From Citreicoccus inhibens (lineage in GTDB: Bacteria; Myxococcota; Myxococcia; Myxococcales; Myxococcaceae), in NCBI RefSeq assembly GCF_019039035.1, contig NZ_JAHNZT010000007.1:1-64000 (forward strand): 64,000 nt of DNA, in the 5' to 3' direction. How positions within the stretch are numbered: position 1 is the first letter of the stretch; the number at the start of each line of letters is the position of its first letter. This document shows positions 1 to 64,000 of the stretch, one piece after another. The notes beneath the pieces are model-generated. The model saw only the letters and a list, made by a program, of their open reading frames with translations, did not search any database and was not told the DNA's origin. Both the position numbers and the translations under genes were made by a program.

Positions 1-2
1 CC

Positions 3-1007
3 ACCGCCGGCCCAGGCGTCGCACGGCCCGCGGCAGGTCCAGGCGTCGCGCCCGCCACCGGCCCCGGAGCGGCGCCCACCGCAGGCCCTGGCGCGCGCCC
101 CACTGCGGCACCAGGAACACCCCCCGGCGCCGCGCGCCCCGGAGTCGCGCCCGCCGCGGGCCCTGGTGCCGCGCGCCCCGCGGCAGGCCCCGGAGCAGCC
201 CCCGCCGCGGGCCCTGGTGCCGCTCGTCCAGGCACGCCCCCGAGCGCCCCCGCCCGCCCCGCCCCGCCCGGGGTCACCAATCCCAGCGCGGCGGCACCCG
301 CCCCGGCGGCGGCAGCGGGCCCAGGCGCCGAGGAGATCCCCGCGCTGCGCCAGCTCGCCACGGCGATGAAGCAGCAGAACCACTTCCAGCGGCTCGGGCT
401 GTCCGAACAGACCGAAGCGGGCCCGGTGAAGCTGGCGTACTTCCGGCTCGCCAAGCAGTACCACCCGGACACCCTGCCGCAGGGCGCGCCGCCCGAGTTG
501 GAGAAGCTCAAGGCCGAAATCTTCGCGTACATCGGCGACGCCTACCGGACCCTCACGGACGACAAGAGCCGCGCCAACTACCTCGAGGAGCTCAAGAGCG
601 GCGGCGCCGGCAACGAGGTGGATGTGCAGTCCATCCTCATGGCCGAGGAGCTCTTCCAGAAGTCCTGCATCCTCGTAAAGGCCCGTAAGTTCCCCGAGGC
701 CGTGAAGATGCTGGACGAGGCCATCAAGCTCAACGCCGAGGAGGCCGAGTTCTACGCGTGGCGTGGCTATGCCCGCTTCTTCACCGCGGCGGACAAGAAG
801 GCCGCCCAGCCCGAGGCCTTCCGGGAAATCCAGAACGCCATCAAGCGCAATGAGCGGTGCGCCCCCGCCCACTACTTCCTGGGCGTCATCGCCAAGCTCT
901 GCGGGGACGCCACGAGTGCCCTCAAGCACTTCAAGCGAACGGTCGAGCTGCAGCCCGACCACATCGACGCGATGCGGGAGATCCGCATGGCGACCCAAAA
1001 GAAGTAG
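3..1007 (+). CDS. J-domain/TPR protein, 5' end outside window
   Basis: The frame is open from the first complete codon (position 3), so the real start lies to the left; the ATG at 366 is internal. The first ~110 visible residues are a Pro/Gly/Ala linker built from PGAA/PGVA-type repeats. From about 366 follows a J domain (FQRLGL, then YHPDT with the Hsp70-activating HPD at about 462-470, then [10 protein letters not shown]) and a TPR-like helical region to the end ([29 protein letters not shown]). J proteins stimulate DnaK ATPase; the client is unknown. The lack of a Gly/Phe region or zinc finger and the long N-terminal extension make it a specialised J protein, not DnaJ. yhbY follows 66 bp downstream. 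Confidence 0.8.
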
Positions 1008-1073
1008 GGTGCGCCCCCTTTCGCCGGAGCGAGCCCCCTTGCTCGCCCCGGCCCGAACCTCAAGGAGTCAGAC

Positions 1074-1364
1074 GTGTCCCTTACCGGGAAGCAGCGGCGC
1101 CATCTGCGCGCCATCGGCCATCACCTGGAGCCGGTGGTCCTCGTTGGCCAGTCCGGCGTCACCGAGGGCGTCATCGCCGCCGTCGAGCAGGCGTTGAACG
1201 ACCACGAGCTCATCAAGGTGAAGATCAACGAGGGCCCCGAGACGCGCCACGAGGCCGCCGCGCGCATCTCCGAGGGCACGCACTCGGAGCTGGCGCAGTT
1301 GCTGGGCCGCACCGCGCTCTTCTTCAAGAAGCGCGAGAAGAAGTCCAAGTTCGAGGACCTCTGA
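1074..1364 (+). CDS. yhbY: YhbY/CRM-domain RNA-binding protein
   Basis: 96 residues, essentially one CRM (chloroplast RNA splicing and ribosome maturation) domain: LTGKQRRHLRAIGHHLEPVV, then VGQSGVTEGV (GxxG-like RNA-contacting loop), LNDHELIKVKI and a basic C-terminus KKREKKSKF. Family members associate with pre-50S ribosomal particles. The start is GTG at 1074 with AAGGAG at 1061-1066. It follows the J-domain gene and may be cotranscribed. Length and motif order match the family closely. Confidence 0.88.
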   Translation: MSLTGKQRRHLRAIGHHLEPVVLVGQSGVTEGVIAAVEQALNDHELIKVKINEGPETRHEAAARISEGTHSELAQLLGRTALFFKKREKKSKFEDL

Positions 1365-1376
1365 GCCCGCCGAGCC

Positions 1377-2369
1377 TCACCGTCGGCTCGGCATCAGGTC
1401 CGAGCTGAACGAGAACCCGGCGAGCAGGTAGGGCATCGCCTCGGCGCGGTTGGGGTGTTGGAGATACCAACCCGCGATGACCAGGAGCGTGGGCCGGTTG
1501 AACGACGAGTTCTCCCGGGTGTGGAACGAATAGGCCACGAGCGGGCCCACGCGCATGTGGCTGTTGCCCTTGAAGTTGGCGGGCAGGGAGGCGTCCTCGC
1601 CGTAGCGCGGCCACACCGCGCTGAAGCGCGCCCCCACCGTCCACGCCCCGCCCAGGTAGAGCAGGTCGGTGTCATTGGCGAGCACCCAGCCCTTGCCCGG
1701 CACCAGCGTGTCGAGCGTGGCGTCGTAGAAGGTGCCGCCCGCGCCGTCCCGCAGGTTGACGTTCCAATACTCGACGGCCAGCTTCGAGCGCAGCGCCACC
1801 GACTTCACCTTCGCCTGCACCGTGGGCTCGAAGAGCAGGTGGTGCCCGGAGGTGCTGTACGCGCCGTCGCGGGTGGCGTCGCGCACGTCATCCGAGAAGT
1901 CGTGGAAGGGTCCCGGATAGGACTGGAGGAAGCCCATCGTCCCGAAGAAGCGGACGTACTCGTAGCCGGCGCGCAGGTTGAGCACCGTCAGGGGTTGGAG
2001 CTCCAGCATCGGGCCCACCTTCACGTAGGCGGGGCTCGCCTTGAGGCTCGCGGCGGCGCTGGCGAAGGTGTCTCGAAACAGCAGCTCCGAGCTGTCGAAC
2101 AGGCGGCGCTGATAGACGAGCCGGTTCTGTGTCTCCAAACCCAGCGGGTTGTAGCGAACCACCGTGAGGCTGGAGAGGAACAGCCGGGTCTGCGGCGGGA
2201 GCAACAGCGGCTCGGGCAACGGGCTCGCGGGCTCGGGGGCAGACGCCTGAGACTCGGCCGCGGAGGCCTGCGGCTCGGAGCCCGGCGCTTGAGGCTCGAC
2301 CGCGCCCGCGACGCTCCCCCACGACAGCGACAACGCCAATAGACAAGACAACGAGCTCGGAACCTTCAT
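1377..2369 (-). CDS. Outer-membrane/secreted protein of unknown function
   Basis: 330 residues from the ATG at 2369, chosen because it opens a clean signal peptide (MKVPSSLSCLLALSLSWGSVAGA); the frame continues upstream without support. A Pro/Glu/Ala/Ser repeat linker (residues ~23-55) leads into a region of alternating hydrophobic strands rich in Tyr, Phe and Gly (TVLNLRAGYEYVRFFG, VALRSKLAVEYWNVNLRDG), typical of a beta-barrel. I do not recognise a specific family. Its 3' end faces yhbY, 12 bp away. Confidence 0.6.
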   Translation of the reverse strand: MKVPSSLSCLLALSLSWGSVAGAVEPQAPGSEPQASAAESQASAPEPASPLPEPLLLPPQTRLFLSSLTVVRYNPLGLETQNRLVYQRRLFDSSELLFRDTFASAAASLKASPAYVKVGPMLELQPLTVLNLRAGYEYVRFFGTMGFLQSYPGPFHDFSDDVRDATRDGAYSTSGHHLLFEPTVQAKVKSVALRSKLAVEYWNVNLRDGAGGTFYDATLDTLVPGKGWVLANDTDLLYLGGAWTVGARFSAVWPRYGEDASLPANFKGNSHMRVGPLVAYSFHTRENSSFNRPTLLVIAGWYLQHPNRAEAMPYLLAGFSFSSDLMPSRR

Positions 2370-2716
2370 GCAGGAGTCTCCCGGGACACGCAGCAACGGA
2401 TGCACCGAGCGTACGATGAATCCCGGAGAGAAAACCCGAGCCCCCATGCAATCTCCGCCGAGCCGTTTCGACGCGCCAGGCCAAGCGCGTCAATGAACTC
2501 CACCGCGTGGCGCGGCCACATGACTGCGCCACGCGGGGAGTGCTCGACGAAGGGGCGGGCCTCAAGACAAACATCCCGCATCGCCTCAAGGCCCCCACCA
2601 AGACGCCGGGCCCCAAAGACTCATCACTCGCGTTATTGCCCGCGCAGAGCGAATCCCAGACACGCAAGCCGCGGAAGTGGCCGCTGCACCCTTGCCCTTG
2701 CTCCACGCGCCGCCGA
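2370..2716. other. Non-coding stretch with one strong hairpin
   Basis: No convincing gene on either strand. The only structure is the 11-bp perfect inverted repeat at 2503-2536, listed separately. Codon-position GC bias is weak, in keeping with decayed sequence next to the gene remnant on its right. Confidence 0.5.
2503..2536 (-). terminator. Perfect 11-bp hairpin, terminator-like
   Basis: Arms CCGCGTGGCGC (2503-2513) and GCGCCACGCGG (2526-2536) pair perfectly around a 12-nt loop. There is no strong T tract. It lies about 180 bp past the end of the minus-strand beta-helix remnant (2717-2995) and may be that gene's former terminator. Confidence 0.4.
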
Positions 2717-2995
2717 GCCATCCGAGCTGGACGTCACCGGGATGCCGTACTCCAAGGGCTTGTCCAGGGTGAGCATCTTGTTCGTCGAGTCCACGGCCAC
2801 GATGCGGAAGATTTGCTGCCGCACGTGCAGGTTGGACAACGCGAAGTCCGTGGGGAGCGCCTGCGGCTCCGCGGAGAACGCCATCGTATTGGCGGCGCGG
2901 ACGTTGACGTCCTGCCCCACCGCACAAGGCCAGCGAAGGGAGCGCCAGCCAGAACACTCCGCCTCGGTGAAAGAACACGAGTTGGATTCACTGCA
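2717..2995 (-). pseudogene. Remnant of a parallel beta-helix (carbohydrate-active type) gene
   Basis: A minus-strand segment reads CSFTEAECSGW, then VGQDVNVRAANTMAF, ALSNLHVRQQIFRIVAVDS, then KMLTLDKPLEYGIPV. The last two blocks have the look of the entry strands of right-handed parallel beta-helix proteins (a sequence like IVAVD, a short turn, LTLDKPL). It has no credible start, lacks the rest of the helix, is interrupted by an odd insertion (RSLRWPC) and runs into low-complexity sequence. I read it as a gene fragment. The family is inferred from pattern only. Confidence 0.4.
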
Positions 2996-3042
2996 GGGCG
3001 GAGTCGCGCTAAGGCCCAAGGGCAACGAGAACCGGAGGAACC

Positions 3043-3624
3043 TTGAGACAGCTCACCTACTTCGTCGCCAGTTCGTTGGATGGATTCATCGCCTCGCCTC
3101 AGGGAGCGTTCGACTTCTTCTCCAGCGCCCCGGACTACTTCGACGCCATCGTGGCCGAGTATCCCGAGGCCCTGCCCGCCGGCTATCGCGCGTACCGAGG
3201 GCTGACGGGCCCAGGGAAGCACTTCGACACGGTGCTCGAAGGACGCCGCTCGTACCAGGTGGGCCTGGATGCCGGGGTCACCAATGCCTATCCCCATCTG
3301 GCGCACTATGTGTTCACCCGCTCGGGAGAGAAGAGCCCCGACCCCACGGTGACGTTCTCGAAGGATGCGCGGGCCACCGTGCGCGAGCTGAAGCAGCAGC
3401 CCGGCCGGGGCCTCTGGCTCGTGGGGGGAGGCGCGCTCGCCGCCGAGCTGCTTCCTGAAATCGACGTGTTCATCCTCAAGCTCAATCCCGTCATCGTGGG
3501 CTCGGGAATCCGGCTGGTGGACTCGGGCTTCGCGCCACACGCACTGAGCCTGAAGGAGACGCGCACGCTCCCCAGCGGGGTCGTCTTCCTCACCTACGTC
3601 CCGGCGGCCCCGCGACCGAGCTGA
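3043..3624 (+). CDS. Dihydrofolate-reductase-like (RibD C-terminal fold) protein
   Basis: 193 residues from TTG at 3043, preceded by GGAGGA 3-8 bases upstream. The N-terminus (RQLTYFVASSLDGFIASPQGAFDFF) is the signature of the RibD_C/DHFR-like reductases, followed by TVLEGRRSYQVG (nucleotide-binding strand) and LWLVGGGALAAELLP, the GGG turn that contacts NADPH. These proteins are usually annotated as deaminase/reductase; the substrate is unknown and folate reduction should not be assumed. It is a monocistronic unit between decayed sequence and an acyltransferase. Confidence 0.8.
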   Translation: MRQLTYFVASSLDGFIASPQGAFDFFSSAPDYFDAIVAEYPEALPAGYRAYRGLTGPGKHFDTVLEGRRSYQVGLDAGVTNAYPHLAHYVFTRSGEKSPDPTVTFSKDARATVRELKQQPGRGLWLVGGGALAAELLPEIDVFILKLNPVIVGSGIRLVDSGFAPHALSLKETRTLPSGVVFLTYVPAAPRPS

Positions 3625-3685
3625 CGCCTGCCCCCAGGCGCCGTGGATTCCCTGGCGCCCGAGTTCGGGCAGACTGGCCGGCACG

Positions 3686-4876
3686 GTGACTTCCTCGTCC
3701 ACGGCCCGTCCCTCGCTGCATGCGCTCACGGGGCTGCGGTTCTTCGCGGCCCTCCACGTGGTGGCGTTCCACGTCGTCCCCCGCGAAGGCCTGCCGCGCT
3801 GGGCCAGCTCCCTGCTCGACGGCGGGCCCTCCAGCGTCACCCTGTTCTTCATCCTCTCGGGGTTCGTGCTGGCCTACAGCCACCTGGGCGCGGCGGACGC
3901 GGGCCGCGTGTCCCGCCGCGACTTCTGGGCCGCTCGCTTCGCGCGCATCTATCCGGTGTACCTCCTGGGGCTGGTGCTCGCCGCGCCGCCCTTCTTCCTC
4001 GCGGTGCTCCGGCAGGAAGGGGGCGCCTCGGCGCAGGCGCTGCAACGGCTCGCGAGCGTGAGCACCGCGGTCTTCACCCTGACCCAGGCCTGGGCGCCTT
4101 CGCTGGCGTGCCAGTGGAACTGCCCCGGCTGGTCCCTCTCCGTCGAGGCCTTCTTCTACGCCCTCTTCCCCCTGCTCGCGCTGCCCGTCGCCCGAGCCCG
4201 CTCGTTCGTGCTCGCCGCCATCGCGCTCGCCACGGTGCTCGTGGGCTTGCTCACCGCCGGCGCCGCGTGGGGCATGGAGGGCTGGCTCGCGGCGCATCCC
4301 GACAGCGTCCTCGGCGCCTCGGAGACGTGGCGGCACGTGGGCGCGTACCACCCCGTGCCTCGGCTCGCGCAGTTCCTCTTGGGCGTGGTGATGGGGCGGG
4401 CGTTCGCGCTGAGGCAGGCCCAAGGCCAGGCCCGCCCCGTGCCCGCGGGCCTCCCCTTCCTCGCCGTGGCCCTGGCCCTCGGAGTGATGCTGCCGCCCTG
4501 GACCGAGGCCACGCTCCCCTTGCGTGACGCGCTCCTCACGCCGCTGTTCGCGGGGCTCATCTGGGCGCTCGCGCGCGGCGCCGGTCCACTGGCCCGGTTC
4601 CTGGAGCACCCCGTGACGGTGCGGCTGGGCGAGGCCAGCTTCGCGCTCTACATCCTCCACATCCCGCTGGCCTATTACGCGCGCGTGGCGGACCGACTGG
4701 TGGGCCTGGGCATCGAGCGGGCCTCCCCCCCGCTCTTCTGCGGGCTGTCGGTGGCGGCCACCCTGCTCGTCTCGCGCGCGGTCTTCCTGAAGGTGGAGGA
4801 ACCCGCCCGCCGCTGGCTCCGCGCCCGCCTCACGACACCCCAGCCGAGGGCCTCCGTGGCGCCTCGGACGGGCTGA
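3686..4876 (+). CDS. Acyltransferase-3 family integral membrane protein
   Basis: 396 residues from GTG at 3686. It opens with LHALTGLRFFAALHVVAFH, the R-F/A-x-x-V-x-x-H signature of the acyltransferase-3 (OafA/NodX) family, where the His and Arg are essential, and has about ten hydrophobic segments (LFFILSGFVLAYSHLG, PVYLLGLVLAAPPFFL, the last at about residues 350-370). Members O-acylate surface sugars, lipid A or antibiotics at the inner membrane; the acceptor cannot be read from sequence. The C-terminus (KVEEPARRWLRARL) is the usual family ending. Confidence 0.85.
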   Translation: MTSSSTARPSLHALTGLRFFAALHVVAFHVVPREGLPRWASSLLDGGPSSVTLFFILSGFVLAYSHLGAADAGRVSRRDFWAARFARIYPVYLLGLVLAAPPFFLAVLRQEGGASAQALQRLASVSTAVFTLTQAWAPSLACQWNCPGWSLSVEAFFYALFPLLALPVARARSFVLAAIALATVLVGLLTAGAAWGMEGWLAAHPDSVLGASETWRHVGAYHPVPRLAQFLLGVVMGRAFALRQAQGQARPVPAGLPFLAVALALGVMLPPWTEATLPLRDALLTPLFAGLIWALARGAGPLARFLEHPVTVRLGEASFALYILHIPLAYYARVADRLVGLGIERASPPLFCGLSVAATLLVSRAVFLKVEEPARRWLRARLTTPQPRASVAPRTG

Positions 4877-4962
4877 GGCCACAAAGTGAATCCGGCGTGT
4901 CGATTTCTTCCGTACTCATTCGACGTCGCCTCGGAGCCTCACGCCAACCTCGGAGCCAGCCC

Positions 4963-5397
4963 ATGACGCAGACCGCCGCCCCCGCCACGACGTCTCTCGA
5001 CACCGCCGCGCCATCTCGAGGTCGCGCCCTGAACATCACCCTCTGGGTGCTCCAGGTCCTGTTCGCGGTGCTGTTCGTCTTCGCCGGGAGCGGAAAGCTG
5101 CGGACCACACCGGAGGTGGTGGAGAACTTCGACAAGATTGGCCTGGGGCAGTGGTTCCGCTACCTCACCGGCACGCTCGAAGTGGCGGGCGGCCTCGGGC
5201 TGCTCATCCCCCGCCTGTCCGGGTTGGCCGCGCTGGGGCTCGCGGGCGTCATGGTGGGCGCGGTGCTCACCCACCTGCTGGTGCTCCCGCCGGCCATCTT
5301 CGCCCTGGGCCCCGCGGTGTTCTGCATCCTGCTCGACTTCATCGCCTGGGGCCGCTGGCCTCAGACGAAGGCGCTGTTCTCCGGGCAGCGGCGCTGA
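4963..5397 (+). CDS. DoxX family membrane protein
   Basis: 144 residues from ATG at 4963, preferred over an upstream in-frame ATG (4897) because CGGAG lies just ahead. Four membrane segments are visible: LNITLWVLQVLFAVLFVFAGSGKL, RYLTGTLEVAGGLGLLIP, LAALGLAGVMVGAVLTHLLVL and ALGPAVFCILLDFIAW. The AGSGKL and E-V-A-G-G-L-G-L-L-I-P elements are diagnostic of DoxX. Members have been linked to quinone-dependent redox and oxidative-stress complexes; nothing here fixes the partner. Its stop is 12 bp from the convergent YdeI-like gene. Confidence 0.83.
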   Translation: MTQTAAPATTSLDTAAPSRGRALNITLWVLQVLFAVLFVFAGSGKLRTTPEVVENFDKIGLGQWFRYLTGTLEVAGGLGLLIPRLSGLAALGLAGVMVGAVLTHLLVLPPAIFALGPAVFCILLDFIAWGRWPQTKALFSGQRR

Positions 5398-5409
5398 CCC
5401 CGGCCCGCG

Positions 5410-6054
5410 CTACGGGTGGATCTTCTCGTGGCGGGCCAGCATCTCGACCAACCGGGTGATGCGCCGCTGGCGCGTCTCCTCGTTCGTCGCGGTGTTCACG
5501 CGGTGCAGCACCGCGTACCGGTTCGCCGAGTCCAGCGTGGTGAAGAACTTCTCCGCGCGCGGATTGGCAGTGAGCGCGGCCTGAAGCTCCGGTGACACCA
5601 CCGCCTTGCTCGACGAGGCGTAGGCCGCGGCCCACCGACCGTCCTTTCGAGCGCGCTCGACCTCGGCGAGCCCCGACGGCTTCATCTCTCCGGACGCGAT
5701 GAGCGCCATCGCCTTGTCGCGGTTGATCTGCGACCACATGCTCTTCGGGCCCCGCGGCGTGAACCGCTGGAGCCACGCCGTCGCGTCGTGCGCGCGCTTC
5801 TGCCCGTCAATCCATCCCCAGCTCAGCGCCACCTGCAACGCCTGCGCATAGTCGATGGACACCAGCCCTGAGTCCTTCTTTCCCAGCTTCAGCCACACCC
5901 CCTTCGAGGCGGCATGGTGCGCGGCCAGCCAGCTGGACCAGTCCTCGGGCGTAGCGAAGGCGACGATGGGCAGCTCCGCCTTCGCCGCCGCACCCACCTG
6001 CGTCTTCGCCCCAGCGGACTTCTTCGGGACCCCCTTCTTCGTCGCGCGCGTCAT
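5410..6054 (-). CDS. YdeI/OmpD-associated family protein
   Basis: 214 residues from ATG at 6054 (GAGAG upstream); the frame continues further upstream but without RBS or similarity. A basic, Ala/Lys-rich start (MTRATKKGVPKKSAGAK) precedes the conserved core: FATPEDWSSWLAAHHAASKGVWLKLGKK, SWGWIDGQKRAHD, FTPRGPKSMWSQINRDKA, then LTANPRAEKFFTTLDSANRYAVLHRVNTATNEETRQRRI, the C-terminal block of the family. The biochemical role is unknown. The Lys-rich N-terminus could bind nucleic acid, but that is speculation. Confidence 0.8.
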   Translation of the reverse strand: MTRATKKGVPKKSAGAKTQVGAAAKAELPIVAFATPEDWSSWLAAHHAASKGVWLKLGKKDSGLVSIDYAQALQVALSWGWIDGQKRAHDATAWLQRFTPRGPKSMWSQINRDKAMALIASGEMKPSGLAEVERARKDGRWAAAYASSSKAVVSPELQAALTANPRAEKFFTTLDSANRYAVLHRVNTATNEETRQRRITRLVEMLARHEKIHP

Positions 6055-6456
6055 GGCAGCTCTCACTCTCGTCGGCTCGGTTCGGGTCGCATCGCAGCAC
6101 GTATTGCCCGGGTGCATCTTGGACGAACACGACACGTCGCGAACTCGGGACGCGGAATGCGTTGCGACATTCGAGGGATCCGCCTTAGTTAGTGCGCATG
6201 TGGTGCGCCGTAATTTCTCCCCATTTTCAATGCCTGATGGCGCCTGCCTCGGACCGCAGAGAGGCCGAGCAGGAAGCCGAACGTTCCCATCGGGTCCGCC
6301 CGGTGCTCGCACGTCGGTGCTCATGTTGCGACGAGATCTGAACCCCCAGGTATCCCGTCGGCGGTGACGCAGTCCCCGGTGTAATGGAACGCGAGGAAGC
6401 GCGTCTTTTACGCCGGTCCTGAAGCATCCCCCCCTTTTCCAGAACCCCATGCCCCA
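6055..6456. other. Divergent intergenic region, no gene seen
   Basis: This stretch lies between the minus-strand YdeI-like gene and the plus-strand RND operon. Open frames crossing it have poor codon bias and no similarity. It is locally AT-richer around 6180-6230, where promoters could lie, but no -35/-10 pair is convincing. Confidence 0.5.
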
Positions 6457-6474
6457 CGAAAGCGCCCGCTTTCG
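6457..6474. promoter_or_regulatory. Palindromic operator candidate for the RND operon
   Basis: A perfect dyad, arms CGAAAGCG and CGCTTTCG separated by CC, lies 116 bp upstream of the adaptor start codon. One more copy of the half-site CGAAAGCG occurs at 6535-6542 inside the leader. The form suits a dimeric repressor such as TetR or MarR, but no regulator gene is adjacent. Confidence 0.45.
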
Positions 6475-6511
6475 CGTGGCCGCGTCATGAGTCCCGTCTC
6501 GTGGCGCGATT

Positions 6512-6574
6512 CGTGACGGCCGCAGGGAGGCTCGCGAAAGCGAGCGCACCTCCTCGCGAGTGCGCGCCGTCACG
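6512..6574 (+). promoter_or_regulatory. Structured leader upstream of the RND operon
   Basis: Three nested pairings are visible: CGTGACGGC (6512-6520) with GCCGTCACG (6566-6574); GGAGG (6526-6530) with CCTCC (6549-6553); and the hairpin CTCGC-GAAA-GCGAG (6531-6544) closed by a GNRA tetraloop. The structure ends 6 nt before the AGGAG that serves the adaptor gene. It has no T tract and so is not a terminator; it could control translation initiation or be a DNA-level binding region. Confidence 0.45.
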
Positions 6575-6589
6575 CAACAGGAGTGACAC

Positions 6590-7771
6590 ATGCTGTCGAA
6601 ACACACGATGGTGGGAGCGGCCCTCGCGGTCCCCCTGGTGGTCGGAGGAATCGTCCTCGCGAGCAACGAAGGCACCGGGCAGGCCACCGCCACGGCCGCC
6701 AAGCCCCCGCCGCCCGAGGTCGTGGTGGCGGAAGTCGTGACGCGCTCGCTGGCGGAGAACGCCGAGTTCACCGGCGCGCTGGCCGCCGTGCAGAGCGTGG
6801 AGCTGCGCCCGCGCGTGGGCGGCTACATCGAGGCGGTCCGCTTCACGGAGGGCGGCCTCGTCAAGTCCGGACAGGTCCTCTTCGAGCTGGACTCGCGCGT
6901 CGCCGAGGCCGCCCTCGCGCGCGCCCAGGCGGATCTGCATCAGGCCGAGGAGGCTCGCACCCTGGCGGAGCGCCGCTTCGAGCGCGCCGAGCACCTGGTG
7001 GGCCAACAGGCCCTGGCCCAGGGTGACTTCGACGTCTTCGCCGCCGAGAAGGCCCAGAGCGGCGCGCGGGTGGAAGCGGCCAAGGCCGCCGTGCGCGCGG
7101 CTGAAATCGAGGTGCATGACACGCGGGTCCGCGCCCCCATCAGCGGCCGGGTGGGTCACGCCATCGTCACGCAGGGCAACCTGGTCAGCGGCGGCAGCGC
7201 CAACGCCACGCTGCTGACGACCATCGTCTCGGTGGATCCGCTCTACGTCTACTTCGACGTGGACGAGCCCACCTACCTGCGGTTCGCGGGCGCGGCGGGT
7301 CGCCGGGCCGATGGCCGCGTGGCCCCGGCGCCGGTGCGCGTGGCATTGACGGGCGAGGACGGCTTCCCCCACGAGGCCCGGCTCGACTTCCTGGACAACC
7401 GGGTGGACTCCAAGAACGGCACCGCGCGCGCCCGGGCCGTGCTGCCCAACCCGGACGGCAAGCTGACCGCGGGGCTCTTCGCCCGCGTGCGGCTGGAGAC
7501 GACCTCCGCGCAGCCCACCCTGCTCATCCAGGAGCAGGCGGTGGGGACGGACCAGCAGGGCCGCTTCGTCTACGTGGTCCGCGCGGACCAGTCCGTGGAG
7601 CAGCGGCGCGTGGAGCTGGGCGCGACCGAAGGTGGCCTGCGCGTGGTGCGCAAGGGCCTGTCGCCGCGTGAGCGCATCATCCTGAAGGGCTTCGCCCGGC
7701 CGGGCATGACCGTGACGCCCAAGATGGTCGCCATGGCCGAGACGCCGAGCACCGAGGGACGTCAGCCATGA
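6590..7771 (+). CDS. RND efflux periplasmic adaptor (AcrA/MexE-like)
   Basis: 393 residues from ATG at 6590 (CAGGAG 5 nt upstream). An N-terminal hydrophobic segment (VGAALAVPLVVGGIVLAS) acts as membrane anchor or signal. Next come the barrel-sandwich half (ELRPRVGGYIEAVRFTEGGLVKSGQVLFELD), an alpha-hairpin (residues ~95-165), the second half (RVRAPISGRVGHAIVTQGNLV), a beta-barrel (VDPLYVYFDVDEPTYLRF) and the membrane-proximal domain. It links the inner-membrane pump to an outer-membrane channel. Its ATGA overlap with the pump gene shows translational coupling. No TolC homologue is encoded in this unit. Confidence 0.92.
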   Translation: MLSKHTMVGAALAVPLVVGGIVLASNEGTGQATATAAKPPPPEVVVAEVVTRSLAENAEFTGALAAVQSVELRPRVGGYIEAVRFTEGGLVKSGQVLFELDSRVAEAALARAQADLHQAEEARTLAERRFERAEHLVGQQALAQGDFDVFAAEKAQSGARVEAAKAAVRAAEIEVHDTRVRAPISGRVGHAIVTQGNLVSGGSANATLLTTIVSVDPLYVYFDVDEPTYLRFAGAAGRRADGRVAPAPVRVALTGEDGFPHEARLDFLDNRVDSKNGTARARAVLPNPDGKLTAGLFARVRLETTSAQPTLLIQEQAVGTDQQGRFVYVVRADQSVEQRRVELGATEGGLRVVRKGLSPRERIILKGFARPGMTVTPKMVAMAETPSTEGRQP

Positions 7772-10700
7772 AGTTCGCCCACTTCTTCGTAGACCGGCCC
7801 ATCTTCGCGGCCGTGTTGTCCGTGCTGCTGCTCATCGCCGGCGGCCTGTCCCTCACCCAGCTCCCCTTGAGCGAGTACCCCGCCGTCGCGCCGCCCACCG
7901 TGGTGGTGCGCGCGGCCTATCCCGGCGCCAACCCCGGCGTCATCTCCGAGACGGTGGCCGCGCCGCTGGAGCAGGAGATCAACGGCGTGGAGGGCATGCT
8001 CTACATGTCCTCCCAGGCCACGAGCGACGGCCGCGTCTCCGTGACGGTCACCTTCGCGCAGGGCGTGGACGCGGACCTCGCGCAGGTGCAGGTGCAGAAC
8101 CGCGTGGCGCGCGCCCTGCCCCGCCTGCCCGCCGAAGTGCAGCGCATGGGGCTCATGACGGAGAAGACGAGCCCGGACATCCTCATGGTGGTCCACCTCG
8201 TCTCGCCGGACGGGAAGCTGGAGCCGCTCTACCTCTCCAACTACGCGGTGCTCCAGGTGCGTGACGTCCTCCAGCGCATCCCGGGCGTGGGCAGCGTGGC
8301 GGTGTGGGGCGCCGGCGAGTACAGCATGCGCGTCTGGTTGGATCCGCAGAAGCTCGCCGCGCGCAAGCTCACGGCCAACGACGTGGTCAACGCCATCCGC
8401 GAGCAGAACGTGCAGGTGGCCGCCGGCGTGCTGGGCCAGCAGCCGGACGCGGCCGCCCCCTTCCAGGTGACGGTCACCACCCAGGGCCGCCTCACGGACG
8501 AGGAGCAGTTCCGCGACATCGTGGTGCGCGTGGGCGCGGACGGTCAGGTGACGCACGTGCGCGACGTGGCCCGCGTGGAGCTGGGCGCCAGCACCTACGC
8601 GCTGCGCAGCCAGTTGGACGGCAAGCCCGCGGTGGCCATCGGCATCCTCCAGGCGTCGGGCTCCAACGCGCTCGAGGTCTCCGCGGCGGTGCGCGCGAAG
8701 ATCGCCGAGCTGAGCCAGTTCTTCCCCCCCGGCATGGAGTACAGCATCGCGTACGACCCGACCCTCTTCGTGCGCGCGTCCATCAAGAACGTGGTGGGCA
8801 CGCTCTTGGAGGCGGTGTTCCTGGTGGTGTTGGTGGTGGTGCTCTTCCTCCAGACGTGGCGCGCCTCCATCATCCCGCTGGCGGCGGTGCCCGTGTCGCT
8901 GGTGGGCACGGCGGCGGCGATGCACATGCTGGGCTTCTCGCTCAACACGCTGTCGCTCTTCGGGTTGGTGCTCTCCATCGGCATCGTGGTGGATGACGCC
9001 ATCGTGGTGGTGGAGAACGTCGAGCGGCACATCGAGCTGGGAGCCACTCCGAAGGAGGCCGCGCGCCGCGCCATGACGGAAGTGACGGGGCCCATCATCG
9101 CCATCACCTCCGTGCTGACGGCCGTGTTCGTCCCCACCGCGTTCCTGGGCGGACTCACCGGCCAGTTCTACCGGCAGTTCGCGCTGACCATCGCCATCTC
9201 CACCCTGCTGTCCGCCTTCAACTCGCTCACGCTCAGCCCCGCGCTGGCCGGCGTGCTCTTGCGCGGCCACCACGACAAGAAGGACGTCCTCACGCGGATC
9301 ATCGCCTGGGCGTTCGGGGGCTGGCTGTTCCGGCCGTTCAACCGCTTCTTCGAGAAGGCCTCGGCCGGCTACGTGGGCACGGTGCGCAAGTTGGTGCGCA
9401 TCAGCGCGCTCGTGCTCGCCGTCTACGGTGGACTGCTCGTGCTCACGTGGGTGGGCTTCAACCGCGTGCCCACGGGCTTCGTGCCCATGCAGGACAAGTA
9501 CTACCTGGTGGGCATCGCGCAGCTGCCTCCCGCGGCCTCGCTCGACCGGACGGACGCCGTGGTGAAGAAGATGTCCGAGATTGCCCTGGCGGAGAAGGGC
9601 GTGGCCCACGTGGTGGCCTTCTCCGGCATGTCCATCAACGGCTTCGTCAGCGCCTCCAACTCGGCCGTCGTCTTCACGGTGCTGGACCCCTTCGAGCAGC
9701 GCACCACGAAGGACCTCACCGCGTCCGCCATCGCGCACCGGCTACAGGCCAAGTTCGCCACCATCCAGGACGGGTTCGCGGGCATGTTCGAGCCGCCTCC
9801 TGTGCCCGGCATGGGTGACCGCGCCGGCTTCAAGCTCCAACTGGAGGACCGCGCCGGCCTGGGTCCGGATGCGCTCTACGCCGCGAGCCAGTCGCTGGTG
9901 CAGGCCGCTTCCGCGCAGCCGGAGCTGATGGGGTTGATGTCCAGCTTCGAGGTCAACGTGCCCCAGTTCCGACTGGACGTGGACCGCGTGAAGGCCAAGA
10001 CGCTGGGCGTGCCGCTGTCGGAGGTCTTCGACTCGCTGCAAATCCAGCTGGGCTCGCTCTACGTGAACGACTTCAACCGCTTCGGTCGCACGTATCAGGT
10101 GAACGTCCAGGCGGACGCCCCGTTCCGCATGCAGCCGGAGGACATCGGCCGGCTCCAGGTGCGCAACGTCCAGAGCGAGATGGTCCCGCTCGCCTCGCTG
10201 GTGAAGGTGGTGCCCTCCTTCGGTCCGGACCAGGTGCCGCGCTACAACGGCTACCCTTCGGCGGACCTCATCGGCATGGCCCGCCCGGGCGTCAGCTCGG
10301 GACAGGCGGTGGCGGCCATGGAGCGCATCGCGGCGCAGACGCTGCCCGCGGGCGTGGGCTTCGAGTGGACGGACCTCACGTTCCAGGAGAAGCGCGCGGG
10401 CAAAGAGGGGCTCTTCGTCTTCCCGCTCGCCATCCTGCTGGCCTTCCTCATCCTCGCGGCCCAGTACAACAGCTGGTCGCTGCCGCTGGCGGTGCTCCTG
10501 ACCGTGCCGCTCGCGCTGCTCAGCGCGCTGGTGGGCGTGTGGCTGGTGGGAGGAGACAACAACATCTTCACCCAGATTGGCCTGGTGGTGCTGGTGGGCC
10601 TCGCGGCGAAGAACGCCATCCTCATCGTCGAGTTCGCTCGCGCCCAGGAGGATGAAGGCGTGGACGTGGTTCAAGCGGCGCTGGAGGCGTGCCGCCTGCG

Positions 10701-10956
10701 ACTGCGGCCCATCCTGATGACGTCCATCGCGTTCATCATGGGCGTGGTGCCGCTGGCCCGAGCCACGGGCGCCGGCGCGGAGATGCGGCAGGCCATGGGC
10801 GTGGCGGTGCTCGCCGGAATGCTGGGCGTGACGCTGTTCGGCCTCGTGCTGACGCCCATCTTCTACATCGTCATCCGCAAGCTCTCGGCGAGCCGGCCCG
10901 AGGAGCGGACCGAGGCGCTCGTGCCGCCGGCGGTGCCCCAGGCCGAAGGTCACTGA
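7768..10956 (+). CDS. RND multidrug efflux permease, HAE1 family
   Basis: 1062 residues, full family length. It opens with KFAHFFVDRPIFAAVLSVLLLIAGGLSLTQLPLSEYP, the canonical AcrB/MexF start. The proton relay is intact: the Asp-Asp pair in TM4 (SIGIVVDDAIVVVENVERH) and the Lys in TM10 (GLAAKNAILIVEFARAQ). It exports hydrophobic drugs or metabolites by proton antiport; the substrate cannot be predicted. It overlaps the adaptor gene by 4 bp. A very strong hairpin begins 8 bp after the stop, separating it from the downstream membrane genes. Confidence 0.95.
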   Translation: MKFAHFFVDRPIFAAVLSVLLLIAGGLSLTQLPLSEYPAVAPPTVVVRAAYPGANPGVISETVAAPLEQEINGVEGMLYMSSQATSDGRVSVTVTFAQGVDADLAQVQVQNRVARALPRLPAEVQRMGLMTEKTSPDILMVVHLVSPDGKLEPLYLSNYAVLQVRDVLQRIPGVGSVAVWGAGEYSMRVWLDPQKLAARKLTANDVVNAIREQNVQVAAGVLGQQPDAAAPFQVTVTTQGRLTDEEQFRDIVVRVGADGQVTHVRDVARVELGASTYALRSQLDGKPAVAIGILQASGSNALEVSAAVRAKIAELSQFFPPGMEYSIAYDPTLFVRASIKNVVGTLLEAVFLVVLVVVLFLQTWRASIIPLAAVPVSLVGTAAAMHMLGFSLNTLSLFGLVLSIGIVVDDAIVVVENVERHIELGATPKEAARRAMTEVTGPIIAITSVLTAVFVPTAFLGGLTGQFYRQFALTIAISTLLSAFNSLTLSPALAGVLLRGHHDKKDVLTRIIAWAFGGWLFRPFNRFFEKASAGYVGTVRKLVRISALVLAVYGGLLVLTWVGFNRVPTGFVPMQDKYYLVGIAQLPPAASLDRTDAVVKKMSEIALAEKGVAHVVAFSGMSINGFVSASNSAVVFTVLDPFEQRTTKDLTASAIAHRLQAKFATIQDGFAGMFEPPPVPGMGDRAGFKLQLEDRAGLGPDALYAASQSLVQAASAQPELMGLMSSFEVNVPQFRLDVDRVKAKTLGVPLSEVFDSLQIQLGSLYVNDFNRFGRTYQVNVQADAPFRMQPEDIGRLQVRNVQSEMVPLASLVKVVPSFGPDQVPRYNGYPSADLIGMARPGVSSGQAVAAMERIAAQTLPAGVGFEWTDLTFQEKRAGKEGLFVFPLAILLAFLILAAQYNSWSLPLAVLLTVPLALLSALVGVWLVGGDNNIFTQIGLVVLVGLAAKNAILIVEFARAQEDEGVDVVQAALEACRLRLRPILMTSIAFIMGVVPLARATGAGAEMRQAMGVAVLAGMLGVTLFGLVLTPIFYIVIRKLSASRPEERTEALVPPAVPQAEGH

Positions 10957-10963
10957 GCATTCC

Positions 10964-11014
10964 CACCGGACGACACGCCCACCGCCCCGCGGGGCATGGG
11001 GGTGTCGTCCGGTG
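10964..11014 (+). terminator. Large hairpin after the RND pump gene
   Basis: Arms CACCGGACGACAC (10964-10976) and GTGTCGTCCGGTG (11002-11014) pair perfectly over 13 bp, and the loop contains a second palindrome (GCCCCGCGGGGC). No T tract follows, so it may work as a 3' stabiliser or a Rho-assisted end. Confidence 0.6.
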
Positions 11015-11112
11015 ATGCATTTCCCCTGGGCAACACTCGACTCGAGGGCAGATTGTGCCTTCCCCGCGCGTGGCCGAGATTGCCCCCGCCAGTGAATCGC
11101 GGGGACGGTCAC

Positions 11113-11628
11113 ATGCGGACGATGATGGCTCGCACGGCGTGGCGCGCGCTCGCGGCGCTGCACCTCTTGCTCGCGGCGGGAGCGGTGCTCCACCTCCGAC
11201 CCTTCCCGCCGGGCTCGCTCGCGGAGGGGCTGCTTCAGGCCCACGCGCAATGGAGCGGCGTCAGCGCGCGCTACGGCCTCTTCTCCCCGACGGTCCGCCC
11301 CACGGTGCGCGTCTCCTTCGACGTGGGGCTGGAGCCGGGGCGCCGCGTGCGAGACGACCTCCCCTTCGCCAGCGACGTGGTGAACCAGCGCGTGCACTCG
11401 CCTCGGAGCACGGTCGCGCTGAGCGACGTGCAGGCGGACCTGGCGCGGGACTGGGCCACGGTGATGTTCAGTCGCCACCCGGACGCGCGCAGCGTCAGCG
11501 TGATGGTGGATGAGCTGTACCTGCCCGCGATGGAGGACTACCGCGTGGGCAGCCGGCCCATGTGGGCGGTGGTCTACCGCGCCGAGATGCCGCGCCGTGA
11601 CCCGCAGCCCCGCGCGGACGCGCCATGA
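11113..11628 (+). CDS. Membrane-anchored protein of unknown function, partner of the HTTM protein
   Basis: 171 residues from ATG at 11113, chosen because it begins the N-terminal membrane segment (TAWRALAALHLLLAAGAVLHL) and follows GGGGAC. The rest is soluble: WSGVSARYGLFSPTVRPTVRVSFDV, later VSVMVDELYLPAMEDYRVGSRPMWAVVYRAEM. I do not recognise a named domain. The stop overlaps the next start (ATGA), so it is translationally coupled to the HTTM protein and probably works with it. Confidence 0.6.
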   Translation: MRTMMARTAWRALAALHLLLAAGAVLHLRPFPPGSLAEGLLQAHAQWSGVSARYGLFSPTVRPTVRVSFDVGLEPGRRVRDDLPFASDVVNQRVHSPRSTVALSDVQADLARDWATVMFSRHPDARSVSVMVDELYLPAMEDYRVGSRPMWAVVYRAEMPRRDPQPRADAP

Positions 11629-12581
11629 CGGCCGCCCTCGACTCGCGAGGACTGGGCCGCAGGCTGGCCGCGTTTGTTTCGGAGCCCGTGGCGCCCCACC
11701 CCCTCGCGGTGTTCCGCATCGGCGTGGCGCTGGTGTTGCTCGCGCAGGGGTGGCAGCAGGCGGACACGCTCATGTCCCTCTTCGGAGACTCGGGCCTCTT
11801 GCCGTGGAATCTCTCCGAGCCGCTCGCCTCACCGTGGGTGCCTCGGCTGGGTTTCATCGCGCACGCGCTACAGGCGGTGGGCGTCTCGCCCAGCCAGTGC
11901 GTCACCGGGGTGCTCGTCGTCTACGGCGTGGCGCTGGTGGGGCTGTTGCTCGGCTGGCGCACGCGGGCCAGCGCCGCGGTGGCCTGGCTCGTCCACGCGG
12001 TGCTGCTCAACAGCGGGGCCTTGTTCGAGCATGGGCTGGAGGTCTTCGCCCCGCTCAGCCTGTTCTATTGCGCGCTCATGCCCGTGGGCGCCGCGCTGTC
12101 CCTGGACAAGGTGGCGGGCCGCGCGTCCAGCGCGCCCTCGGCGGAGGCGGCGCTGTCGCTGCGCGTGCTCCAGCTCCACCTGTGCCTCGTGTACCTGTCC
12201 ACCGGCGTGGAGAAGGCCCTGGCCCCGTCGTGGCAGGACGGCACCGCGCTGTGGGAGGCGTGGATGCAGCCCCCGTTCGCGCGGTTCGACCTGGCGTGGC
12301 TCGCCTTCCATCCGGGGCTCGTGAAGGCCGCCACGTGGGCCGTGCTCGGCGTCGAGCTGGGCTATGCGCCGTGCGTGTGGTGGAAGGCGACGCGCGCGCC
12401 CTGGGTGGTGCTCACGCTGGGCATGCATCTGGCCACGGGACTGGTGCTGGGCCTGTGGCTACCCAGCCTCCTTTTGTCCGTGCTCACCTTCGCGGCGTTC
12501 GGCTTCCTGCCCTTCACGCAGGCCCTCTCGGCCCGTGTGCAGACGCGAGCGATGGCCGCCGCGCTCCAGCGCGCGCCCTAG
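11625..12581 (+). CDS. HTTM-domain (VKGC-like) membrane protein
   Basis: 318 residues with about seven hydrophobic segments. PHPLAVFRIGVALVLLAQGWQQADTLMSLFGDSGLLPW near the N-terminus, RTRASAAVAWLVHAVLLNSGALFEHGLEVFAPLSLFYCALMP and HLCLVYLSTGVEKALAPSWQDGTALWEAW are the recurring elements of HTTM (horizontally transferred transmembrane) proteins, relatives of vitamin-K-dependent gamma-carboxylase. Carboxylase activity should not be assumed. It is coupled to the preceding small membrane protein. Its stop shares the tetramer CTAG with the stop of the convergent oxidoreductase gene. Confidence 0.8.
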   Translation: MTAALDSRGLGRRLAAFVSEPVAPHPLAVFRIGVALVLLAQGWQQADTLMSLFGDSGLLPWNLSEPLASPWVPRLGFIAHALQAVGVSPSQCVTGVLVVYGVALVGLLLGWRTRASAAVAWLVHAVLLNSGALFEHGLEVFAPLSLFYCALMPVGAALSLDKVAGRASSAPSAEAALSLRVLQLHLCLVYLSTGVEKALAPSWQDGTALWEAWMQPPFARFDLAWLAFHPGLVKAATWAVLGVELGYAPCVWWKATRAPWVVLTLGMHLATGLVLGLWLPSLLLSVLTFAAFGFLPFTQALSARVQTRAMAAALQRAP

Positions 12582-13675
12582 CCGTTCCAGACCTGACGCT
12601 GCCCCGTGTCCGAGGAGCGCTGGATGGCGTCCAGCAAGCGGTAGCGGCCCACCGCGTCCGTGAAATCTGGCGCGGTGCGCGTGCCCTCCGCGAGGTCGCG
12701 CGCGAAGCCCGCGTACACGTGCGCCATGCGATGCGCCTCGGGGTCCAACCCACCCAGCGGCAGCCAGGAGTAGCGCTCCGGGACGGGCAACGGCGCGAGC
12801 GGCTGGCCATCCCCGCGCGCCGCGAGCAGCTGGTAGTCCTCCGTCACGACGAGGTCCCCCTCGGTGCCGGTGAGCATCCACAGGATGGCGCCGCCGTTGC
12901 GCTTGCCCGCCTCGAAGTGCGCGGACAGCACCGCGCCGTCGCGCAGCGTGCCACTGAGCAGCACCTGGTCGGGCGTGCTCACCGGGAGCACCTCGCCGGT
13001 CTCGATGAGGGTCGTGTGGTCGAACTGGCGCGCGACCACCGCGGAGAACTCACGAAGCTCGCCCACGGCGTGGAGCACCATGTCCAGGTAGTGCGCCGTG
13101 AAGATGGTCAGCGCGCTGGCGCCGTTGGCCACGTCCGCGGTGTAGGCCACGTTGGCGGCGCGCCGCGCACCCAGGGGCGGCATGGCCGCGTTCAATGTCA
13201 CCGAGCGCAGCTTGCCCAGGTACCCCTCCGCCACGAGGTCCCTCAGGTAGCGCACGCTCGGCGCCAACCGCCGCTGCAACCCAATGGCATGACGAACGCC
13301 GGCCTTCTCGGCCAGGGCATGCAGCTCGGTGGTCTGCGAAAGCGACGCGCCCAGCGGCCACTCGCAGAAGACGTGCTTGCCCGCGTGGATGGCCGCGCGC
13401 ACCCACCGGTCATGCTCCGGCGTCTTCACCGAGACCACCACCAGGTCCACGTCTGGATGCGTGACGAGCGCCTCCGCGCCCTCGAACGCGTGCGGCACCC
13501 CGAAGCGCCGCGCCGTCTCCTCCGCGCTCGCCTTGCGCGTCGTGCTCACCGCGGTGAGCGCGTACTGCGGCAACACCTGGAGCGCTGGCAGGTGCGCGTA
13601 CGTCGCCCACCCTCCGCTCGAACTGGCGCCAATGACTCCCACCCGGATCCGGCCCTGCGTGCGTGTCCCGCTCAT
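12578..13675 (-). CDS. Gfo/Idh/MocA family protein (Gal80-like variant)
   Basis: 365 residues from ATG at 13675 (GGGAGGG 4 nt upstream); an ATG at 13690 also has a GGGGAG. The Rossmann start is IRVGVIGASSSGGWATYAHLPAL, then HPDVDLVVVSVKTPEHDRWVRAAIHAGKHVFCEWPLG, and the C-terminal sheet with TAHYLDMVLHAVGEL. The family's catalytic EKP lysine is replaced: the motif reads EWP, as in Gal80-type members, while the Asp-x3-His pair is kept (DMVLH). Catalysis is therefore uncertain; NAD(P) binding is likely. No sugar operon surrounds it. Confidence 0.78.
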   Translation of the reverse strand: MSGTRTQGRIRVGVIGASSSGGWATYAHLPALQVLPQYALTAVSTTRKASAEETARRFGVPHAFEGAEALVTHPDVDLVVVSVKTPEHDRWVRAAIHAGKHVFCEWPLGASLSQTTELHALAEKAGVRHAIGLQRRLAPSVRYLRDLVAEGYLGKLRSVTLNAAMPPLGARRAANVAYTADVANGASALTIFTAHYLDMVLHAVGELREFSAVVARQFDHTTLIETGEVLPVSTPDQVLLSGTLRDGAVLSAHFEAGKRNGGAILWMLTGTEGDLVVTEDYQLLAARGDGQPLAPLPVPERYSWLPLGGLDPEAHRMAHVYAGFARDLAEGTRTAPDFTDAVGRYRLLDAIQRSSDTGQRQVWNG

Positions 13676-13795
13676 GTGCCCTCCCGACATGCGCTCCCCG
13701 AGCCCTGGCCCGAAACGGAGGCGCCCTCCAGATATGGAGGCCACCTCCGGATTTCAAGCCAAAGTCGAGAACGACGACGCGGGGCCCCGGGGGCG

Positions 13796-15763
13796 TCAGG
13801 GGTGGGGCGCAGCGGCCAGTTCGGACTGCACGCCGTTGCGGAACGCGTAGCTGGCGGCCTGGTAGTACGCGATGGTCTCGTCCAGCAGCGCGTCATCCGA
13901 GCCGCGCGGGGTGAGCGCGTTCGTCTTGGCGTCGTAGTGGAACTGCGTCTCCTGGCGCACGGGCTTGAGCACCGCGAAGCCGCCGCGCTCCAGCAGCGCG
14001 AGCTTCTGGTAGGTGCCCATCAAGGCGCCCGCCACGGACGGGTCGATGCGGCGCACGTCCCGTCCGAAGAAGCGGCTCTGGTAGCTCCAGTTGAGGAGCC
14101 CCAGCAGCGTGGGCGCGTAGTCCACCTGGCTCGTCAGCGTGGTGACGTGGCCGGGGGCCACCTGGCCGCCGGGCGCATAAATCATCAGCGGGATGGCGTA
14201 GCGCTGGATGGGCAGCTCGGTGCTGCCGGCCGAGCTGGCGCAGTGGTCCGCGACGATGACGAACACGGTGTTCTTGAACCACGGCCGGGTGGACGCCTCG
14301 CGCAGGAACTTGCCCACCGCGTAGTCGGTGTACTTCACCGCGCCGGCGCGGCCAGACGCCTTGGGCGGCAGGTCGATGCGGCCCTCGGGATAGGCGTACG
14401 GCCGGTGGTTCGACGTGGTCATCACGAAGTGGAAGAACGGCTTCTTCGCGGCGTCCGCGGCGTCCGCCTCGCGCAGCACCCACCGGAAGAGGTCCTCGTC
14501 GCAGGCCCCCCACGCGGTGGAGAACGTGACGTCTTCCTTCGCCACGGCGGTGCGGTCCACCACGCGGTAGCCGTTCTCGCCGAAGAAGTAGTTCATGTTG
14601 TCGAAGTAGCCGTAGCCTCCGTAGACGAAGGCCGTGTCGTAGCCCCGCGTGCGGAAGACGCTGCCCAGCGTGAAGAGGCGCTCGTTGCCCGGGCGCTTCA
14701 GGATGGAGCGGCCCGGCGTGGGCGGCAGCGCCAGCGTGAGCGCCTCCATGCCCCGGTCGGTGCGGTTGCCCGTGGCGTAGAAGCGGTCGAAGACGAGGCT
14801 CTGCTGCGCGATGCGATCCAACTCCGGCGTCAGCTTGGAGCTCGGGTTGTAGGCGCCCACGAACTCGGCGCTGAGGCTCTCCACGGTGATTTGGATGACA
14901 TTGGGCCGCAGCTCGGTGCCCTCGTTGCGCACCTCGTGCAGCGCATCCCGCGAGGTCGACGCTGCCATGGACACCGTGGGGTCCTCGGCCAGCTCCGAGT
15001 GCAGCCGGCGGAAGGCATCATCCACGGGCAGCGTCAGGTAGAACTGGTCGTACTCCAGCTCGTTGTTGCGGAAGGCGGAGAAGATGGCCCACACGCCGTT
15101 CTTCGCCAGCTCGCGGTTGTAGTTGTTGGCGAAGCTGGGGAGCAGGTTCGAGTCCAACCCCAGGCCCACCACCCCCGCCACCGCCAGCCACACGCCGCCC
15201 GCGCGCAGCCGGTCTCTCCAGGGCTCCGCCGGCCCCGCCAGCCACGCGCCCACGGCCCCGGAGCGGGCCACGGCCAGGGTGCCCAGCGCCGCCAGCACCG
15301 CGAGCCCCGCCAGCGCCGTGGGGATGGGATAGGACTCGCGGATGTTGGCGATGACCTCGTTCGTGTAGACGAGGTAGTCCACCGCGATGAAGTTGAAGCG
15401 CACGCCGAACTCGTCCCAGAAGAGCCACTCCGCCGCCGCGATGAACAGCAGCGCGAAGAGCGAGACGAACACGCCCCCGTGCGCGAGCACCCGCGCCGCC
15501 CTCCCCTGAACCAGCCCCTTGGGCAGCAGCGTGGACACCACCACGCCGGGCAGCGCGAACAGCACGCCCGCGCCCACGTCGAACAGCAGGCCCCAGAGGA
15601 GCGCCGCGAGCAGGCTCGAATCCAGCGACACCTGCCGCGCCGACTTCACCCACAACGCGACGCGCGTGAGCTGCGCCACGACGACGAACAGCAGGACGAA
15701 CAGCGCGGCATAACCATGGCGCCGGGCAAGGAGTCGGCGGGCGAGCAGGGTGGGCTTCATCAT
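13796..15763 (-). CDS. LTA-synthase-like phosphoglycerol transferase/sulfatase
   Basis: 655 residues from ATG at 15763 (or 15760). The N-terminal half has about five membrane helices (YAALFVLLFVVVAQLTRVALWV, AALLWGLLFDVGAGVLFALPGVVVSTLLP, ARVLAHGGVFVSLFALLFIAAAEWLFW). The periplasmic domain is alkaline-phosphatase-like: IQITVESLSAEFVGAYNP, then YATGNRTDRGMEALTLALPP (nucleophilic Thr region), and VIVADHCASSAGSTELPIQRYAIPLMIYAPGG. Gram-negative members (OpgB type) transfer phosphoglycerol or phosphoethanolamine to periplasmic glycans or lipids. The family is certain; the acceptor is unknown. Confidence 0.88.
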   Translation of the reverse strand: MMKPTLLARRLLARRHGYAALFVLLFVVVAQLTRVALWVKSARQVSLDSSLLAALLWGLLFDVGAGVLFALPGVVVSTLLPKGLVQGRAARVLAHGGVFVSLFALLFIAAAEWLFWDEFGVRFNFIAVDYLVYTNEVIANIRESYPIPTALAGLAVLAALGTLAVARSGAVGAWLAGPAEPWRDRLRAGGVWLAVAGVVGLGLDSNLLPSFANNYNRELAKNGVWAIFSAFRNNELEYDQFYLTLPVDDAFRRLHSELAEDPTVSMAASTSRDALHEVRNEGTELRPNVIQITVESLSAEFVGAYNPSSKLTPELDRIAQQSLVFDRFYATGNRTDRGMEALTLALPPTPGRSILKRPGNERLFTLGSVFRTRGYDTAFVYGGYGYFDNMNYFFGENGYRVVDRTAVAKEDVTFSTAWGACDEDLFRWVLREADAADAAKKPFFHFVMTTSNHRPYAYPEGRIDLPPKASGRAGAVKYTDYAVGKFLREASTRPWFKNTVFVIVADHCASSAGSTELPIQRYAIPLMIYAPGGQVAPGHVTTLTSQVDYAPTLLGLLNWSYQSRFFGRDVRRIDPSVAGALMGTYQKLALLERGGFAVLKPVRQETQFHYDAKTNALTPRGSDDALLDETIAYYQAASYAFRNGVQSELAAAPHP

Positions 15764-15888
15764 GGGCGGAACCTGGAGGAGACAAGGCGCCTGGGAAACG
15801 GCGACCTCACCGTAGTGCAAACCACAACACCGCGCGGAGGGCCAGCGGCCCCTGTGGGTCCCCTCCTCGCGCGGAGCGCCCCCGCCCC

Positions 15889-15944
15889 CTCAGGGCGCGC
15901 GGATGTCGCGCCACCCGCTCAGGGCGCGCGGATGTCGCGCCACC
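15889..15944. repeat. 29-bp tandem duplication across the MBL-hydrolase stop codon
   Basis: The 27 bases at 15889-15915 recur exactly at 15918-15944 (period 29). The right copy holds the last codons of the MBL-fold gene and its TGA; the left copy lies just past the stop. Being out of phase by two bases, it would not extend the protein if the stop were lost. Confidence 0.85.
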
Positions 15945-16962
15945 AGGGCGTGAGCCCCTCGACGCGGCTCGGCTCGATGACCTCGCCCAGTCGGGGGGTG
16001 AGCAGCCGCGCCCCTTGCGCCTCGGCCAGCCGGACGAGCGTCTCCGCCGGCTCATCCCAGGCATGCAGCGCGAGGTCGAACGTGCCCCAGTGCACCGGCA
16101 GCAGCGCACCGCCGCCCAGCATGGCGTGGGCCTTCAGCGCGTTCTCCGGGCCCAGGTGGATGGTGCCCCAGCGCGGGTGGAACGCGCCGACCTCCAGCAT
16201 CACCAGGTCGAACGGCCCGTGCTTGCGACCAATCTCCTCGAACTCCGGGGTCAGCCCGGTGTCACCGCTGAAGAAGACGCGGCGGCGCGCGGAGGTCAGC
16301 ACCCATGACGCCCAGAGGGTCTGGTTCCGGCGCCCCACCCCGCGCCCGGAGAAGTGCTGCGCGGGCGTCGCGGTGAAGCGCACCGGCCCCACCGTGGCCT
16401 CCTCGCCCCAATCCAACTCGGTGATGCGCTCGGGCGCCACGCCGAACGCCTCCAGGTGCGCGCCCACGCCCAGCGCGGTGATGAACGGCACGCCCATCGC
16501 CGCCAGCGCGTGGATGGTGGAGCGGCACAGGTGGTCATAGTGGTCGTGCGACACCAGCACCGCGTCCAGCGGCGGCAGCGACGCGAGGGACGCGGGCGCG
16601 GCGTGGAAGCGCTTGGGCCCCACGAAGGACATGGGCGAGGCCCGCTCGCCCCACACTGGATCCGTGAGGATGCGCGCCCCATCCAACTCCAGCAGCAGCG
16701 TGCTGTGCCCCAGCCACGTCACGCGGAAGCCCGTCTCCACCGGACGCGTCCACGCCGCGCGCGGATCCAACACCGGCAGCGGGCCCGGGGGCGTGCGCTG
16801 CGCGTCGCCGAAGAAGAACTCCCCCACCAGCGGCAACGGGTTGCCCTGGAGCACCGAGATCTCGGGCGCGGTGTTGCGAAACCGCCCCTCGGCGAACTGG
16901 CGAGAGGCCTTCACCCGCTCCAGCCGCGCACCCTGCACACGACCACTCCGAGAAGAACGCAT
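15919..16962 (-). CDS. MBL-fold metallo-hydrolase (UlaG/NAPE-PLD-like)
   Basis: 347 residues. After a basic N-terminus come FRVTWLGHSTLLLELDGARILTDPVWGERASPMSFVGPKRFH and DAVLVSHDHYDHL, the HxHxDH zinc-binding motif; further ligands lie in LPVHWGTFDLALHAWDEPAETL and FFSGDTGLTPEF. The T-D-P-V-W-x-x-R-x-S-P block is typical of bacterial relatives of N-acyl-phosphatidylethanolamine phospholipase D. It is probably a cytoplasmic phosphodiesterase or lactonase. It sits upstream of the phosphoglycerol transferase gene in the same orientation. Confidence 0.85.
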   Translation of the reverse strand: MRSSRSGRVQGARLERVKASRQFAEGRFRNTAPEISVLQGNPLPLVGEFFFGDAQRTPPGPLPVLDPRAAWTRPVETGFRVTWLGHSTLLLELDGARILTDPVWGERASPMSFVGPKRFHAAPASLASLPPLDAVLVSHDHYDHLCRSTIHALAAMGVPFITALGVGAHLEAFGVAPERITELDWGEEATVGPVRFTATPAQHFSGRGVGRRNQTLWASWVLTSARRRVFFSGDTGLTPEFEEIGRKHGPFDLVMLEVGAFHPRWGTIHLGPENALKAHAMLGGGALLPVHWGTFDLALHAWDEPAETLVRLAEAQGARLLTPRLGEVIEPSRVEGLTPWWRDIRAP

Positions 16963-17119
16963 CCCGGCTATCTAATGGGCCCCCCGCTCCGGGGAAAGGC
17001 CGCTGCGCCCGGCGAGCCGTCCGGCCAGTCGGGCGCCAACGCGAACGCCCCGCGAGGGACCGCTCCCGAACCCAGGAGACGGCCCGCGCGGGGCGCGTGG
17101 GGAAGCGAAGCGGCGGGGC

Positions 17120-17737
17120 TCAGTAGCCCACGTAGCCGCCGCCCGTGCGCATCGACTTGATGCCCGGCACGTTCGAGACCGAGCCGTAGCGCGCGATGGA
17201 GTAGCGGACGCCCGCGATGATGTTGTCCACCGGGTTGCGGATGTTGTTGTGGCCCGGCAGCTTGTACGAGTCGAACGTCGGCTGGATGGTCTGCATCAGG
17301 CCGATGGAGGGCGTGCCCTTCTGCGCGTTCGAGTCCCAGTTGTTCTGCGCGTTCGGGTTGCCGCTCGACTCGTGCTGGATGATGGCCGCGATGTCCTGCG
17401 GGTTCATCTTGTCCGCCGGGACGCCCGCGGCGCTGAGGACCTGCATGGCCTCCTTGATCCAATCGCCCACCTGCCCCTTCGGGACGTCGCCCACCGGCGC
17501 ACCGGCCTGGGCGCCCTGCGTGCCCTTCGTCCCGCCCGGACCCTTGCCGCCCTTCAGGCCCTGGTTGCCACCCACAAACTCATCCTTGCTGCCAGGGATG
17601 TTGAGCTTCTTGCCCGCGTAGATGAGGTCCGCGTTCTTGATCTGCGGATTGGCCTTCATCAGCGCGGCCACGCTCGTATGGTTCCGCTTCGCAATTCCGC
17701 TCAGCGTGTCCCCAGACTTGATGCGGTAGTTGCTCAT
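17120..17737 (-). CDS. LysM-lytic transglycosylase (SLT) protein without signal peptide
   Basis: 205 residues. LysM at residues ~3-48 ([46 protein letters not shown]), a Gly/Lys/Pro linker, then a compact SLT domain: [18 protein letters not shown] (catalytic Glu), [42 protein letters not shown]. The enzyme would cleave the MurNAc-GlcNAc bond of peptidoglycan. The LysM begins at residue 3, so there is no room for a signal peptide; export must use another route, or the protein works like a phage or cell-lysis lysin. No phage genes surround it. Confidence 0.87.
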
Positions 17738-17816
17738 AAGAAGGTTCTCCAGGAAAGCCAGACACCGTTGAGAGAGTTATCGCTGGCACCCGCAAGGAGT
17801 TGCGCCCGCCTTTTCT

Positions 17817-19937
<2,121 letters not shown>

Positions 19938-20064
19938 GCCGCGCCTCCCGTGACGAGGAGGGCGCAGCCTAGGAGGCGCCGAGCGCCCCACGGCCGTGCT
20001 CCCGCGGACAAGCTTCCGCTGGGTGACAGTGACTCCTCAGCGGACCTCCGGCGAGGATGCGCCC

Positions 20065-20835
20065 ATGAAGACCGAACCCGTCACCCAGACGCTGGAGCGC
20101 ATCCGCGCCGAATTCCTCCGCACGCCCGGCGGCGTGCTCGCGTTCGACGCGGACGGCACGCTGTGGAGCGGAGACGTGGGCGACGACCTCTTCCTCGCGC
20201 TGCTGGAGCACGGCGACCTCCAGCCCGAGGTGCACGAGGCCCTGGAGCACCTGTGCCTGGCGCACGGCGTGGACACGGCTTCGGATGACCGGGAGCTGGC
20301 CCGCCGCCTCTTCGCCGCCCACGAGGCGGGACGTCTCCCCGAGCACGAGCTGTACGCCATGCAAGCGTGGCTGTTCGCGGGCTGGCGCACGGAGGACGTG
20401 CGCGCCTTCGCGCGGGATGTCGTCACACGCGTGCGCGTGGAGTCGCGCGTGCATCCAGAGACGCGGCGTGTGCTGACGTGGGCGCAGACCGAGGGCGTGG
20501 ACTGCTACATCGTCAGCGCCTCGCCACGCGCGGTGGTGGAGGCGGCGGTCGGGCCGCTGGGCCTCTCACCGGAGCGCGTGCTGGCGTGCACGCCGCGGGA
20601 AGCAGCGGGGCGGCTGCGGCCCTCCGTGGAGGAGCCCATTCCCTACGGGCCGGGCAAGGTGCGCTGCCTTCGCGCCCGCACGGCCCAGCCCCTCCATGCG
20701 GCCTTCGGGGACAACCTGTTCGACCTGGAGATGCTGGCCGCCGCCCGCATCCCCGTGGCCATCCGGCCCAAGCCGCGCCTCCAGGCTCGCGCGGAGGAGC
20801 TGCCCGCGATGGTGCAGCTCCTCCCGGAGACCTGA
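20065..20835 (+). CDS. HAD-family phosphatase (SerB-like fold)
   Basis: 256 residues from ATG at 20065 (GAGG upstream). Motif I is VLAFDADGTLWSGD (nucleophile FDADGT); motif II is CYIVSASPRAVVEAAV; the lysine lies in GPGKVRCL; motif IV is HAAFGDNLFDLEMLAAA. The cap between motifs I and II is helical. The S-A-S-P and G-D-N elements are those of phosphoserine-phosphatase-like HADs, but the protein lacks ACT domains and a second, full SerB is encoded at 49907-51103. The substrate is unknown. Confidence 0.82.
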   Translation: MKTEPVTQTLERIRAEFLRTPGGVLAFDADGTLWSGDVGDDLFLALLEHGDLQPEVHEALEHLCLAHGVDTASDDRELARRLFAAHEAGRLPEHELYAMQAWLFAGWRTEDVRAFARDVVTRVRVESRVHPETRRVLTWAQTEGVDCYIVSASPRAVVEAAVGPLGLSPERVLACTPREAAGRLRPSVEEPIPYGPGKVRCLRARTAQPLHAAFGDNLFDLEMLAAARIPVAIRPKPRLQARAEELPAMVQLLPET

Positions 20836-20848
20836 CGCGGCCCCCGCG

Positions 20849-22081
20849 CTACTTGCAGGGCCTCGGGGACAGCGAGTCGATCCAATCCGCGAGCAGCTTG
20901 GAGCCCTCCTCGTGGCGGAGGCAGCGGCCAATCTGCGGCATCATCTTCCCGGACTCCGTGGTGTCCATCCGGTACCAGAGGATGGACGTGGCGTGGTCGC
21001 CGGGGACGATGTCGAACTCACCACCGACGCCGCTGCCCGCCGAGCCCGGGCGCTTGCACTCGCCCAGGTTGAACAGGTCCACGTTGTCGATGTTGAGGAA
21101 CAGCCGGCTGGTGATGCCGGCCGTGCCCTGCGGGTTGTGGCAGTGCGCGCAGTTGATGTCCAAGTACGTGCGCGCGCGCGTGCTCAAGTCCGCCTGCGTG
21201 GCGTCGAACGGATCCGGCGCGTGCGGCACGTCCGCCAGCGCTGGCAGCCCCTCCAACCGGCCGAGCTGCGCCAGGTGCTGGAGCTGGTTCACCTCCACGC
21301 CGTCATACGTGTTCGTGCGGTTGAGGTAGCGCGCCTTCACCCCGATGGGCAGCATCACCTGCTCGCCCGTGGCGTTCTGGAGATGGTGGCAGGTGAGGCA
21401 CTGGTTCCGGCTGGGGACCAGGTACGAAATCTTCTGCGTGACGCCGTGGAGGTCGATGAACTCGACGGGCACCACGCGGCCACCCGCCGCCATCGTGGCC
21501 TCCGTCTGGTCGGCGTTCCACAGGTACGGATACGCCTCCCAGCCCGAGGGCTGGCGGATGAGCACGCGCGTCTCCACGGCGCGCACGGCCTGCGTCGGCG
21601 CGCGCATGTCCGCCGGATACGAGAACGTCTTGGTGATGAACGTCCCCACCGGCAGGTCCAGCACGGCCTTCGCGTCGTAGCGAGCCGCCTTGCCCGGCGG
21701 GACGAAGAGCGTGCGGGACTTGACCGCGTAGTCTGAGAACAACGGCGCCGTCAGCGTGTACGGCACGTTCCCGGCGACGGGGTGCATCCCCCCATCGCTC
21801 GGGCTCCCCGTGAACAACCCCAGCTCGGAGAGGTTGTCGGGCATGACCCGATCCGGCTCGCCCGCGTCCGGCTCGCCCGCGTCAGGGGAGCCCGCGTCGG
21901 GGCTCCCCGAATCTGGAGCGCCCGCGTCTGGCCCCCCCGCATCCGGTGCTCCCGCGTCGGGATTGCCCGCGTCCGGAACGGTATCGACTTTCTTCTCGGA
22001 AGGCGTCCCCCCGCAGGCGGCCAGCACGAGGGCCAGCAGCACCGCGGAGAGGCGAGGAAACAGGGGGGACAGCGCGCGCAT
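20849..22081 (-). CDS. SO2930-type diheme cytochrome c lipoprotein
   Basis: 410 residues. A lipoprotein signal (LSAVLLALVLAACGG) is followed by a PDAG/PDSG repeat linker (residues ~38-77), then the conserved body and two heme sites, CLTCH (~228) and CAHCH (~313). PDNLSELGLFTG, YTLTAPLFSDYAVKSRTLFVPPG and DWIDSLSPRPCK match the family I know as SO2930/HNE_0200 cytochromes, recurrently next to or fused with a parallel beta-helix protein, as here. It is probably an outer-surface or periplasmic electron carrier of unknown role. The partner gene lies 31 bp upstream. Confidence 0.85.
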   Translation of the reverse strand: MRALSPLFPRLSAVLLALVLAACGGTPSEKKVDTVPDAGNPDAGAPDAGGPDAGAPDSGSPDAGSPDAGEPDAGEPDRVMPDNLSELGLFTGSPSDGGMHPVAGNVPYTLTAPLFSDYAVKSRTLFVPPGKAARYDAKAVLDLPVGTFITKTFSYPADMRAPTQAVRAVETRVLIRQPSGWEAYPYLWNADQTEATMAAGGRVVPVEFIDLHGVTQKISYLVPSRNQCLTCHHLQNATGEQVMLPIGVKARYLNRTNTYDGVEVNQLQHLAQLGRLEGLPALADVPHAPDPFDATQADLSTRARTYLDINCAHCHNPQGTAGITSRLFLNIDNVDLFNLGECKRPGSAGSGVGGEFDIVPGDHATSILWYRMDTTESGKMMPQIGRCLRHEEGSKLLADWIDSLSPRPCK

Positions 22082-22112
22082 GGTGTTCGAGCTCCGAGGT
22101 TTGGCGTGACGA

Positions 22113-23660
22113 CTAGAGGCTGCCCGTGACGACCGGCGGGTTGAAGCCCGCGCAGTTGTACGGGGCCGCGCCCTGCGCGTAGTGCTTCGTGAAGCCCCAG
22201 GCCGTGGTCAGGTTCGGCGACGAGCCCGTCAGGTTCCCGGAGACCGCCTGGAGGTCGAAGTCCACCATGATGTTCTTCGTGGACTGCGGCACCGTGTTCG
22301 CGCCCACGCAGAGGTTGATGGCGTTGGGGTGCTTCGGGTCACGCGGGGCCGGATCAATGCCGTCCCAGAGGATGTGCTCCACGCGCAGGATGCCCTGCGC
22401 CGCCGCCGCGTACTGATACGCCGCGAACACGACCGCGCCAAACGGACGCTTCTCCTGGTCCGGCGCGCCGTTGTCCACCGAGTCACCGCTGCCGCCCTGG
22501 AACGTGTTGTCGTGGATGTAGATGTCGGACGTGCCCCAGTTGCCGCCACCCGCGCTCCACTGCGCGGGATCCGGCTCGATGGCCAGACCGCTCAGCACCG
22601 CGATGTCCACGGTGTTGTTGTTCGACCAGGTGTTGCCGGAGAACTCCACGCGGCGCGACGCCAGGATGAACGTGCCCGTGCCCGCCGGCACCTGCGACAC
22701 GGTGCTGCTGCTGGCCGTCACCGACGCGAAGTTCGGGCGGTTGTTGTCGAGGACCTTGTTGTTCTGGAAGCGGATGTCCGTGCCCACGATGGGGTTGCCG
22801 GGCAGGTCGAACACCACCAGGCCCGTGGTGTTGTCCTGGGCCAGGTTGCCGTGCACGAAGGCGAAGCGCGTGTTCTCGATTTCAATGCCCGCCACGTTCT
22901 GCAGCGCCTTGTTGTTGCGCACGATGGCGTACTCGGTCTGCCCCACGTAGATGCCCGCGTCCGCGGCGTTGTAGGCCTCGCAGTCATCGATGGTCACGTA
23001 CTTCGACTTCACCGGGTAGATGCCGTACTTGCCGTTGCTCTCCTTGTTCTGCTGCGCCCACTCGGTGCGCACGCGCTGGATGAGCACGTCGGTGGAGTTC
23101 TCGATGCGCAGCGCGTCCTTCTTCGCGTTCCAGATGGCCACGTCGCGCACGGTGAACAGCTTGCCCACCACGTCCAGGCCGTTGGTGTTCGCCGCGGCGT
23201 TGGTGAAGACGAGCACCGTGCTGGACGCGCCGCCGGTGGCCTCGCCCTTGGTGCCCTTGCCCGCGCCCGCGAAGGTGATGCCGTCCTTGCGGATGGTGAT
23301 GGCGTTGTCGAAGGTGTACGTGCCGGCCGCCAGCTGAATGGTGGCGCACTCCGTCAGCGAGTTCACCCGGTCCTGGATCTGCTGCTCCTGGCCCGGCGTG
23401 AAGCTATACGTCTGGCCCTGCTTGCCCGCGCAGGAGAAGGTCCCCGTGACGCCGCCGTCCCACGGCGTGCCCGCGTCCACGATGACGCCCGCGTCCGTGC
23501 CCGCATCGGGCTCCGTGCCCGCGTCCGTCCCGGCGTCCACCTTCGTGCCCGGTCCGGACGGCTTGGGGTCTTCCTCTTCGGAACATCCAGGCAGAGCCAA
23601 CAGGCCCACCACGGTCAGCAGGGCGGCACAAGAAGCGCGAGTCAACGACAGACGGTGCAT
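22113..23660 (-). CDS. Parallel beta-helix lipoprotein, partner of the diheme cytochrome
   Basis: 515 residues from ATG at 23660 (GGAGGA 5 nt upstream); the longer frame lacks support. A lipobox (LTVVGLLALPGCSEEED) and a DAGTDAG linker precede the right-handed parallel beta-helix: IQLAAGTYTFDNAITIRKDGITFAG, LDVVGKLFTVRDVAIWNAKKDALRIENSTDVLIQRVRTEW, YVTIDDCEAYNAADAGIYVGQTEYAIVRNNKALQNVAGIEIENT. Such helices bind or cleave polysaccharides, but this family (SO2931-like) has no assigned enzyme activity. It is cotranscribed with the cytochrome; an operator-like palindrome lies upstream. Confidence 0.83.
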   Translation of the reverse strand: MHRLSLTRASCAALLTVVGLLALPGCSEEEDPKPSGPGTKVDAGTDAGTEPDAGTDAGVIVDAGTPWDGGVTGTFSCAGKQGQTYSFTPGQEQQIQDRVNSLTECATIQLAAGTYTFDNAITIRKDGITFAGAGKGTKGEATGGASSTVLVFTNAAANTNGLDVVGKLFTVRDVAIWNAKKDALRIENSTDVLIQRVRTEWAQQNKESNGKYGIYPVKSKYVTIDDCEAYNAADAGIYVGQTEYAIVRNNKALQNVAGIEIENTRFAFVHGNLAQDNTTGLVVFDLPGNPIVGTDIRFQNNKVLDNNRPNFASVTASSSTVSQVPAGTGTFILASRRVEFSGNTWSNNNTVDIAVLSGLAIEPDPAQWSAGGGNWGTSDIYIHDNTFQGGSGDSVDNGAPDQEKRPFGAVVFAAYQYAAAAQGILRVEHILWDGIDPAPRDPKHPNAINLCVGANTVPQSTKNIMVDFDLQAVSGNLTGSSPNLTTAWGFTKHYAQGAAPYNCAGFNPPVVTGSL

Positions 23661-23752
23661 GGCGTTCCTCCGGAAACACCACCCACGGAGTCCTCGACAG
23701 GGCGAGGCGCGACGCGGAGCGGCGGGGAATGGACGGAATAGTGGGAGCGAAC

Positions 23753-23769
23753 GCTTGTGAATCACAAGC
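23753..23769. promoter_or_regulatory. Perfect 17-bp palindrome upstream of the beta-helix/cytochrome operon
   Basis: Arms GCTTGTGA and TCACAAGC flank one central A, about 93 bp upstream of the beta-helix start codon. A further half-site CTTGTGA lies at 23804-23810. The centre spacing of 1 does not fit the CRP/FNR consensus (spacer 6 or 4). Confidence 0.5.
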
Positions 23770-23947
23770 ACAAGCGCCCGCGACAGGGATTGACGCACTG
23801 CAACTTGTGACCTCAGGCGAAAACACTACGCCCGCGGTAATGATTGACGCGATGTATCAGATTTCTCGGCCCTCGATTTGGACCTGGGAGTGAAAGCCGA
23901 GCAGCACAGCGGCTCCAACGCGCGGACCTGCTATCTGCCTGGGCACG

Positions 23948-25072
23948 ATGACTCGACCCGACAACCCCCAGGCCCGACGCATCTTCGTGGGACTCATCCT
24001 CGCGGCGCTGTTGCTGGTGGGCGTGACGTTGTGGCCCTTCATCCGGCCCCTCTTCCTGGCCACCATCTTCGCGGCGCTCCTCTGGCGCGCGCAGGAGGGG
24101 CTGACGCGGCTCTTGCGCGGGCGGCGCAACCTGGCGGCCACGCTGCTGTGCCTCGCCGTGGCGCTGGTGGTGGTGGGGCCCTTGGCGAGCCTCGTCGCCT
24201 ACGTGGTGCGCGAGGGCGTGCAGGGCGCGCAATCCGTGGCGTCGCTCGTGCGGCAGGAGGGGCTGACAGGTGTCGTGGAGCGCGTGCCCGCCGCGCTCCA
24301 GCCCTGGGCCCGCCGCGTGGTGGAGAGCCTGCACCTGGAGGAGGCCCAGCTCAGCGAGGCCCTCAAGCAGGAGTTGAGCGAGCGCGGAGGCCAGGCCGCG
24401 GAGGTGGTGGGCCGCGCCGTGTCCGCCACGGGCTCCGTGCTGGTGCAGGGCGTGATGATGCTGGTGGCGCTCTTCTTCCTGCTGGTGGACGGCGGGCGGC
24501 TGGTGACGTGGCTGGAGGAGCTCTCGCCGCTGGAGTCCGGTCAGACGGCGGATCTGCTCACCGAGTTCCGAGATGTCTCACGCGCCATCATCGTCTCCAC
24601 CGTGGCCACGTCGGGCGTGCAGGCGCTGCTCGCGTTCCTGTCCTTCGTGGTGGGCGGAGTACCAAGCGCGGTCTTCTTCGGGCTGCTCACCTTCTTCACC
24701 GCGTTCATTCCGGCCGTGGGCGCGGGCGGCATGTGCCTGGTGGCCTCCGCGATCGTCTTCTTCGACGGGCGCCCCGTGACGGCGCTGCTCGTGGCGGTGT
24801 GGGGCGTGGCGGTGGTGGGCACGGTGGACAACCTGGTGAAGCCGCTGCTCGCGCGCCGGGGGATGGACCTGCACCCGGCCCTCATCTTCTTCTCCATCCT
24901 CGGGGGCCTCTCCATCTTCGGGGGCGTGGGCCTGCTGCTGGGCCCGCTCGTCATGGCCACCTTCCTCGCACTGCTGCGCATCTACCGCCGCGACTACGGC
25001 CGGCACGAGTCCACGCCCCCGAGCGCCGCGCACCCAACGCCCGCCACGCCCTCGCGGCAGAACGTGGGCTGA
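23948..25072 (+). CDS. AI-2E family transporter (PF01594-type permease)
   Basis: 374 residues with the family pattern: two N-terminal helices (RIFVGLILAALLLVGVTLWPF, LFLATIFAALLWRAQEGL), a third (LLCLAVALVVVGPLASLVAYVV), a long amphipathic soluble stretch (~85-155), then a C-terminal bundle with VSTVATSGVQALLAFLSFVVGGVPSAVFFGLLTFFTAFIPAVGAG, and GTVDNLVKPLLARRGMDLHPALIFFSILGGLSIFGGVGLLLGPLV. The P-x-V-G and L-G-P-L elements are diagnostic. The family name comes from TqsA; many members instead move ions or solutes, so quorum-signal export is not implied. Its stop lies 7 bp from the convergent gene. Confidence 0.88.
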   Translation: MTRPDNPQARRIFVGLILAALLLVGVTLWPFIRPLFLATIFAALLWRAQEGLTRLLRGRRNLAATLLCLAVALVVVGPLASLVAYVVREGVQGAQSVASLVRQEGLTGVVERVPAALQPWARRVVESLHLEEAQLSEALKQELSERGGQAAEVVGRAVSATGSVLVQGVMMLVALFFLLVDGGRLVTWLEELSPLESGQTADLLTEFRDVSRAIIVSTVATSGVQALLAFLSFVVGGVPSAVFFGLLTFFTAFIPAVGAGGMCLVASAIVFFDGRPVTALLVAVWGVAVVGTVDNLVKPLLARRGMDLHPALIFFSILGGLSIFGGVGLLLGPLVMATFLALLRIYRRDYGRHESTPPSAAHPTPATPSRQNVG

Positions 25073-25079
25073 GCCGACT

Positions 25080-26390
25080 TCAGCGCGGGAAGCCCGCGGC
25101 GTCGGCGGCCACCTGGGCCGCCACGTTGAGTCGCTCCAACAGGCCCGCGCCGAAGTACTGGCGCATCGACTCACCTTCATGGGCACGCACCAGCTCGGGC
25201 GTGTCCACGTAGCCCACGTAGCCGTTGGCGAGCGCCAGCACGTGCGTCGCGCCGGTCCGCTCGCGCAGCTCCACGCCCGCGCCCGTGGTGGGCTCCCCCG
25301 GCACCGTGATGAGCGACAGCGGCCCCAGCCGCAGCGCGTCCACCTCCGCCTCCCGAGGCGCGGAAGCACACAGCACGTTGTCCCCCGCCGAGCGCGTGAA
25401 GCCCGGCACCAGCCGCGTGGAATCCGGGCGAGGCATCGCCGCCGACATCCGCGCCAGCGACAGCGTCACCGGCCCCTGCGTGGACACCGGCTCCGCGCGC
25501 TCCGCCAGCGCCGACAGCGCCCGCGCGAAGCCCTCCGCGCGCTCCACGCCCTGCCCTTCCGAATACGCCACGGACGCATTGCCCACCGCGCCCTGGAGCA
25601 AGAGCGTCACGCCGCCCGAGGCGGCCTCGCGCAGCGCGCTCAACCGGCCCGGATAGTCTGGGTCCACGCGCTCGCGCTGGCGGGGAATCAGCGCGGGGTG
25701 CGCGGCGAACACGAGCAGCTCCGCCACCGGAGCGCGGACCCCTCGCAGCACCACGCGCGTGAGCGCCCCATCGGGCGCCTGTCCTCCCGTGCGCGTGTAG
25801 ACGAGCCCCGCGTCCTCCGCCTTGCCCACCTCCAGCGTGACGTCCGTCAGCGAGGCCGCCGCGCGCGCCACCGCCTCGCTCGCGCCCGCCACGGCGGACT
25901 CCACCGCGTCGCTCCGGTAGCGCCCGGTGCCCGAGACCTGCGCCACCAGCCGCGTGTCATAGCCCCCGAAGGACGAGTGCGTGTGCGTGGCCATCACCAG
26001 CACCTCGCCCACCCCCGCTTCGCGCGCGCGCGCGCGCACCCGCTCCGTCACCTCCGGCGTGACGAAGAGCAGCTCCAGCGACACCAGCCCCACGCGCACC
26101 CCGCCCGCCTCCACCACCACCGCGCGCGCATGCAGCGGGGGCTCGGCCGCGTTCGCCTCGGCGCGCGGCGGGGGATAGCCGGCCACCACCACCGGAAAGG
26201 ACGGCCGCAGCTCCACCCTCGCCGCGCCGGCGCGCAGCGGCCCTTCGCCACGCATCCGTGACAGGACGGTGGGCGCATGCTCGACCCAGGGCCCACACCA
26301 GTTCCATGACGCGAGCGCGTACGCGGCGCCCGCGGTCAGCAAGGCGAAGGGAACCCAGGTGCGCCAGGGGAGACGTCGTCCGGAAGACAT
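25080..26390 (-). CDS. Neutral/alkaline ceramidase-like membrane-anchored enzyme
   Basis: 436 residues with one N-terminal membrane segment ([21 protein letters not shown]). The body starts [25 protein letters not shown] and contains [17 protein letters not shown], the H-T-H-S zinc motif of neutral ceramidases, then [24 protein letters not shown] and [11 protein letters not shown]. The C-terminal [40 protein letters not shown] matches the family's end. It probably hydrolyses an amide or ester in the periplasm. At 436 residues it lacks the Ig-like C-terminal domain of full ceramidases, so the substrate may not be ceramide. Confidence 0.78.
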
Positions 26391-26554
26391 GCCCGGCCAG
26401 AGTACCTGCTTCCCGCGCCGGCGCTGCTCCTACCTTTCCGGCCAGCAGCCTCGAATGTGGCGTACCGGGACCCATCAGGTGGACCGTGGAATACCCCGCG
26501 TCGTGGCGTGCGTTTTCGTTCCGCTTCCGGTCTGAAAGGGGTAAGGCACCGCGC

Positions 26555-27931
<1,377 letters not shown>

Positions 27932-27935
27932 CCCC

Positions 27936-29582
27936 ATGACCGCCTCCTCCGCGCGGCCCGAGTTCATCCAAGCGGAGCGACAGTTCGTCCGCTCCGTGCT
28001 CGCCGGACTCGTGCTGCTGGGGCTCGTGGCGGTCGCGGGTCCCCTGCTCAGCTACCGCAGCGACGTGGCCGAGGCGCGCGCGCAGTTCCAACTGCGCGTC
28101 GCGCGCGAGGCCCGCGTCTACGCCGAGGCGCTCGGCCTCCACCTCAACCTGCTCCAGACGGAGCTGCAACGCGTCTCCGCCAGCGTGGGGCCGGACCTCC
28201 AGCACCCCGGAGACCTGGGCACCGAGGACCTGCTCGACCTCACCTCGCCCTCCGGTGGCCTGTTCCACGCGGGCCTCATGCTGTTGGACCCCGAAGGCCG
28301 CGTCCGCTGGAGCGACCCGCCCCACATCACCGAGGAGTCCTCCTTCGCGGCGCGCCCGTGGTTCCGCGACGTGCTCGCGCGCCAGGTGCCCATCGTCGAG
28401 GCCATCGCGCCGGGCTCCTCGTCCTTCGTCGTCGCCGTGCCCATCAGCCACGGGGGCCGCGCCACGGGCGTGCTCGCGGGGTTGCTCGACACGAGCAGCG
28501 CGCTGCCGGGCGGCCGGCCGCTGGGCGAGCACCTGGAGCTGCTCGTCCTCAACGCCGCGGGCGACCTGTTCCTCCCCGGCACGCCACCGCGCTGGGCCAC
28601 GCTCCCCCGAGCCGACGCCGAGCTGCGCGCCGTCATCAGCGAGGGCATCCGGCCGCTGGCCCTCGGGCCGGACCTGGAGGTCTTCGCCGCCGCGACGAAG
28701 GTGCCCGGCACGGGGCTCAACCTGGTGCTCGCCGCGGACGAGACCGCGATGCTCGCGGGCATCCGCAACCGCTTCCTCGTGCAGCTCATGGTGGTGGCGC
28801 TGCTCCAACTCGGCACGCTGGTGCTCTTCAGCTTCCACTGGCGCCGCGTGTACGGCCTGTTCCTCGACATGGAGGAGCGCGCCGCGCGCCATGAGAAGAT
28901 GGCCGCGCTCGGCAGCGCCGCGAGCCTCATCGCGCACGAGGTGAAGAACTCGCTCAACGGCCTGAAGATGGCCTCCGGGCTCGTGTCGCCCGAGGGCGAG
29001 GGCGCGCTGGTGGCACGCACCATCAACGGCCAGATTGACCGGCTGTCCCATCTGGCCACCTCGCTCCTGCACTTCGGCAAGCCCCCGGTGACGCGGCGCA
29101 CGGCGGTGGACCTGGCGCAGCTCGTGCGCGACGTCGTCGCGGGCCTGCGCGCCTTGCCCGAGGCCGACGAGGTCCACCTGGACGTGGTGCTGCCCGAGCA
29201 GGCGCCCCTCTCGTGTGATCCGCTGCTGCTGGCCACCGCGCTGGACAACCTGCTGCGCAACGCCATGGAGGCCACGGTGGCGGCCAAGGACCTGGGACAG
29301 CTCGCCGCCCCCCAGGTGCGCGTGGTCGCCACGCTTCACCAGGACGAGGCCGTGGTCAGCGTGGAGGACAACGCGGGGGGGCCGCCCGCCACCGTCGAGG
29401 GTCGCCTCTTCGAGCCGTTCGTCACCTCCAAGGCCAAGGGCATCGGGCTGGGGCTCGCCATGACGCGGCAGGCGCTGGAGCAACAAGGTGGCAAGCTGAC
29501 CTTCGAGCGCATTCCCGGCGGCAGCCGCTTCCAGGTACACCTGCCCCTGCCCCTTTCCTCCTCCGAGGCGCCTCGGCCATGA
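27936..29582 (+). CDS. Membrane sensor histidine kinase (NtrB-like), czc-linked
   Basis: 548 residues from ATG at 27936, 4 nt after purF. TM1 at ~20-42 (VLAGLVLLGLVAVAGPLL) and TM2 at ~280-302 (LMVVALLQLGTLVLFSF) enclose a periplasmic sensor of ~235 residues (FHAGLMLLDPEGRVRWSDPP; SSFVVAVPISHGGRATGVLAGLLD), Cache-like. The HisKA box is GSAASLIAHEVKNSLNGLKMASG with His334 the likely phospho-acceptor; the ATPase domain follows (DNLLRNAMEA, VEDNAGGPP, GIGLGLAMTRQALEQQGG). Its stop overlaps the regulator start (ATGA). It probably senses a periplasmic metal, judging from the downstream efflux operon. Confidence 0.9.
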   Translation: MTASSARPEFIQAERQFVRSVLAGLVLLGLVAVAGPLLSYRSDVAEARAQFQLRVAREARVYAEALGLHLNLLQTELQRVSASVGPDLQHPGDLGTEDLLDLTSPSGGLFHAGLMLLDPEGRVRWSDPPHITEESSFAARPWFRDVLARQVPIVEAIAPGSSSFVVAVPISHGGRATGVLAGLLDTSSALPGGRPLGEHLELLVLNAAGDLFLPGTPPRWATLPRADAELRAVISEGIRPLALGPDLEVFAAATKVPGTGLNLVLAADETAMLAGIRNRFLVQLMVVALLQLGTLVLFSFHWRRVYGLFLDMEERAARHEKMAALGSAASLIAHEVKNSLNGLKMASGLVSPEGEGALVARTINGQIDRLSHLATSLLHFGKPPVTRRTAVDLAQLVRDVVAGLRALPEADEVHLDVVLPEQAPLSCDPLLLATALDNLLRNAMEATVAAKDLGQLAAPQVRVVATLHQDEAVVSVEDNAGGPPATVEGRLFEPFVTSKAKGIGLGLAMTRQALEQQGGKLTFERIPGGSRFQVHLPLPLSSSEAPRP

Positions 29583-30931
29583 GCATTCCCGCCCTCTTCG
29601 TGGACGATGACCGTGCCTTCTCCACCATCGCCACGGTGGCGCTCCAGCGAGAGGGCTTCGCGCTGACGCTGGCTCGCTCTCTTCATGAAGCGCGCGCGGC
29701 GCTCGCGCAGGCCACACCTGCGTTGGTGGTGCTCGACCGGCGCCTCCCCGACGGAGATGGCCTGTCGTTCCTGGGCGAGCTGAAGGCGCAGGCTCCTGGC
29801 GCCGCGGTGGTGATGGTGACGGCGCACGGGGACATCGCCAGCGCGGTGGACGCGGTGCGCGCGGGCGCGGCGGACTACGTCACCAAGCCCGTGGAGCTGT
29901 CGGACCTGGTGCTGCGCGCGCGCCGCGCGGTGGACACGGGCCGATTGAAGGACCGGCTGGAGGCCGCGGAGGCCGAGCTGTCCGGCCGTCGTCGGCTGGT
30001 GCCGCCCGCCTCGGCCGCCATGCAGCGCGTGTTCTCCATGCTGGAGCGCATCGCCGCGTCGCCCCGCAGCCCCGTGCTGCTCCTGGGCGAGACGGGCGTG
30101 GGCAAGGAGCAGCTCGCGCGCCACCTGCACGCCCTGTCCTCCCGCGACGGCGGCGCGCCCTTCATCCACATCAACTGCGCGGCGCTGCCCGAGCAGACCG
30201 TGGAGAGCGAGCTGTTCGGCCACGAGAAGGGCGCCTTCACCGACGCGCGCGCCGCCCGCCGAGGCTTGGTGGAGGTGGCCCACGGCGGCACGCTGTTCCT
30301 CGACGAGGTCGGAGAGCTGCCGCTCGCGCTCCAGGCCAAGCTGCTCACCTTCCTGGACTCGGGCCGCTTCCGCCGCCTGGGCGGCACCACCGAGCAGACC
30401 AGCTCCGCGCGCATCGTCGCCGCCACCAACCGCGACCTCCCCACCCAGCTTCGCGAGGGCACGTTCCGCGAGGACCTCTGGTTCCGGCTCGGCGTCTTCC
30501 GCATCGACGTGCCGCCCCTGCGCGAGCGCCGCGAGGACATCCCGTCCCTGGCCGAGGGCCTGCTCACCGAGCTGAGCCGCGAGCTGGGACGCCGCGACAT
30601 GACCCTGGGCACCCGCGCGCGCGCGCGCCTCGCCCAGTACGCCTTCCCCGGCAACGTCCGCGAGCTGCGCAACATCCTGGAGCGCGCCCTCGTGCTGGAG
30701 CCCGGCCCCGAGCTGGAGCTGGAAGTGCTCGGCGGAGGCCCCGCGGCGCTCGCCCCTCCCTCGGCGGAGGCCGGCGCCACCGATGCGTTCCGCGTGGAGC
30801 AGCCGCTCCCCATGGAGGACCTGGAGCGCGCCTACGTGCGGTGGGTGCTGGAGAAGCTGGGCGGCCGGCGCATGGAAGCCGCCAAGGCGCTCGGCCTCTC
30901 GTACCCCACGTTCCTCAAGCGCCTGGAGTGA
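29579..30931 (+). CDS. Sigma-54-dependent response regulator (NtrC family), czc-linked
   Basis: 450 residues: receiver (acidic pair in FVDDD; phospho-acceptor Asp53 in VVLDRRLPDGDG; KPVE), AAA+ domain from ~140 (Walker A GETGVGKE; ELFGHEKGAFTDA; Walker [30 protein letters not shown]) and a Fis-type HTH (KLGGRRMEAAKALGLSYPTFLKRLE). The sigma-54 contact loop reads GAFTDA rather than GAFTGA, a known variant form. The sigma-54 promoter at 31016-31031 and direct repeats at 30936-30979, just past this stop, make the efflux operon its probable target. Confidence 0.93.
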   Translation: MSIPALFVDDDRAFSTIATVALQREGFALTLARSLHEARAALAQATPALVVLDRRLPDGDGLSFLGELKAQAPGAAVVMVTAHGDIASAVDAVRAGAADYVTKPVELSDLVLRARRAVDTGRLKDRLEAAEAELSGRRRLVPPASAAMQRVFSMLERIAASPRSPVLLLGETGVGKEQLARHLHALSSRDGGAPFIHINCAALPEQTVESELFGHEKGAFTDARAARRGLVEVAHGGTLFLDEVGELPLALQAKLLTFLDSGRFRRLGGTTEQTSSARIVAATNRDLPTQLREGTFREDLWFRLGVFRIDVPPLRERREDIPSLAEGLLTELSRELGRRDMTLGTRARARLAQYAFPGNVRELRNILERALVLEPGPELELEVLGGGPAALAPPSAEAGATDAFRVEQPLPMEDLERAYVRWVLEKLGGRRMEAAKALGLSYPTFLKRLE

Positions 30932-30935
30932 AAGC

Positions 30936-30979
30936 ATTTTGAAGCGCGCCCCGCCACTGCAAGGATTTTGAACCGCGCG
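30936..30979 (+). promoter_or_regulatory. Two direct repeats, probable activator sites
   Basis: ATTTTGAA followed by GCGCG (30936) and ATTTTGAA followed by CCGCG (30965) stand 29 bp apart in direct orientation. They begin 5 bp after the regulator stop and 51-80 bp upstream of the -24 element at 31016. This is the usual enhancer position for an NtrC-type activator. Confidence 0.6.
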
Positions 30980-31015
30980 ACGGACGTAGCCCCCCGGAAT
31001 CACTGAGGAAAACCC

Positions 31016-31031
31016 GGGCACGCGCCTTGCC
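31016..31031 (+). promoter_or_regulatory. Sigma-54 (-24/-12) promoter of the heavy-metal efflux operon
   Basis: GGGCAC, five bases, then TTGCC: against the consensus TGGCAC-N5-TTGCW only the first and last bases differ, and the GG-N10-GC spacing is exact. It predicts transcription from about 31042, which excludes the ATG at 31032 as start codon and agrees with the GTG at 31068. Confidence 0.8.
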
Positions 31032-31067
31032 ATGGGACAGGCCGGTACCTCACCGGGAGCCTGCCTC

Positions 31068-32414
31068 GTGCGCCGTCCCTTGCCGTTCCTCGCTGCCCTC
31101 CTCGCCCTCGTCGGCCCCGCCTCTGGGGCGCGCGCGGAGTCGCCGCCTGCCACTTCCACTCCTCCCGCCGGCGCGGCGCTGTCGCTCGCGGCGCTGCCGG
31201 ACGAGGACCACCTCGCCGCGCTCCTCTGGGAGCAATCGGCCGAGTTCGCCGCCGTCCGCGCGCGCATCGCCGCGACCCGGGCCGACCTCATCCGCGCCCA
31301 CGTGCTGCCCAACCCGACGCTGGACGTGTCCATGAACACGATTCCCATCGGGGCCACCAACCCGCCGGGACTGCGTCGCTGGGCGGAGGTGCCCAACTAC
31401 GCCTTCGGCCTCTCGGAGCTGGTGGAGCTGGGCAAGCGCGGCCCTCGCCAGGACTCGGCGCGCGCGGCGCTCGCCGCCTCCGCGCTGGATGCCCAGGCCA
31501 CGCTGCGCGCGCGCACGTATGACGTGATGGACAAGGCCGCGGACGTGGCCGCCACCGAGCTGCGGCTCGCGCAACTCCAGGAGCTGGCCGACGACGCGGC
31601 GAAGCTGACGGAGCTGCAGCGCGTGCGGCAGCGCCACGGCGACGCGGCGGGCCTGGACGTGGACCGCTCGGTGCTGGAGGAGGAGAGCCTCCAGACCTCG
31701 CTGGGCGAGGAGCACGCCCGCCTGTCGGATGCCCTGCTCGCGTGCGCGCAGACCGCGGGCATGCCCTGTCAGCCCTTCGGCGGACGCACCGCTGCGGCGG
31801 CCTTCTTGGAGGCGCGCCTCGCCCGCGCGCCGTCGGCCGCCGACATCGAGTCGCGGCCCGACCTGCGCTCTCTGTCGGCGCAGGAGGACTCGGCGCGCGC
31901 GGCGCTGACGCTCGCCCGCCGGCACTGGGTGCCGGACCCCACGGTGCGCGCCGGCTACGTGCGCGACCAGTTCGTCATCGCCGGCAACCAGCTGAACTCG
32001 TTGTTCGTCGGGCTCTCCATTCCGCTGCCCTTCTTCGACCACGGCCAGGCGGACGCGCACGCGGCCAGCGCGGCCATGGAGGCGGCCCGCGTGTCGCGCG
32101 AGAAGCTGGCGGCCCAGTCGGCCCGGGACGCCTCCACGCTCGCGAGCCAGCTCGCCGCGCTGCGCGAGCGCCGGGAGCGGCTGCGCAACCAGACGCTGCC
32201 CATGGCGGCGGGCGTGGTGCAGCGCCTGGACGCGGCGGTGCGCGCGGGTGGCGCGGCGCTCCAGGACCTGCTGCTCGCCCGGCGCACCTACGGCGAGCTG
32301 CTGCTGCACGCCGCGGACCTCGACCAGGGCGCCTTCCACGTGAGCACCGGGCTGGACCGCGCTCACTCCGCGGGCCCGCGCGCGCCCGAGTCCCTCACCG
32401 AGCCTCGCTCCTGA
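31068..32414 (+). CDS. CzcC-like TolC-family outer-membrane efflux protein
   Basis: 448 residues from GTG at 31068, with GGGAG at 31055-31059. The ATG at 31032 lies upstream of the predicted sigma-54 transcription start and is rejected. The new start opens a clean signal peptide (RRPLPFLAALLALVGPASGARA). The mature protein has the two-repeat OEP pattern: LLWEQSAEFAAVRARIAATRADLIRAHVLPNPTLDVS and SARAALTLARRHWVPDPTVRAGYVRD, with LFVGLSIPLPFFDHGQADAHAASA. It forms the outer-membrane channel of the tripartite pump. A heptamer repeat follows its stop. Confidence 0.9.
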   Translation: MRRPLPFLAALLALVGPASGARAESPPATSTPPAGAALSLAALPDEDHLAALLWEQSAEFAAVRARIAATRADLIRAHVLPNPTLDVSMNTIPIGATNPPGLRRWAEVPNYAFGLSELVELGKRGPRQDSARAALAASALDAQATLRARTYDVMDKAADVAATELRLAQLQELADDAAKLTELQRVRQRHGDAAGLDVDRSVLEEESLQTSLGEEHARLSDALLACAQTAGMPCQPFGGRTAAAAFLEARLARAPSAADIESRPDLRSLSAQEDSARAALTLARRHWVPDPTVRAGYVRDQFVIAGNQLNSLFVGLSIPLPFFDHGQADAHAASAAMEAARVSREKLAAQSARDASTLASQLAALRERRERLRNQTLPMAAGVVQRLDAAVRAGGAALQDLLLARRTYGELLLHAADLDQGAFHVSTGLDRAHSAGPRAPESLTEPRS

Positions 32415-32435
32415 CCTTCTTCCTTCTTCCTTCTT
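32415..32435 (+). repeat. Three tandem CCTTCTT heptamers before the adaptor RBS
   Basis: Exact copies lie at 32415-32421, 32422-32428 and 32429-32435, immediately before CGGAG (32436-32440), the RBS of the adaptor gene. A second pyrimidine-rich tract follows within the coding start (about 32460-32505). Copy-number change would alter the leader or the non-template strand structure, not the reading frame. Confidence 0.85.
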
Positions 32436-32447
32436 CGGAGTCACACC

Positions 32448-33656
32448 ATGAGCCTCCCGGATTCCTCTCCTCTCCCTCCCTCCCCTCCCTCCCCTTCCGC
32501 TCCTTCGCCGGACCACCGCCGCCCCGTCTGGCTCGCCATCGCGGGCGCCGGCCTCATCGGCACCGCGGGCGTGCTGTACGCGCTCGCGCCCGCGCCCTCC
32601 GCGGCGGAGAGCGAAACGGCCAACCCCCGCCCCGCGGTGAACGGCGAGACCGTTCAGATTCCCGAGGGCGCGCCGCAGTGGCAGTACGTGGAGCTGGCCG
32701 TCGCCTCGGAGGCCCCCGCGCTGGCGCCCCTCCCCGCCCCCGCGCGCGTGCAGTTCGATGAAAGCCGCACCGCCTCCATGGGCGCGCCGCTCGCGGGACG
32801 CGTGGAGGAGGTGCGCGTGCGCCTGGGTGACCGCGTGAAGGCCGGTGAGCGCCTCTTCAGCGTGCGCTCCGGCGCCTACGCGGACCTCCAGAAGGAGATG
32901 CACAGCGCGGAGGCCGAGGCCGCCGAGAAGCGCCGCACCGCCGAGCGCCTGAAGGAGCTCGTGTCCCTACAGGCCGCGCCGGAGAAGGACCTCCTGGCCG
33001 CGCAGACCGAGCAGAAGCAGGCGGAGCTGGCCCTGGAGGCCGCGCGCGCCAAGGCCGCCAGCCTGCGCGTGTCCACCGAGGGCGACAACCTCTTCTGGGT
33101 GACGGCCCCGCGCGCGGGCACCGTGGTGGACCTGGACGTGGTGGCCAGCCTGGAGGTGACGCCGGAGCGCGACAAGCCCCTGCTGCGCCTGTCTGACCTG
33201 GACGAGGTGCTCGTGGTGGCGGACCTCCAGGAGTCGGACGCGTCCGACCTGCGTCCGGGCACCGCCGTGCTCGTGGGGACGCGGGATGGCACCACGCGGC
33301 CGGGCAAGGTGGACCGCGTCTCCGAGGTGGTGGACCCCACGCGCCGCACGGTGGAGGTCCGCGTGCGCGTGCCCAACACCGACCGCCTGTTCCGCCCCAA
33401 CGCCTACGTGGAAGTGACGCCCTCGGCGCCGGATGACGTGAAGCGCGTGCGCGTGCCGAACAGCGCGGTGGTGACGGACGGCGCGCGCTCGGTGGTGTTC
33501 GTCGCGCGGGACGCCCACCGCCTGGAGCGCGTGGCGGTGACGCCCGGCCGCCGGCGCGGGGGTGAGGTGGAGCTGCGCGGCGGCCTGACCGCCGGCGAGC
33601 GCTTCGTCGCCCGGGGCGCGCTGCTCCTGGAGAACCAGATCGAGCTGGCCGACTAG
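32448..33656 (+). CDS. Heavy-metal RND periplasmic adaptor (CzcB/CusB-like)
   Basis: 402 residues. A Ser/Pro-rich cytoplasmic start (residues ~4-22) precedes a membrane anchor (PVWLAIAGAGLIGTAGVLYAL). The barrel-sandwich is split by an alpha hairpin: SMGAPLAGRVEEVRVRLGDRVKAGERLFSV, helical LQKEMHSAEAEAAEKRRTAERLKELVSLQ..KQAELALEAARAKAASL, then WVTAPRAGTVVDLDVVASLEV. The beta-barrel follows (VLVVADLQESDASDLRPGTAVLV). No Met/His-rich metal-binding N-terminus is present, unlike CusB. It bridges the TolC-like channel and the CzcA-like pump. Confidence 0.9.
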   Translation: MSLPDSSPLPPSPPSPSAPSPDHRRPVWLAIAGAGLIGTAGVLYALAPAPSAAESETANPRPAVNGETVQIPEGAPQWQYVELAVASEAPALAPLPAPARVQFDESRTASMGAPLAGRVEEVRVRLGDRVKAGERLFSVRSGAYADLQKEMHSAEAEAAEKRRTAERLKELVSLQAAPEKDLLAAQTEQKQAELALEAARAKAASLRVSTEGDNLFWVTAPRAGTVVDLDVVASLEVTPERDKPLLRLSDLDEVLVVADLQESDASDLRPGTAVLVGTRDGTTRPGKVDRVSEVVDPTRRTVEVRVRVPNTDRLFRPNAYVEVTPSAPDDVKRVRVPNSAVVTDGARSVVFVARDAHRLERVAVTPGRRRGGEVELRGGLTAGERFVARGALLLENQIELAD

Positions 33657-33674
33657 GCCCCGGGACTCTCAACC

Positions 33675-36600
33675 ATGTTCGAGAAACTCGTCGAGTTCAG
33701 CCTCAAGAACCGAGCGGCGGTGGTGTCCCTCGCCGTGCTCGCCGCCATCTGGGGCTACTTCTGCTTCCGCGACCTCACGGTGGAGGCCTTTCCGGACCCC
33801 ACCGACACGCAGGTCAACATCATCACCCTCTACCCCGGCCAGCCGTCCGAGGAGGTGGAGCGCCAGATTGGCCTGCCGCTGGAGCGCGCGCTCAACGGCA
33901 TCCCGGGCCTGACGCGCCTGCGCAACCTCTCCATGTTCGGACTGTCGTTCGTCACGCTGAGCTTCAACGACAACACCGACGTGCTCTTCGCCCGCGCCCA
34001 GGTGCTGGAGCGCCTGCGTGACGCGGAGCTGCCGCAGGGCCTCACGCCCTCGCTGGGGCCGCTGGCGACGCCCATCGGTGAAATCTACCGGTACACGCTG
34101 AAGGGGGCCAAGGGCGACCCCATGAAGCTGCGCACCCTCCAGGACTGGGTGGTGCGGCCGGGTCTGCTGCGCGTGGACGGCGTCGCGGACGTCGTCAGCT
34201 ACGGCGGCCTGCTCAAGGAGATCCACATCCAGCCGGACCCCGCGAGGCTCGCCGCGTACGGCCTCACGCTGGACAACATGGAGGACGCGCTGAAGGAAGG
34301 CTCGGAGAACGCCAGCGGCGGCGTGCTCGAGCGTGGCTCCGAGCAGTTCGTCATCCGCAGCGAGGGCCTCTTCCACACGCTGGACGACGTCCGCGACGTG
34401 CGGGTGGCCACGCACGAGGGCACGCCCGTGTTCCTCAAGGACGTGGCGGACGTGAGCGAGGGCTGGTCACCCCGCCAGGGCGTGGTCAGCCGCGACGGCG
34501 ACGCGGACGTGGTGCAGGGCATCGTCCTCATGCGCCGGGGAGAGAACCCCTCCGTGGTGCTCTCCCGCGTGCGCGACGCGGTCGCGTCCGTGAACCTCCG
34601 CCTGGAGGGTGACGACGTGCGCATCGACCCGTTCTACGACCGCACGGACCTGGTGAACACGACGCTGCGCACGGTGGGTCACAACCTGCTGGAGGGCGCG
34701 CTGCTCGTCACGCTGGTCCTCTTCATCTTCCTCTTGGACCTGCGGGCGGCCGTCGTCGTGAGCGTGCTGATCCCCCTCTCGCTGCTGGCCTCGTTCATCT
34801 ACCTGAAGATGCGGGGCATGTCGGCCAACCTGCTGTCCATGGGCGCGGTGGACTTCGGCGTCATCGTGGACGGCGGCGTGGTCATCATCGAGAGCATCCT
34901 GGCGCGCATGTCCGGCCACCAATTCGAGGGGGAGACCCCCATGCAGCGCATCGAGCGCGCGACGAAGGCGGTGGTGCGCCCCACGGTGTTCTCGCTGCTC
35001 ATCATCATCGCGGCCTACCTGCCCATCTTCATGCTGCAGCGGGTGGAGGGCCGCATCTTCGCGCCCATGGCGAACACGGTGGTCGCGGCGCTCCTGGGCG
35101 CGCTCGTCTTCTCCGTCACGCTCATCCCGGTGCTGGCGTCGTTCGTCTATCGCAAGCCGATGCAGCACAAGGAGTCCCCGGTGCTGCGCGCGGCGGCCAA
35201 GGCCTATGGCCCCGTGCTGACCTGGAGCCTCAAGCACCCGCTCACCGTCGTGGCGATGTGCACCGCGGGGTTGCTCTTCGCGGGCGCGCTGGTGCCGCGC
35301 ATGGGCAGCGAGTTCCTCCCGGCGCTCAACGAAGGCAGCCTCTACCTGACCTTCACCATGCCCTCGAACATCTCCCTGTCGGAGGGGCGCAAGCTGGTGC
35401 CGCGCATTGAAAAGCTCCTGCGCCAGGCGCCGCAGGTGGATGGCGTGCTCAGTCAGCTGGGCCGCCCGGAGGACGGCACCGACGCGAAGCTCACGAACAA
35501 CCTCGAGATCTTCGTGAAGCTCAAGCCCCCGGCGCAGTGGCCCAAGAACACGCCCAAGCTGGACGACGTGCTCGACGTGCTCCAGCGCTCGGTGTCGGAG
35601 GTGCCGGGCATGGAGGTGGGCTTCAGTCAGCCCATTGGAGACAACGTGAACGAGAGCATCAGCGGCCAGCAGGGACAGCTGGCGGTGAAGCTCTTCGGCG
35701 ACGACCTCCAGGTGCTCCAGGCGTACTCGCAGAAGGTGAAGAGCGTGCTGTCGCACGTGGAGGGCGTCGCGGACCTGGGCATCGTCAAGAGCGGCGAGGT
35801 GCCCAGCATCCAGGTGGCTCCAGACCGCGTGGCCCTGGCCCGCTACGGCATGTCGCTGGGGGACTTCCAGCACGTCTTCCAGACGGCGGTGGGCGGTCGT
35901 CCACTCGGCGAGTTCTGGGAGGGCGAGCGCCGCTTCGACGTGGTGATGCGCCTGCCCATGTCCAGCCGAGACGACGTGGAGAAGATCTCCCGCCTGCGCG
36001 TGCCCGTGGAGGGCGGCGTGCTGGTCCCCTTGAGCGAGCTGGCCCGGGTGACCACGGGCTTTGGCCGGGCCTCCATCAACCGCGAGAACGGCCGGCGCTA
36101 CATCGGCGTGCGCATGAACGTGCGCGGCCGGGACCTGGGCTCCTTCGTGAAGGACGCGCAGGCGCTGGTGAACAAGGAGGCCCCCGCCCCCGCGGGCACG
36201 AGCATCGAGTGGGGCGGTGAGTTCGAGAGCAAGGAGCGCGCGATGGACCGGCTCCTCACGGTGCTGCCGGTGGCGCTCGTGCTCACGCTGCTGCTGCTCT
36301 TCAAGGCGTTCAACTCGTTCGGGCGCGCGGTGGTGACGTTGATCAACGTGCCCTTCGCGCTGATGGGCGGCGTGTTCGGCCTGTACTGGGCGGGCATGCC
36401 GCTGAGCGTGGCGGCCGCGGTGGGCTTCATCGCGCTCATTGGACAAGCGGCGCTCAACGGCGTGTTGGTGATGAGCGCCATCGCGGAGCGCCGGGAGGCG
36501 GGCGAGTCCCTGGACGACGCCATCCTCCACGGCAGCCGCGAGCGCCTGCGGCCGGTGCTGATGACCGCGGCGCTGGCGGCGCTGGGGCTGGTGCCGGCGT

Positions 36601-36809
36601 GCCTGAGCAACGGGATTGGCTCGGAGATGCAGAAGCCGCTGGCCGTCGTCATCGTGTCCGGGACGATCTCCGCGTGCGCGCTGACGTTGGTGCTGCTGCC
36701 CGTGCTCTTCCGCTTGTTCGCGCGCTTCACCGAGCAACTCGCGGACCGCATGCCGCAGAAGCTGCTGCGAGCGGTGCCCGGCGCGGAGAACCTCCGCAAG
36801 ACGGGCTGA
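33675..36809 (+). CDS. czcA: Heavy-metal efflux RND pump (CzcA type, HME1-like)
   Basis: 1044 residues, full length. It begins FEKLVEFSLKNRAAVVSLAVLAAIWGYFCF and YPGQPSEEVERQIGLPLERALNGIPGL. TM4 reads GAVDFGVIVDGGVVIIESIL at about residue 393: the D-x5-D-x6-E spacing is that of pumps for divalent Zn, Co, Cd or Ni, whereas Cu/Ag pumps (CusA) lack the first Asp. Metal specificity is thus inferred from motif. It is the last gene of the operon, 18 bp after the adaptor, and is followed by a strong hairpin. Its regulation is likely by the adjacent NtrC-type system. Confidence 0.94.
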   Translation: MFEKLVEFSLKNRAAVVSLAVLAAIWGYFCFRDLTVEAFPDPTDTQVNIITLYPGQPSEEVERQIGLPLERALNGIPGLTRLRNLSMFGLSFVTLSFNDNTDVLFARAQVLERLRDAELPQGLTPSLGPLATPIGEIYRYTLKGAKGDPMKLRTLQDWVVRPGLLRVDGVADVVSYGGLLKEIHIQPDPARLAAYGLTLDNMEDALKEGSENASGGVLERGSEQFVIRSEGLFHTLDDVRDVRVATHEGTPVFLKDVADVSEGWSPRQGVVSRDGDADVVQGIVLMRRGENPSVVLSRVRDAVASVNLRLEGDDVRIDPFYDRTDLVNTTLRTVGHNLLEGALLVTLVLFIFLLDLRAAVVVSVLIPLSLLASFIYLKMRGMSANLLSMGAVDFGVIVDGGVVIIESILARMSGHQFEGETPMQRIERATKAVVRPTVFSLLIIIAAYLPIFMLQRVEGRIFAPMANTVVAALLGALVFSVTLIPVLASFVYRKPMQHKESPVLRAAAKAYGPVLTWSLKHPLTVVAMCTAGLLFAGALVPRMGSEFLPALNEGSLYLTFTMPSNISLSEGRKLVPRIEKLLRQAPQVDGVLSQLGRPEDGTDAKLTNNLEIFVKLKPPAQWPKNTPKLDDVLDVLQRSVSEVPGMEVGFSQPIGDNVNESISGQQGQLAVKLFGDDLQVLQAYSQKVKSVLSHVEGVADLGIVKSGEVPSIQVAPDRVALARYGMSLGDFQHVFQTAVGGRPLGEFWEGERRFDVVMRLPMSSRDDVEKISRLRVPVEGGVLVPLSELARVTTGFGRASINRENGRRYIGVRMNVRGRDLGSFVKDAQALVNKEAPAPAGTSIEWGGEFESKERAMDRLLTVLPVALVLTLLLLFKAFNSFGRAVVTLINVPFALMGGVFGLYWAGMPLSVAAAVGFIALIGQAALNGVLVMSAIAERREAGESLDDAILHGSRERLRPVLMTAALAALGLVPACLSNGIGSEMQKPLAVVIVSGTISACALTLVLLPVLFRLFARFTEQLADRMPQKLLRAVPGAENLRKTG

Positions 36810-36822
36810 TCAATTGTTGGGG

Positions 36823-36856
36823 GCGGGCGGCATCCAAGAGCAGGGATGCCGCCCGC
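36823..36856. terminator. Hairpin between convergent czcA and pseudouridine synthase genes
   Basis: Arms GCGGGCGGCATCC (36823-36835) and GGATGCCGCCCGC (36844-36856) pair perfectly over 13 bp. It lies in the 52-bp gap between converging genes and probably ends transcription both ways, though neither side has a long T tract. Confidence 0.7.
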
Positions 36857-36861
36857 GCAGT

Positions 36862-37995
36862 TCACGCCCCGGACGTCGGGGGCTCGGGCAAGGGCCGACC
36901 CGCGATGAAGTCCTCGAGGTCCTCAGGAAGCGGGGCCTCGAACGTCATCGCCACCCTCGTTCCCGGATGCGCGAATGAGATGCGCGCCGCGTGCAGCGCA
37001 TGCCGAGGCAGCCGCAGCCGAACCCAGGCCTCCGGCTCCAGGCAGCGCTTGCTGAACCGATCAAAGTAGCCGGGATCCGGCCCATACATCTTGTCGCCCA
37101 CCAGGGGGTGGCCCGCCTCACGGAGGTGGATGCGAATCTGGTGCTGGCGGCCCGTCTCCGGGTAGCAGCGCAAGAGCGCGAACGGAGCACCGTCGCGAGT
37201 GAAGCGCTGCACCACCTCGAAGCGGGTGCGGCTCTCCTTGCCCTCCACTGAATCGATTCGCACCGCGATGCGGATGAGGTCCGTCCCCTCGGCGATGGGC
37301 GCGTCGACCACGAAGGCATCCTCACGGGGATGGCCCTCGCAGACCGCGAGGTACTCCTTGTGGACGTCGCGCGACAGGAACAGGCGCCCGAGCACGCGAC
37401 AGGACTCGGTCGTGCGACCACACACCACGAGCCCACTCGTCTCCCGGTCCAGGCGATGCGCGGGCTCGGCGGCGCGCTCCTCGAAGCGCTCGCGCAGCAA
37501 CGAGACGAGGGTGCCCTTGTGGTAGCGCGCGGTGGGGTGGATGGGCAGCCCCGCCGGCTTGTCGAGCACGAGCAGCCAATCATCCTGAAAGACGACCGCC
37601 ACATCCGTGGGCGTCTCGGGCTCCTCGCTGGCCGGACGCCGCAGGCGGAACGCGAGACCGGGATAGACAGGCGTGGAGGGCTTGAGCCGCCCCTCGTCAC
37701 AGAACACACCCCGCTGGATGATGCCGAGCACGCGCTCGCGCGACGCGCGACGGAGCTTCTCGCGGAGGTACCGCTCCAGCCTCCAGCCCGCGTAGTTGGG
37801 CTCGACGACGTAGAGCATGTCGGCGAAGCCCTCGGGAGGAGCGTCCGCGACGGAGGACCCCACGACCTCGGCGGACACGCCCGTGGAGCCCTCCTCCTCG
37901 CGCGCGGCCGCATCCGCCTCAGCAGACGGCGCTGCTGCGGCCTTCTCGGGCGCGGTCTCCTCGGAGGACTCGGCGGTGGGCTCCTTCGCGGTCAT
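36862..37995 (-). CDS. RluA-family RNA pseudouridine synthase
   Basis: 377 residues. An acidic Ala/Glu/Ser-rich tail (~1-57) precedes a degenerate S4 domain (WRLERYLREKLRRASRERVLGIIQRGVFCDEGRLK), then the catalytic core: VVFQDDWLLVLDKPAGLPIHPTARYHKGT, EPAHRLDRETSGLVVCGRT (catalytic Asp in HRLDRETSG, about residue 183) and ETGRQHQIRIHLREAGHPLVGDKMYGPD. It isomerises uridines in rRNA or tRNA; the site cannot be predicted. The long acidic extension is unusual for RluA, RluC or RluD. Confidence 0.9.
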   Translation of the reverse strand: MTAKEPTAESSEETAPEKAAAAPSAEADAAAREEEGSTGVSAEVVGSSVADAPPEGFADMLYVVEPNYAGWRLERYLREKLRRASRERVLGIIQRGVFCDEGRLKPSTPVYPGLAFRLRRPASEEPETPTDVAVVFQDDWLLVLDKPAGLPIHPTARYHKGTLVSLLRERFEERAAEPAHRLDRETSGLVVCGRTTESCRVLGRLFLSRDVHKEYLAVCEGHPREDAFVVDAPIAEGTDLIRIAVRIDSVEGKESRTRFEVVQRFTRDGAPFALLRCYPETGRQHQIRIHLREAGHPLVGDKMYGPDPGYFDRFSKRCLEPEAWVRLRLPRHALHAARISFAHPGTRVAMTFEAPLPEDLEDFIAGRPLPEPPTSGA

Positions 37996-38064
37996 GGGCC
38001 CAGGGCTCTAGCACGCCCGCCGCGCGCGCAGGGCCTCCACGCGGAGGCCCCTTGAGGGATACGG

Positions 38065-39189
38065 TCACGCGCTCGCGCGCGCCTGCCCCTGTGCCCCCAC
38101 CGAGCGCGCATACAGGTCCGCGATGCGCTCGCCCGTGCGGCCATCCCAGAGCTCCGGCACACGCCCCTGCTTGCCCTGCCCCGCGAGGATGCGGTCCACG
38201 GCCGCAAGGATTCGAGCAGCGTCCGTGCCTACCACTTCGTTGGTCCCCACCTCCACGGTGACAGGTCGCTCGGTCTGCTCACGAAGCGTCAGACACGGCA
38301 CGCCCAGCGCGGTGGCCTCCTCCTGAAGTCCGCCCGAGTCAGTGAGGATGACGCGCGCCTGAGACGTCAGGGCGAGGAACTCCAGGTAGCCCATCGGCTC
38401 CACCAGCTTCATGCCGGGAGCACGCTCCAGCTCCGCGAGCCACCCCTGCTCGGTGAGCATCTTCCGAGTCCGCGGATGCACAGGGAACACCAGCGGCAGA
38501 CGCCGGGCCACATCACGCAGCGACCCAATCAACCCCACGAGCAGCTTCGGATCATCCACGTTCACCGGGCGGTGCAGCGTGGCCACCGCGTACTGGCGCG
38601 CGCTCAGGCCCAGGTCACGCAAGGTGGAGAGCTGCTCGGCCTTCTCCTGATTGGAGAGCAGCGAGTCGATCATCACGTTGCCCACGAAGTGGATGCGCGA
38701 GGAAGGCACCCCCTCCTCCAGCAGATTGGCATCCGCGTCGCGAGAGGGCGTGAGGAGGAGCTCCGACAGCCGGTCCGTGACGACGCGATTGACCTCCTCG
38801 GGCTGGTAGCGCTCGCGGCTGCGCAGCCCCGCTTCCACATGCGCGAGCGGGATGGCCAGCTTGGAAGTCACGAGCGCGGCGGCAAGCGTGCTGTTGACGT
38901 CGCCCACGACGGAGACGAGGTCCGGCTTCTCCTGAAGGAAGACCTTCTCCATCTCGACCATCATCCGCGCGGTCTGCTCCGCGTGACTGCCCGAGCCGAT
39001 GCCCAGATGCACCTCGGGCGCGGGAAGGCCAAGGTCCGAGAAGAAGACGTCACTCATCTTGACGTCATAGTGCTGGCCGGTGTGCACCAGCCGCTGGTGG
39101 AGCACGCCACGCGCGCGGATGGCCTTGTAGATGGGCGCCACCTTCATGAAGTTGGGGCGCGCGCCGACGATATGGATGACCTTCCTCAT
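38065..39189 (-). CDS. wecB: UDP-N-acetylglucosamine 2-epimerase (non-hydrolysing)
   Basis: 374 residues, typical length, making UDP-ManNAc for surface polysaccharides. RKVIHIVGARPNFMKVAPIYKAI is the conserved start; HTGQHYDVKMSDVFF, VVGDVNSTLAAALVTSKL, HVEAGLRSRERYQPEEVNRVVTDRLS and LTDSGGLQEEATALGVPCLTLREQTERPVTVEVGTNEVVG are the UDP-binding and catalytic blocks. It is divergent from kdsB (131 bp between starts), the control region holding a 22-bp palindrome. Confidence 0.93.
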   Translation of the reverse strand: MRKVIHIVGARPNFMKVAPIYKAIRARGVLHQRLVHTGQHYDVKMSDVFFSDLGLPAPEVHLGIGSGSHAEQTARMMVEMEKVFLQEKPDLVSVVGDVNSTLAAALVTSKLAIPLAHVEAGLRSRERYQPEEVNRVVTDRLSELLLTPSRDADANLLEEGVPSSRIHFVGNVMIDSLLSNQEKAEQLSTLRDLGLSARQYAVATLHRPVNVDDPKLLVGLIGSLRDVARRLPLVFPVHPRTRKMLTEQGWLAELERAPGMKLVEPMGYLEFLALTSQARVILTDSGGLQEEATALGVPCLTLREQTERPVTVEVGTNEVVGTDAARILAAVDRILAGQGKQGRVPELWDGRTGERIADLYARSVGAQGQARASA

Positions 39190-39277
39190 GGGTCGGCAAG
39201 CTAGGCACGGTGTGTCACCTGCCTAGTGGGGCAACCCCGCCCTCCGCCTGAACGTCTCGCGATGCGTCCTAAACCTG

Positions 39278-39299
39278 CCGATTCCAGCTCTGGAATCGG
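39278..39299. promoter_or_regulatory. Perfect 22-bp palindrome in the wecB-kdsB divergent region
   Basis: Arms CCGATTCCAG and CTGGAATCGG flank CT, ending 21 bp before the kdsB start codon. The same architecture (CCGATTTCAG, AG, CTGAAATCGG) occurs upstream of pxr at 62281-62302. It is close enough to the kdsB start to block transcription. Confidence 0.6.
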
Positions 39300-39320
39300 A
39301 ATCTGCTAGATGAAGGGGTC

Positions 39321-40061
39321 ATGCCCGCGTCCCGCACCGTCGCCGTCATCCCCGCCCGCTACGCCAGCACGCGCTTCCCCGGAAAGCCGCTCACCCGCAT
39401 CGCCGGGGTGCCGATGATCGAGCACGTCTGGAATCGCTGTCGGGAAGCGAACGCCTTCGACGAGGTCTACGTGGCCACGGACGACGCGCGCATCCGCGAC
39501 GTGGTGGCGGGCTTCGGCGGGCACGCGGTGATGACGAGCCCGGACTGCGCCACGGGAACGGACCGGGTGGCGGAGGTGGCGCGCCAGCACCCAGCCGTGG
39601 ACGTCTGGGTGAATGTGCAGGGCGATGAGCCGCTCGTGGATCCCGCGGCGCTCAAGCTGCTCGCGGGCCTCTTCGCCGACGACACCGTGCGGATGGGCAC
39701 GCTGGTGCGGCCACTCGAAGCGGACGAGGTGGACAGCCCGAACGTGGTGAAGGCGGTGCTGTCGCGGAGCGGTGACGCGCTGTATTTCAGCCGCGCCGCC
39801 ATCCCGTTCGCACGAGAGCCAGGCACGCCCGCGAGTCGCTTGGGGCACATCGGCCTGTATGGCTACCGTCGCGACGTGCTGTTGCGGCTCGCCACGCTGC
39901 CGCCCACGCCGCTGGAAGAGACGGAGAAGCTGGAGCAGTTGCGCGCGCTGGAGCACGGCATCCCCATCCGCTGTGCGCGCGTGGCGTGGCGCACCGTGGC
40001 GGTGGATGTCCCCGAGGACGTGGCGCGCGTCGAGGCAGTCATCCGAGAACGGGGGGAATAA
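39321..40061 (+). CDS. kdsB: 3-deoxy-manno-octulosonate cytidylyltransferase
   Basis: 246 residues, standard length; activates KDO as CMP-KDO for lipopolysaccharide core synthesis in the cytoplasm. Motifs: VAVIPARYASTRFPGKPL (nucleotide loop), DEVYVATDDARI, MTSPDCATGTDRVAEVA, VNVQGDEPLVDP (metal-binding), HIGLYGYRRDVLLRLATLPPTPLEETEKLEQLRALEHGIPIRCA. AAGGGG precedes the start. kdsA and kdsC are 6 kb downstream; CTP comes from pyrG there. The next gene starts 5 bp after the stop. Confidence 0.95.
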   Translation: MPASRTVAVIPARYASTRFPGKPLTRIAGVPMIEHVWNRCREANAFDEVYVATDDARIRDVVAGFGGHAVMTSPDCATGTDRVAEVARQHPAVDVWVNVQGDEPLVDPAALKLLAGLFADDTVRMGTLVRPLEADEVDSPNVVKAVLSRSGDALYFSRAAIPFAREPGTPASRLGHIGLYGYRRDVLLRLATLPPTPLEETEKLEQLRALEHGIPIRCARVAWRTVAVDVPEDVARVEAVIRERGE

Positions 40062-40066
40062 CAACC

Positions 40067-40912
40067 ATGGGCATCTTCAAGGAACTCTTCGGCGGAAGGG
40101 AATCATCCACCCCCGCCGAGCCAGCAGCGGAAACCCCCGTCGCCCACGAAGCACAGCCCACCCCAACACCGCCGCCCCCACCGCCACTCGCGAAGCCGAA
40201 GCCCCCCACGCGGAAGCCCCAAGAGGACGAAAACATGGAGGGTGTTCAGCGGCTGGTGGCGAGGCGCGTGGAGCGGCTGTTGGAGCAGCTCGGCACGGTG
40301 GCGACGCGCGCGCGCACGGGCGAGGAACTGCCCGCGTTCACCGTCACCCTGCATCTGTCCCATGGCCACACGGTGACGGGTGAAGTGGTGGACTACGTGC
40401 CCAAGGAGGCGGTGCTCGTGGCCCTGGGCAAGGAGGGCCTGCTGCGCTCGGCCTCCGTGGCCTACGTCGACGTGAACACCATCGTCGCGGTGTCGGTGAC
40501 GAACGCGGAGAAGCTGCTGGAGCTGCCGCAGCTCGTGCGCCCCATCCCCACGCGCCAGGACCTCGTCCAACTCGCGGAGCGACTGGCCACCGGAATCACC
40601 GAACAGTTCTGGCCGAGCGAGCTCTCACTGGGCGGCAAGGGCCTGCGCTTCGACGTCGATTGGGTCGGACTGGATGACGAGCCCGGGCGTCGCGCCTTGG
40701 AAGGCTCGCTCAACGTGACGGGCCACGCGTTGCGCGCGCTCGCCACCGACAGCGGTCGCGAAGTCCTCCGCCGCATCACGTCCGTGAAGTTCGTGAAGGG
40801 CCCTCACACGCGAGCGACCCGAGACGGGGAAACGGGCACGGTCACCGTATCGCCCGGCAGCGGCGAGCCCACCCTGACCGCGTTCCGCAAGGGCCTGGGC
40901 GCGGGCCTGTAG
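40067..40912 (+). CDS. Conserved-looking protein of unknown function
   Basis: 281 residues from ATG at 40067 (GGGGGGAA ahead), probably cotranscribed with kdsB. It has a short lead (MGIFKELFGG), a Pro/Ala/Glu-rich linker with a Pro run (~12-55), then a folded region: VQRLVARRVERLLEQLGTVATRARTGEELPAFTVTLHLSHGHTVTGEVVDYV, then ALGKEGLLRSASVAYVDVNTIVAVSVTNAEKLLE, resembling an Sm-like or SH3-type barrel, and a C-terminal mixed domain. No signal peptide or membrane segment. I do not recognise the family. Confidence 0.65.
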   Translation: MGIFKELFGGRESSTPAEPAAETPVAHEAQPTPTPPPPPPLAKPKPPTRKPQEDENMEGVQRLVARRVERLLEQLGTVATRARTGEELPAFTVTLHLSHGHTVTGEVVDYVPKEAVLVALGKEGLLRSASVAYVDVNTIVAVSVTNAEKLLELPQLVRPIPTRQDLVQLAERLATGITEQFWPSELSLGGKGLRFDVDWVGLDDEPGRRALEGSLNVTGHALRALATDSGREVLRRITSVKFVKGPHTRATRDGETGTVTVSPGSGEPTLTAFRKGLGAGL

Positions 40913-40961
40913 CCACCTCGACAGGGCCCCTCCCCGCCGAGCCCAACGAACCTCCGTCACG

Positions 40962-41810
40962 TCAGATGACAGGAAGGCTCGCGGGCTCGGCGCTCAGCGG
41001 AAAGGCCTCGTCGATGCGCCGCAGCTCACCCGGCGTGAGGTGGAGCTTCCCCGCCTCCGCGTTGTCGCGCGCATGCGCCTCACGGCTGGCCTTGGGGATG
41101 GTGAAGACGGACGGACTGCGGACGAGGAAGCGCAGCGCCACCTGGTACGGCGAGGCATCATGGTCCTGGGCGATGTCCATCAGCACGCGGCCCCCGGGAC
41201 TGCGCGGCGAGGGGAAGCGCCCGTTGCCAAACGGGCTGTAGCCCACCACGGCCACGCCGTTGCGTTCGCACCACGGAATGACGGCGTGCTCGATGGCGCG
41301 CTCCTCCAGGTGATACAGCACCTGGTTGCACGCGATGCGCTCTGGCCCGGAGATCGCCAGCACTTCCTCCAGCTCCTCCACCGCGAAGTTGCTCACGCCC
41401 CACGCGCGAATCTTCCCGTCCCGGATGAGCCGTTCGAACGCCCGCACGGTGTCCTCCAGCGGGTGCGAGCCCGGCCAGTGCAACACGTAGCAGTCGAGAT
41501 GATCCGTTCGCAGGCGACGCAGGCTGCGCTCGCACGCGGCCAGCGTCCCGGAGAACGTGGCATTCGACGGCATCACCTTGGACACGAGGAACACCTCGTC
41601 GCGCCGTCCCGCGATGGCCTCCGCGACGATGGTCTCTTCCACGAGCCCACGGCCATACAACTCCGCGGTGTCCAGATGGGTCAGTCCCAGGTCGAGGCCG
41701 GCGCGCAGCGCGCGAATGGCCCCCGCGCGGTCGTCGTCCTCCATCTGCCAGGTGCCTTGCCCGATGACGGGAACCCGAGCCCCCGTCCGGCCGAATGCGC
41801 GTGTCTCCAT
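40962..41810 (-). CDS. Aldo/keto reductase
   Basis: 282 residues from ATG at 41810; upstream in-frame codons lack an RBS. NADPH-dependent TIM-barrel reductase with the full catalytic tetrad: Asp and Tyr in HLDTAELYGRG, Lys in FLVSKVMPS, His in CYVLHWPG. The cofactor-binding end is RFLVRSPSVFTIPKASREAHARDNAEAGKLHLT. Resemblance is to the 2,5-diketo-gluconate/YeaE-like branch; the physiological carbonyl is unknown. The gene is divergent from the ABC transporter. Confidence 0.88.
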   Translation of the reverse strand: METRAFGRTGARVPVIGQGTWQMEDDDRAGAIRALRAGLDLGLTHLDTAELYGRGLVEETIVAEAIAGRRDEVFLVSKVMPSNATFSGTLAACERSLRRLRTDHLDCYVLHWPGSHPLEDTVRAFERLIRDGKIRAWGVSNFAVEELEEVLAISGPERIACNQVLYHLEERAIEHAVIPWCERNGVAVVGYSPFGNGRFPSPRSPGGRVLMDIAQDHDASPYQVALRFLVRSPSVFTIPKASREAHARDNAEAGKLHLTPGELRRIDEAFPLSAEPASLPVI

Positions 41811-41908
41811 GTCCCCCCCTGCGTCGGAACCCCTCGCAGGCTTAGCACCGAACGTGGGTCCGCCGCACACCCGCTGCACGCCTGAGGCGAGCGCGCTAGT
41901 CTCCGGCG

Positions 41909-43678
41909 GTGTCCTCTCCCGCTCCCCAGCCCCCATCCAAGCGTCCCTCCCGATTGACCGTCCGCCGGCTGATGAAGCTGGCCCGACCGGAGGTGCCCAC
42001 GCTGGCCCTGGCCACCGTCTTCCTGATGATGGGGAGCGGCGCGAGCCTCGTGTATCCGCAGGCCATCCGCGTGCTCGTGGACGAAGCGCTCGGCGCGCGC
42101 GACCACGCCCTCATCGACCGCGCGGCGCTCATCATGTTGGCGGTCTTCGTGGTGCAGGGCGTGGCCATCGCGCTGCGGGCCTATCTCTTCAACACCGCGG
42201 GGGAGCGCATCGTGGTGCGGCTGCGCCAGGACCTCTTCCGCAGCTTGATGAATCAAGAGGTGGCCTTCTTCGACGCGCACCGCACCGGCGAACTCACCAG
42301 CCGGCTCGCCTCGGACACCACCGTGTTGCAGAACACGGTGAGCGCGAACATCTCCATGGCCCTGCGCAACGCGGCCCAGGCCGTGGGCGGGTTGGCGCTG
42401 CTGTTCTACACCTCGCCCAAGCTCGCGCTGCTGATGCTCGCCATCGTGCCCCCCGTGGCGGTGGGCGGCGTGCTGTATGGCCGCCGGCTGCGGGGCCTGT
42501 CTCGCAGGGTCCAGGACGCGGTGTCCACCGCCAGCGAGGTCGCCGAGGAGAGCCTCTCCGGCCTGCGCACGGTGCGCTCCTTCGCCGCGGAGAAGGCCGA
42601 GGTCGAGCGCTACGGCAGCGCCATCCACCGCACGTACGAACTCGCCCGCGAGCGCGCCGCACAGGCCTCCATCTTCATCGGCCTCGCCTCGAGCGCGGGC
42701 TACGGCGCCGTGGTGGTGGTGCTCTGGTACGGCGGCAGGTTGGTGACGGACGGGCAGCTCACCATGGGCGCGCTCACGTCGTTCCTCGTCTACACCATGC
42801 TGATGGCCTTCTCGCTCAGCGCGCTGGTGGACCTGTGGGCGGACTTCATGCGCGCCACGGGCGCCGCCGAGCGCGTCTTCGAGTTGGTGGACCGCGTCCC
42901 CACCATCCCCGCCTCGGGCGGCGAGCGCCCCGCCGCGCTGGAAGGCCGCGTGGAGTTCCAGGGCGTGCGCTTCGCCTATCCCTCGCGCCCGGACGTCGAG
43001 GTCCTCCAGGGCATCGACCTCACCCTCAACCCCGGCGAGGTCGTGGCGGTGGTGGGGCCGTCTGGCGCGGGCAAGTCCACCCTCGCCTCGCTGATGTCAC
43101 GGTTCTATGACCCGCTTCAGGGTCGGCTGCGGCTCGACGGCAACGACCTCACCACGCTCGACCCGGAGTGGCTGCGTCGGCAGCTCGGCATGGTGGCGCA
43201 GGAGCCGCTGCTCTTCGCCACGTCCATCGCGGAGAACATCCGCTACGGCCGCCCGGACGCCACCGATGCGCAGGTGGAAGAGGCCGCGCGCGCCGCCAAC
43301 GCACACGACTTCATCGTCCGCTTCCCGGAGGGCTATCGCACCCTGGTGGGCGAGCGAGGCGTCCAGCTCTCCGGCGGACAGAAGCAGCGCGTGGCCATCG
43401 CCCGCGCCGTCCTCAAGGACCCTCGCCTGCTCGTGCTCGACGAGGCCACGAGCGCCCTGGACGCCGAGAGCGAGAACCTGGTGAAGGACGCGCTGGAGAA
43501 GCTCATGCGCGGGCGCACCACGCTCATCATCGCGCACCGCCTCTCCACCGTGGCGAGCGCGGACCGCGTGCTGGTGCTGGAGCACGGCCGCGTCGTGCAG
43601 AGCGGCAACCACGCCGCGCTGATGTCCGAAGAAGGCCTCTACCGTCGCCTGGTGGAGAAGCAAGTCGTCGCCGCCTGA
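41909..43678 (+). CDS. ABC half-transporter, permease fused to ATPase (MsbA/LmrA-like)
   Basis: 589 residues from GTG at 41909. The membrane domain (~30-320) has six helices (LALATVFLMMGSGASLVYP, LIMLAVFVVQGVAIALRAYLF, VGGLALLFYTSPKLALLMLAIVPPVAVGG) and ends with the coupling region. The ATPase is complete: Walker A GPSGAGKST, Q-loop VAQEP, signature LSGGQKQR, Walker B LLVLDEATS, H-loop IIAHRLST. It works as a homodimer exporting lipids, peptides or drugs; sequence alone does not separate these. No other transport gene is adjacent. Confidence 0.92.
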   Translation: MSSPAPQPPSKRPSRLTVRRLMKLARPEVPTLALATVFLMMGSGASLVYPQAIRVLVDEALGARDHALIDRAALIMLAVFVVQGVAIALRAYLFNTAGERIVVRLRQDLFRSLMNQEVAFFDAHRTGELTSRLASDTTVLQNTVSANISMALRNAAQAVGGLALLFYTSPKLALLMLAIVPPVAVGGVLYGRRLRGLSRRVQDAVSTASEVAEESLSGLRTVRSFAAEKAEVERYGSAIHRTYELARERAAQASIFIGLASSAGYGAVVVVLWYGGRLVTDGQLTMGALTSFLVYTMLMAFSLSALVDLWADFMRATGAAERVFELVDRVPTIPASGGERPAALEGRVEFQGVRFAYPSRPDVEVLQGIDLTLNPGEVVAVVGPSGAGKSTLASLMSRFYDPLQGRLRLDGNDLTTLDPEWLRRQLGMVAQEPLLFATSIAENIRYGRPDATDAQVEEAARAANAHDFIVRFPEGYRTLVGERGVQLSGGQKQRVAIARAVLKDPRLLVLDEATSALDAESENLVKDALEKLMRGRTTLIIAHRLSTVASADRVLVLEHGRVVQSGNHAALMSEEGLYRRLVEKQVVAA

Positions 43679-43754
43679 ACGTCTCGCAGCGCTCCGAGTG
43701 GCGCGGCATTTTCGGCGGGATTAGAAGAAGTCCCCTCAGAAAGGAGGTGATGCC

Positions 43755-43805
43755 TTGACCGACAGTGACCGCAAGGCGTCCACCTCCGCTGCGGTGGCTC
43801 GCTAG
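43755..43805 (+). CDS. 16-residue leader peptide with TTG start
   Basis: Translation gives MTDSDRKASTSAAVAR, then TAG. The start is TTG, 7 nt after an unusually long Shine-Dalgarno. The codons include the anti-SD-like CACCTCC, so translating ribosomes would melt its pairing with their own initiation site. The peptide has no run of one amino acid typical of biosynthetic attenuators, though Ser, Thr and Ala are frequent. The ORF is supported mainly by its RBS, so expression is inferred. Confidence 0.5.
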   Translation: MTDSDRKASTSAAVAR

Positions 43806-43844
43806 TCCGAGCCTCCCTGCGGATGGAGGGCGCTCGCTGTAACG

Positions 43845-43881
43845 GTCCGCTCCCGCTTCACTGCGGGGGCGGACTTTTTTT
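43845..43881 (+). terminator. Strong intrinsic terminator
   Basis: A 12-bp stem, GTCCGCTCCCGC (43845-43856) with GCGGGGGCGGAC (43863-43874), one G-T pair, 6-nt loop, then seven T. This is the best classical terminator in the window. It ends the leader element ahead of the zinc-ribbon-like gene. Confidence 0.9.
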
Positions 43882-43976
43882 GCGCCCACCCGCCGGGAAT
43901 GTCCGCGCATTCCCCCTGTTCCGATGCCGCAGGGGGGAAGCCTACTCACTTCTGTGGCTGTCTTCCGGAGCGTGTC

Positions 43977-44210
43977 GTGTCCATCACCCCCTGCCCCATC
44001 CCGCTGCCCTCCGCCCTCCGCGACGAGGAGATGGTGGAGACCCAGCGCAACCTCTTCTGCCCCAACTACGACTCCTGCCTGCACGCCGTCGTCAAGAAGG
44101 GCTGGGAGGGCTGGAGCTGCCGCCAGTGCGACCTCCGCCAGTTCCGGGTCGGACAGCCGGATCCCCGTGAATTCGCGGTCTCCCGGCACGGTGGATGGGA
44201 CGGCAACTGA
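43977..44210 (+). CDS. Small Cys-rich (zinc-ribbon-like) protein
   Basis: 77 residues from GTG at 43977 (CGGAG ending 6 nt upstream). The core is ETQRNLFCPNYDSCLHAVVKKGWEGWSCRQCDL: Cys-x5-Cys and Cys-x2-Cys in the right spacing for one structural zinc. Short proteins with CPNYDxCL..W..WSC are widespread in deltaproteobacteria and have no assigned function to my knowledge. The preceding leader element ends in a terminator 96 bp upstream, so read-through or a separate promoter is needed. Confidence 0.65.
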   Translation: MSITPCPIPLPSALRDEEMVETQRNLFCPNYDSCLHAVVKKGWEGWSCRQCDLRQFRVGQPDPREFAVSRHGGWDGN

Positions 44211-44263
44211 GCGCGCTTCCACCCCCGCGCCAGCCCGCCCTCCGTTTCTCACAGAATCATTGA

Positions 44264-46764
<2,501 letters not shown>

Positions 46765-46796
46765 TGGATGACGACGCGGGAGGAGTCGAACACACC

Positions 46797-47378
46797 ATGT
46801 TGACGCACGCGCCATCCAAGCCAGGCATGGAGGAGTTGACGTCACTTGCGTCGCGCGTGCGCCTGTTGGTGTTCGACGTCGACGGTGTACTCACCGACGG
46901 TGGTTTGTATTACGGACACGACGGAGAGGCGCTCAAGCGCTTCGACGTGAAGGATGGCCATGCGCTCGTCATGGCCCGGCTGGTGGGGTTGCCCGCCGCC
47001 ATCCTCACCGCGAGAACGTCACGCATCGTCGAGGCGCGAGCCCGAGAATTGGGCTTCGCCGCCGTGTATCAGGGCCGCAAGGAGAAGGGCCCCGCGCTGC
47101 TCGAGTTGCTCGAGGAGATGAAGGTCCCCGCGGAGGACTGCGCCTATATGGGCGATGACCTCAACGACCTGGACCCAATGTCACACGTGGGGTTGGCCGC
47201 ATGCCCTGCGGATGCAGTAGCGGAAGTGCGGCAGGAAGCTCACTTCGTTTCCCAGAGTGGGGGCGGAAGGGGGGCCGCTCGTGAACTCGTCGAACTCTGC
47301 CTTCGCGCAAGTGGCCGCTGGAACAACGCCGTGGGTCTGATGAGAAGATCTGATAAACGCAGGATGAAGGCGGGTTGA
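46797..47378 (+). CDS. kdsC: KDO-8-phosphate phosphatase, HAD family
   Basis: 193 residues from ATG at 46797 (AGGAG 11 nt upstream); an ATG at 46764 overlapping the kdsA stop would add 11 residues and is a real alternative. It removes phosphate from KDO-8-P. HAD motifs: LLVFDVDGVLTDGGLYYG, AAILTARTSRIVEARARELG, QGRKEKGPALLELL (Lys) and CAYMGDDLNDLDPMSHVGLAACPADAV. The size and lack of a cap are those of KdsC tetramers. The stop codon lies inside the AT-rich palindrome that precedes the HTH-receiver gene. Confidence 0.92.
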   Translation: MLTHAPSKPGMEELTSLASRVRLLVFDVDGVLTDGGLYYGHDGEALKRFDVKDGHALVMARLVGLPAAILTARTSRIVEARARELGFAAVYQGRKEKGPALLELLEEMKVPAEDCAYMGDDLNDLDPMSHVGLAACPADAVAEVRQEAHFVSQSGGGRGAARELVELCLRASGRWNNAVGLMRRSDKRRMKAG

Positions 47379-47395
47379 ATTAACCCCGAATTCAA
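47375..47395. promoter_or_regulatory. AT-rich palindrome before the HTH-receiver gene
   Basis: Arms TTGAATT (47375-47381) and AATTCAA (47389-47395) flank seven bases. In a 70% GC genome this perfect AT-rich dyad stands out. It lies 57-77 bp ahead of the chosen start codon and could be an autoregulatory operator for the MerR-like HTH. Confidence 0.5.
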
Positions 47396-47451
47396 GGTAG
47401 GTGTTTATTTCCATGGCTAGTGGAACGATGCAATCCGAGGGGAGTACGGCG

Positions 47452-48033
47452 ATGACGGACCAGCTCTACACGACGCACGACATCAGTCGTTTGCTTCAGG
47501 TGGACCCGTCGACGGTGAGCAAGTGGATCGATCGGGGCATCCTGATGGCCTTCCGCACGCCGGGCGGTCACCGGCGCGTGCGCTCGGCGGACCTGCGCAC
47601 GTTCCTCATCACCCACCAGATGCCGGTGCCGGAGGAGTTGGGTAGTGGCACCGTTCGGCTCCTGGTGGTGGACGATGAGCGGCAGGTGCTGGACGCCATC
47701 AAGCGCGCGTTCAAGCCCTACGCCAACCAGGTCGAGCTGCAGACGACGACGAGCGGCGTGGAGGCCCTGCTGCTCGTGTCCGAGCAGAAGCCGCATGGGA
47801 TGATCATCGACCTGAACATGCCGGACATTGACGGCCTGGAAGTCTGCCGCCGCATCCGCGCCCGCAAGCAGATGGAGGGCGTGCGGCTCATCACCATGAC
47901 GAGCGCGCACTCGCCGGACGTCGTGGAGGCCTCGAAGCAGGCCGGCGCGGTGGCGTGTCTGGCCAAGCCGGTGGACGTGGCCCAGGTGCTCGAGCTGTTC
48001 CGGGTGCCGCTTGCGCTCAACGTCCGCAAGTAA
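47452..48033 (+). CDS. MerR/excisionase-type HTH fused to a receiver domain
   Basis: 193 residues from ATG at 47452, chosen for GGGGAG 7 nt upstream (other ATGs at 47413 and 47428 lack one). Residues ~4-45 form a winged HTH of the MerR/excisionase type (YTTHDISRLLQVDPSTVSKWIDRGILMAFRTPGGHRRV). Residues ~70-190 are a receiver with acidic pair VVDDE, phospho-acceptor Asp in GMIIDLNMPDIDG, Thr/Ser switch ITMTSAHS and Lys in LAKPVD. The domain order is reversed from usual response regulators. No kinase is adjacent. It presumably binds DNA in a phosphorylation-dependent way. Confidence 0.88.
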   Translation: MTDQLYTTHDISRLLQVDPSTVSKWIDRGILMAFRTPGGHRRVRSADLRTFLITHQMPVPEELGSGTVRLLVVDDERQVLDAIKRAFKPYANQVELQTTTSGVEALLLVSEQKPHGMIIDLNMPDIDGLEVCRRIRARKQMEGVRLITMTSAHSPDVVEASKQAGAVACLAKPVDVAQVLELFRVPLALNVRK

Positions 48034-48037
48034 CCGA

Positions 48038-48073
48038 CGAGGGCTTCCGCCTCCCCTACCGCGGAAGCCCTCG
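48038..48073. terminator. 13-bp perfect hairpin after the HTH-receiver gene
   Basis: CGAGGGCTTCCGC (48038-48050) pairs exactly with GCGGAAGCCCTCG (48061-48073) around a 10-nt loop, 5 bp after the stop. The T tract is poor. It also lies downstream of the convergent sHSP gene. Confidence 0.75.
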
Positions 48074-48137
48074 ATTGGACGGTGTCTACAGGAGTCGCCG
48101 CGCCCTCGGGGCAGCGGCCTCCCTGCGGGCATGAGCA

Positions 48138-48578
48138 TCAACCCTGGACCTTGACCTCGACCACGCGAGGTTTGGTCGCCTCACTGCGAGGCAGGGTCAG
48201 CGTGAGGACGCCGTTCTCGTAGCGCGCCTCCACGCGAGTGCTGTCGACGGTATCCGGCAGCCCGAAGGAACGGCTGTACACCCCCGATGCGCGCTCCTGG
48301 CGGCGCACGGTGACGCCCGACTCCCCGGGCTCGGCCTTGCGCTCGGAGCGCACGGTGAGGACGTCGTTCTCCACCTTCACCTGGATGGACTTCGCGTCGT
48401 GGCCCGGCAGGTCCACGCGGATGGTGACGCCCGCTTCCGCCTCGAGGATGTCCGCGGCGGGGGTGAGCTCGCGCGCATCCTGCGAACGCGGCGAGGCCAG
48501 CTCGCGGAAGAGCAGGTCGAAGTCGCGCATGAGCGGCAGGGTGACGGCGGCGTTGAACGGATGACGATAGGTCTGCAT
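48138..48578 (-). CDS. Small heat-shock protein (Hsp20/alpha-crystallin)
   Basis: 146 residues from ATG at 48578 (AGGAGA upstream). A short N-terminal region (QTYRHPFNAAVTLPLMRDFDLLFREL) precedes the alpha-crystallin domain (~45-138): PAADILEAEAGVTIRVDLPGHDAKSIQVKVENDVLTVRSERK, then YSRSFGLPDTVDSTRVEARYENGVLTLTLPRSE, whose A-R-Y-E-N-G-V-L-x-L motif is diagnostic. It is an ATP-independent holdase. A TTGACA lies about 135 bp upstream (48711-48716, minus strand) but no clear -10 or CIRCE element was found. Confidence 0.93.
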   Translation of the reverse strand: MQTYRHPFNAAVTLPLMRDFDLLFRELASPRSQDARELTPAADILEAEAGVTIRVDLPGHDAKSIQVKVENDVLTVRSERKAEPGESGVTVRRQERASGVYSRSFGLPDTVDSTRVEARYENGVLTLTLPRSEATKPRVVEVKVQG

Positions 48579-48778
48579 GGTCTTCTCCTGTGCGTGTCGC
48601 CCCAACGGGCGCACGCCGTGACATGTGTCGACTGTTTCGAGATCGGCTCGCCGTGCCCGGGTTCGGGCCGGCATCGCCTCACCCCATCAACAGAACCATG
48701 CTTCGAAACGTGTCAAGGACAGGCCCTGGCCCCGCCTGAGAGCCCTCACGCCCGCTCGCTCGCTCGGTGGGCTCGGCC

Positions 48779-48973
48779 TCAGTCGTCCTCGCGCCGCAGC
48801 ATCACCGCGGCGCCGTCCTCGCCGCGTGTCACCTGGACGACCCAGGGTCGGCAGCACACCGGACAGTCTTCGACATAGGACTCCGTGCTCGCGCCCAGGA
48901 CATCCACTTCGACTTCCACGTCCTCGCCGCAGTACGGGCACATCTGGAGGTCACCTTCCGCGAAGGGTTGCAT
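48779..48973 (-). CDS. CPXCG-motif cysteine-rich protein
   Basis: 64 residues from ATG at 48973 (AAGGAG 9 nt ahead). CPYCGEDVEVEVD and VEDCPVCCRPWVVQV are the two knuckles of the Cys_rich_CPXG family, small predicted zinc proteins of unknown role. It ends with acidic residues (REDD). It is divergent from the MshEN gene 81 bp away. Confidence 0.85.
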   Translation of the reverse strand: MQPFAEGDLQMCPYCGEDVEVEVDVLGASTESYVEDCPVCCRPWVVQVTRGEDGAAVMLRREDD

Positions 48974-49054
48974 CGCCGCGTCTCCTTGGCTCCGGAGCAA
49001 GTTCGACGCTCCGGACTCTTCGTCCACGCCTTCAGACGCTAGAATCCTCCTCCC

Positions 49055-49897
49055 ATGGCGCCTCCTTCCCGCAATCGCATTGGTGACATCCTCGTCAAGG
49101 CTCGCGTCATCGATGAGCTTCAGCTCCGCAGCGCGCTGGCATCCTTGGACCAGTGGGGCGGGCGGCTGTCGCGCACCATCGCGGACCTCGGCCTCGCCAC
49201 GGAGGACGTCATCATCGACGCCATCTGTCAGGGCCTCGGCATGCAGCGGGTGAGCTTGGGGAACCTCACCAAGGACGCCGGCGCGCTGGCACGCGTGGAC
49301 ATCTCCCTGGCGGAGCAGAAGGGTGTCTTCCCGGTCTCCCTGAAGGACAACGGCAAGACGCTGGTGCTCGCGATGTCGGACCCCTCGGACCTGGCCACGT
49401 TGGATCAGGTGGCCGCGCGTGCCCGTGCGCGCATCGTCCCCATGGTGGCCGGCGACCGTGAAATCGAGACCGCCATCCTGCGCCACTACCGCAACCAGGA
49501 GCCCTCGGTCAGCACGCGCTTCAATCCCACGCGGCGCAAGGACGCCGACACCACGACCAGTGACGAGGATGAGTTCAAGGTCGTGGACATGAGCGGCAAC
49601 ACCGTCGTCAAGCGCATCGCGGACATCACGCCCCCCGCGGCGTCAGCGAGCGCGCCTCGGGCCTCGGCTCCCACGGAGAAGGCCGCGCCCGCCGGCTCCA
49701 GCGCGGCGGACATCCTGGATGAGATTCTCGCGGGGGGCGCGCCCGCCAACGAGTGGACGGAGGAGAACCTGCAGCGCCTCCAGACGGTGCAGCAGAACCA
49801 GGAGAAGAGCTCCAAGATTCTCCGCGCGCTGCTGGAGCTGCTCATCGAGAAGGGCCAGCTCCAGCAGCGGGAGCTGGCCACGCGCATGCGGCTGTAG
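49055..49897 (+). CDS. MshEN-domain (GspE/PilB N-terminal type) protein
   Basis: 280 residues. The N-terminal ~145 residues match the MshEN fold: RIGDILVKARVIDELQLRSALASLDQWGGRLSRTIADLGLATEDVIIDAICQGLGMQRVSL, then VFPVSLKDNGKTLVLAMSDPSDLATLDQVAARARARIVPMVAGDREIETAI. This domain binds c-di-GMP in MshE-like ATPases and forms the N-terminus of type IV pilus ATPases, but no ATPase is attached here. A Ser/Ala/Pro linker follows and a helical end (NLQRLQTVQQNQEKSSKILRALLELLIEKGQL) is probably coiled-coil. It may be a stand-alone sensor or adaptor for a secretion or motility machine. Confidence 0.8.
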   Translation: MAPPSRNRIGDILVKARVIDELQLRSALASLDQWGGRLSRTIADLGLATEDVIIDAICQGLGMQRVSLGNLTKDAGALARVDISLAEQKGVFPVSLKDNGKTLVLAMSDPSDLATLDQVAARARARIVPMVAGDREIETAILRHYRNQEPSVSTRFNPTRRKDADTTTSDEDEFKVVDMSGNTVVKRIADITPPAASASAPRASAPTEKAAPAGSSAADILDEILAGGAPANEWTEENLQRLQTVQQNQEKSSKILRALLELLIEKGQLQQRELATRMRL

Positions 49898-49906
49898 CCG
49901 CGCGCC

Positions 49907-51103
49907 TCAGCCCACTTCGCGCAGCTCGCGCGCGGTGAGCCCGAGCAGATACAGGATGGAGTCGAGTCCACCCGCGGAGATGGAAGTGTCCGCGGCCTCG
50001 CGCAGCCGGGGCTTGGCGCGAAACGCGATGCCCAGCCCCGCCCGCTCCAGCATCCGCAAGTCATTGGCGCCGTCGCCCACGGCGATGACCTGCTCCAGCA
50101 GGATGCCCTCCTGGCGCGCCAGCGTCTCCAGCAGCTCCGCCTTGCGCTGAGCGTTGACGATGGGCCCGAGCGTGCGCCCGGTGAGCTTGCCCTCGCGCTC
50201 CTCCAGCACGTTCGAATAGGCGAAGTCGATTCCCAGCCGCGCGCGCAGCGCCTCGGCCGCCACGGAGAAGCCGCCACTGATGACGGCGGTGCGATACCCC
50301 AGGCGCTTGAGGACGCGGGTCAGCGTCTCGGCGCCTTCGGTGAGGGGAAGATTCGCGGCAAGCTCGTGGAGCACCGCCGAGTCGAGCCCCGCGAGCATCG
50401 CCACGCGCTGCCGCAGCGACTCGTCGTAGTCGAGTTCGCCGTGCATGGCGCGCTCGGTGATGGCGGCCACCTGGCTGTGGACACCATGCGCGCGTGCCAG
50501 CTCGTCGATGACCTCGATGCGGATGAGCGTGGAATCCATGTCCATCACCACCATCCGCTTGGCGCGCCGGTACAGGCTCTCGCGCTGCAAGGCCACATCG
50601 AAGGAGGTGCTGCGCATGGACAACGCGAGGAGCGCGCGCTTGAGCGCCTCGGGCTCGCGCTCGCGCGGCAGCGCGATGTGGAACTCCACCGAGCCGAGCT
50701 GCGCGTCACTCAAGCGCACCACTCGGTCCAGCCGGGCCCCCTGCCCCGCCAGCTCCGTGGTCAGCGCGTGCACCTCGGGCGCGCCCAGCGCACGGCCCAC
50801 CGCGGTGACGACATAGCGAGCAGGGCCGTCCTCGGCCCCCACCGCGCGCGGGGGCTCCGCCACCTGGAAGTCCAGCTCGGCGCCCAGCTCCCGCGCCGCG
50901 AGCAGCAGCTCCTTCAGCGCGTCGCGCGCCTCGGGCAGGCGGATGAGCAGGCAGAGGGTCAGCCGCCCCTGCACCACCACCTGCTCCAGGTCGAGCAGCT
51001 CCGCGCCCGTCTCGGCGAGGATGCCCGTGAGCCGGGCGGTGATGCTGGGATGGTCCTTCCCGGTGACGGTGACGAGGACGCAGTCGGACGCGCGCGAGGT
51101 CAT
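49907..51103 (-). CDS. serB: Phosphoserine phosphatase with N-terminal ACT domains
   Basis: 398 residues; last step of serine synthesis. N-terminal ~170 residues carry ACT-type regulatory repeats (CVLVTVTGKDHPSITARLTGILAETGAELLDLEQVVV; RYVVTAVGRALGAPEVHALTTELAGQGARLDRVVRLS). The HAD catalytic part has VVMDMDSTLIRIEVIDELARAHG, AVISGGFSVAAEALRARLGIDFAYSN, NAQRKAELLETLA and VIAVGDGANDLRMLERAGLGIAFRAKPRL. This is the long SerB form, which is often serine-inhibited. Its stop lies 10 bp from the convergent MshEN gene. Confidence 0.95.
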   Translation of the reverse strand: MTSRASDCVLVTVTGKDHPSITARLTGILAETGAELLDLEQVVVQGRLTLCLLIRLPEARDALKELLLAARELGAELDFQVAEPPRAVGAEDGPARYVVTAVGRALGAPEVHALTTELAGQGARLDRVVRLSDAQLGSVEFHIALPREREPEALKRALLALSMRSTSFDVALQRESLYRRAKRMVVMDMDSTLIRIEVIDELARAHGVHSQVAAITERAMHGELDYDESLRQRVAMLAGLDSAVLHELAANLPLTEGAETLTRVLKRLGYRTAVISGGFSVAAEALRARLGIDFAYSNVLEEREGKLTGRTLGPIVNAQRKAELLETLARQEGILLEQVIAVGDGANDLRMLERAGLGIAFRAKPRLREAADTSISAGGLDSILYLLGLTARELREVG

Positions 51104-51169
51104 GGCTGCGCGCCAGTCTGACAGTCCCCTTCGCGTCGGGCGAGCCTCGCGTTCGGGCCCGCCCGCTCG

Positions 51170-52747
51170 CTACTCCTTCGGGAGATCCGAGGAGAGGATG
51201 AGATCGCCGCGGCTCAGGAAGTCGCGATCCGGGAAGGCCTTGTAGAAGTCCTCCAGCATCGCGTCCACGTCCGGATAACGCTGCTCGCGCTTGTCCTGCG
51301 TGGCCTTGTCGAAGAGCTGATCCAACCCGCTCGGGGCCTCGGGGTTCACCTCCGACGGCAGCGGCGAGCGCCGGCCCGGAATCTGTCCGGTGAGCATCTC
51401 GTACAGCAGGATGCCCAGGCCGTAGACGTCCGCGGCGGCGCCCGGCTCCTTGCCCACCCGGTTGATCAACTCAGGCGCCATGTAGACCATGCCGCCCGTG
51501 CCCACGAAGACCTGCGGCATGCCCTTGGTGGCATCCACCTCCACCACGCGGCCCAGGCCGAAGTCCGCCAGCTTCGCGTTGCCGGCCGCGTCGAACAGGA
51601 CGTTCTCGGGCTTGAGGTTGTGGTGCGTGAGGCCCGAGGCATGCGCGGCGCGCAGCCCGTAGGCGAGCTGGAGGAACGCTCTCAGGGCCAGCGGCACCTC
51701 GATGCCCTTGCCCCCGCCCGCGTCGAGCTTCTCCTTGAGGCTGCCGCGCATCAGCTCCACGACGAAGTAGGGGCGAGCCACCTCGACGTTCTGGTCCATG
51801 ATCTGCACCACGCCCGGGTGGCGCACCTGCGCCTGCGCGCACAGCTCCTTCTTCAGACGCTTGAGCACCTCGCCGCGCTGCAAGAAGGAGAAGTACCCGA
51901 AGATGTCCTTCAGCTCCTTGATGCAGATGTCCAGGCCCAGGGCGTTGAAGCGGCCCTTGAACACGGTGCCCAGCGGGCCCGTGCCGATGGGATCGAACTT
52001 CTGGTAGCGGTCCAGCTCGGCGCCCTTCGGCGCGGCGGAGAGGGAGGCCGAGGCAACGGGAGTGGGCGCGGCGGGAGGAGGGACCATCGGGGAGGGGGCG
52101 GCAACAGGCGAGGGAGGAGCGACCTGGGTGGGCGGCGCCGCGACCGGCGCGGGGGGAACGTCACGGCGCGGCTCGGGCGGCGGCGTCTCGACCCGGGCCG
52201 AGGGAATCGCGGCCGACGGCGCGACGATGACGGACGGCGTCGAGGCGGCGGGCGGTGGAACCAGCTCGAGCGCCGGCATGGCGACCCGCGCGGTGCGCGG
52301 CGGCGGAATGGGCGGCGGTGCAGAGGAGGACGGAGCTCCCGTCGGCGGCGCCTCGACCTCGGTCTCGTCGAGCAGCAGCTCCGGCGGAGGCGGGGGGAGC
52401 ATCAGCTCCTCGCCCTGCGCGATGGGCGGCTGTTCCTCACCACCGTGAAGCTGTTCCTCGAAGTACTCGTCCACTTCCAGCGCGAAGCGCTCCTGGAAGT
52501 CGCCACCCACCACCCGCTCGCCCTGATCGGTGAGCTTGAGCTGGGCCTCGCGGTCCATGGCGATGTAGTGGAACTTGCGCAGGAAGAAGAAGTAGTTGTC
52601 GAACTCCAGCGAGACGGACGGTTCGAGCGCGGCCTTGACGTCAGCCAGCTTGTTCGAGCGTCCCAGGCGGCCGTTCTCCCGCAGGTTCTGCAGGATGAAC
52701 AGCGCCTCGCCACTGACGGTGTCACGGTTGATGGCGGGCTTCGTCAT
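51170..52747 (-). CDS. Predicted Ser/Thr pseudokinase with N-terminal winged-helix-like domain
   Basis: 525 residues from ATG at 52747. Residues ~8-85 (SGEALFILQNLRENGRLGRSNKLADVK; KLTDQGERVVGGDF) look like a winged helix. A Pro/Ala/Val-rich linker (~110-250) follows, then a Hanks-type kinase fold: glycine loop IGTGPLGTVFKG, Lys in DICIKELKD, DFG in LADFGLG, APE in YMAPELI. The catalytic loop reads HHNLKPEN: the essential Asp of HRD is Asn (codon AAC, checked on the DNA). It is therefore probably catalytically dead or very weak, and acts as a scaffold or allosteric partner. A receiver protein gene lies upstream. Confidence 0.85.
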   Translation of the reverse strand: MTKPAINRDTVSGEALFILQNLRENGRLGRSNKLADVKAALEPSVSLEFDNYFFFLRKFHYIAMDREAQLKLTDQGERVVGGDFQERFALEVDEYFEEQLHGGEEQPPIAQGEELMLPPPPPELLLDETEVEAPPTGAPSSSAPPPIPPPRTARVAMPALELVPPPAASTPSVIVAPSAAIPSARVETPPPEPRRDVPPAPVAAPPTQVAPPSPVAAPSPMVPPPAAPTPVASASLSAAPKGAELDRYQKFDPIGTGPLGTVFKGRFNALGLDICIKELKDIFGYFSFLQRGEVLKRLKKELCAQAQVRHPGVVQIMDQNVEVARPYFVVELMRGSLKEKLDAGGGKGIEVPLALRAFLQLAYGLRAAHASGLTHHNLKPENVLFDAAGNAKLADFGLGRVVEVDATKGMPQVFVGTGGMVYMAPELINRVGKEPGAAADVYGLGILLYEMLTGQIPGRRSPLPSEVNPEAPSGLDQLFDKATQDKREQRYPDVDAMLEDFYKAFPDRDFLSRGDLILSSDLPKE

Positions 52748-52830
52748 GTCGGGTGCGCGAACTCTACGCCGCACCGCTGCCATGGCTCAACGCTCGGTGC
52801 GGAAAAATACTCCGCGCGCGAAAACCGCCC

Positions 52831-53352
52831 TCACTTGATGCGCAGCAGCTGCTTCACCGTCTCCAGGACTTCCACGAAGCGCACGGGCTTGCGCAGGTAG
52901 ATGTCCACCCCGAGTTGGATGGCGCGCTCCTGCGCCTCCTTGCCCCCGGCGGAGATGGCGATGATCGGGATGCCGCGGAGCGCCTCCTCCTCGCGGATGC
53001 GCTCCACCAGGGCGAAGCCGTCCATCACCGGCATGTAGAGGTCCGTCATCACCAGGCTGAAGCGCCCCTCGCGCAGCATCAGGAGCGCGTGGTGCCCGTC
53101 CGGCGCGAAGTGGACCTCCAACGGGACCTTCCCGTGCAGATCGTTGCTCGCGAGCTTCTTGAGGACGTAGCTGTACATCTCGATGATGTGCGGGTTGTCC
53201 TCGACGATGAGCACACGGTAGCCGTCAGGCTCGGTGTGGGACGCGGTGCTGTCAGGTCCTGCCGCACTCAAGATGTCACCCAGTCGCCGCCAATCCTTCG
53301 CGTACGCCCCGCGGACGCCGACGTCCCCTCGGCATTCGGGGCCACCGGCCAC
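52831..53352 (-). CDS. Stand-alone response-regulator receiver protein
   Basis: Up to 173 residues. The receiver occupies ~44-170: YRVLIVEDNPHIIEMYSYVLKKL, phospho-acceptor Asp in LVMTDLYMPVMDGFALVERI, switch IIAISAGGKEAQERA, Lys in YLRKPVRFVEVLE. There is no output domain. The start is uncertain: GTG at 53352 has no good RBS and the first 40 residues look unstructured; a TTG at 53271 is possible. It runs the same way as the kinase-like gene, 83 bp downstream, so they may be cotranscribed. Confidence 0.8.
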   Translation of the reverse strand: MAGGPECRGDVGVRGAYAKDWRRLGDILSAAGPDSTASHTEPDGYRVLIVEDNPHIIEMYSYVLKKLASNDLHGKVPLEVHFAPDGHHALLMLREGRFSLVMTDLYMPVMDGFALVERIREEEALRGIPIIAISAGGKEAQERAIQLGVDIYLRKPVRFVEVLETVKQLLRIK

Positions 53353-53596
53353 ACCTCGGCCACGGTTCCGCTGACTTCTACCGGATCCAGGGGCCCCGGG
53401 AAAGAAAGTGCCAGCGAACCTCTTCCCCCGCCCCAGGTCCGCCTGCTCGCTCGCCGCGGGACACGTCCACCCGCCCGCCGCCCGGCCGGGACCCAGGCCC
53501 GCCTGCGCCGGCGCCCACGGGCTCAGCGCATAACAAGGGGTTGAAATCGCTCGGCAATTTGCTGATGGCGGCCCAGTCTACAGCCAAGGGTTTATG

Positions 53597-53626
53597 TTGA
53601 CAACGCGGCCATCGGGGCCATACGTA
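53597..53626 (+). promoter_or_regulatory. Candidate promoter of the nuo operon
   Basis: TTGACA (53597-53602) is a perfect -35; 18 bp later TACGTA (53621-53626) could be the -10. It is embedded in a near-palindrome, CGGGGC (53613-53618) and GCCCCG (53628-53633). Transcription would begin within a few bases of the nuoE ATG (53636), which has no Shine-Dalgarno, so the message may be leaderless. Confidence 0.4.
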
Positions 53627-53635
53627 CGCCCCGCC

Positions 53636-54124
53636 ATGGCGGAGCCCCTGTTCACTCCTGAAGAGCAGAAGAAGTTCGACGCGGGGATCGCGGAGATCCT
53701 TTCGCACTATCCCCCCGAGCGCAAAAGCGCTGGCATGTTGCCCGCGCTGCGCCTGCTTCAGGAGCTCAAGGGTTGGCTCCCGCAGGACGGTTTGCGTCTG
53801 GTGGCGAAGCAGCTGGAGGTCACGCCGGAGCGCGCCTACGAGGTCGCCAGCTTCTACGTGATGTACCACCTGAAGAAGCCGGGCAAGTACGTCGTCGACG
53901 TCTGCACCAACCTCTCCTGCTCCCTCTGGGGCGCAGAGAAGATGCTCGCGTACCTCGAGGACAAGCTCGGGCTCAAGGCGGGCGAGGCCAACGAGAAGTT
54001 CACCTTGCGCGAGACCGAGTGCCTCGCCTCGTGTGGCACGGCGCCGTGCCTGCAGATCAATGAGGATCACCACGAGAACCTGACCAAGGCGAAGCTGGAC
54101 GCCATCCTGGCGAAGCTCCCCTGA
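53636..54124 (+). CDS. nuoE: NADH-quinone oxidoreductase subunit E
   Basis: 162 residues from ATG at 53636, matching the usual NuoE start; an in-frame ATG at 53594 would add 14 residues. It carries the N1a [2Fe-2S] cluster in the peripheral arm of complex I. Ligands: CTNLSC and ECLASC. Core: YPPERKSAGMLPALRLLQELKGWLPQDGLRLVAKQLEV and YEVASFYVMYHLKKPGKYVVDVCTN. It heads the nuoEF-JKLMN cluster, 35 bp before nuoF. Confidence 0.94.
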   Translation: MAEPLFTPEEQKKFDAGIAEILSHYPPERKSAGMLPALRLLQELKGWLPQDGLRLVAKQLEVTPERAYEVASFYVMYHLKKPGKYVVDVCTNLSCSLWGAEKMLAYLEDKLGLKAGEANEKFTLRETECLASCGTAPCLQINEDHHENLTKAKLDAILAKLP

Positions 54125-54159
54125 GTCACTGATCCTCACCTCTTCCTAGGACGTTCATC

Positions 54160-55496
<1,337 letters not shown>

Positions 55497-55500
<4 letters not shown>

Positions 55501-56003
55501 ACGTCGAGCTTGTCCTCTTCGGGGCGTTCGCGCTCCTGACGCTGCTGTCAGCCGGCCTGGTCATCCTCGCGCGGAGCCCCATCAACTCCGCCATGGCCCT
55601 GGTCTCCACGTTCTTCTTCCTGGCCGGCATCTACGTGCTGCTCTGGGCGCACACGGTGGCCGTGGTGCAGGTGCTGGTCTACGCCGGCGCCATCATGGTG
55701 CTCTTCCTGTTCGTCATCATGCTGCTGAACCTGGGCGAGTCGGCGCACCGCGGCAAGCCCACGCTGAGCCGCATCCTCGGGGGCGCCTCCGCGGTGGGCC
55801 TCCTGGGCGTGCTCGGCATCACCCTGAGCCGGGTGCCGGCGCAGCCGGCCAACCTTGGCCCCCAGGCCCAGGCCACGTTCGGCACCATGGCGTCCATCGG
55901 CCAGAGCATCTTCACCCAGTGGCTGCTGCCCTTCGAGGCCGTGAGCCTCTTGCTCCTGGTGGCCATGGTGGGCGCGGTGGTGGTGGCCAAGTCGCGGATC
56001 TGA
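55497..56003 (+). CDS. nuoJ: NADH-quinone oxidoreductase subunit J
   Basis: 168 residues from GTG at 55497 (GGAG about 8 nt ahead), overlapping nuoF by GTGA. Five helices: VLFGAFALLTLLSAGLVILA, ALVSTFFFLAGIYVLLW, VVQVLVYAGAIMVLFLFVIMLLNLG (the bent TM3 of NuoJ), GGASAVGLLGVLGITLS, LPFEAVSLLLLVAMVGAVVVAK. Membrane arm of complex I. Confidence 0.93.
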
Positions 56004-56082
56004 TCCCGCCCCCGAACAACTTCTGCTAGATGGGCGCGGCGTGTCTGACACGCCCCGCCCGCCCGAAAGCCGAGCCCAGGCC

Positions 56083-56385
56083 ATGGTCCCCATCACCTAC
56101 TACCTCTTGCTTGCCGCCGCGCTGTTCTGCATGGGCATGTTTGGCGTGCTGGTGCGCACCAACGCGCTGGTCGTCTTCATGTGCGTGGAGCTGATGCTCA
56201 ACGCGGCGAACCTCACCTTCCTGGCCTTCGCCCGCATGCACGGCGACGGCATCGGCCATGTGTCCGCCTTCTTCGTCATCGCCGTCGCGGCGGCAGAGGC
56301 CGCCATCGGTCTGGCCATCGTCATCGCGGTGTTCCGCAGCCGCGGGACCGTCAACGTCGACGACATCCGGACGATGAAGCACTGA
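56083..56385 (+). CDS. nuoK: NADH-quinone oxidoreductase subunit K
   Basis: 100 residues from ATG at 56083, exactly the family length; a GTG at 56041 would add 14 unlikely residues. Three helices: YYLLLAAALFCMGMFGVLV, LVVFMCVELMLNAANLTFLAFA (the conserved Glu of the proton path), VSAFFVIAVAAAEAAIGLAIVIAVF (second Glu). Confidence 0.94.
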   Translation: MVPITYYLLLAAALFCMGMFGVLVRTNALVVFMCVELMLNAANLTFLAFARMHGDGIGHVSAFFVIAVAAAEAAIGLAIVIAVFRSRGTVNVDDIRTMKH

Positions 56386-56410
56386 GCCCCGTCTTTCCCT
56401 GAGCCCATCC

Positions 56411-58633
56411 ATGGACGGAATCATCGATTTCTTCAGAACGGCCCCCATCCCCCCGGATGTGCTCGCGCCGTCCCTGTGGTTGATCATCGCGCTGCCGCTC
56501 TTGGGCGCCTTCGTGTGCGGTGTCTTTGGCCGGATGCTGGGCCGGGCCAACGTGAACCTCATCGCCTGCTCGGCGGTGGCGGGCGCGTTCGTGCTGAGCG
56601 TGCTCACCTTCTGGGCCACCAGCGACTCGGCCGGCGGCCGGGTGGTGAACTTCCCCAACCCGTTCGGCCTCGAGCGGGACGTGGTCCGCTACGCCCTGGC
56701 GCATGACTATGGCACCTGGTTCGCCGCGGGCGACTTCCGGGTGAACTTCGGACTGCTGGTGGACCACCTGTCCGGGACCCTGCTGCTGGTCATCACCGGC
56801 GTGGGCTTCCTCATCCACCTGTACTCCACGAGCTACATGGAGCACGACGAGGGCTACGCGCGCTACTTCGCGTACCTGAACCTCTTCGTCGCCGCGATGC
56901 TCACGCTGGTGATGGCCGACAACCTCGTCCTGCTCTTCGTGGGCTGGGAGGGCGTGGGCATGGCCAGCTACCTGCTGATCGGCTTCTGGTACACGGATCC
57001 GGCCAAGGCGTGGGCGGGCCGCAAGGCGTTCGTCACCAACCGCATTGGCGACTTCGCGTTCCTCATCGCCACGTTCCTCATCGTCCTCTTGGTGGGCGCG
57101 TTCAACCGGCAGGCGGATCCGCGCGACTTCAACGCCGCGGGCACCAGCCGCGAGCGCTACGAGCAGGCGCTGTCCGAGCGCGGCCCGGTCAACTTCAAGG
57201 GCCTGGAGAAGATGGCCCAGGGCCTGCCCGAGGGCACCGGAGGCAAGGTGTCCCTGGAGACGCCCATCGAGTCCGGTCCGCTGGAGGGGCACACCTTCGG
57301 CGGCGTGATGACGGTGGCCATGCTGCTGTTCCTGCTCGGCGCCGCCGGCAAGAGCGCGCAGCTGCCCCTGTACGTCTGGCTGCCGGACGCCATGGCCGGT
57401 CCGACGCCGGTCTCCGCCCTCATCCACGCCGCCACGATGGTCACCGCGGGCGTGTACCTGTTCTGCCGGATGAGCTCGCTGCTCGTGCTCAGCCCCACCG
57501 CCATGGCGACCATCGCCATCGTGGGCGCGCTGACCTCGCTGCTCGCGGCGTTGATCGCCTTCGCGCAGGACGACATCAAGAAGGTCCTCGCCTACTCCAC
57601 GGTGTCCCAGCTGGGCATCATGTTCATGGGCGTGGGCATGGGCATCTTCTGGGCGGCCGCGCTGCATCTGGTCACCCACGCCTTCTTCAAGGCCTGCCTC
57701 TTCCTCGGCGCCGGCAGCGTGATGCACGGCAACGGCGATGAGACGGACATCAAGAAGCTGGGCGGCCTGCGCCACGAGATGAAGTGGACGTGGGGCACCT
57801 TCCTGGTGGCCACCTTCGCCATCACCGGCATCTTCCCGCTGTCCGGCTTCTTCTCGAAGGACGCCATCTTCCACGGCGTGGAGCACAACCACCTGCACGG
57901 CCTGCACTGGGTGTCGGAGGTGGTCTACGCGCTGGGCCTGGTCATCACCGCGTGCACCGCCTTCTACATGTCGCGCGTGTACCTGCTGACGTTCGAGGGG
58001 AAGCGCTCCAGCGAGGCCCGCGTGGCGCACGCTCATGAGAGCGCGTGGCACATGACGCTGCCGCTGGTCGTCCTGGCGGTGCTGAGCGTGGCGGCGGCGG
58101 TGTACGCCTTCCCGCTGATGCCCCGCGCCGGTGGCGGAATGCAGCCGGTGTTCGAGAACTTCCTCAGCCCGGTCCTCCGTCCGGCGGAGACCGTGGCCAA
58201 GGCCGCGGAGACGGTGGAGCTGGACAACTCGACGCCGAGCCTCCTCGCGTACCTCACCGCGTGGCTGGTGGCCATCAGCGGCGGCGGGCTCGCGGCGTAC
58301 CTCTACCTGAGCTTCTTCCCGAAGCGCGCCGGTCAGCCCGTGGGCGCCGTCGCTCGGGCGGTTCGCCGGGTGGCGCACAACAAGTTCTACGTGGATGAGC
58401 TGTACGAGTTCATCATCATCCGCCCCATCAAGTTCCTGAGCTTCATCCTCTTCCGGGTGGTGGATTCCCTCGTCATCGACACCGTGTTCGTGCGTGGCAC
58501 GGCGTGGGTGACGGCCCGCGTGGGCAGCGCGCTGCGCTACCTCCAGTCGGGCGATGCCCAGGCCTATGCCGCGGTCATGGCCGTCGCCCTGCTGGGCGGT
58601 GTGGCCTACGCGCTCATCCAGGTGCTGCAATGA
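56411..58633 (+). CDS. nuoL: NADH-quinone oxidoreductase subunit L
   Basis: 740 residues; distal antiporter-like proton pump of complex I. Motifs: DNLVLLFVGWEGVGMASYLLIGFWYTD (Glu), GAAGKSAQLPLYVWLPDAMAGPTPVSALIHAATMVTAGVYL (Lys), DDIKKVLAYSTVSQLGIMFMGVG, HLVTHAFFKACLFLGAGSVMH, and the C-terminal lateral helix. It overlaps nuoM by ATGA. Confidence 0.96.
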   Translation: MDGIIDFFRTAPIPPDVLAPSLWLIIALPLLGAFVCGVFGRMLGRANVNLIACSAVAGAFVLSVLTFWATSDSAGGRVVNFPNPFGLERDVVRYALAHDYGTWFAAGDFRVNFGLLVDHLSGTLLLVITGVGFLIHLYSTSYMEHDEGYARYFAYLNLFVAAMLTLVMADNLVLLFVGWEGVGMASYLLIGFWYTDPAKAWAGRKAFVTNRIGDFAFLIATFLIVLLVGAFNRQADPRDFNAAGTSRERYEQALSERGPVNFKGLEKMAQGLPEGTGGKVSLETPIESGPLEGHTFGGVMTVAMLLFLLGAAGKSAQLPLYVWLPDAMAGPTPVSALIHAATMVTAGVYLFCRMSSLLVLSPTAMATIAIVGALTSLLAALIAFAQDDIKKVLAYSTVSQLGIMFMGVGMGIFWAAALHLVTHAFFKACLFLGAGSVMHGNGDETDIKKLGGLRHEMKWTWGTFLVATFAITGIFPLSGFFSKDAIFHGVEHNHLHGLHWVSEVVYALGLVITACTAFYMSRVYLLTFEGKRSSEARVAHAHESAWHMTLPLVVLAVLSVAAAVYAFPLMPRAGGGMQPVFENFLSPVLRPAETVAKAAETVELDNSTPSLLAYLTAWLVAISGGGLAAYLYLSFFPKRAGQPVGAVARAVRRVAHNKFYVDELYEFIIIRPIKFLSFILFRVVDSLVIDTVFVRGTAWVTARVGSALRYLQSGDAQAYAAVMAVALLGGVAYALIQVLQ

Positions 58634-60336
58634 GCTTCTTCGACACCCACCTGCTGAACGTCGTCATCTACCTGCCGCTCGTGTTCGCGGCGCTGGTGCT
58701 GATGCTGCCCGCGAGCGAGCCGGGGCAGATTCGCGCCGTCACCCTCGTGGGCATGCTGCTGGACCTCGTGTTCGGCGCGTGGGCGTACCTGCGCTACGAG
58801 CCGGGCGGCCCCGAGTTCCAGATGGAGTTCCGGGTGCCGTGGTTCGAGCACTTCGGGACGAGCTACCACCTGGGCGTGGATGGCCTGGCGGCCAGCCTGC
58901 TGATGCTCACCGTCTTCCTGGGGCCGTTGGTCGTCCTGGCGTCGACCACGTACATCTCGCACCGCATCAAGGAGTTCCATCTGGCGCTGCTGGTGCTCCA
59001 GACGACGATGCTGGGCGCGCTGGCCTCGATGGACGTCCTGCTCTTCTACATCTTCTTCGAGGCCATGCTCGTCCCCATGTACCTGCTGGTGGGCGTGTGG
59101 GGCGCCGAGGACCGCCAGATGGCGGCGGTGAAGTTCTTCCTCTACACGCTGGTCGGCTCGCTGCTGATGCTGGTGGCCATCGTGTCGCTGTACTTCATCA
59201 GCGCCCCGCCGGGAGCGCGCTCGTTCGACTACGCCACGATGTACAACAACCTCCTGTCCGCCAACCGCTCGCTGGCCGCGTGCGTGAATGGACCGGAAGG
59301 CGCGTGCGCGTCACTCACCGGACTGGCGAAGCTGCTGCACACCTGGGGGCCGTGGATGTTCGCCGCCTTCGCGCTGGCGTTCGCCATCAAGGTCCCGATG
59401 TGGCCGGTGCACACGTGGCTGCCGGACGCCCACGTCCAGGCGCCCGTCGCGGGCTCCATGATTCTGGCCGGCGTCATGCTGAAGATGGGCACGTACGGCT
59501 TCTGGCGCTTCGCCATCCCGTTCTTCCCGGTGGCCGCGCAGCAGGCCCGGCCGTTCCTGGCCACGCTGGCCGTCATCGGCATCGTGTACGGCGCGCTGAT
59601 GTGCCTGGCGCAGCGGGACATCAAGAAGCTCATCGCCTACTCGTCCGTGAGCCACCTGGGCTACTGCATGCTGGGCATGCTCGCGGTGACGGTCGAAGGC
59701 GCCACGGGCAGCGCGTACCAGATGCTGAACCACGGCGTGTCCACGGGCGCGTTGTTCCTCCTGTTCGGCTTCCTCTATGAGCGCCGCCACTCGCGCCTGA
59801 TGTCGGACTTCGGAGGCATCGCCAAGGTGATGCCGGTGTTCACGGTGGCGTTCATCATCATCACGTTCTCGTCCATCGCGGTGCCGGGCACCAACGGCTT
59901 CATCGGCGAGTTCCTGGTGCTCCTGGGCACCTTCAAGAGCAGCCTGAGCCTGGGCTTCGGCGCGTTCGCCACGCTGGGTGTCATCCTGGGCGCGGCCTAC
60001 ATGCTGTGGATGGTGCAGAAGGTGTTCTTCGGCGCCCTCACCCACCGCGAGAACCAGCACCTGCGCGACATGAACCTGCGCGAGGTGCTCACCGTGCTGC
60101 CCTTCATCATCATGGTGCCGGTGATGGGCCTGATGCCGCAGCCCTTCCTCGACCGCATTGCTCCGTCCACCGACCGATTCGTGGCGCGCGCCAGCGTGGG
60201 CGCTCCCGGGGCGCAGGTGAAGGATGACCAGTTGCGCGTCGAGGCGATGGCCCTGCCCTCTTCCGCCACCGCGGCCGCGCCCTCCGCGCATGTGCCGCAC
60301 GCCGCCCGCGCCGCGGCGCCCTCGCCCCGGCCGTAG
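58630..60336 (+). CDS. nuoM: NADH-quinone oxidoreductase subunit M
   Basis: 568 residues from ATG at 58630. Proton-pumping membrane subunit: FYIFFEAMLVPMYLLVGVWG (Glu), FALAFAIKVPMWPVHTWLPDAHVQAPVAGSMILAGVMLKMGTYG (Lys), RDIKKLIAYSSVSHLGYCMLG, YQMLNHGVSTGALFLLFGFLYERRHSRL. The last ~50 residues are an Ala/Pro/Ser extension beyond the usual end. Confidence 0.96.
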   Translation: MSFFDTHLLNVVIYLPLVFAALVLMLPASEPGQIRAVTLVGMLLDLVFGAWAYLRYEPGGPEFQMEFRVPWFEHFGTSYHLGVDGLAASLLMLTVFLGPLVVLASTTYISHRIKEFHLALLVLQTTMLGALASMDVLLFYIFFEAMLVPMYLLVGVWGAEDRQMAAVKFFLYTLVGSLLMLVAIVSLYFISAPPGARSFDYATMYNNLLSANRSLAACVNGPEGACASLTGLAKLLHTWGPWMFAAFALAFAIKVPMWPVHTWLPDAHVQAPVAGSMILAGVMLKMGTYGFWRFAIPFFPVAAQQARPFLATLAVIGIVYGALMCLAQRDIKKLIAYSSVSHLGYCMLGMLAVTVEGATGSAYQMLNHGVSTGALFLLFGFLYERRHSRLMSDFGGIAKVMPVFTVAFIIITFSSIAVPGTNGFIGEFLVLLGTFKSSLSLGFGAFATLGVILGAAYMLWMVQKVFFGALTHRENQHLRDMNLREVLTVLPFIIMVPVMGLMPQPFLDRIAPSTDRFVARASVGAPGAQVKDDQLRVEAMALPSSATAAAPSAHVPHAARAAAPSPRP

Positions 60337-60351
60337 GTCCAAGAGACTCCC

Positions 60352-61911
60352 ATGACCCTGCCCAACATCACCCTGGCAGACTTCCTCCCGCTGCTGCCCG
60401 CCCTCATCATGGTGGTGGGCGCCTCCATCCTGCTGCTGTCGGAGGTGTTCCTCTCCTCCTCGGCGTCCCGCGGGTACCAGGCAGTCCTCACCGTGGCCAC
60501 GGCGGTGGCGAGCGGCCTGACGGCCCTGGGGCTCATGTTCGAGCCGCCGCACGCGGTGTTCCTCGGCTACGGCGTGCTGGACCCCTTCTCCAGCTTCCTC
60601 ACGCTGGTGGTCTGCGTAGGCCTGGCGCTGGCCGCGCTCGCGTCGGTGAGCTTCCTGCGCAAGCGCGGGGCGGAGCGCGGTGAGTTCTACGCGCTGATGC
60701 TCTTCGCCTCGGCGGGCATGAGCCTGCTGGCGATGTCCGCCGAGTTCATCACCCTGTTCGTCAACCTCGAGGTCCTCTCGGTCGCGACGTACGCGCTGAC
60801 GGCGTACCTGCGGCGCGGGACGCGGCCCAGCGAGGCGGGCTTCAAGTACTTCATCCTCGGCGCCTTCTCTTCCGCGGTGCTGCTGTACGGCACGGCGCTG
60901 CTCTACGGCGCCACGGGCACCACGAAGCTGGCGGACATGGCCGGGCCGCTGTCGCAGGCGCTCGCCACCGCTCCGGCGCTCGTCTACACCGGCGCCATCC
61001 TGGTGGCCGCGGGCTTCGCCTTCAAGGTCGCGGCGGTTCCGTTCCACATGTGGACGCCGGACGTCTACGAGGGCGCGCCCACGCCCGTGACGGCGCTGAT
61101 GAGCGCGGGCGTCAAGGCGGCGGCCTTCGCGGCGATGGTCCGCGTGTTCCTCACCGTGGGCAAGGGCATGGATCCGCACATGCCGCTGGCGCTGTTCTCC
61201 ACGCTGGCGCTGCTGACCATGGTGGTGGGCAACCTGCTCGCCATCCCCCAGCGCAACGTGAAGCGCATGCTGGCGTACTCGTCCATCGCGCACGCGGGCT
61301 ATCTGCTCCTGGGCGTGGCGGCGCTGTTCGTCACGGCGCCGGGCGAGCACTTCCGCATCCTGGGCGCCTCGGCGCTGACGGGCGGCACGCCGCTGGACGT
61401 GGCGCGCTCGGACGCGCTGCGCGGCATCCTGTACTACCTCTTGGCCTACACCTTCAGCGCGGTGGGCGCCTTCGCCCTGGTGTCCGCGCTGGAGCGCCGC
61501 GAGGACGAGGACAAGGGCACCGCGTGGGACCTGGAGCGCTTCAGCGGGCTGGCGCAGCGCCGTCCGGGTTGGGCGTTCGCGATGACCGCGTTCATGCTGT
61601 CGCTGGGAGGCATCCCGCCCACCATCGGCTTCATGAGCAAGCTGCTCATCTTCCAGTCCGCCATCGACGTGGGCCTCGTGGGCCTCACCATCGTCGCGGT
61701 GCTCTCCAGCGCGGCCGGCGTGTACTACTACCTGCGCGTGGTGGTTTACATGTTCATGCGGCCGGTCCCCGAGGGTGCGCAGACGTTGGAGCGCAGCTGG
61801 GGCACGGAGGTGGCGCTCGTCATCTCCACCGTCGCCGTGGTGCTGCTGGGCATCATCCCCGGCCGCGTCAGCGAGTGGCTCGCCCACGCGGGCACGCTGT
61901 TCGGCCAGTAG
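60352..61911 (+). CDS. nuoN: NADH-quinone oxidoreductase subunit N
   Basis: 519 residues; third antiporter-like subunit. Motifs: FITLFVNLEVLSVATYALTAYLRRG (Glu), GFAFKVAAVPFHMWTPDVYEGAPTPVTALMSAGVKAAAFA (Lys), NVKRMLAYSSIAHAGYLLLGVAALF, MLSLGGIPPTIGFMSKLLIFQSAI. Last gene of the cluster; a GC-rich hairpin follows 25 bp after the stop. Confidence 0.95.
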   Translation: MTLPNITLADFLPLLPALIMVVGASILLLSEVFLSSSASRGYQAVLTVATAVASGLTALGLMFEPPHAVFLGYGVLDPFSSFLTLVVCVGLALAALASVSFLRKRGAERGEFYALMLFASAGMSLLAMSAEFITLFVNLEVLSVATYALTAYLRRGTRPSEAGFKYFILGAFSSAVLLYGTALLYGATGTTKLADMAGPLSQALATAPALVYTGAILVAAGFAFKVAAVPFHMWTPDVYEGAPTPVTALMSAGVKAAAFAAMVRVFLTVGKGMDPHMPLALFSTLALLTMVVGNLLAIPQRNVKRMLAYSSIAHAGYLLLGVAALFVTAPGEHFRILGASALTGGTPLDVARSDALRGILYYLLAYTFSAVGAFALVSALERREDEDKGTAWDLERFSGLAQRRPGWAFAMTAFMLSLGGIPPTIGFMSKLLIFQSAIDVGLVGLTIVAVLSSAAGVYYYLRVVVYMFMRPVPEGAQTLERSWGTEVALVISTVAVVLLGIIPGRVSEWLAHAGTLFGQ

Positions 61912-61935
61912 CCCTCGGACGCTTCGGCGTCACCC

Positions 61936-61967
61936 GCGCCCGCCCGGCCTCGTGCCTGGGCGGGCGC
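61936..61967 (+). terminator. Hairpin after nuoN
   Basis: GCGCCCGCCC (61936-61945) pairs exactly with GGGCGGGCGC (61958-61967). A weak T-containing tail (TGTCGTTT) follows. Probable end of the nuo transcript. Confidence 0.65.
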
Positions 61968-62051
61968 TGTCGTTTGGGGGTAGCAGCACTCCACCCGACA
62001 CGTAGGCGAGTGGGCGCGACGGGCTGACATGCCAGGCGTCCGCGAGCAGGG

Positions 62052-62183
62052 CTGGGGGGAAAAAGAAGGCGGCCCGGCACCCCAAAAGGGTGTCGGGCCG
62101 CGGGTCTTCTCAAGGTGACGCACCGGAAGTGCTGAAAGGGTGGGGGGGAACCACTTTCAGCCTCGCTTCGATGTGTCCCGCGG
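62052..62183 (-). ncRNA. pxr: pxr-like developmental regulatory sRNA
   Basis: Read on the minus strand. Stem-loop 1 (62160 to 62132): CTGAAAG and CTTTCAG, extended by GGT/ACC, exposing a loop of seven C (62142-62148). A short middle region has GCAC/GTGC and GGTG/CACC pairings. The terminator stem is at 62069-62101. From the predicted sigma-54 start (~62182) to the end of the terminator tail (~62052) is about 131 nt; from the base of stem-loop 1 it is about 108 nt. As I recall, M. xanthus Pxr blocks fruiting-body development, has forms of about 132 and 108 nt, a seven-C run in stem-loop 1, and lies by a sigma-54 regulator. Identity is inferred from this match, not alignment. Confidence 0.75.
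62055..62101 (-). terminator. Intrinsic terminator of the pxr-like sRNA
   Basis: A 14-bp stem with one G-T pair (62069-62082 with 62088-62101) and a 5-nt loop; on the minus strand it is followed by CTTCTTTTTC. On the plus strand there is no T tract, which fixes the direction. Confidence 0.85.
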
Positions 62184-62191
62184 ATTCCTTT

Positions 62192-62207
62192 AGCAGGTGC
62201 CATGCCA
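62192..62207 (-). promoter_or_regulatory. Sigma-54 (-24/-12) promoter of the pxr-like sRNA
   Basis: On the minus strand: TGGCAT, five bases, CTGCT, against consensus TGGCAC-N5-TTGCW, with exact GG-N10-GC spacing. It predicts initiation at about 62181-62183, which gives an RNA of the length expected for Pxr. Confidence 0.75.
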
Positions 62208-62280
62208 TGCGTGCCGAGGAGGCAAACTCCAGTTTTCTCAAGCACTTGAAGAAGGTGGGACATCCAGCCGCCCTCTTCCG

Positions 62281-62302
62281 CCGATTTCAGAGCTGAAATC
62301 GG
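62281..62302. promoter_or_regulatory. Perfect 22-bp palindrome upstream of pxr
   Basis: Arms CCGATTTCAG and CTGAAATCGG flank AG. Its core TTTCA-N4-TGAAA recurs in the next dyad. It lies about 90 bp upstream of the pxr -24/-12 element, the usual distance for an enhancer site. The same arm pattern is found before kdsB. Confidence 0.65.
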
Positions 62303-62303
62303 G

Positions 62304-62317
62304 TTTCAAATCTGAAA
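62304..62317. promoter_or_regulatory. Second TTTCA-N4-TGAAA dyad upstream of pxr
   Basis: TTTCA (62304-62308), AATC, TGAAA (62313-62317), with near-symmetric flanks (GGG and CCC). Its centre is 19 bp from that of the adjacent palindrome, so the two sites lie on nearly the same face of the helix, as in NtrC-type enhancers. Confidence 0.6.
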
Positions 62318-62414
62318 ACCCCCAACGAGTTCAGGTGGTTGCATTTTTCATGGATGAACCCGGGGGATTCCCCGGCTGCACTCGCTTCGGACAGGTGCCC
62401 GGGCGGGCGCGGGG

Positions 62415-63845
62415 CTAGTCCCGGACGACGTCCGGGGGAGGGCGGAGGTTGAGGCGCTTCATCTTCCGCCAGAGGGTGGTGGAGGAGACGCCCAGTTCGT
62501 CCGCCACCCGCGCCAGGTCCACCCCGTGGCGCTCCAGGGATTGGGCGATCGCGCGGCGCTCGGCTTCTTCCACGGCCTCGGCCAGGGACAGGCCGGTGGG
62601 CGCCCCCGGAGCTCTCTCCTCCTGGGCGGGGAGTCCGGGCGGCGGCGCCACGCGCCCCTGCGGGCGGAGCGGGAAGTCCTCGGGCAGCAGCTCATCGCCC
62701 TCGGCGAGCGCGGCGGCCTGCTCCACCAGGTTCTCCAACTCGCGCACGTTGCCGGGGAAGCCATACGTCATGAGGTGCTCCACCGCCGACGCGGACAGGC
62801 GCTTCGGACGGGGGCTGCGGGCGTTGGCGCGCTCCAGGAAGTGCTCGGCCAGGGCGGGCACGTCCTCCAGGCGCTCGCGCAGGGGCGGCACGCGCAGCAT
62901 CACCACGTTGAGGCGGTAGTAGAGGTCCTGGCGAAATCGCTTCTCGCGCACCTCCAGCTCGATGTCGCGGTTGGTGGCGGCGGCGATGCGCACGTCCACG
63001 CGCAGCGCCGTGGACTCGCCGACGCGGCGCACCTCGCCGTCCTGGAGCGTGCGCAGCAGCTTGGACTGGAAGGTGGGGCTCGTCTCCGTCACCTCGTCGA
63101 TGAAGAGCGTGCCGCCGTCGGCCTCCTCGAAGAGGCCGGTGCGCGCCTTCACCGCGCCCGTGAAGGCGCCCTTGGCGTGGCCGAACAGCTCGCTCTCCAG
63201 CAGCGTCTCGCTGATGGCGGCGCAGTTGACCGGGACGAAGGGGCGCGAGCTGCGCCGGCTGTGCGCGTGGAGCGCTCGCGCCACCAGCTCCTTGCCCGTG
63301 CCGCTCTCGCCCTGGATGAGCACGGTGGCGTCGCTCTGCGCGACGCGCAGCAGGCGCGTGGTCAGCTCGCGCATGGCGGGGCTGCGGCCCACGAGCGCCG
63401 ACAGGCCGTGGCGCTGGTTGAACTCGCTGGCGAAGGTGTCCACCGCCGCCTGGAGCTTGGCGCGCTCCAACGCGCGCTCCACGCGGTAGCGCAGCTCGCC
63501 TTCCTTGAAGGGCTTGGTGACGTAGTCGTAGGCCCCCAGGCGCATGGCCTCCACCGCGCTCTCGATGGAGCCGAACGCCGTCATCATGATGACCTGGAGC
63601 CGAGGGGCGACCTCCAGCCCGCGCTTCAGGAGCGTGAGCCCGTCCATGGGCTCCATCTTCAAGTCCGTCAGCAAGAGGTCCACGGGGCCGCTGGCCAACA
63701 GGCGCAGGGCCTCGTCGCCCGTGGCCGCCTCGGAGACGGTGTAGCCCTCGGCGCGGAGGAGCAGCGCGGTGGTGGCGCGCATGTTGCGCTGGTCGTCCAC
63801 CACGAGGATGCGTCCGCGGGGAAGCTGGGTGCTCGCGTTGGTCAT
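62415..63845 (-). CDS. pxrR: Sigma-54-dependent response regulator (PxrR-like)
   Basis: 476 residues. Receiver: ILVVDDQRN, phospho-acceptor Asp61 in [13 protein letters not shown], switch VIMMTAFGS, Lys in [14 protein letters not shown]+ domain ~150-385: Walker [28 protein letters not shown] (intact sigma-54 loop), Walker [33 protein letters not shown]. Fis-type HTH at the end ([26 protein letters not shown]). It overlaps the upstream kinase by ATGA. The sigma-54 promoter and dyads beyond its stop make the pxr-like sRNA its likely target. The symbol rests on the locus match and is tentative. Confidence 0.88.
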
Positions 63846-64000
63846 GGGAAGGACGGGGGCTGCGACAGCGGCAGCCGGAAGGTGAAGGTGGTACCACGGC
63901 CGAGGGTGCTCTCCACGGCAATCTCCCCGTGATGCTCCTCGAGGATGCGCTTCACCACCGCGAGCCCCAGCCCGGTGCCTTGCGCCTTGGTGGTGAAGAA
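63842..64000 (-). CDS. Histidine kinase, C-terminal end only (PxrK-like)
   Basis: Only the last 52 residues are inside the window; the gene begins to the right. [45 protein letters not shown] contains the F and G2 boxes of the HATPase domain. Its TGA overlaps the regulator ATG by 4 bp, so kinase and regulator are coupled. By position it corresponds to the kinase of the Pxr pathway. Confidence 0.85.

Follow-up and report, generated by a model that had tools for sequence, protein, structure and literature searches.

The window analyzed here is a 64,000-nucleotide stretch of the Citreicoccus inhibens genome (contig NZ_JAHNZT010000007.1, positions 1 to 64,000). Its minus strand encodes a protein in which three parts follow one another: an N-terminal winged helix; a Pro/Ala-rich linker, whose length and sequence differ between aligned relatives; and a kinase-like domain (Table 1). 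A gap of 83 bases separates this gene from a receiver-domain gene upstream in the same orientation, and a phosphoserine phosphatase is encoded downstream. A search of 49800-53650 for terminator-like sites gave none, a result that would fit an operon.

Table 1. Features of the pseudokinase gene and its surroundings (positions are those of the window)
Feature	Residues	Position	Strand	Basis or remark
HTH_17/MerR-type helix-turn-helix before receiver domain		47401-48033	+	
Stand-alone MshEN-domain protein		49055-49897	+	Pfam E=3.5e-15
serB-type phosphoserine phosphatase (HAD + ACT domains)		49907..51103	-	downstream, same strand, 66 bases away
Winged-helix pseudokinase gene	525 aa	51170..52747	-	Citreicoccus inhibens window
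Whole N-terminal domain	1-100	52448-52747	-	
Winged helix-turn-helix fold	10-82	52502..52720	-	AlphaFold2 model and DtxR structural match
Pro/Ala-rich linker	101-245 (~145 residues)	52013..52447	-	alignment of relatives
Kinase-like domain	246-507	51227..52012	-	Pfam PF00069 and alignment
Gly loop GTGPLG	255-260			present
β3 (VAIK-type) Lys	277	51917..51919	-	invariant, 94/94
αC Glu	301			present in the 525-aa protein
Catalytic loop HHNLKPEN	375-382	51602..51625	-	Asn377 replaces catalytic Asp
Codon AAC, base position	377	51617-51619	-	Asn
DFG motif	395-397	51557..51565	-	Asp invariant, 94/94
APE motif	424-426			present
Stand-alone receiver domain gene		52831..53289	-	Pfam Response_reg E=3.1e-19; start codon uncertain, alternative GTG at 53352

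Kinase profiles are the sole Pfam matches within the 525 residues, and the Pkinase match (PF00069; E=1.4e-32, residues 248-462), together with the Gly loop, β3 Lys, DFG and APE motifs, places the protein in the Hanks-type kinase superfamily. A first-pass annotation had described a kinase homologue whose HRD Asp is changed to Asn while these motifs are kept, and inspection of the open reading frame confirms that description. A scan of named genomes yielded 29 loci, almost all of them in records titled Myxococcus, Corallococcus, Pyxidicoccus, Archangium or Myxococcaceae; all 21 that include the catalytic loop read HHN[LI]KPEN, and Asp occurs in none.

Wider searches gave 120 entries, each a locus and some of them sharing a genome; dropping identical kinase domains left 94 distinct ones. 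Five loci of the class-wide search stop short of the kinase part, at the end of their contig or flank. Among the 94, the catalytic base position holds Asn in 83, Gly in six, Ala in two, Ser in two, and Asp in one, the distant member L133, which was kept in every count. Residues Lys277, His375, Lys379, Asn382, Asp395 (the DFG Asp) and Asp440, by contrast, are each identical in 94/94. Close relatives dominate this set, so the counts were repeated with 24 representatives of less than 70% identity: the base is Asn in 14, Gly in six, Ser in two, Ala in one and Asp in one, and the same six residues are each present in 24/24. The loops read HHN or HQN in the window's family; HQN, HGN, HRN or HHN in other families of the order, with HGA in two genomes; and HGN, HQN, HAN, HGS, HGG, HRG, HTG or HLG, with HGD once, in other orders and classes. 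Two loci, L087 and L088, carry HGALKPEN and have nearly no linker between the winged helix and the kinase domain. Three family members (L089, L090 and L123) read DPG (two, in one genus) or DFS (one) in place of DFG, with the Asp kept. As a control, the best 60 of 86 other kinase matches in the same genome were aligned: the base is Asp in 58, Gly in one and Ala in one. Gaps at the β3 Lys column of this control alignment are alignment faults, and that column was not used. Two kinase homologues on other contigs of this genome, L180 (VVHRGLTLDN) and L192 (VIHGALTPGN), also have no catalytic Asp.

A pseudokinase is defined by motif as missing at least one of the β3 Lys, HRD Asp and DFG Asp. Here the HRD Asp is lost in 93 of 94 distinct domains and the HRD motif is the sole diverging one, so that the pseudokinase assignment made from the single gene gains strong support from the alignment of its relatives; the state itself is, by the same strongly supported reading, much older than one sequence could reveal. 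Asp in orthologues, which the first-pass annotation had named as evidence against its claim, was looked for and appeared in L133 alone. The claim of an intact nucleotide pocket is likewise supported by the invariance of the β3 Lys, loop Lys, loop Asn and DFG Asp, although ATP sensing would be just one possible use of such a pocket. Other parts of the active site are less constrained. The αC Glu is present in all 13 close relatives of the first alignment, in 76 of the 94 distinct domains, and in 9 of the 24 representatives; the residue three before the conserved P+1-loop Tyr is Thr in 4/94 and Ser in 10/94. Relaxation of the αC Glu and the loss, in most members, of the P+1 Thr suggest that catalytic and substrate geometry drifts while the nucleotide site does not.

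The catalytic loop of JAK2 JH2 contains HGN. This pseudokinase and HER3 appear to be the nearest tested parallels: in the account available, both have likewise replaced the HRD Asp and kept the β3 Lys, loop Asn and DFG Asp. HER3, with Asn for the HRD Asp, is reported there to bind ATP with a Kd of ~1 uM and one Mg, and both proteins to bind ATP with a single cation and to show weak activity (PMC4718504). Both are animal proteins related to tyrosine kinases and have no winged helix, whereas the myxobacterial family has Gly, Ser and Ala at the base position as well.

Because HER3 and JAK2 JH2 are weakly active, a low kinase activity is conceivable here. The protein would then be a weak but real protein kinase, in which Asn slows transfer and a few regulatory sites, on the protein itself or on a bound partner, are phosphorylated. 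Such a kinase would make sense of the complete nucleotide site, of the αC Glu kept in near relatives and of the Asp in L133, and it has the precedent of JAK2 JH2 and HER3 as described (PMC4718504). Yet Gly, Ser or Ala occupies the base position in 10 of the 94 members, which argues against a chemical role for Asn, and the P+1 Thr is mostly lost. An active kinase is therefore judged unlikely from the alignments, and the weak kinase just outlined is improbable. The preferred reading, a pseudokinase, carries with it the expectation that the protein very probably performs no physiological protein phosphotransfer.

The N-terminal domain has no Pfam match up to E=1, and the best sequence match of the isolated winged helix in the PDB, at E 0.32, is not meaningful. 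A full-length AlphaFold2 model (pLDDT 39.6) was set aside. The model of the N-terminal domain, built from a 41-sequence alignment, has a mean pLDDT of 89.7, and VIA-align superposes it on DtxR 1g3y (Z 9.2, rmsd 2.2, 71 aligned) and on the DtxR-like 2h09 of Escherichia coli (Z 9.4, rmsd 2.9, 79 aligned), so it has the winged-helix fold of the DtxR and MarR regulators. Topoisomerase and MarR-type chains score close behind. Foldseek ranks DtxR-type regulators first among PDB entries, with E no better than 0.03 and nothing at E<=0.001. Since the DtxR, topoisomerase and MarR scores are all close, they point to a common fold and to no specific kinship.

The first-pass annotation had proposed a DNA-binding-like domain of winged-helix type fused to the kinase homologue. 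The fold is borne out by the model; DNA binding finds no support. Over residues 8-82 the net charge has a median of 0 (range -5 to +5, 84 members), and helix 3 is acidic, with Glu or Asp at position 48 in 75/84 and Asp at position 50 in 61/84. These values argue, though not decisively, against the basic recognition helix and wing through which DtxR/MarR-type regulators touch DNA. Neutral charge and an acidic helix 3 favor a protein-interaction module as the more likely function, and DNA binding is rather unlikely. The same features weigh on a further explanation, that the protein is an ATP-responsive transcription factor with a DNA-binding winged helix and a nucleotide-sensing pseudokinase domain. 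A modelled fold closest to DtxR and MarR regulators would suit such a factor; the neutral charge, the acidic helix 3 and the want of any Foldseek match at E<=0.001 would not, and this explanation too has a small chance of being right.

Is the family one already described? The text available of a 2025 review presents seven bacterial pseudokinase families (ActPs1, ActPs2, ActPs3, GLW, CP1, DYD and DLHK). In five of them every one of the three motifs has diverged, and in the remaining two those for binding ATP and metal have (PMC12599244), the reverse of the pattern in the myxobacterial family. As far as their motifs and domains are described there, the present signature matches none of the seven. 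ActPs2, also related to bacterial Ser/Thr kinases, likewise has Asn for the HRD Asp, but is described as carrying Arg at β3, long insertions, a deletion of DFG and often a transmembrane region at the C terminus (PMC12599244). The myxobacterial family instead has the β3 Lys in 94/94, the DFG Asp in 94/94, and as its extra domain the N-terminal winged helix; the ActPs2 combination of β3 Lys to Arg, DFG deletion and HRD Asp to Asn is not found in it. Nor are the features given for GLW (GLW replacing HRD, and no β3 Lys) or for CP1, whose linked COG3899 ATPase domain has no counterpart in a protein matched by kinase profiles only (PMC12599244).

In domain order the closest likeness is to Rio2, in which a winged helix also precedes a kinase-fold domain and which is thought, in the source as available, to be mainly an ATPase (PMC6501643). 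Rio2 is described as having a RIO fold, a retained HGD Asp and, in its winged helix, a positive charge and predicted RNA binding. The myxobacterial protein is Hanks-type, matching the Pkinase profile instead, with the Asp absent and the winged helix neutral. It may nonetheless work like Rio2, and a broader version of this idea holds that it is some other ATP-using enzyme on a kinase fold, whether for AMPylation (SelO-like), for glutamylation (SidJ-like) or as a Rio2-like ATPase switch. A fixed β3 Lys, loop Lys, loop Asn and DFG Asp beside a variable base is the pattern expected for use of ATP-Mg without a classical base; SelO and SidJ offer precedents (PMC12599244, in the text available), and the domain order is that of Rio2 (PMC6501643, likewise). 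Against this, the protein has no SelO or RIO profile match and Rio2, as described, retains its HxD Asp (PMC6501643), so that an enzyme of this kind seems a poor prospect beside a pseudokinase with non-catalytic output.

The fusion of winged helix and kinase occurs throughout the phylum. When whole genomes were searched for the winged helix by itself, 34/39 of the window's family and 25/59 of the order had it, and a profile of 41 winged-helix sequences found matches in 97/145 genomes of the class and 118/195 of the phylum, with one copy in each genome that has a match. Judged by the named relatives, this phylum is Myxococcota. Myxococcus xanthus carries the gene (locus L027, on a contig that ends inside it). 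The text consulted counts 11 pseudokinases among its 99 Ser/Thr kinases (PMC6791715, after Perez et al. 2008); the M. xanthus orthologue may be among those 11, and thus already listed as inactive. Several near-complete genomes of the same order (for example G048, G057 and G066) are without the gene, which is therefore dispensable in some lineages. Kinase remnants were sought in eight genomes without the winged helix: the four matches past 1e-50, in two genomes, are all canonical HRD kinases of another kind. One locus, L005, in a record titled Comamonas sp. KCTC 72670, is a myxobacterial locus with full synteny and is probably mislabelled. In L016 (6001-7481, from a record of Corallococcus terminator) the winged helix is in one frame and the kinase part in another, probably through an assembly fault, as many other contigs (L011-L015, L017-L019, L022-L029) end within the linker.

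A tree (midpoint root, for drawing only) that samples the family by 57 of its 94 members and the paralogues by 16 of 60 joins the family in one clade with support 100/100. L133, the sole bearer of Asp, is nested in a group with Asn (L134), Gly (L137, L139) and Ser (L138). Either a reversion to Asp or several separate losses around L133 could explain this placement; the reversion would take fewer changes. In six pairs with the window gene, kinase-domain dN/dS is 0.03-0.26, which indicates purifying selection. Loss of the catalytic Asp taken alone might suggest gene decay or a sequencing error, an explanation with a negligible chance of being right: it is refuted by the 21/21 HHN[LI]KPEN loops, by the loss shared among 93/94 distinct domains, by these dN/dS values and by the single-copy spread over 118/195 phylum genomes.

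The upstream receiver had been put forward as a cotranscribed partner in an atypical signalling complex. Within the window's family the linkage is perfect: a receiver lies directly upstream in 56/56 loci with upstream DNA (some from the same genome), and in the 46 distinct copies Glu30-Asp31, Asp83, Ser113 and Lys134 (numbered from 53289) are invariant. Loci L011-L015 and L017-L019 start inside the gene and fall outside the 56. Elsewhere the proposal fails, since the receiver is absent from the flanks of 10 loci from other families of the order and of 20 loci from other orders and classes (flanks of ~3 kb as a rule, with less than 1 kb upstream in L086 and L089). A universal partnership is accordingly rejected (0/10 and 0/20). 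Absence at these 30 loci means that the receiver cannot be the core of the mechanism, and it is at most a later partner; that it is a direct partner within the window's family is a tentative suggestion, somewhat more doubtful than not. Linkage of serB is confined to nearer relatives, and serB is absent from the flanks of the same 10 and 20 loci. SerB was therefore judged an incidental neighbor, and probably lies outside the mechanism.

These observations are best read as those of an ancient ATP-binding signalling part that is probably not a working kinase. More specifically, the protein is likely a cytosolic nucleotide-binding pseudokinase that serves as a non-catalytic switch or scaffold. There is good reason to expect its kinase-like domain to bind ATP-Mg, as HER3 and JAK2 JH2 do. 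The bound state would then set the conformation and the partners of the pseudokinase, and the output would be conformational rather than catalytic. The linker would tether to this domain a winged helix more likely to serve protein interaction than DNA binding. In the window's family the stand-alone receiver would be the likeliest partner, and the pseudokinase complex would read whether it is phosphorylated. The logic would resemble that of the Caulobacter histidine pseudokinase DivL, a dead kinase that, in the source as available, reads the state of the response regulator DivK (PMC4211667). DivL has the unrelated histidine kinase fold, and the receiver partnership here is suggested by gene linkage in one family. 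Several points run against the preferred switch or scaffold: the Asp in L133; the αC Glu in all 13 close relatives; the weak activity of HER3 and JAK2 JH2; the gene's absence from some lineages; and the restriction of the receiver linkage to one family.

No description of a myxobacterial winged-helix pseudokinase family was found in the open literature searched, which is no proof that the family is unpublished. What appears new, as judged from sequence comparison, is the family itself, how deep it goes and how it is built, together with the sharp division between a conserved nucleotide site and a free base. Bacterial pseudokinases are mostly uncharacterized; here the two halves of an active site have been separated phylum-wide, the nucleotide-holding residues frozen and the catalytic base free. 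The purpose of ATP binding without catalysis thereby becomes directly testable in a single gene of the genetically tractable M. xanthus. A bolder and rather doubtful proposal is that the protein is a phylum-wide, single-copy core hub that reads ATP, that its nucleotide site has lacked a catalytic base ever since the ancestor of the phylum, and that one family recruited the receiver to it. If so, two-component and Hanks-type signalling would meet, in that family, without phosphotransfer by the kinase fold.

Clustering of the flanking open reading frames over the phylum revealed no neighbor that recurs beyond one family or order, barring the gene itself and shadow ORFs. The MshEN protein recurs as a neighbor in three families of the order (the loci from other families are L081, L083 and L086). 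MshEN domains bind cyclic di-GMP in secretion ATPases. Elsewhere in the window, the gene with a helix-turn-helix ahead of its receiver domain has a domain order unusual for a response regulator.

Follow-up and report, generated by a model that had tools for sequence, protein, structure and literature searches.

A Pxr small RNA orthologue in a Corallococcus-like member of the Myxococcaceae, and the conservation of its loop, candidate enhancer and regulator across the family

In the soil bacterium Myxococcus xanthus, the small RNA Pxr prevents the formation of fruiting bodies as long as nutrients are available. A structured element on the minus strand between nuoN and a gene for a sigma-54-dependent regulator, located in the 64 kb stretch of DNA analysed here (the window), raises the question of whether this RNA is also encoded by the window genome (G000), how it would be controlled, and whether it would serve the same developmental gate.

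Identity and structure of the pxr locus

The Rfam model for Pxr (RF01812) matched positions 62168..62061 of the minus strand over its full length (model positions 1-109) with a score of 122.8 bits, 43 bits above the gathering score of 80. This was the sole Rfam match at threshold within the window and the top RF01812 match genome-wide. The pxr gene, annotated here as the SL1-SL3 core of the processed form (62061..62168, minus strand), is exactly 108 nt long and could be aligned without gaps to pxr of a strain labelled M. xanthus AM003, with 100 of 108 nucleotides identical. Two of the eight substitutions represent a compensating change from G-C to A-U in SL1, and one converts a G-U pair of SL3 into an A-C mismatch, which is probably harmless. 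Similarity spans the whole molecule rather than being limited to the terminator, and the locus is almost certainly a Pxr orthologue, as judged from sequence. A known family thereby gains a new member, and it is the comparative results, more than this single locus, that are of interest.

The sequence-only reading, which had proposed a pxr orthologue with a C7 stem-loop, a short structured middle and a terminator on the minus strand, measuring about 108 nt from the first stem to the tail, was borne out in each of these elements. Its second size, 131 nt from the predicted start, fared less well: the transcript would measure ~123 nt from ~62181 to ~62059, and 131-132 nt is obtained only with a start at 62183 and an end at 62052. 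The accessible portions of the Pxr literature contained no 131-nt Pxr size.

Stem-loop SL1 (62127..62164, minus strand) was delineated by the Rfam consensus structure and by free folding. Its loop core, GGTTCCCCCCCACC (62139..62152, minus strand), carries the C7 run at 62148..62142 and represents a putative seed, as indicated by its conservation and by the PX mutation of M. xanthus, which falls in this core (PMC5568312). A single C-to-A change in the SL1 loop restores development in M. xanthus (PMC5568312, PMC5684412), in agreement with the earlier reading. The short stem-loop SL2 (62114..62124, minus strand; Rfam consensus) is followed by SL3 (62064..62110, minus strand), an intrinsic terminator with a conserved GCGGCCCG/CGGGCCGC stem of 8 bp and a T run ending at ~62059. 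SL3 is supported by the Rfam consensus and by pairs altered on both sides in a 35-sequence alignment, and is needed for Pxr accumulation in M. xanthus (PMC5684412). The predicted fold comprises SL1-SL3 with the C7 loop exposed, at an energy of -61.9 kcal/mol versus a mean of -40.6 for 200 dinucleotide shuffles (z = -5.6), none of which was as stable.

The loop 14-mer (GGTT-CCCCCCC-ACC) is unique in the window genome (9.05 Mb), and the same SL1 hairpin was predicted to fold in 38 homologues examined. Among 50 distinct homologues, the loop core was GGTTCCCCCCCACC in 46, GGTTTCCCCCCACC (T for the first C) in three and a C8 variant in one. Across the family the loop, GGUU(C/U)CCCCCCACC, is almost invariant and the stem letters vary, as illustrated by the SL1 stem of G045 (TTGGGC/GGCCCAA, versus CTGAAGG/CCTTCAG in M. 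xanthus). G045 carries a divergent pxr (G045:C35, L219) in which the SL1 stem letters are replaced and the loop is intact.

A second pxr copy in the window genome was considered and rejected: the one other RF01812 match (C46:107489-107612, 35.6 bits) lacks the C-run core, a sigma-54 promoter and an enhancer, and is a chance terminator-like match. A weak second match in G034 (L064), lacking the same three elements, was likewise discarded.

Predicted promoter, candidate enhancer and the PxrK/PxrR pair

As the earlier reading had stated, the locus sits between nuoN and a sigma-54 regulator gene. The convergent downstream neighbour, nuoN (60352..61911, plus strand; Proton_antipo_M, PF00361), served as a syntenic marker and almost always faces pxr where the contig extends to it. 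Upstream lies pxrR (nla19-like; 62415..63845, minus strand), encoding an NtrC-family response regulator. This protein has domains of the REC, sigma-54 activator and Fis HTH types (PF00072, PF00158, PF02954) and shares 84 and 89% identity with its syntenic counterparts in G062 and G024, respectively. The 3' end of pxrK (63842..64000, minus strand), encoding a PAS-GAF-HisKA-HATPase kinase (L072 ORF 3843-6554, identified by Pfam domains), runs past the window, and selB lies upstream of it. The order selB-pxrK-pxrR-pxr-nuoN is common to the window genome and its relatives; all pxr homologues examined earlier were located between nla19 and a NADH dehydrogenase gene (PMC5568312). Based on PxrR and NuoN protein identity, the nearest relative is G024 of genus g5 (taken as Corallococcus), which places the host among the Myxococcaceae near Corallococcus. 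The rpoN gene (sigma-54) was observed ~19 kb from pxr in both the window genome (C101:81115-81591) and G062 (C1:1310963-1311439).

A predicted sigma-54 promoter of the -24/-12 type, TGGCATGGCACCTGCT (62192..62207, minus strand), is positioned 39 nt before SL1, a conserved spacing, with a predicted start at ~62181. Of 39 homologues, 31 (including L065 and L067-L069) have a stringent sigma-54 site in the 45 nt that precede SL1, the chance expectation being ~1.5e-4 per 22-nt slot. Further upstream, two candidate enhancer palindromes were recognised by sequence pattern, i.e. a promoter-proximal TTTCAGCTCTGAAA (62285..62298, minus strand) and a promoter-distal TTTCAGATTTGAAA (62304..62317, minus strand), spaced 19 bp centre to centre and conforming to a tandem palindrome of TTKCA-N4-TGMAA. 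The double palindrome occurs once in the window genome, and simulation of 200,000 intergenic sequences produced no instance of it. The pair TTKCANNNNTGMAA(2-10)TTKCANNNNTGMAA was present in 83 of the 96 family genomes, and the reversed control had zero matches in any of the 96. In single-pxr genomes the tandem palindrome was almost always found once per 9-13 Mb, and among the listed positions it lies upstream of pxr nearly everywhere.

This element accompanies the regulator. Nearly all genomes that encode a PxrR orthologue have a tandem palindrome upstream of pxr, and it was missing in all six examined genomes that carry pxr and lack PxrR (G045, G081, G082, G084, G085 and G086). The association is strong but imperfect, since a few PxrR-bearing genomes (e.g. 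G046, G049 and G052) possess only degenerate pairs below the strict pattern. In genomes with tandem pxr genes, enhancer pairs often occur per copy (5/5 in G033, five in G034 and 4/5 in G006). The tandem palindrome is therefore a likely PxrR enhancer. As the predicted enhancer usually occurs once per genome, the PxrK/PxrR two-component system looks dedicated to the pxr RNA, and we infer that PxrR is largely so. The Pxr papers mention an enhancer-binding region, and its sequence was not found in them; the 2010 discovery paper was outside the scope of this comparison, and priority for the enhancer sequence is not claimed.

Extra single enhancer matches were encountered in G009, G039, G041 and G050, and also in G087 and G092; near those of the first four genomes, neither pxr nor a shared gene was recognised. 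Extra pxr-like copies with sigma-54 sites and enhancer-like palindromes were observed at L065, L067, L068 and L069 (G046, G051 and G080), on contigs in which neither PxrR nor nuoN was found, and these are possible trans-regulated paralogues. The SL1 stem of the window locus (CTGAAA...TTTCAG, 62127-62164) contains the same half-sites as its enhancer (TTTCA...TGAAA, 62285-62317) in inverted order, which is perhaps due to chance, or perhaps a hint of the origin of the RNA gene.

These features bear on two simpler accounts of the locus. SL3 forms a strong GC-rich hairpin with near symmetry, and SL3-like terminators alone yield weak Pxr matches elsewhere (L064 and L066), as would be expected if the element were a mere terminator between nuoN and pxrR that yields no small RNA; however, conservation is highest in SL1 and its loop, and the chance matches lack loop, promoter and enhancer, leaving this account with a negligible probability. 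That the copy is decayed or silent and no longer used by the strain is very improbable: the A-C mismatch in SL3 and the absence of pxrA (see below) would fit decay, but the promoter, the two enhancer sites, the genes pxrR and pxrK, the loop and the terminator are all intact, the fold is much more stable than those of the shuffles, and the 108 nt of pxr are identical in the sister genome (G014) despite altered promoter and enhancer spacers.

Distribution of Pxr and loss of its regulator

With the Rfam model, 93 of the 96 family genomes gave a Pxr match, as against none of 49 other genomes from the order. An extended model built from 35 homologues raised the former count to 95, one of these genomes (G008) having an incomplete copy at the edge of a contig. 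The only family genome without a Pxr match, G093, is 85% complete. The distribution found here adds many uncultured genera that score below the Rfam threshold. Outside the family the extended model matched one of 99 genomes (G140, 30.8 bits), which was rejected as Pxr, the match covering the terminator only. When 84,980 species genomes were scanned by pattern, 51 records were returned, of which two bore clearly foreign names and the rest were myxobacterial, delta-proteobacterial or unclassified proteobacterial. The record 'Chloroflexi W56' (L084) contains an SL1-like stretch without SL3 and was dismissed as a chance match. Horizontal transfer was rejected for 'Comamonas sp. KCTC 72670' (BNCN01000002.1, L087), a Myxococcus-like genome by its pxr that corresponds to G066 of genus g19; this record is probably mislabelled. 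Earlier papers placed the origin of Pxr in the suborder containing the family of the window genome, with which the distribution found here agrees.

Relative to M. xanthus Pxr (RF01812), the window locus shares the 108-nt core, SL1-SL3, the C7 loop, the sigma-54 promoter and the position between nla19/pxrR and a NADH dehydrogenase gene; it differs by the eight substitutions, by the lack of pxrA between pxr and nuoN, and by enhancer letters that deviate while the pattern holds. The tandem pxr paralogues of Cystobacter/Archangium belong to the same RNA family, with a promoter for each copy (PMC5568312), whereas the window genome is single-copy. Arrays of two to five pxr copies were found in genera g3 and g6, most with a tandem enhancer per copy. 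In Vibrio, Qrr-type RNAs represent small RNAs that are driven by an NtrC-family regulator and sigma-54 and gate a change in life-style. The likeness of Pxr to these RNAs is in logic only, and no sequence relation is claimed.

According to an earlier report, every species examined has the two-component genes upstream of pxr (PMC5684412). Exceptions to this rule are seen in six genomes from three genera, which keep pxr without a PxrR orthologue; in these, the closest PxrR-like proteins reach about 45-48% identity, versus 70-89% for syntenic orthologues (sister genome excluded). In G045 (4.4 Mb), selB-pxr-nuoN is kept and the pxrK-pxrR pair is missing. In genus g21 (G081 and G082), neither PxrR nor a recognisable sigma-54 promoter was found. 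In G084-G086 (L032-L034; 2.1-2.7 Mb), pxr lies opposite nuoN with other genes in the place of pxrR, a weak GG-N10-GC promoter-like site is retained, and rpoN could be identified in two of the genomes. Two of these three correspond to metagenome-assembled records, whose isolate codes are those of Cornitermes and Embiratermes hindgut samples (PMC7024585). At least most of the PxrR-less genomes are metagenome-assembled; in those with selB or nuoN on the pxr contig, the absence of pxrR is unlikely to be due to assembly gaps. At the level of gene content, these loci show pxr having outlived its regulator in three lineages, including a termite-gut genus. The small-genome PxrR-less lineages are presumably non-fruiting, given their genome size and habitat.

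Proposed mechanism, targets and the fruiting gate

Work by others in M. xanthus has shown that Pxr is controlled by PxrR/PxrK, trimmed by RNase D and dependent on SL1 and SL3, and that it blocks development; there, Pxr-L is processed to Pxr-S, which is lost on starvation, and RNase D performs the XL-to-L step (PMC10217877). By analogy, PxrK and PxrR would act via the two palindromic enhancer sites (62285-62317) on the sigma-54 promoter (62207-62192), and the transcript would start near 62181 and be trimmed to a ~108-nt form beginning near 62168. SL3 would terminate and stabilise this transcript, and SL1 would present a rigid U-C7 loop for pairing with G-rich stretches of target mRNAs. In the presence of nutrients the short form would repress entry into starvation development, and its disappearance would lift the block. 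This explanation, i.e. a pxr orthologue with PxrK/PxrR-sigma-54 input, loop pairing and a block on starvation development, is very probably correct as a whole. Orthology, structure, promoter and enhancer sequences and synteny are established here. The regulatory input is most likely the same as in M. xanthus, and the SL1 loop probably acts by pairing with mRNA. That the fruiting gate operates in this strain is plausible and somewhat favoured, because single-copy orthologues of M. stipitatus and Stigmatella aurantiaca function in M. xanthus and block its development (PMC5568312).

The only proposed downstream target in M. xanthus is pxrA, other direct Pxr targets being described as uncharacterised, and pxrA has been reported as restricted to Myxococcus (PMC11928866). 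Here, its presence beside pxr extends from the g19 genomes (all 27) to G039-G042, G080 and three of the six genomes of g3, a broader distribution than published. It was absent at E<=1e-20 from the window genome and its sister, and from all g5 genomes and G035-G038 (Corallococcus-like and Stigmatella-like relatives). Since pxrA is missing, Pxr of the window genome must act, if at all, on other mRNAs. In a search for GGGGGGGA near ATG in four genomes, most of 30 inspected places were inside or antisense to genes; a few identical strings recur between genomes, and these resemble coding sequence. In the small genomes, GGGGGGAA showed no enrichment versus its reversed control. The pxrA of the strain labelled M. 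xanthus AM003 looks frame-shifted (L100 1912-2479, minus strand), and G078 gives two pieces; the AM003 frameshift may be genuine or may stem from an error of assembly.

Because Pxr persists in genera unlikely to fruit, its role need not be purely developmental. A true orthologue could have a nutrient or metabolic task as its main conserved function, exerted via the C7 loop, with the fruiting gate being derived and possibly inoperative here. Such a task would be in line with the retention of Pxr without PxrR in G045, in G081/G082 and in the termite-gut-associated genus with genomes of 2.1-2.7 Mb, with the contrast between a near-invariant loop and a pxrA that is patchy in distribution and missing from the window genome, and with the lowering of many metabolic transcripts upon pxr deletion in M. 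xanthus (PMC11928866). All functional tests to date have, however, been developmental, the M. stipitatus and S. aurantiaca alleles block development of M. xanthus, and the small-genome copies come from metagenome-assembled genomes; we regard this alternative as a credible minority view. The orthologue that acts in a starvation-development block remains the preferred reading for this strain. For the family, it is tentatively suggested, at slightly below even chance, that Pxr is at root no fruiting-body gate, and rather an RNA of the whole family that acts through its near-invariant U-C7 loop on a conserved set of growth-state targets, with a dedicated PxrK/PxrR input that was dropped in three lineages, one of them in termite guts. 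As Pxr is family-wide with an almost fixed loop, and as some genomes lack pxrA and some lack PxrR, its targets would have to be common to fruiting and probably non-fruiting relatives.

Follow-up and report, generated by a model that had tools for sequence, protein, structure and literature searches.

A probable sigma-54 control region for the small RNA Pxr in Citreicoccus inhibens: candidate PxrR enhancer dyads, a longer predicted 5′ end and C-loop RNA relatives across the Myxococcales

Through which DNA elements is the small RNA Pxr controlled in Citreicoccus inhibens, and does the regulator encoded beside it act through them? In M. xanthus, Pxr synthesis depends genetically on the kinase PxrK and the response regulator PxrR (pxrK/pxrR = spdS/spdR; pxrR also nla19; PMC10217877). 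Predictions already published for M. xanthus pxr give it a sigma-54 promoter together with an 'upstream enhancer binding region' (PMC5684412, PMC5568312). An earlier note on 64,000 nucleotides of C. inhibens DNA (the whole stretch analysed here, hereafter the window) had described a chain of kinase, regulator, two dyads, sigma-54 box and sRNA. All of these elements are present in that order, and the circuit is right but not new; it is already known in M. xanthus, and our finding mostly re-describes it at the level of sequence. The analysis adds a defined enhancer motif that is nearly unique in the genome and is lost together with PxrR. It also probably corrects the 5′ end of Pxr, and it brings out a family of C-loop RNAs, spread across the order, that share this control.

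The Rfam RF01812 model matches positions 62061–62168 of the minus strand with a covariance-model score of 122.8 bits, above the gathering score of 80 (E 1.5e-21), and comprises SL1 with its C7 loop, SL2 and SL3/terminator. Loss of the SL1 loop, or a single C-to-A change within it, inactivates Pxr in M. xanthus (PMC5684412). As is characteristic of RF01812, the gene is placed between that of an NtrC-type regulator (nla19) and an NADH dehydrogenase gene, which has been found adjoining every pxr locus examined (PMC5568312); in the window this conserved neighbour is a nuoN-type subunit ORF, named by resemblance, on the plus strand at 60352–61911 and convergent with pxr. Reading along the minus strand, the order is pxrR (63845–62415), a weak dyad (62359–62346), two exact dyads (62317–62304 and 62298–62285), the sigma-54 box (62207–62192), Pxr and the convergent nuoN. 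A second RF01812 match in the C. inhibens genome (C46:107489, 35.6 bits) was rejected as a pxr paralogue, having neither dyads nor a C-loop and lacking a good sigma-54 box.

The product of pxrR (62415–63845, minus strand), the spdR/nla19 orthologue, is an NtrC-type enhancer-binding response regulator of 476 aa. Profile matches identify a receiver (PF00072), an AAA+ sigma-54 activator domain (Sigma54_activat, PF00158) in which GAFTGA is visible, and a Fis-type HTH (PF02954), and the protein is 84% identical to PxrR of M. xanthus AM003 (locus L187). Its stop codon ends at 62415, just beyond the dyads, where the earlier note had placed such a regulator. Overlapping the start of pxrR on the same strand is the 3′ end of pxrK (63842–64000), encoding a PAS-GAF-HisKA-HATPase kinase; the complete gene is contained only beyond the window (contig C101:63842–66553, start codon uncertain).

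The coordinates given previously for the -24/-12 element and the dyads proved correct. The element, TGGCATGGCACCTGCT, is a GG-N10-GC box with exact spacing in a TGGCA..TGC context at 62207–62192 of the minus strand. Its score alone is unexceptional, as nine GG-N10-GC sites in the window, the pxr box and eight others, score equally. Upstream lie two TTTCA-N4-TGAAA dyads, written here as plus-strand letters: the proximal dyad TTTCAGAGCTGAAA at 62285–62298 (centre 62291.5, about -111) and the distal dyad TTTCAAATCTGAAA at 62304–62317 (centre 62310.5, about -130). Their centres are separated by exactly 19 bp and lie at distances of 92 and 111 bp from the midpoint of the box (90 and 110 bp in the earlier note), and the palindrome of the proximal dyad is longer than the core, extending to CGATTTCA-N4-TGAAATCG. 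We propose both dyads as PxrR sites.

To call this region 'complete' claims slightly too much, as one more site, half-conserved, and an element like an IHF site had been overlooked. The former, the imperfect dyad TTTCATGGATGAAC at 62346–62359 (centre about -172), has a half-site identity of 0.84 in 42 loci; it is possibly an auxiliary PxrR site. In g1, g5 and g19, and before the majority of first copies in g3 and g6, a weak third dyad lies -182 to -193 relative to the Rfam start. The latter, TCTCAAGCACTTG at 62236–62248 of the plus strand (-67 to -55), is a conserved palindrome with one mismatch to WATCAANNNNTTR. IHF-like sites with at most one mismatch are present in 39 of 114 distinct spacers against 2.3 expected, which is suggestive, and only suggestive, of an IHF-type DNA-bending site.

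To place these elements in a wider context, we compared 121 Rfam-Pxr matches from 25 genera of the C. inhibens family, the Myxococcaceae. In 116 of these loci a sigma-54 box stands before pxr at an almost constant position. It is accompanied by two or more exact TTKCAN4TGMAA dyads in 97 of the 116, and by at least one in 109, where chance predicts 0.00025 single dyads per 190 bp; their separation is mostly 19 bp (62 loci), with median centres at -111 and -130. Across 42 loci of six genera, column identity is 0.99 in the box and 0.93–0.96 in the half-sites, as against 0.67 in the dyad centres and in the spacer between dyads and promoter and 0.67–0.69 in the flanks. It is therefore position and conservation, not score, that make the sigma-54 box credible. 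Tandem pxr copies (g3, which is Archangium, and g6) have their own promoter and dyad sites before the units.

The paired-dyad pattern was found in 98 of 145 Myxococcales genomes, in one of 50 elsewhere in the phylum and, with the pattern reversed, in none of 195, counts of species and genomes here being phylogenetically non-independent. A scan for the pair followed by TGGCAY over 84,980 species matched 64 stretches. All Myxococcales matches lead into a C-loop RNA, except two where the sequence ends (L155, L213), and none of the matches outside the Myxococcales is followed by one. Five paired dyads without a sigma-54 box (L136, L140, L146, L148, L150) and three pairs whose box is poor and which lack a C-run (L142, L147, L149) were left out of the counts; L148 (G080:C11:147889) and L150 (G082:C35:69667) are second dyad pairs of similar spacing in two g7 species. 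In Comamonadaceae-type genomes (L154, L179, L181, L198, L206), protein genes are preceded by similar TTTCA/TGAAA pairs with a good sigma-54 box, which probably serve another NtrC-type activator. A separate record, L175, filed under Comamonas sp. KCTC 72670, contains a pxr contig of the Myxococcus type and is apparently a mislabelled genome.

Within C. inhibens the dyads are nearly unique. The window contains two exact copies of TTTCAN4TGAAA, both in the pxr control region, compared with none in 100 shuffles, and the 9.05-Mb genome holds three copies of TTKCAN4TGMAA, two of which are the pxr pair. For the third exact dyad of the genome (L088, G000:C46:57122–57135), the 260 bp downstream contain no sigma-54 box, whichever strand is read. 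PxrR may thus have close to one target; with one mismatch allowed, however, the genome has 104 dyads, fewer than the reversed control (203), so PxrR may have further targets.

The assignment of the dyads to PxrR was examined through their fate in genomes without this regulator. Orthologues of PxrR (E ≤1e-150, identity ≥57%) stand clearly apart from paralogues (near 1e-120, ≤51%); one genome, G124, was entered as PxrR-positive on a 70% identical fragment at its locus, cut by the contig end. The sRNA is present in 118 of 127 PxrR-positive genomes, its match being absent in the other nine, versus 5 of 18 PxrR-negative genomes (Fisher p 2.6e-9, the genomes not being independent). The only three family genomes without Pxr (G049, G086, G134) are missing PxrR, the dyad pair and the RNA altogether. 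Five PxrR-negative genomes retain Pxr (L067 and L074 of genus g21; L069, L070 and L073 of g23), and these have no dyads, genus g21 being also without the sigma-54 box. The PxrR-less genera may have switched to a sigma-70 promoter, to judge by TTGAC(A/T)/TTGTCA seen by eye near -35, though scanning two of the loci called no such site. The strongest available argument for taking the dyads as PxrR sites is their absence from PxrR-less g21 and g23, which keep Pxr; together with conservation and near-uniqueness, this co-loss supports reading them as PxrR binding sites.

One could suppose instead that the dyads are bound not by PxrR but by a repressor or some other protein of the NtrC type, with PxrR acting via other DNA or indirectly. 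The PxrR sites are predicted, myxobacteria encode many NtrC-type regulators (up to 11 strong matches per genome), and the Comamonadaceae-type pairs, with their sigma-54 box before protein genes, presumably belong to another activator. Yet the pxr dyads lie at enhancer distance (-111/-130) and beside pxrR in most lineages, and they are missing where the PxrR orthologue is missing, in g21 and g23 as in G049, G086 and G134, which lack PxrR, pair and RNA. We therefore regard a different dyad-binding protein as unlikely, and retain PxrR.

Where the RNA begins bears on whether the sigma-54 box is used. The published 108-nt Pxr gene starts at the equivalent of 62168 (PMC5568312), whereas the sigma-54 +1 predicted from the box, a feature that the earlier note did not give, falls at 62181, 13 nt upstream of this published and Rfam 5′ end. 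The intervening leader (62169–62181, minus strand) has a column identity of 0.94 and can pair with the 'SL2' region, enclosing SL1. Because the alignment of the Pxr core misaligned the variable outer stem, we used an alignment-free permutation, taking one representative of each of 20 genera and shuffling partners between genera: pairing of each leader with its own SL2 averages -15.6 kcal/mol, versus -11.4 (sd 0.67) for permuted partners, and none of 20,000 permutations was as low. On this co-evolution the leader very likely belongs to the Pxr RNA. In every locus measured, the C-run begins at +27 to +35 relative to the sigma-54 start, a covariance model made from outgroup RNAs (below) likewise starts upstream of the Rfam start at pxr, and the leader pairing gives Pxr the same nested shape as those RNAs. 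The 5′ end and fold of Pxr are thus likely corrected.

The alternative that a housekeeping promoter starts Pxr near 62168, with the sigma-54 box unused, would accord with the published gene start and with the equal scores of other GG-N10-GC sites in the window. Against it, the promoter scan called no sigma-70-type site in 62000–62500, the sigma-54 box is conserved at 0.99, the C-run keeps its distance from the sigma-54 start, the leader ahead of 62168 shows co-evolution with SL2, and genetic work in M. xanthus makes Pxr dependent on PxrR, a sigma-54 activator (PMC10217877), all of which makes such a start quite improbable. For a start at the sigma-54 position, the predicted leader–SL2 fold competes with the SL2 hairpin of the published three-hairpin fold; whether this alternative bears on the Pxr-L and Pxr-S forms is speculation. 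A processed (monophosphate) Pxr end at AAGCGAGG would also fit a sigma-54 start.

That the dyads, as inverted repeats downstream of the pxrR stop codon, owe their conservation to RNA folding or termination at the 3′ end of pxrR mRNA, and not to a bound protein, deserves hardly any credence, given their short arms, 4-nt centres, two copies at a fixed 19-bp spacing and want of a T-tract, and their recurrence before tandem pxr copies away from pxrR and in f2 and f8 loci without an adjacent pxrR.

We consider it highly probable that the region as a whole is the sigma-54 control region of the pxr sRNA, leading from PxrK through PxrR, the dyads and sigma-54 to a Pxr start at about 62181; the contact of PxrR with the dyads, IHF, the exact start and the operation of the circuit in C. 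inhibens are what we infer within it. PxrK, a PAS-GAF histidine kinase, would phosphorylate PxrR, and PxrR dimers would occupy both TTTCA-N4-TGAAA dyads, centred at about -111 and -130, perhaps with help from the third dyad and from an IHF-type bend around -61. Once assembled, the AAA+ PxrR oligomer would remodel RNA polymerase–sigma54 at the -24/-12 box, so that Pxr would start at about 62181, and the 13-nt leader, paired with the 'SL2' strand, would present the functional part of the RNA, SL1 and its C7 loop. A genetically known circuit becomes in this way a defined, mutable DNA module.

How far does this module extend? Dyads and a sigma-54 box precede an unannotated short hairpin RNA with a C6-9 loop in families without Rfam Pxr, Anaeromyxobacter among them (A. 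oryzae L174, A. oryzisoli L160). RF01812 gave no Pxr match in 14 outgroup loci even at E 5, so that these RNAs fall outside Rfam membership and a new model was needed. The covariance model R1, whose E-values are rough, was built from nine outgroup RNAs and no Myxococcaceae sequence. It has matches in f2, f3, f6, f7 and f8 and in none of 50 genomes outside the order, and in 14 Myxococcaceae genomes its match is pxr itself. A model free of Pxr thus recovers pxr, and the geometry of sigma-54 box, dyads and C-loop is the same: 29 of 30 retrieved matches could be measured (L231, off-centre in its cut locus, was left out), and all 29 have a sigma-54 box, a C-run that starts at about +28 to +35 and, upstream, one or more dyads with a single mismatch or none. 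On the grounds of the model, of architecture and partly of synteny, we regard the outgroup C-loop RNAs as relatives of Pxr, not as Rfam members.

These unannotated sigma-54-driven RNAs of 70–110 nt (L106 1650–1735, L174, L160, L103–L114, L141, L215–L244) take two forms. Either a single nested hairpin has the terminator as its outer stem (f3, f6, f8), or, like Pxr, a nested hairpin is followed by a separate terminator (some f2); in L106 the inner hairpin GAAGUAGGUCCCCCCCCGCCACUUC sits within the long terminator stem. Genome G041 has three tandem copies (L226, G041:C158), a second copy there being without dyads, and in G023 the RNA is present twice, the additional copy (L194, G023:C115) having dyads and a promoter to itself. 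The PxrR orthologue adjoins the C-loop RNA in g31, g33, g36, f6 and f9, and is present elsewhere in the genome in most f2 genomes, f7, f8 (G138, G139) and g32.

A joint reading, which we consider likely, takes Pxr as what the Myxococcaceae have of a C-loop sRNA family that PxrR and sigma-54 drive across the whole order, Anaeromyxobacter included, so that the ancestral role may not be a fruiting-body checkpoint; it also has Pxr begin at the sigma-54 +1, 13 nt before the published 5′ end, its leader enclosing SL1 via 'SL2'. Both the control module and a Pxr-like C-loop RNA occur across the Myxococcales. Anaeromyxobacter is not known to fruit; since the module is present there, its original function is open to study apart from development. 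Published work places the origin of Pxr at the base of the Cystobacterineae, now the order Myxococcales (PMC5684412, PMC8538405), which is compatible with these findings.

The M. xanthus pxr/pxrR-pxrK locus (MXAN_1077-1078; spdS/spdR, nla19) has the same kinase–regulator–sRNA order with an NADH dehydrogenase gene beyond, a pxr of the same Rfam family, and a predicted sigma-54 promoter and enhancer region. It has pxrA (MXAN_1079) between pxr and nuoN, whereas C. inhibens does not, the gap in the window (61912–62060) being too small for it. In M. xanthus rpoN is an essential gene. An hfq homologue is absent from M. xanthus (PMC5684412). In the open papers that the literature search covered, the dyads are not described as a PxrR site, nor are the dyads and 13-nt leader described for M. 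xanthus pxr.

The arrangement resembles NtrC/glnA-type promoters in its paired dyads for an activated response regulator some 110–130 bp upstream, its GG-N10-GC box and its IHF-like bend site. The NtrC site is TGCACC-N5-GGTGCA; the pxr site differs in being TTKCA-N4-TGMAA with a 19-bp centre spacing, in having almost a single target in the genome and in serving an sRNA. In the LuxO-Qrr and CbrB-CrcZ systems, too, an NtrC-type regulator activates one or more sRNAs from sigma-54 promoters, and some genomes have several sRNA copies, as with tandem pxr. The RNAs and binding sites of those systems are nevertheless unrelated to the ones described here, and it is Pxr that has the hairpin with a C7 loop.
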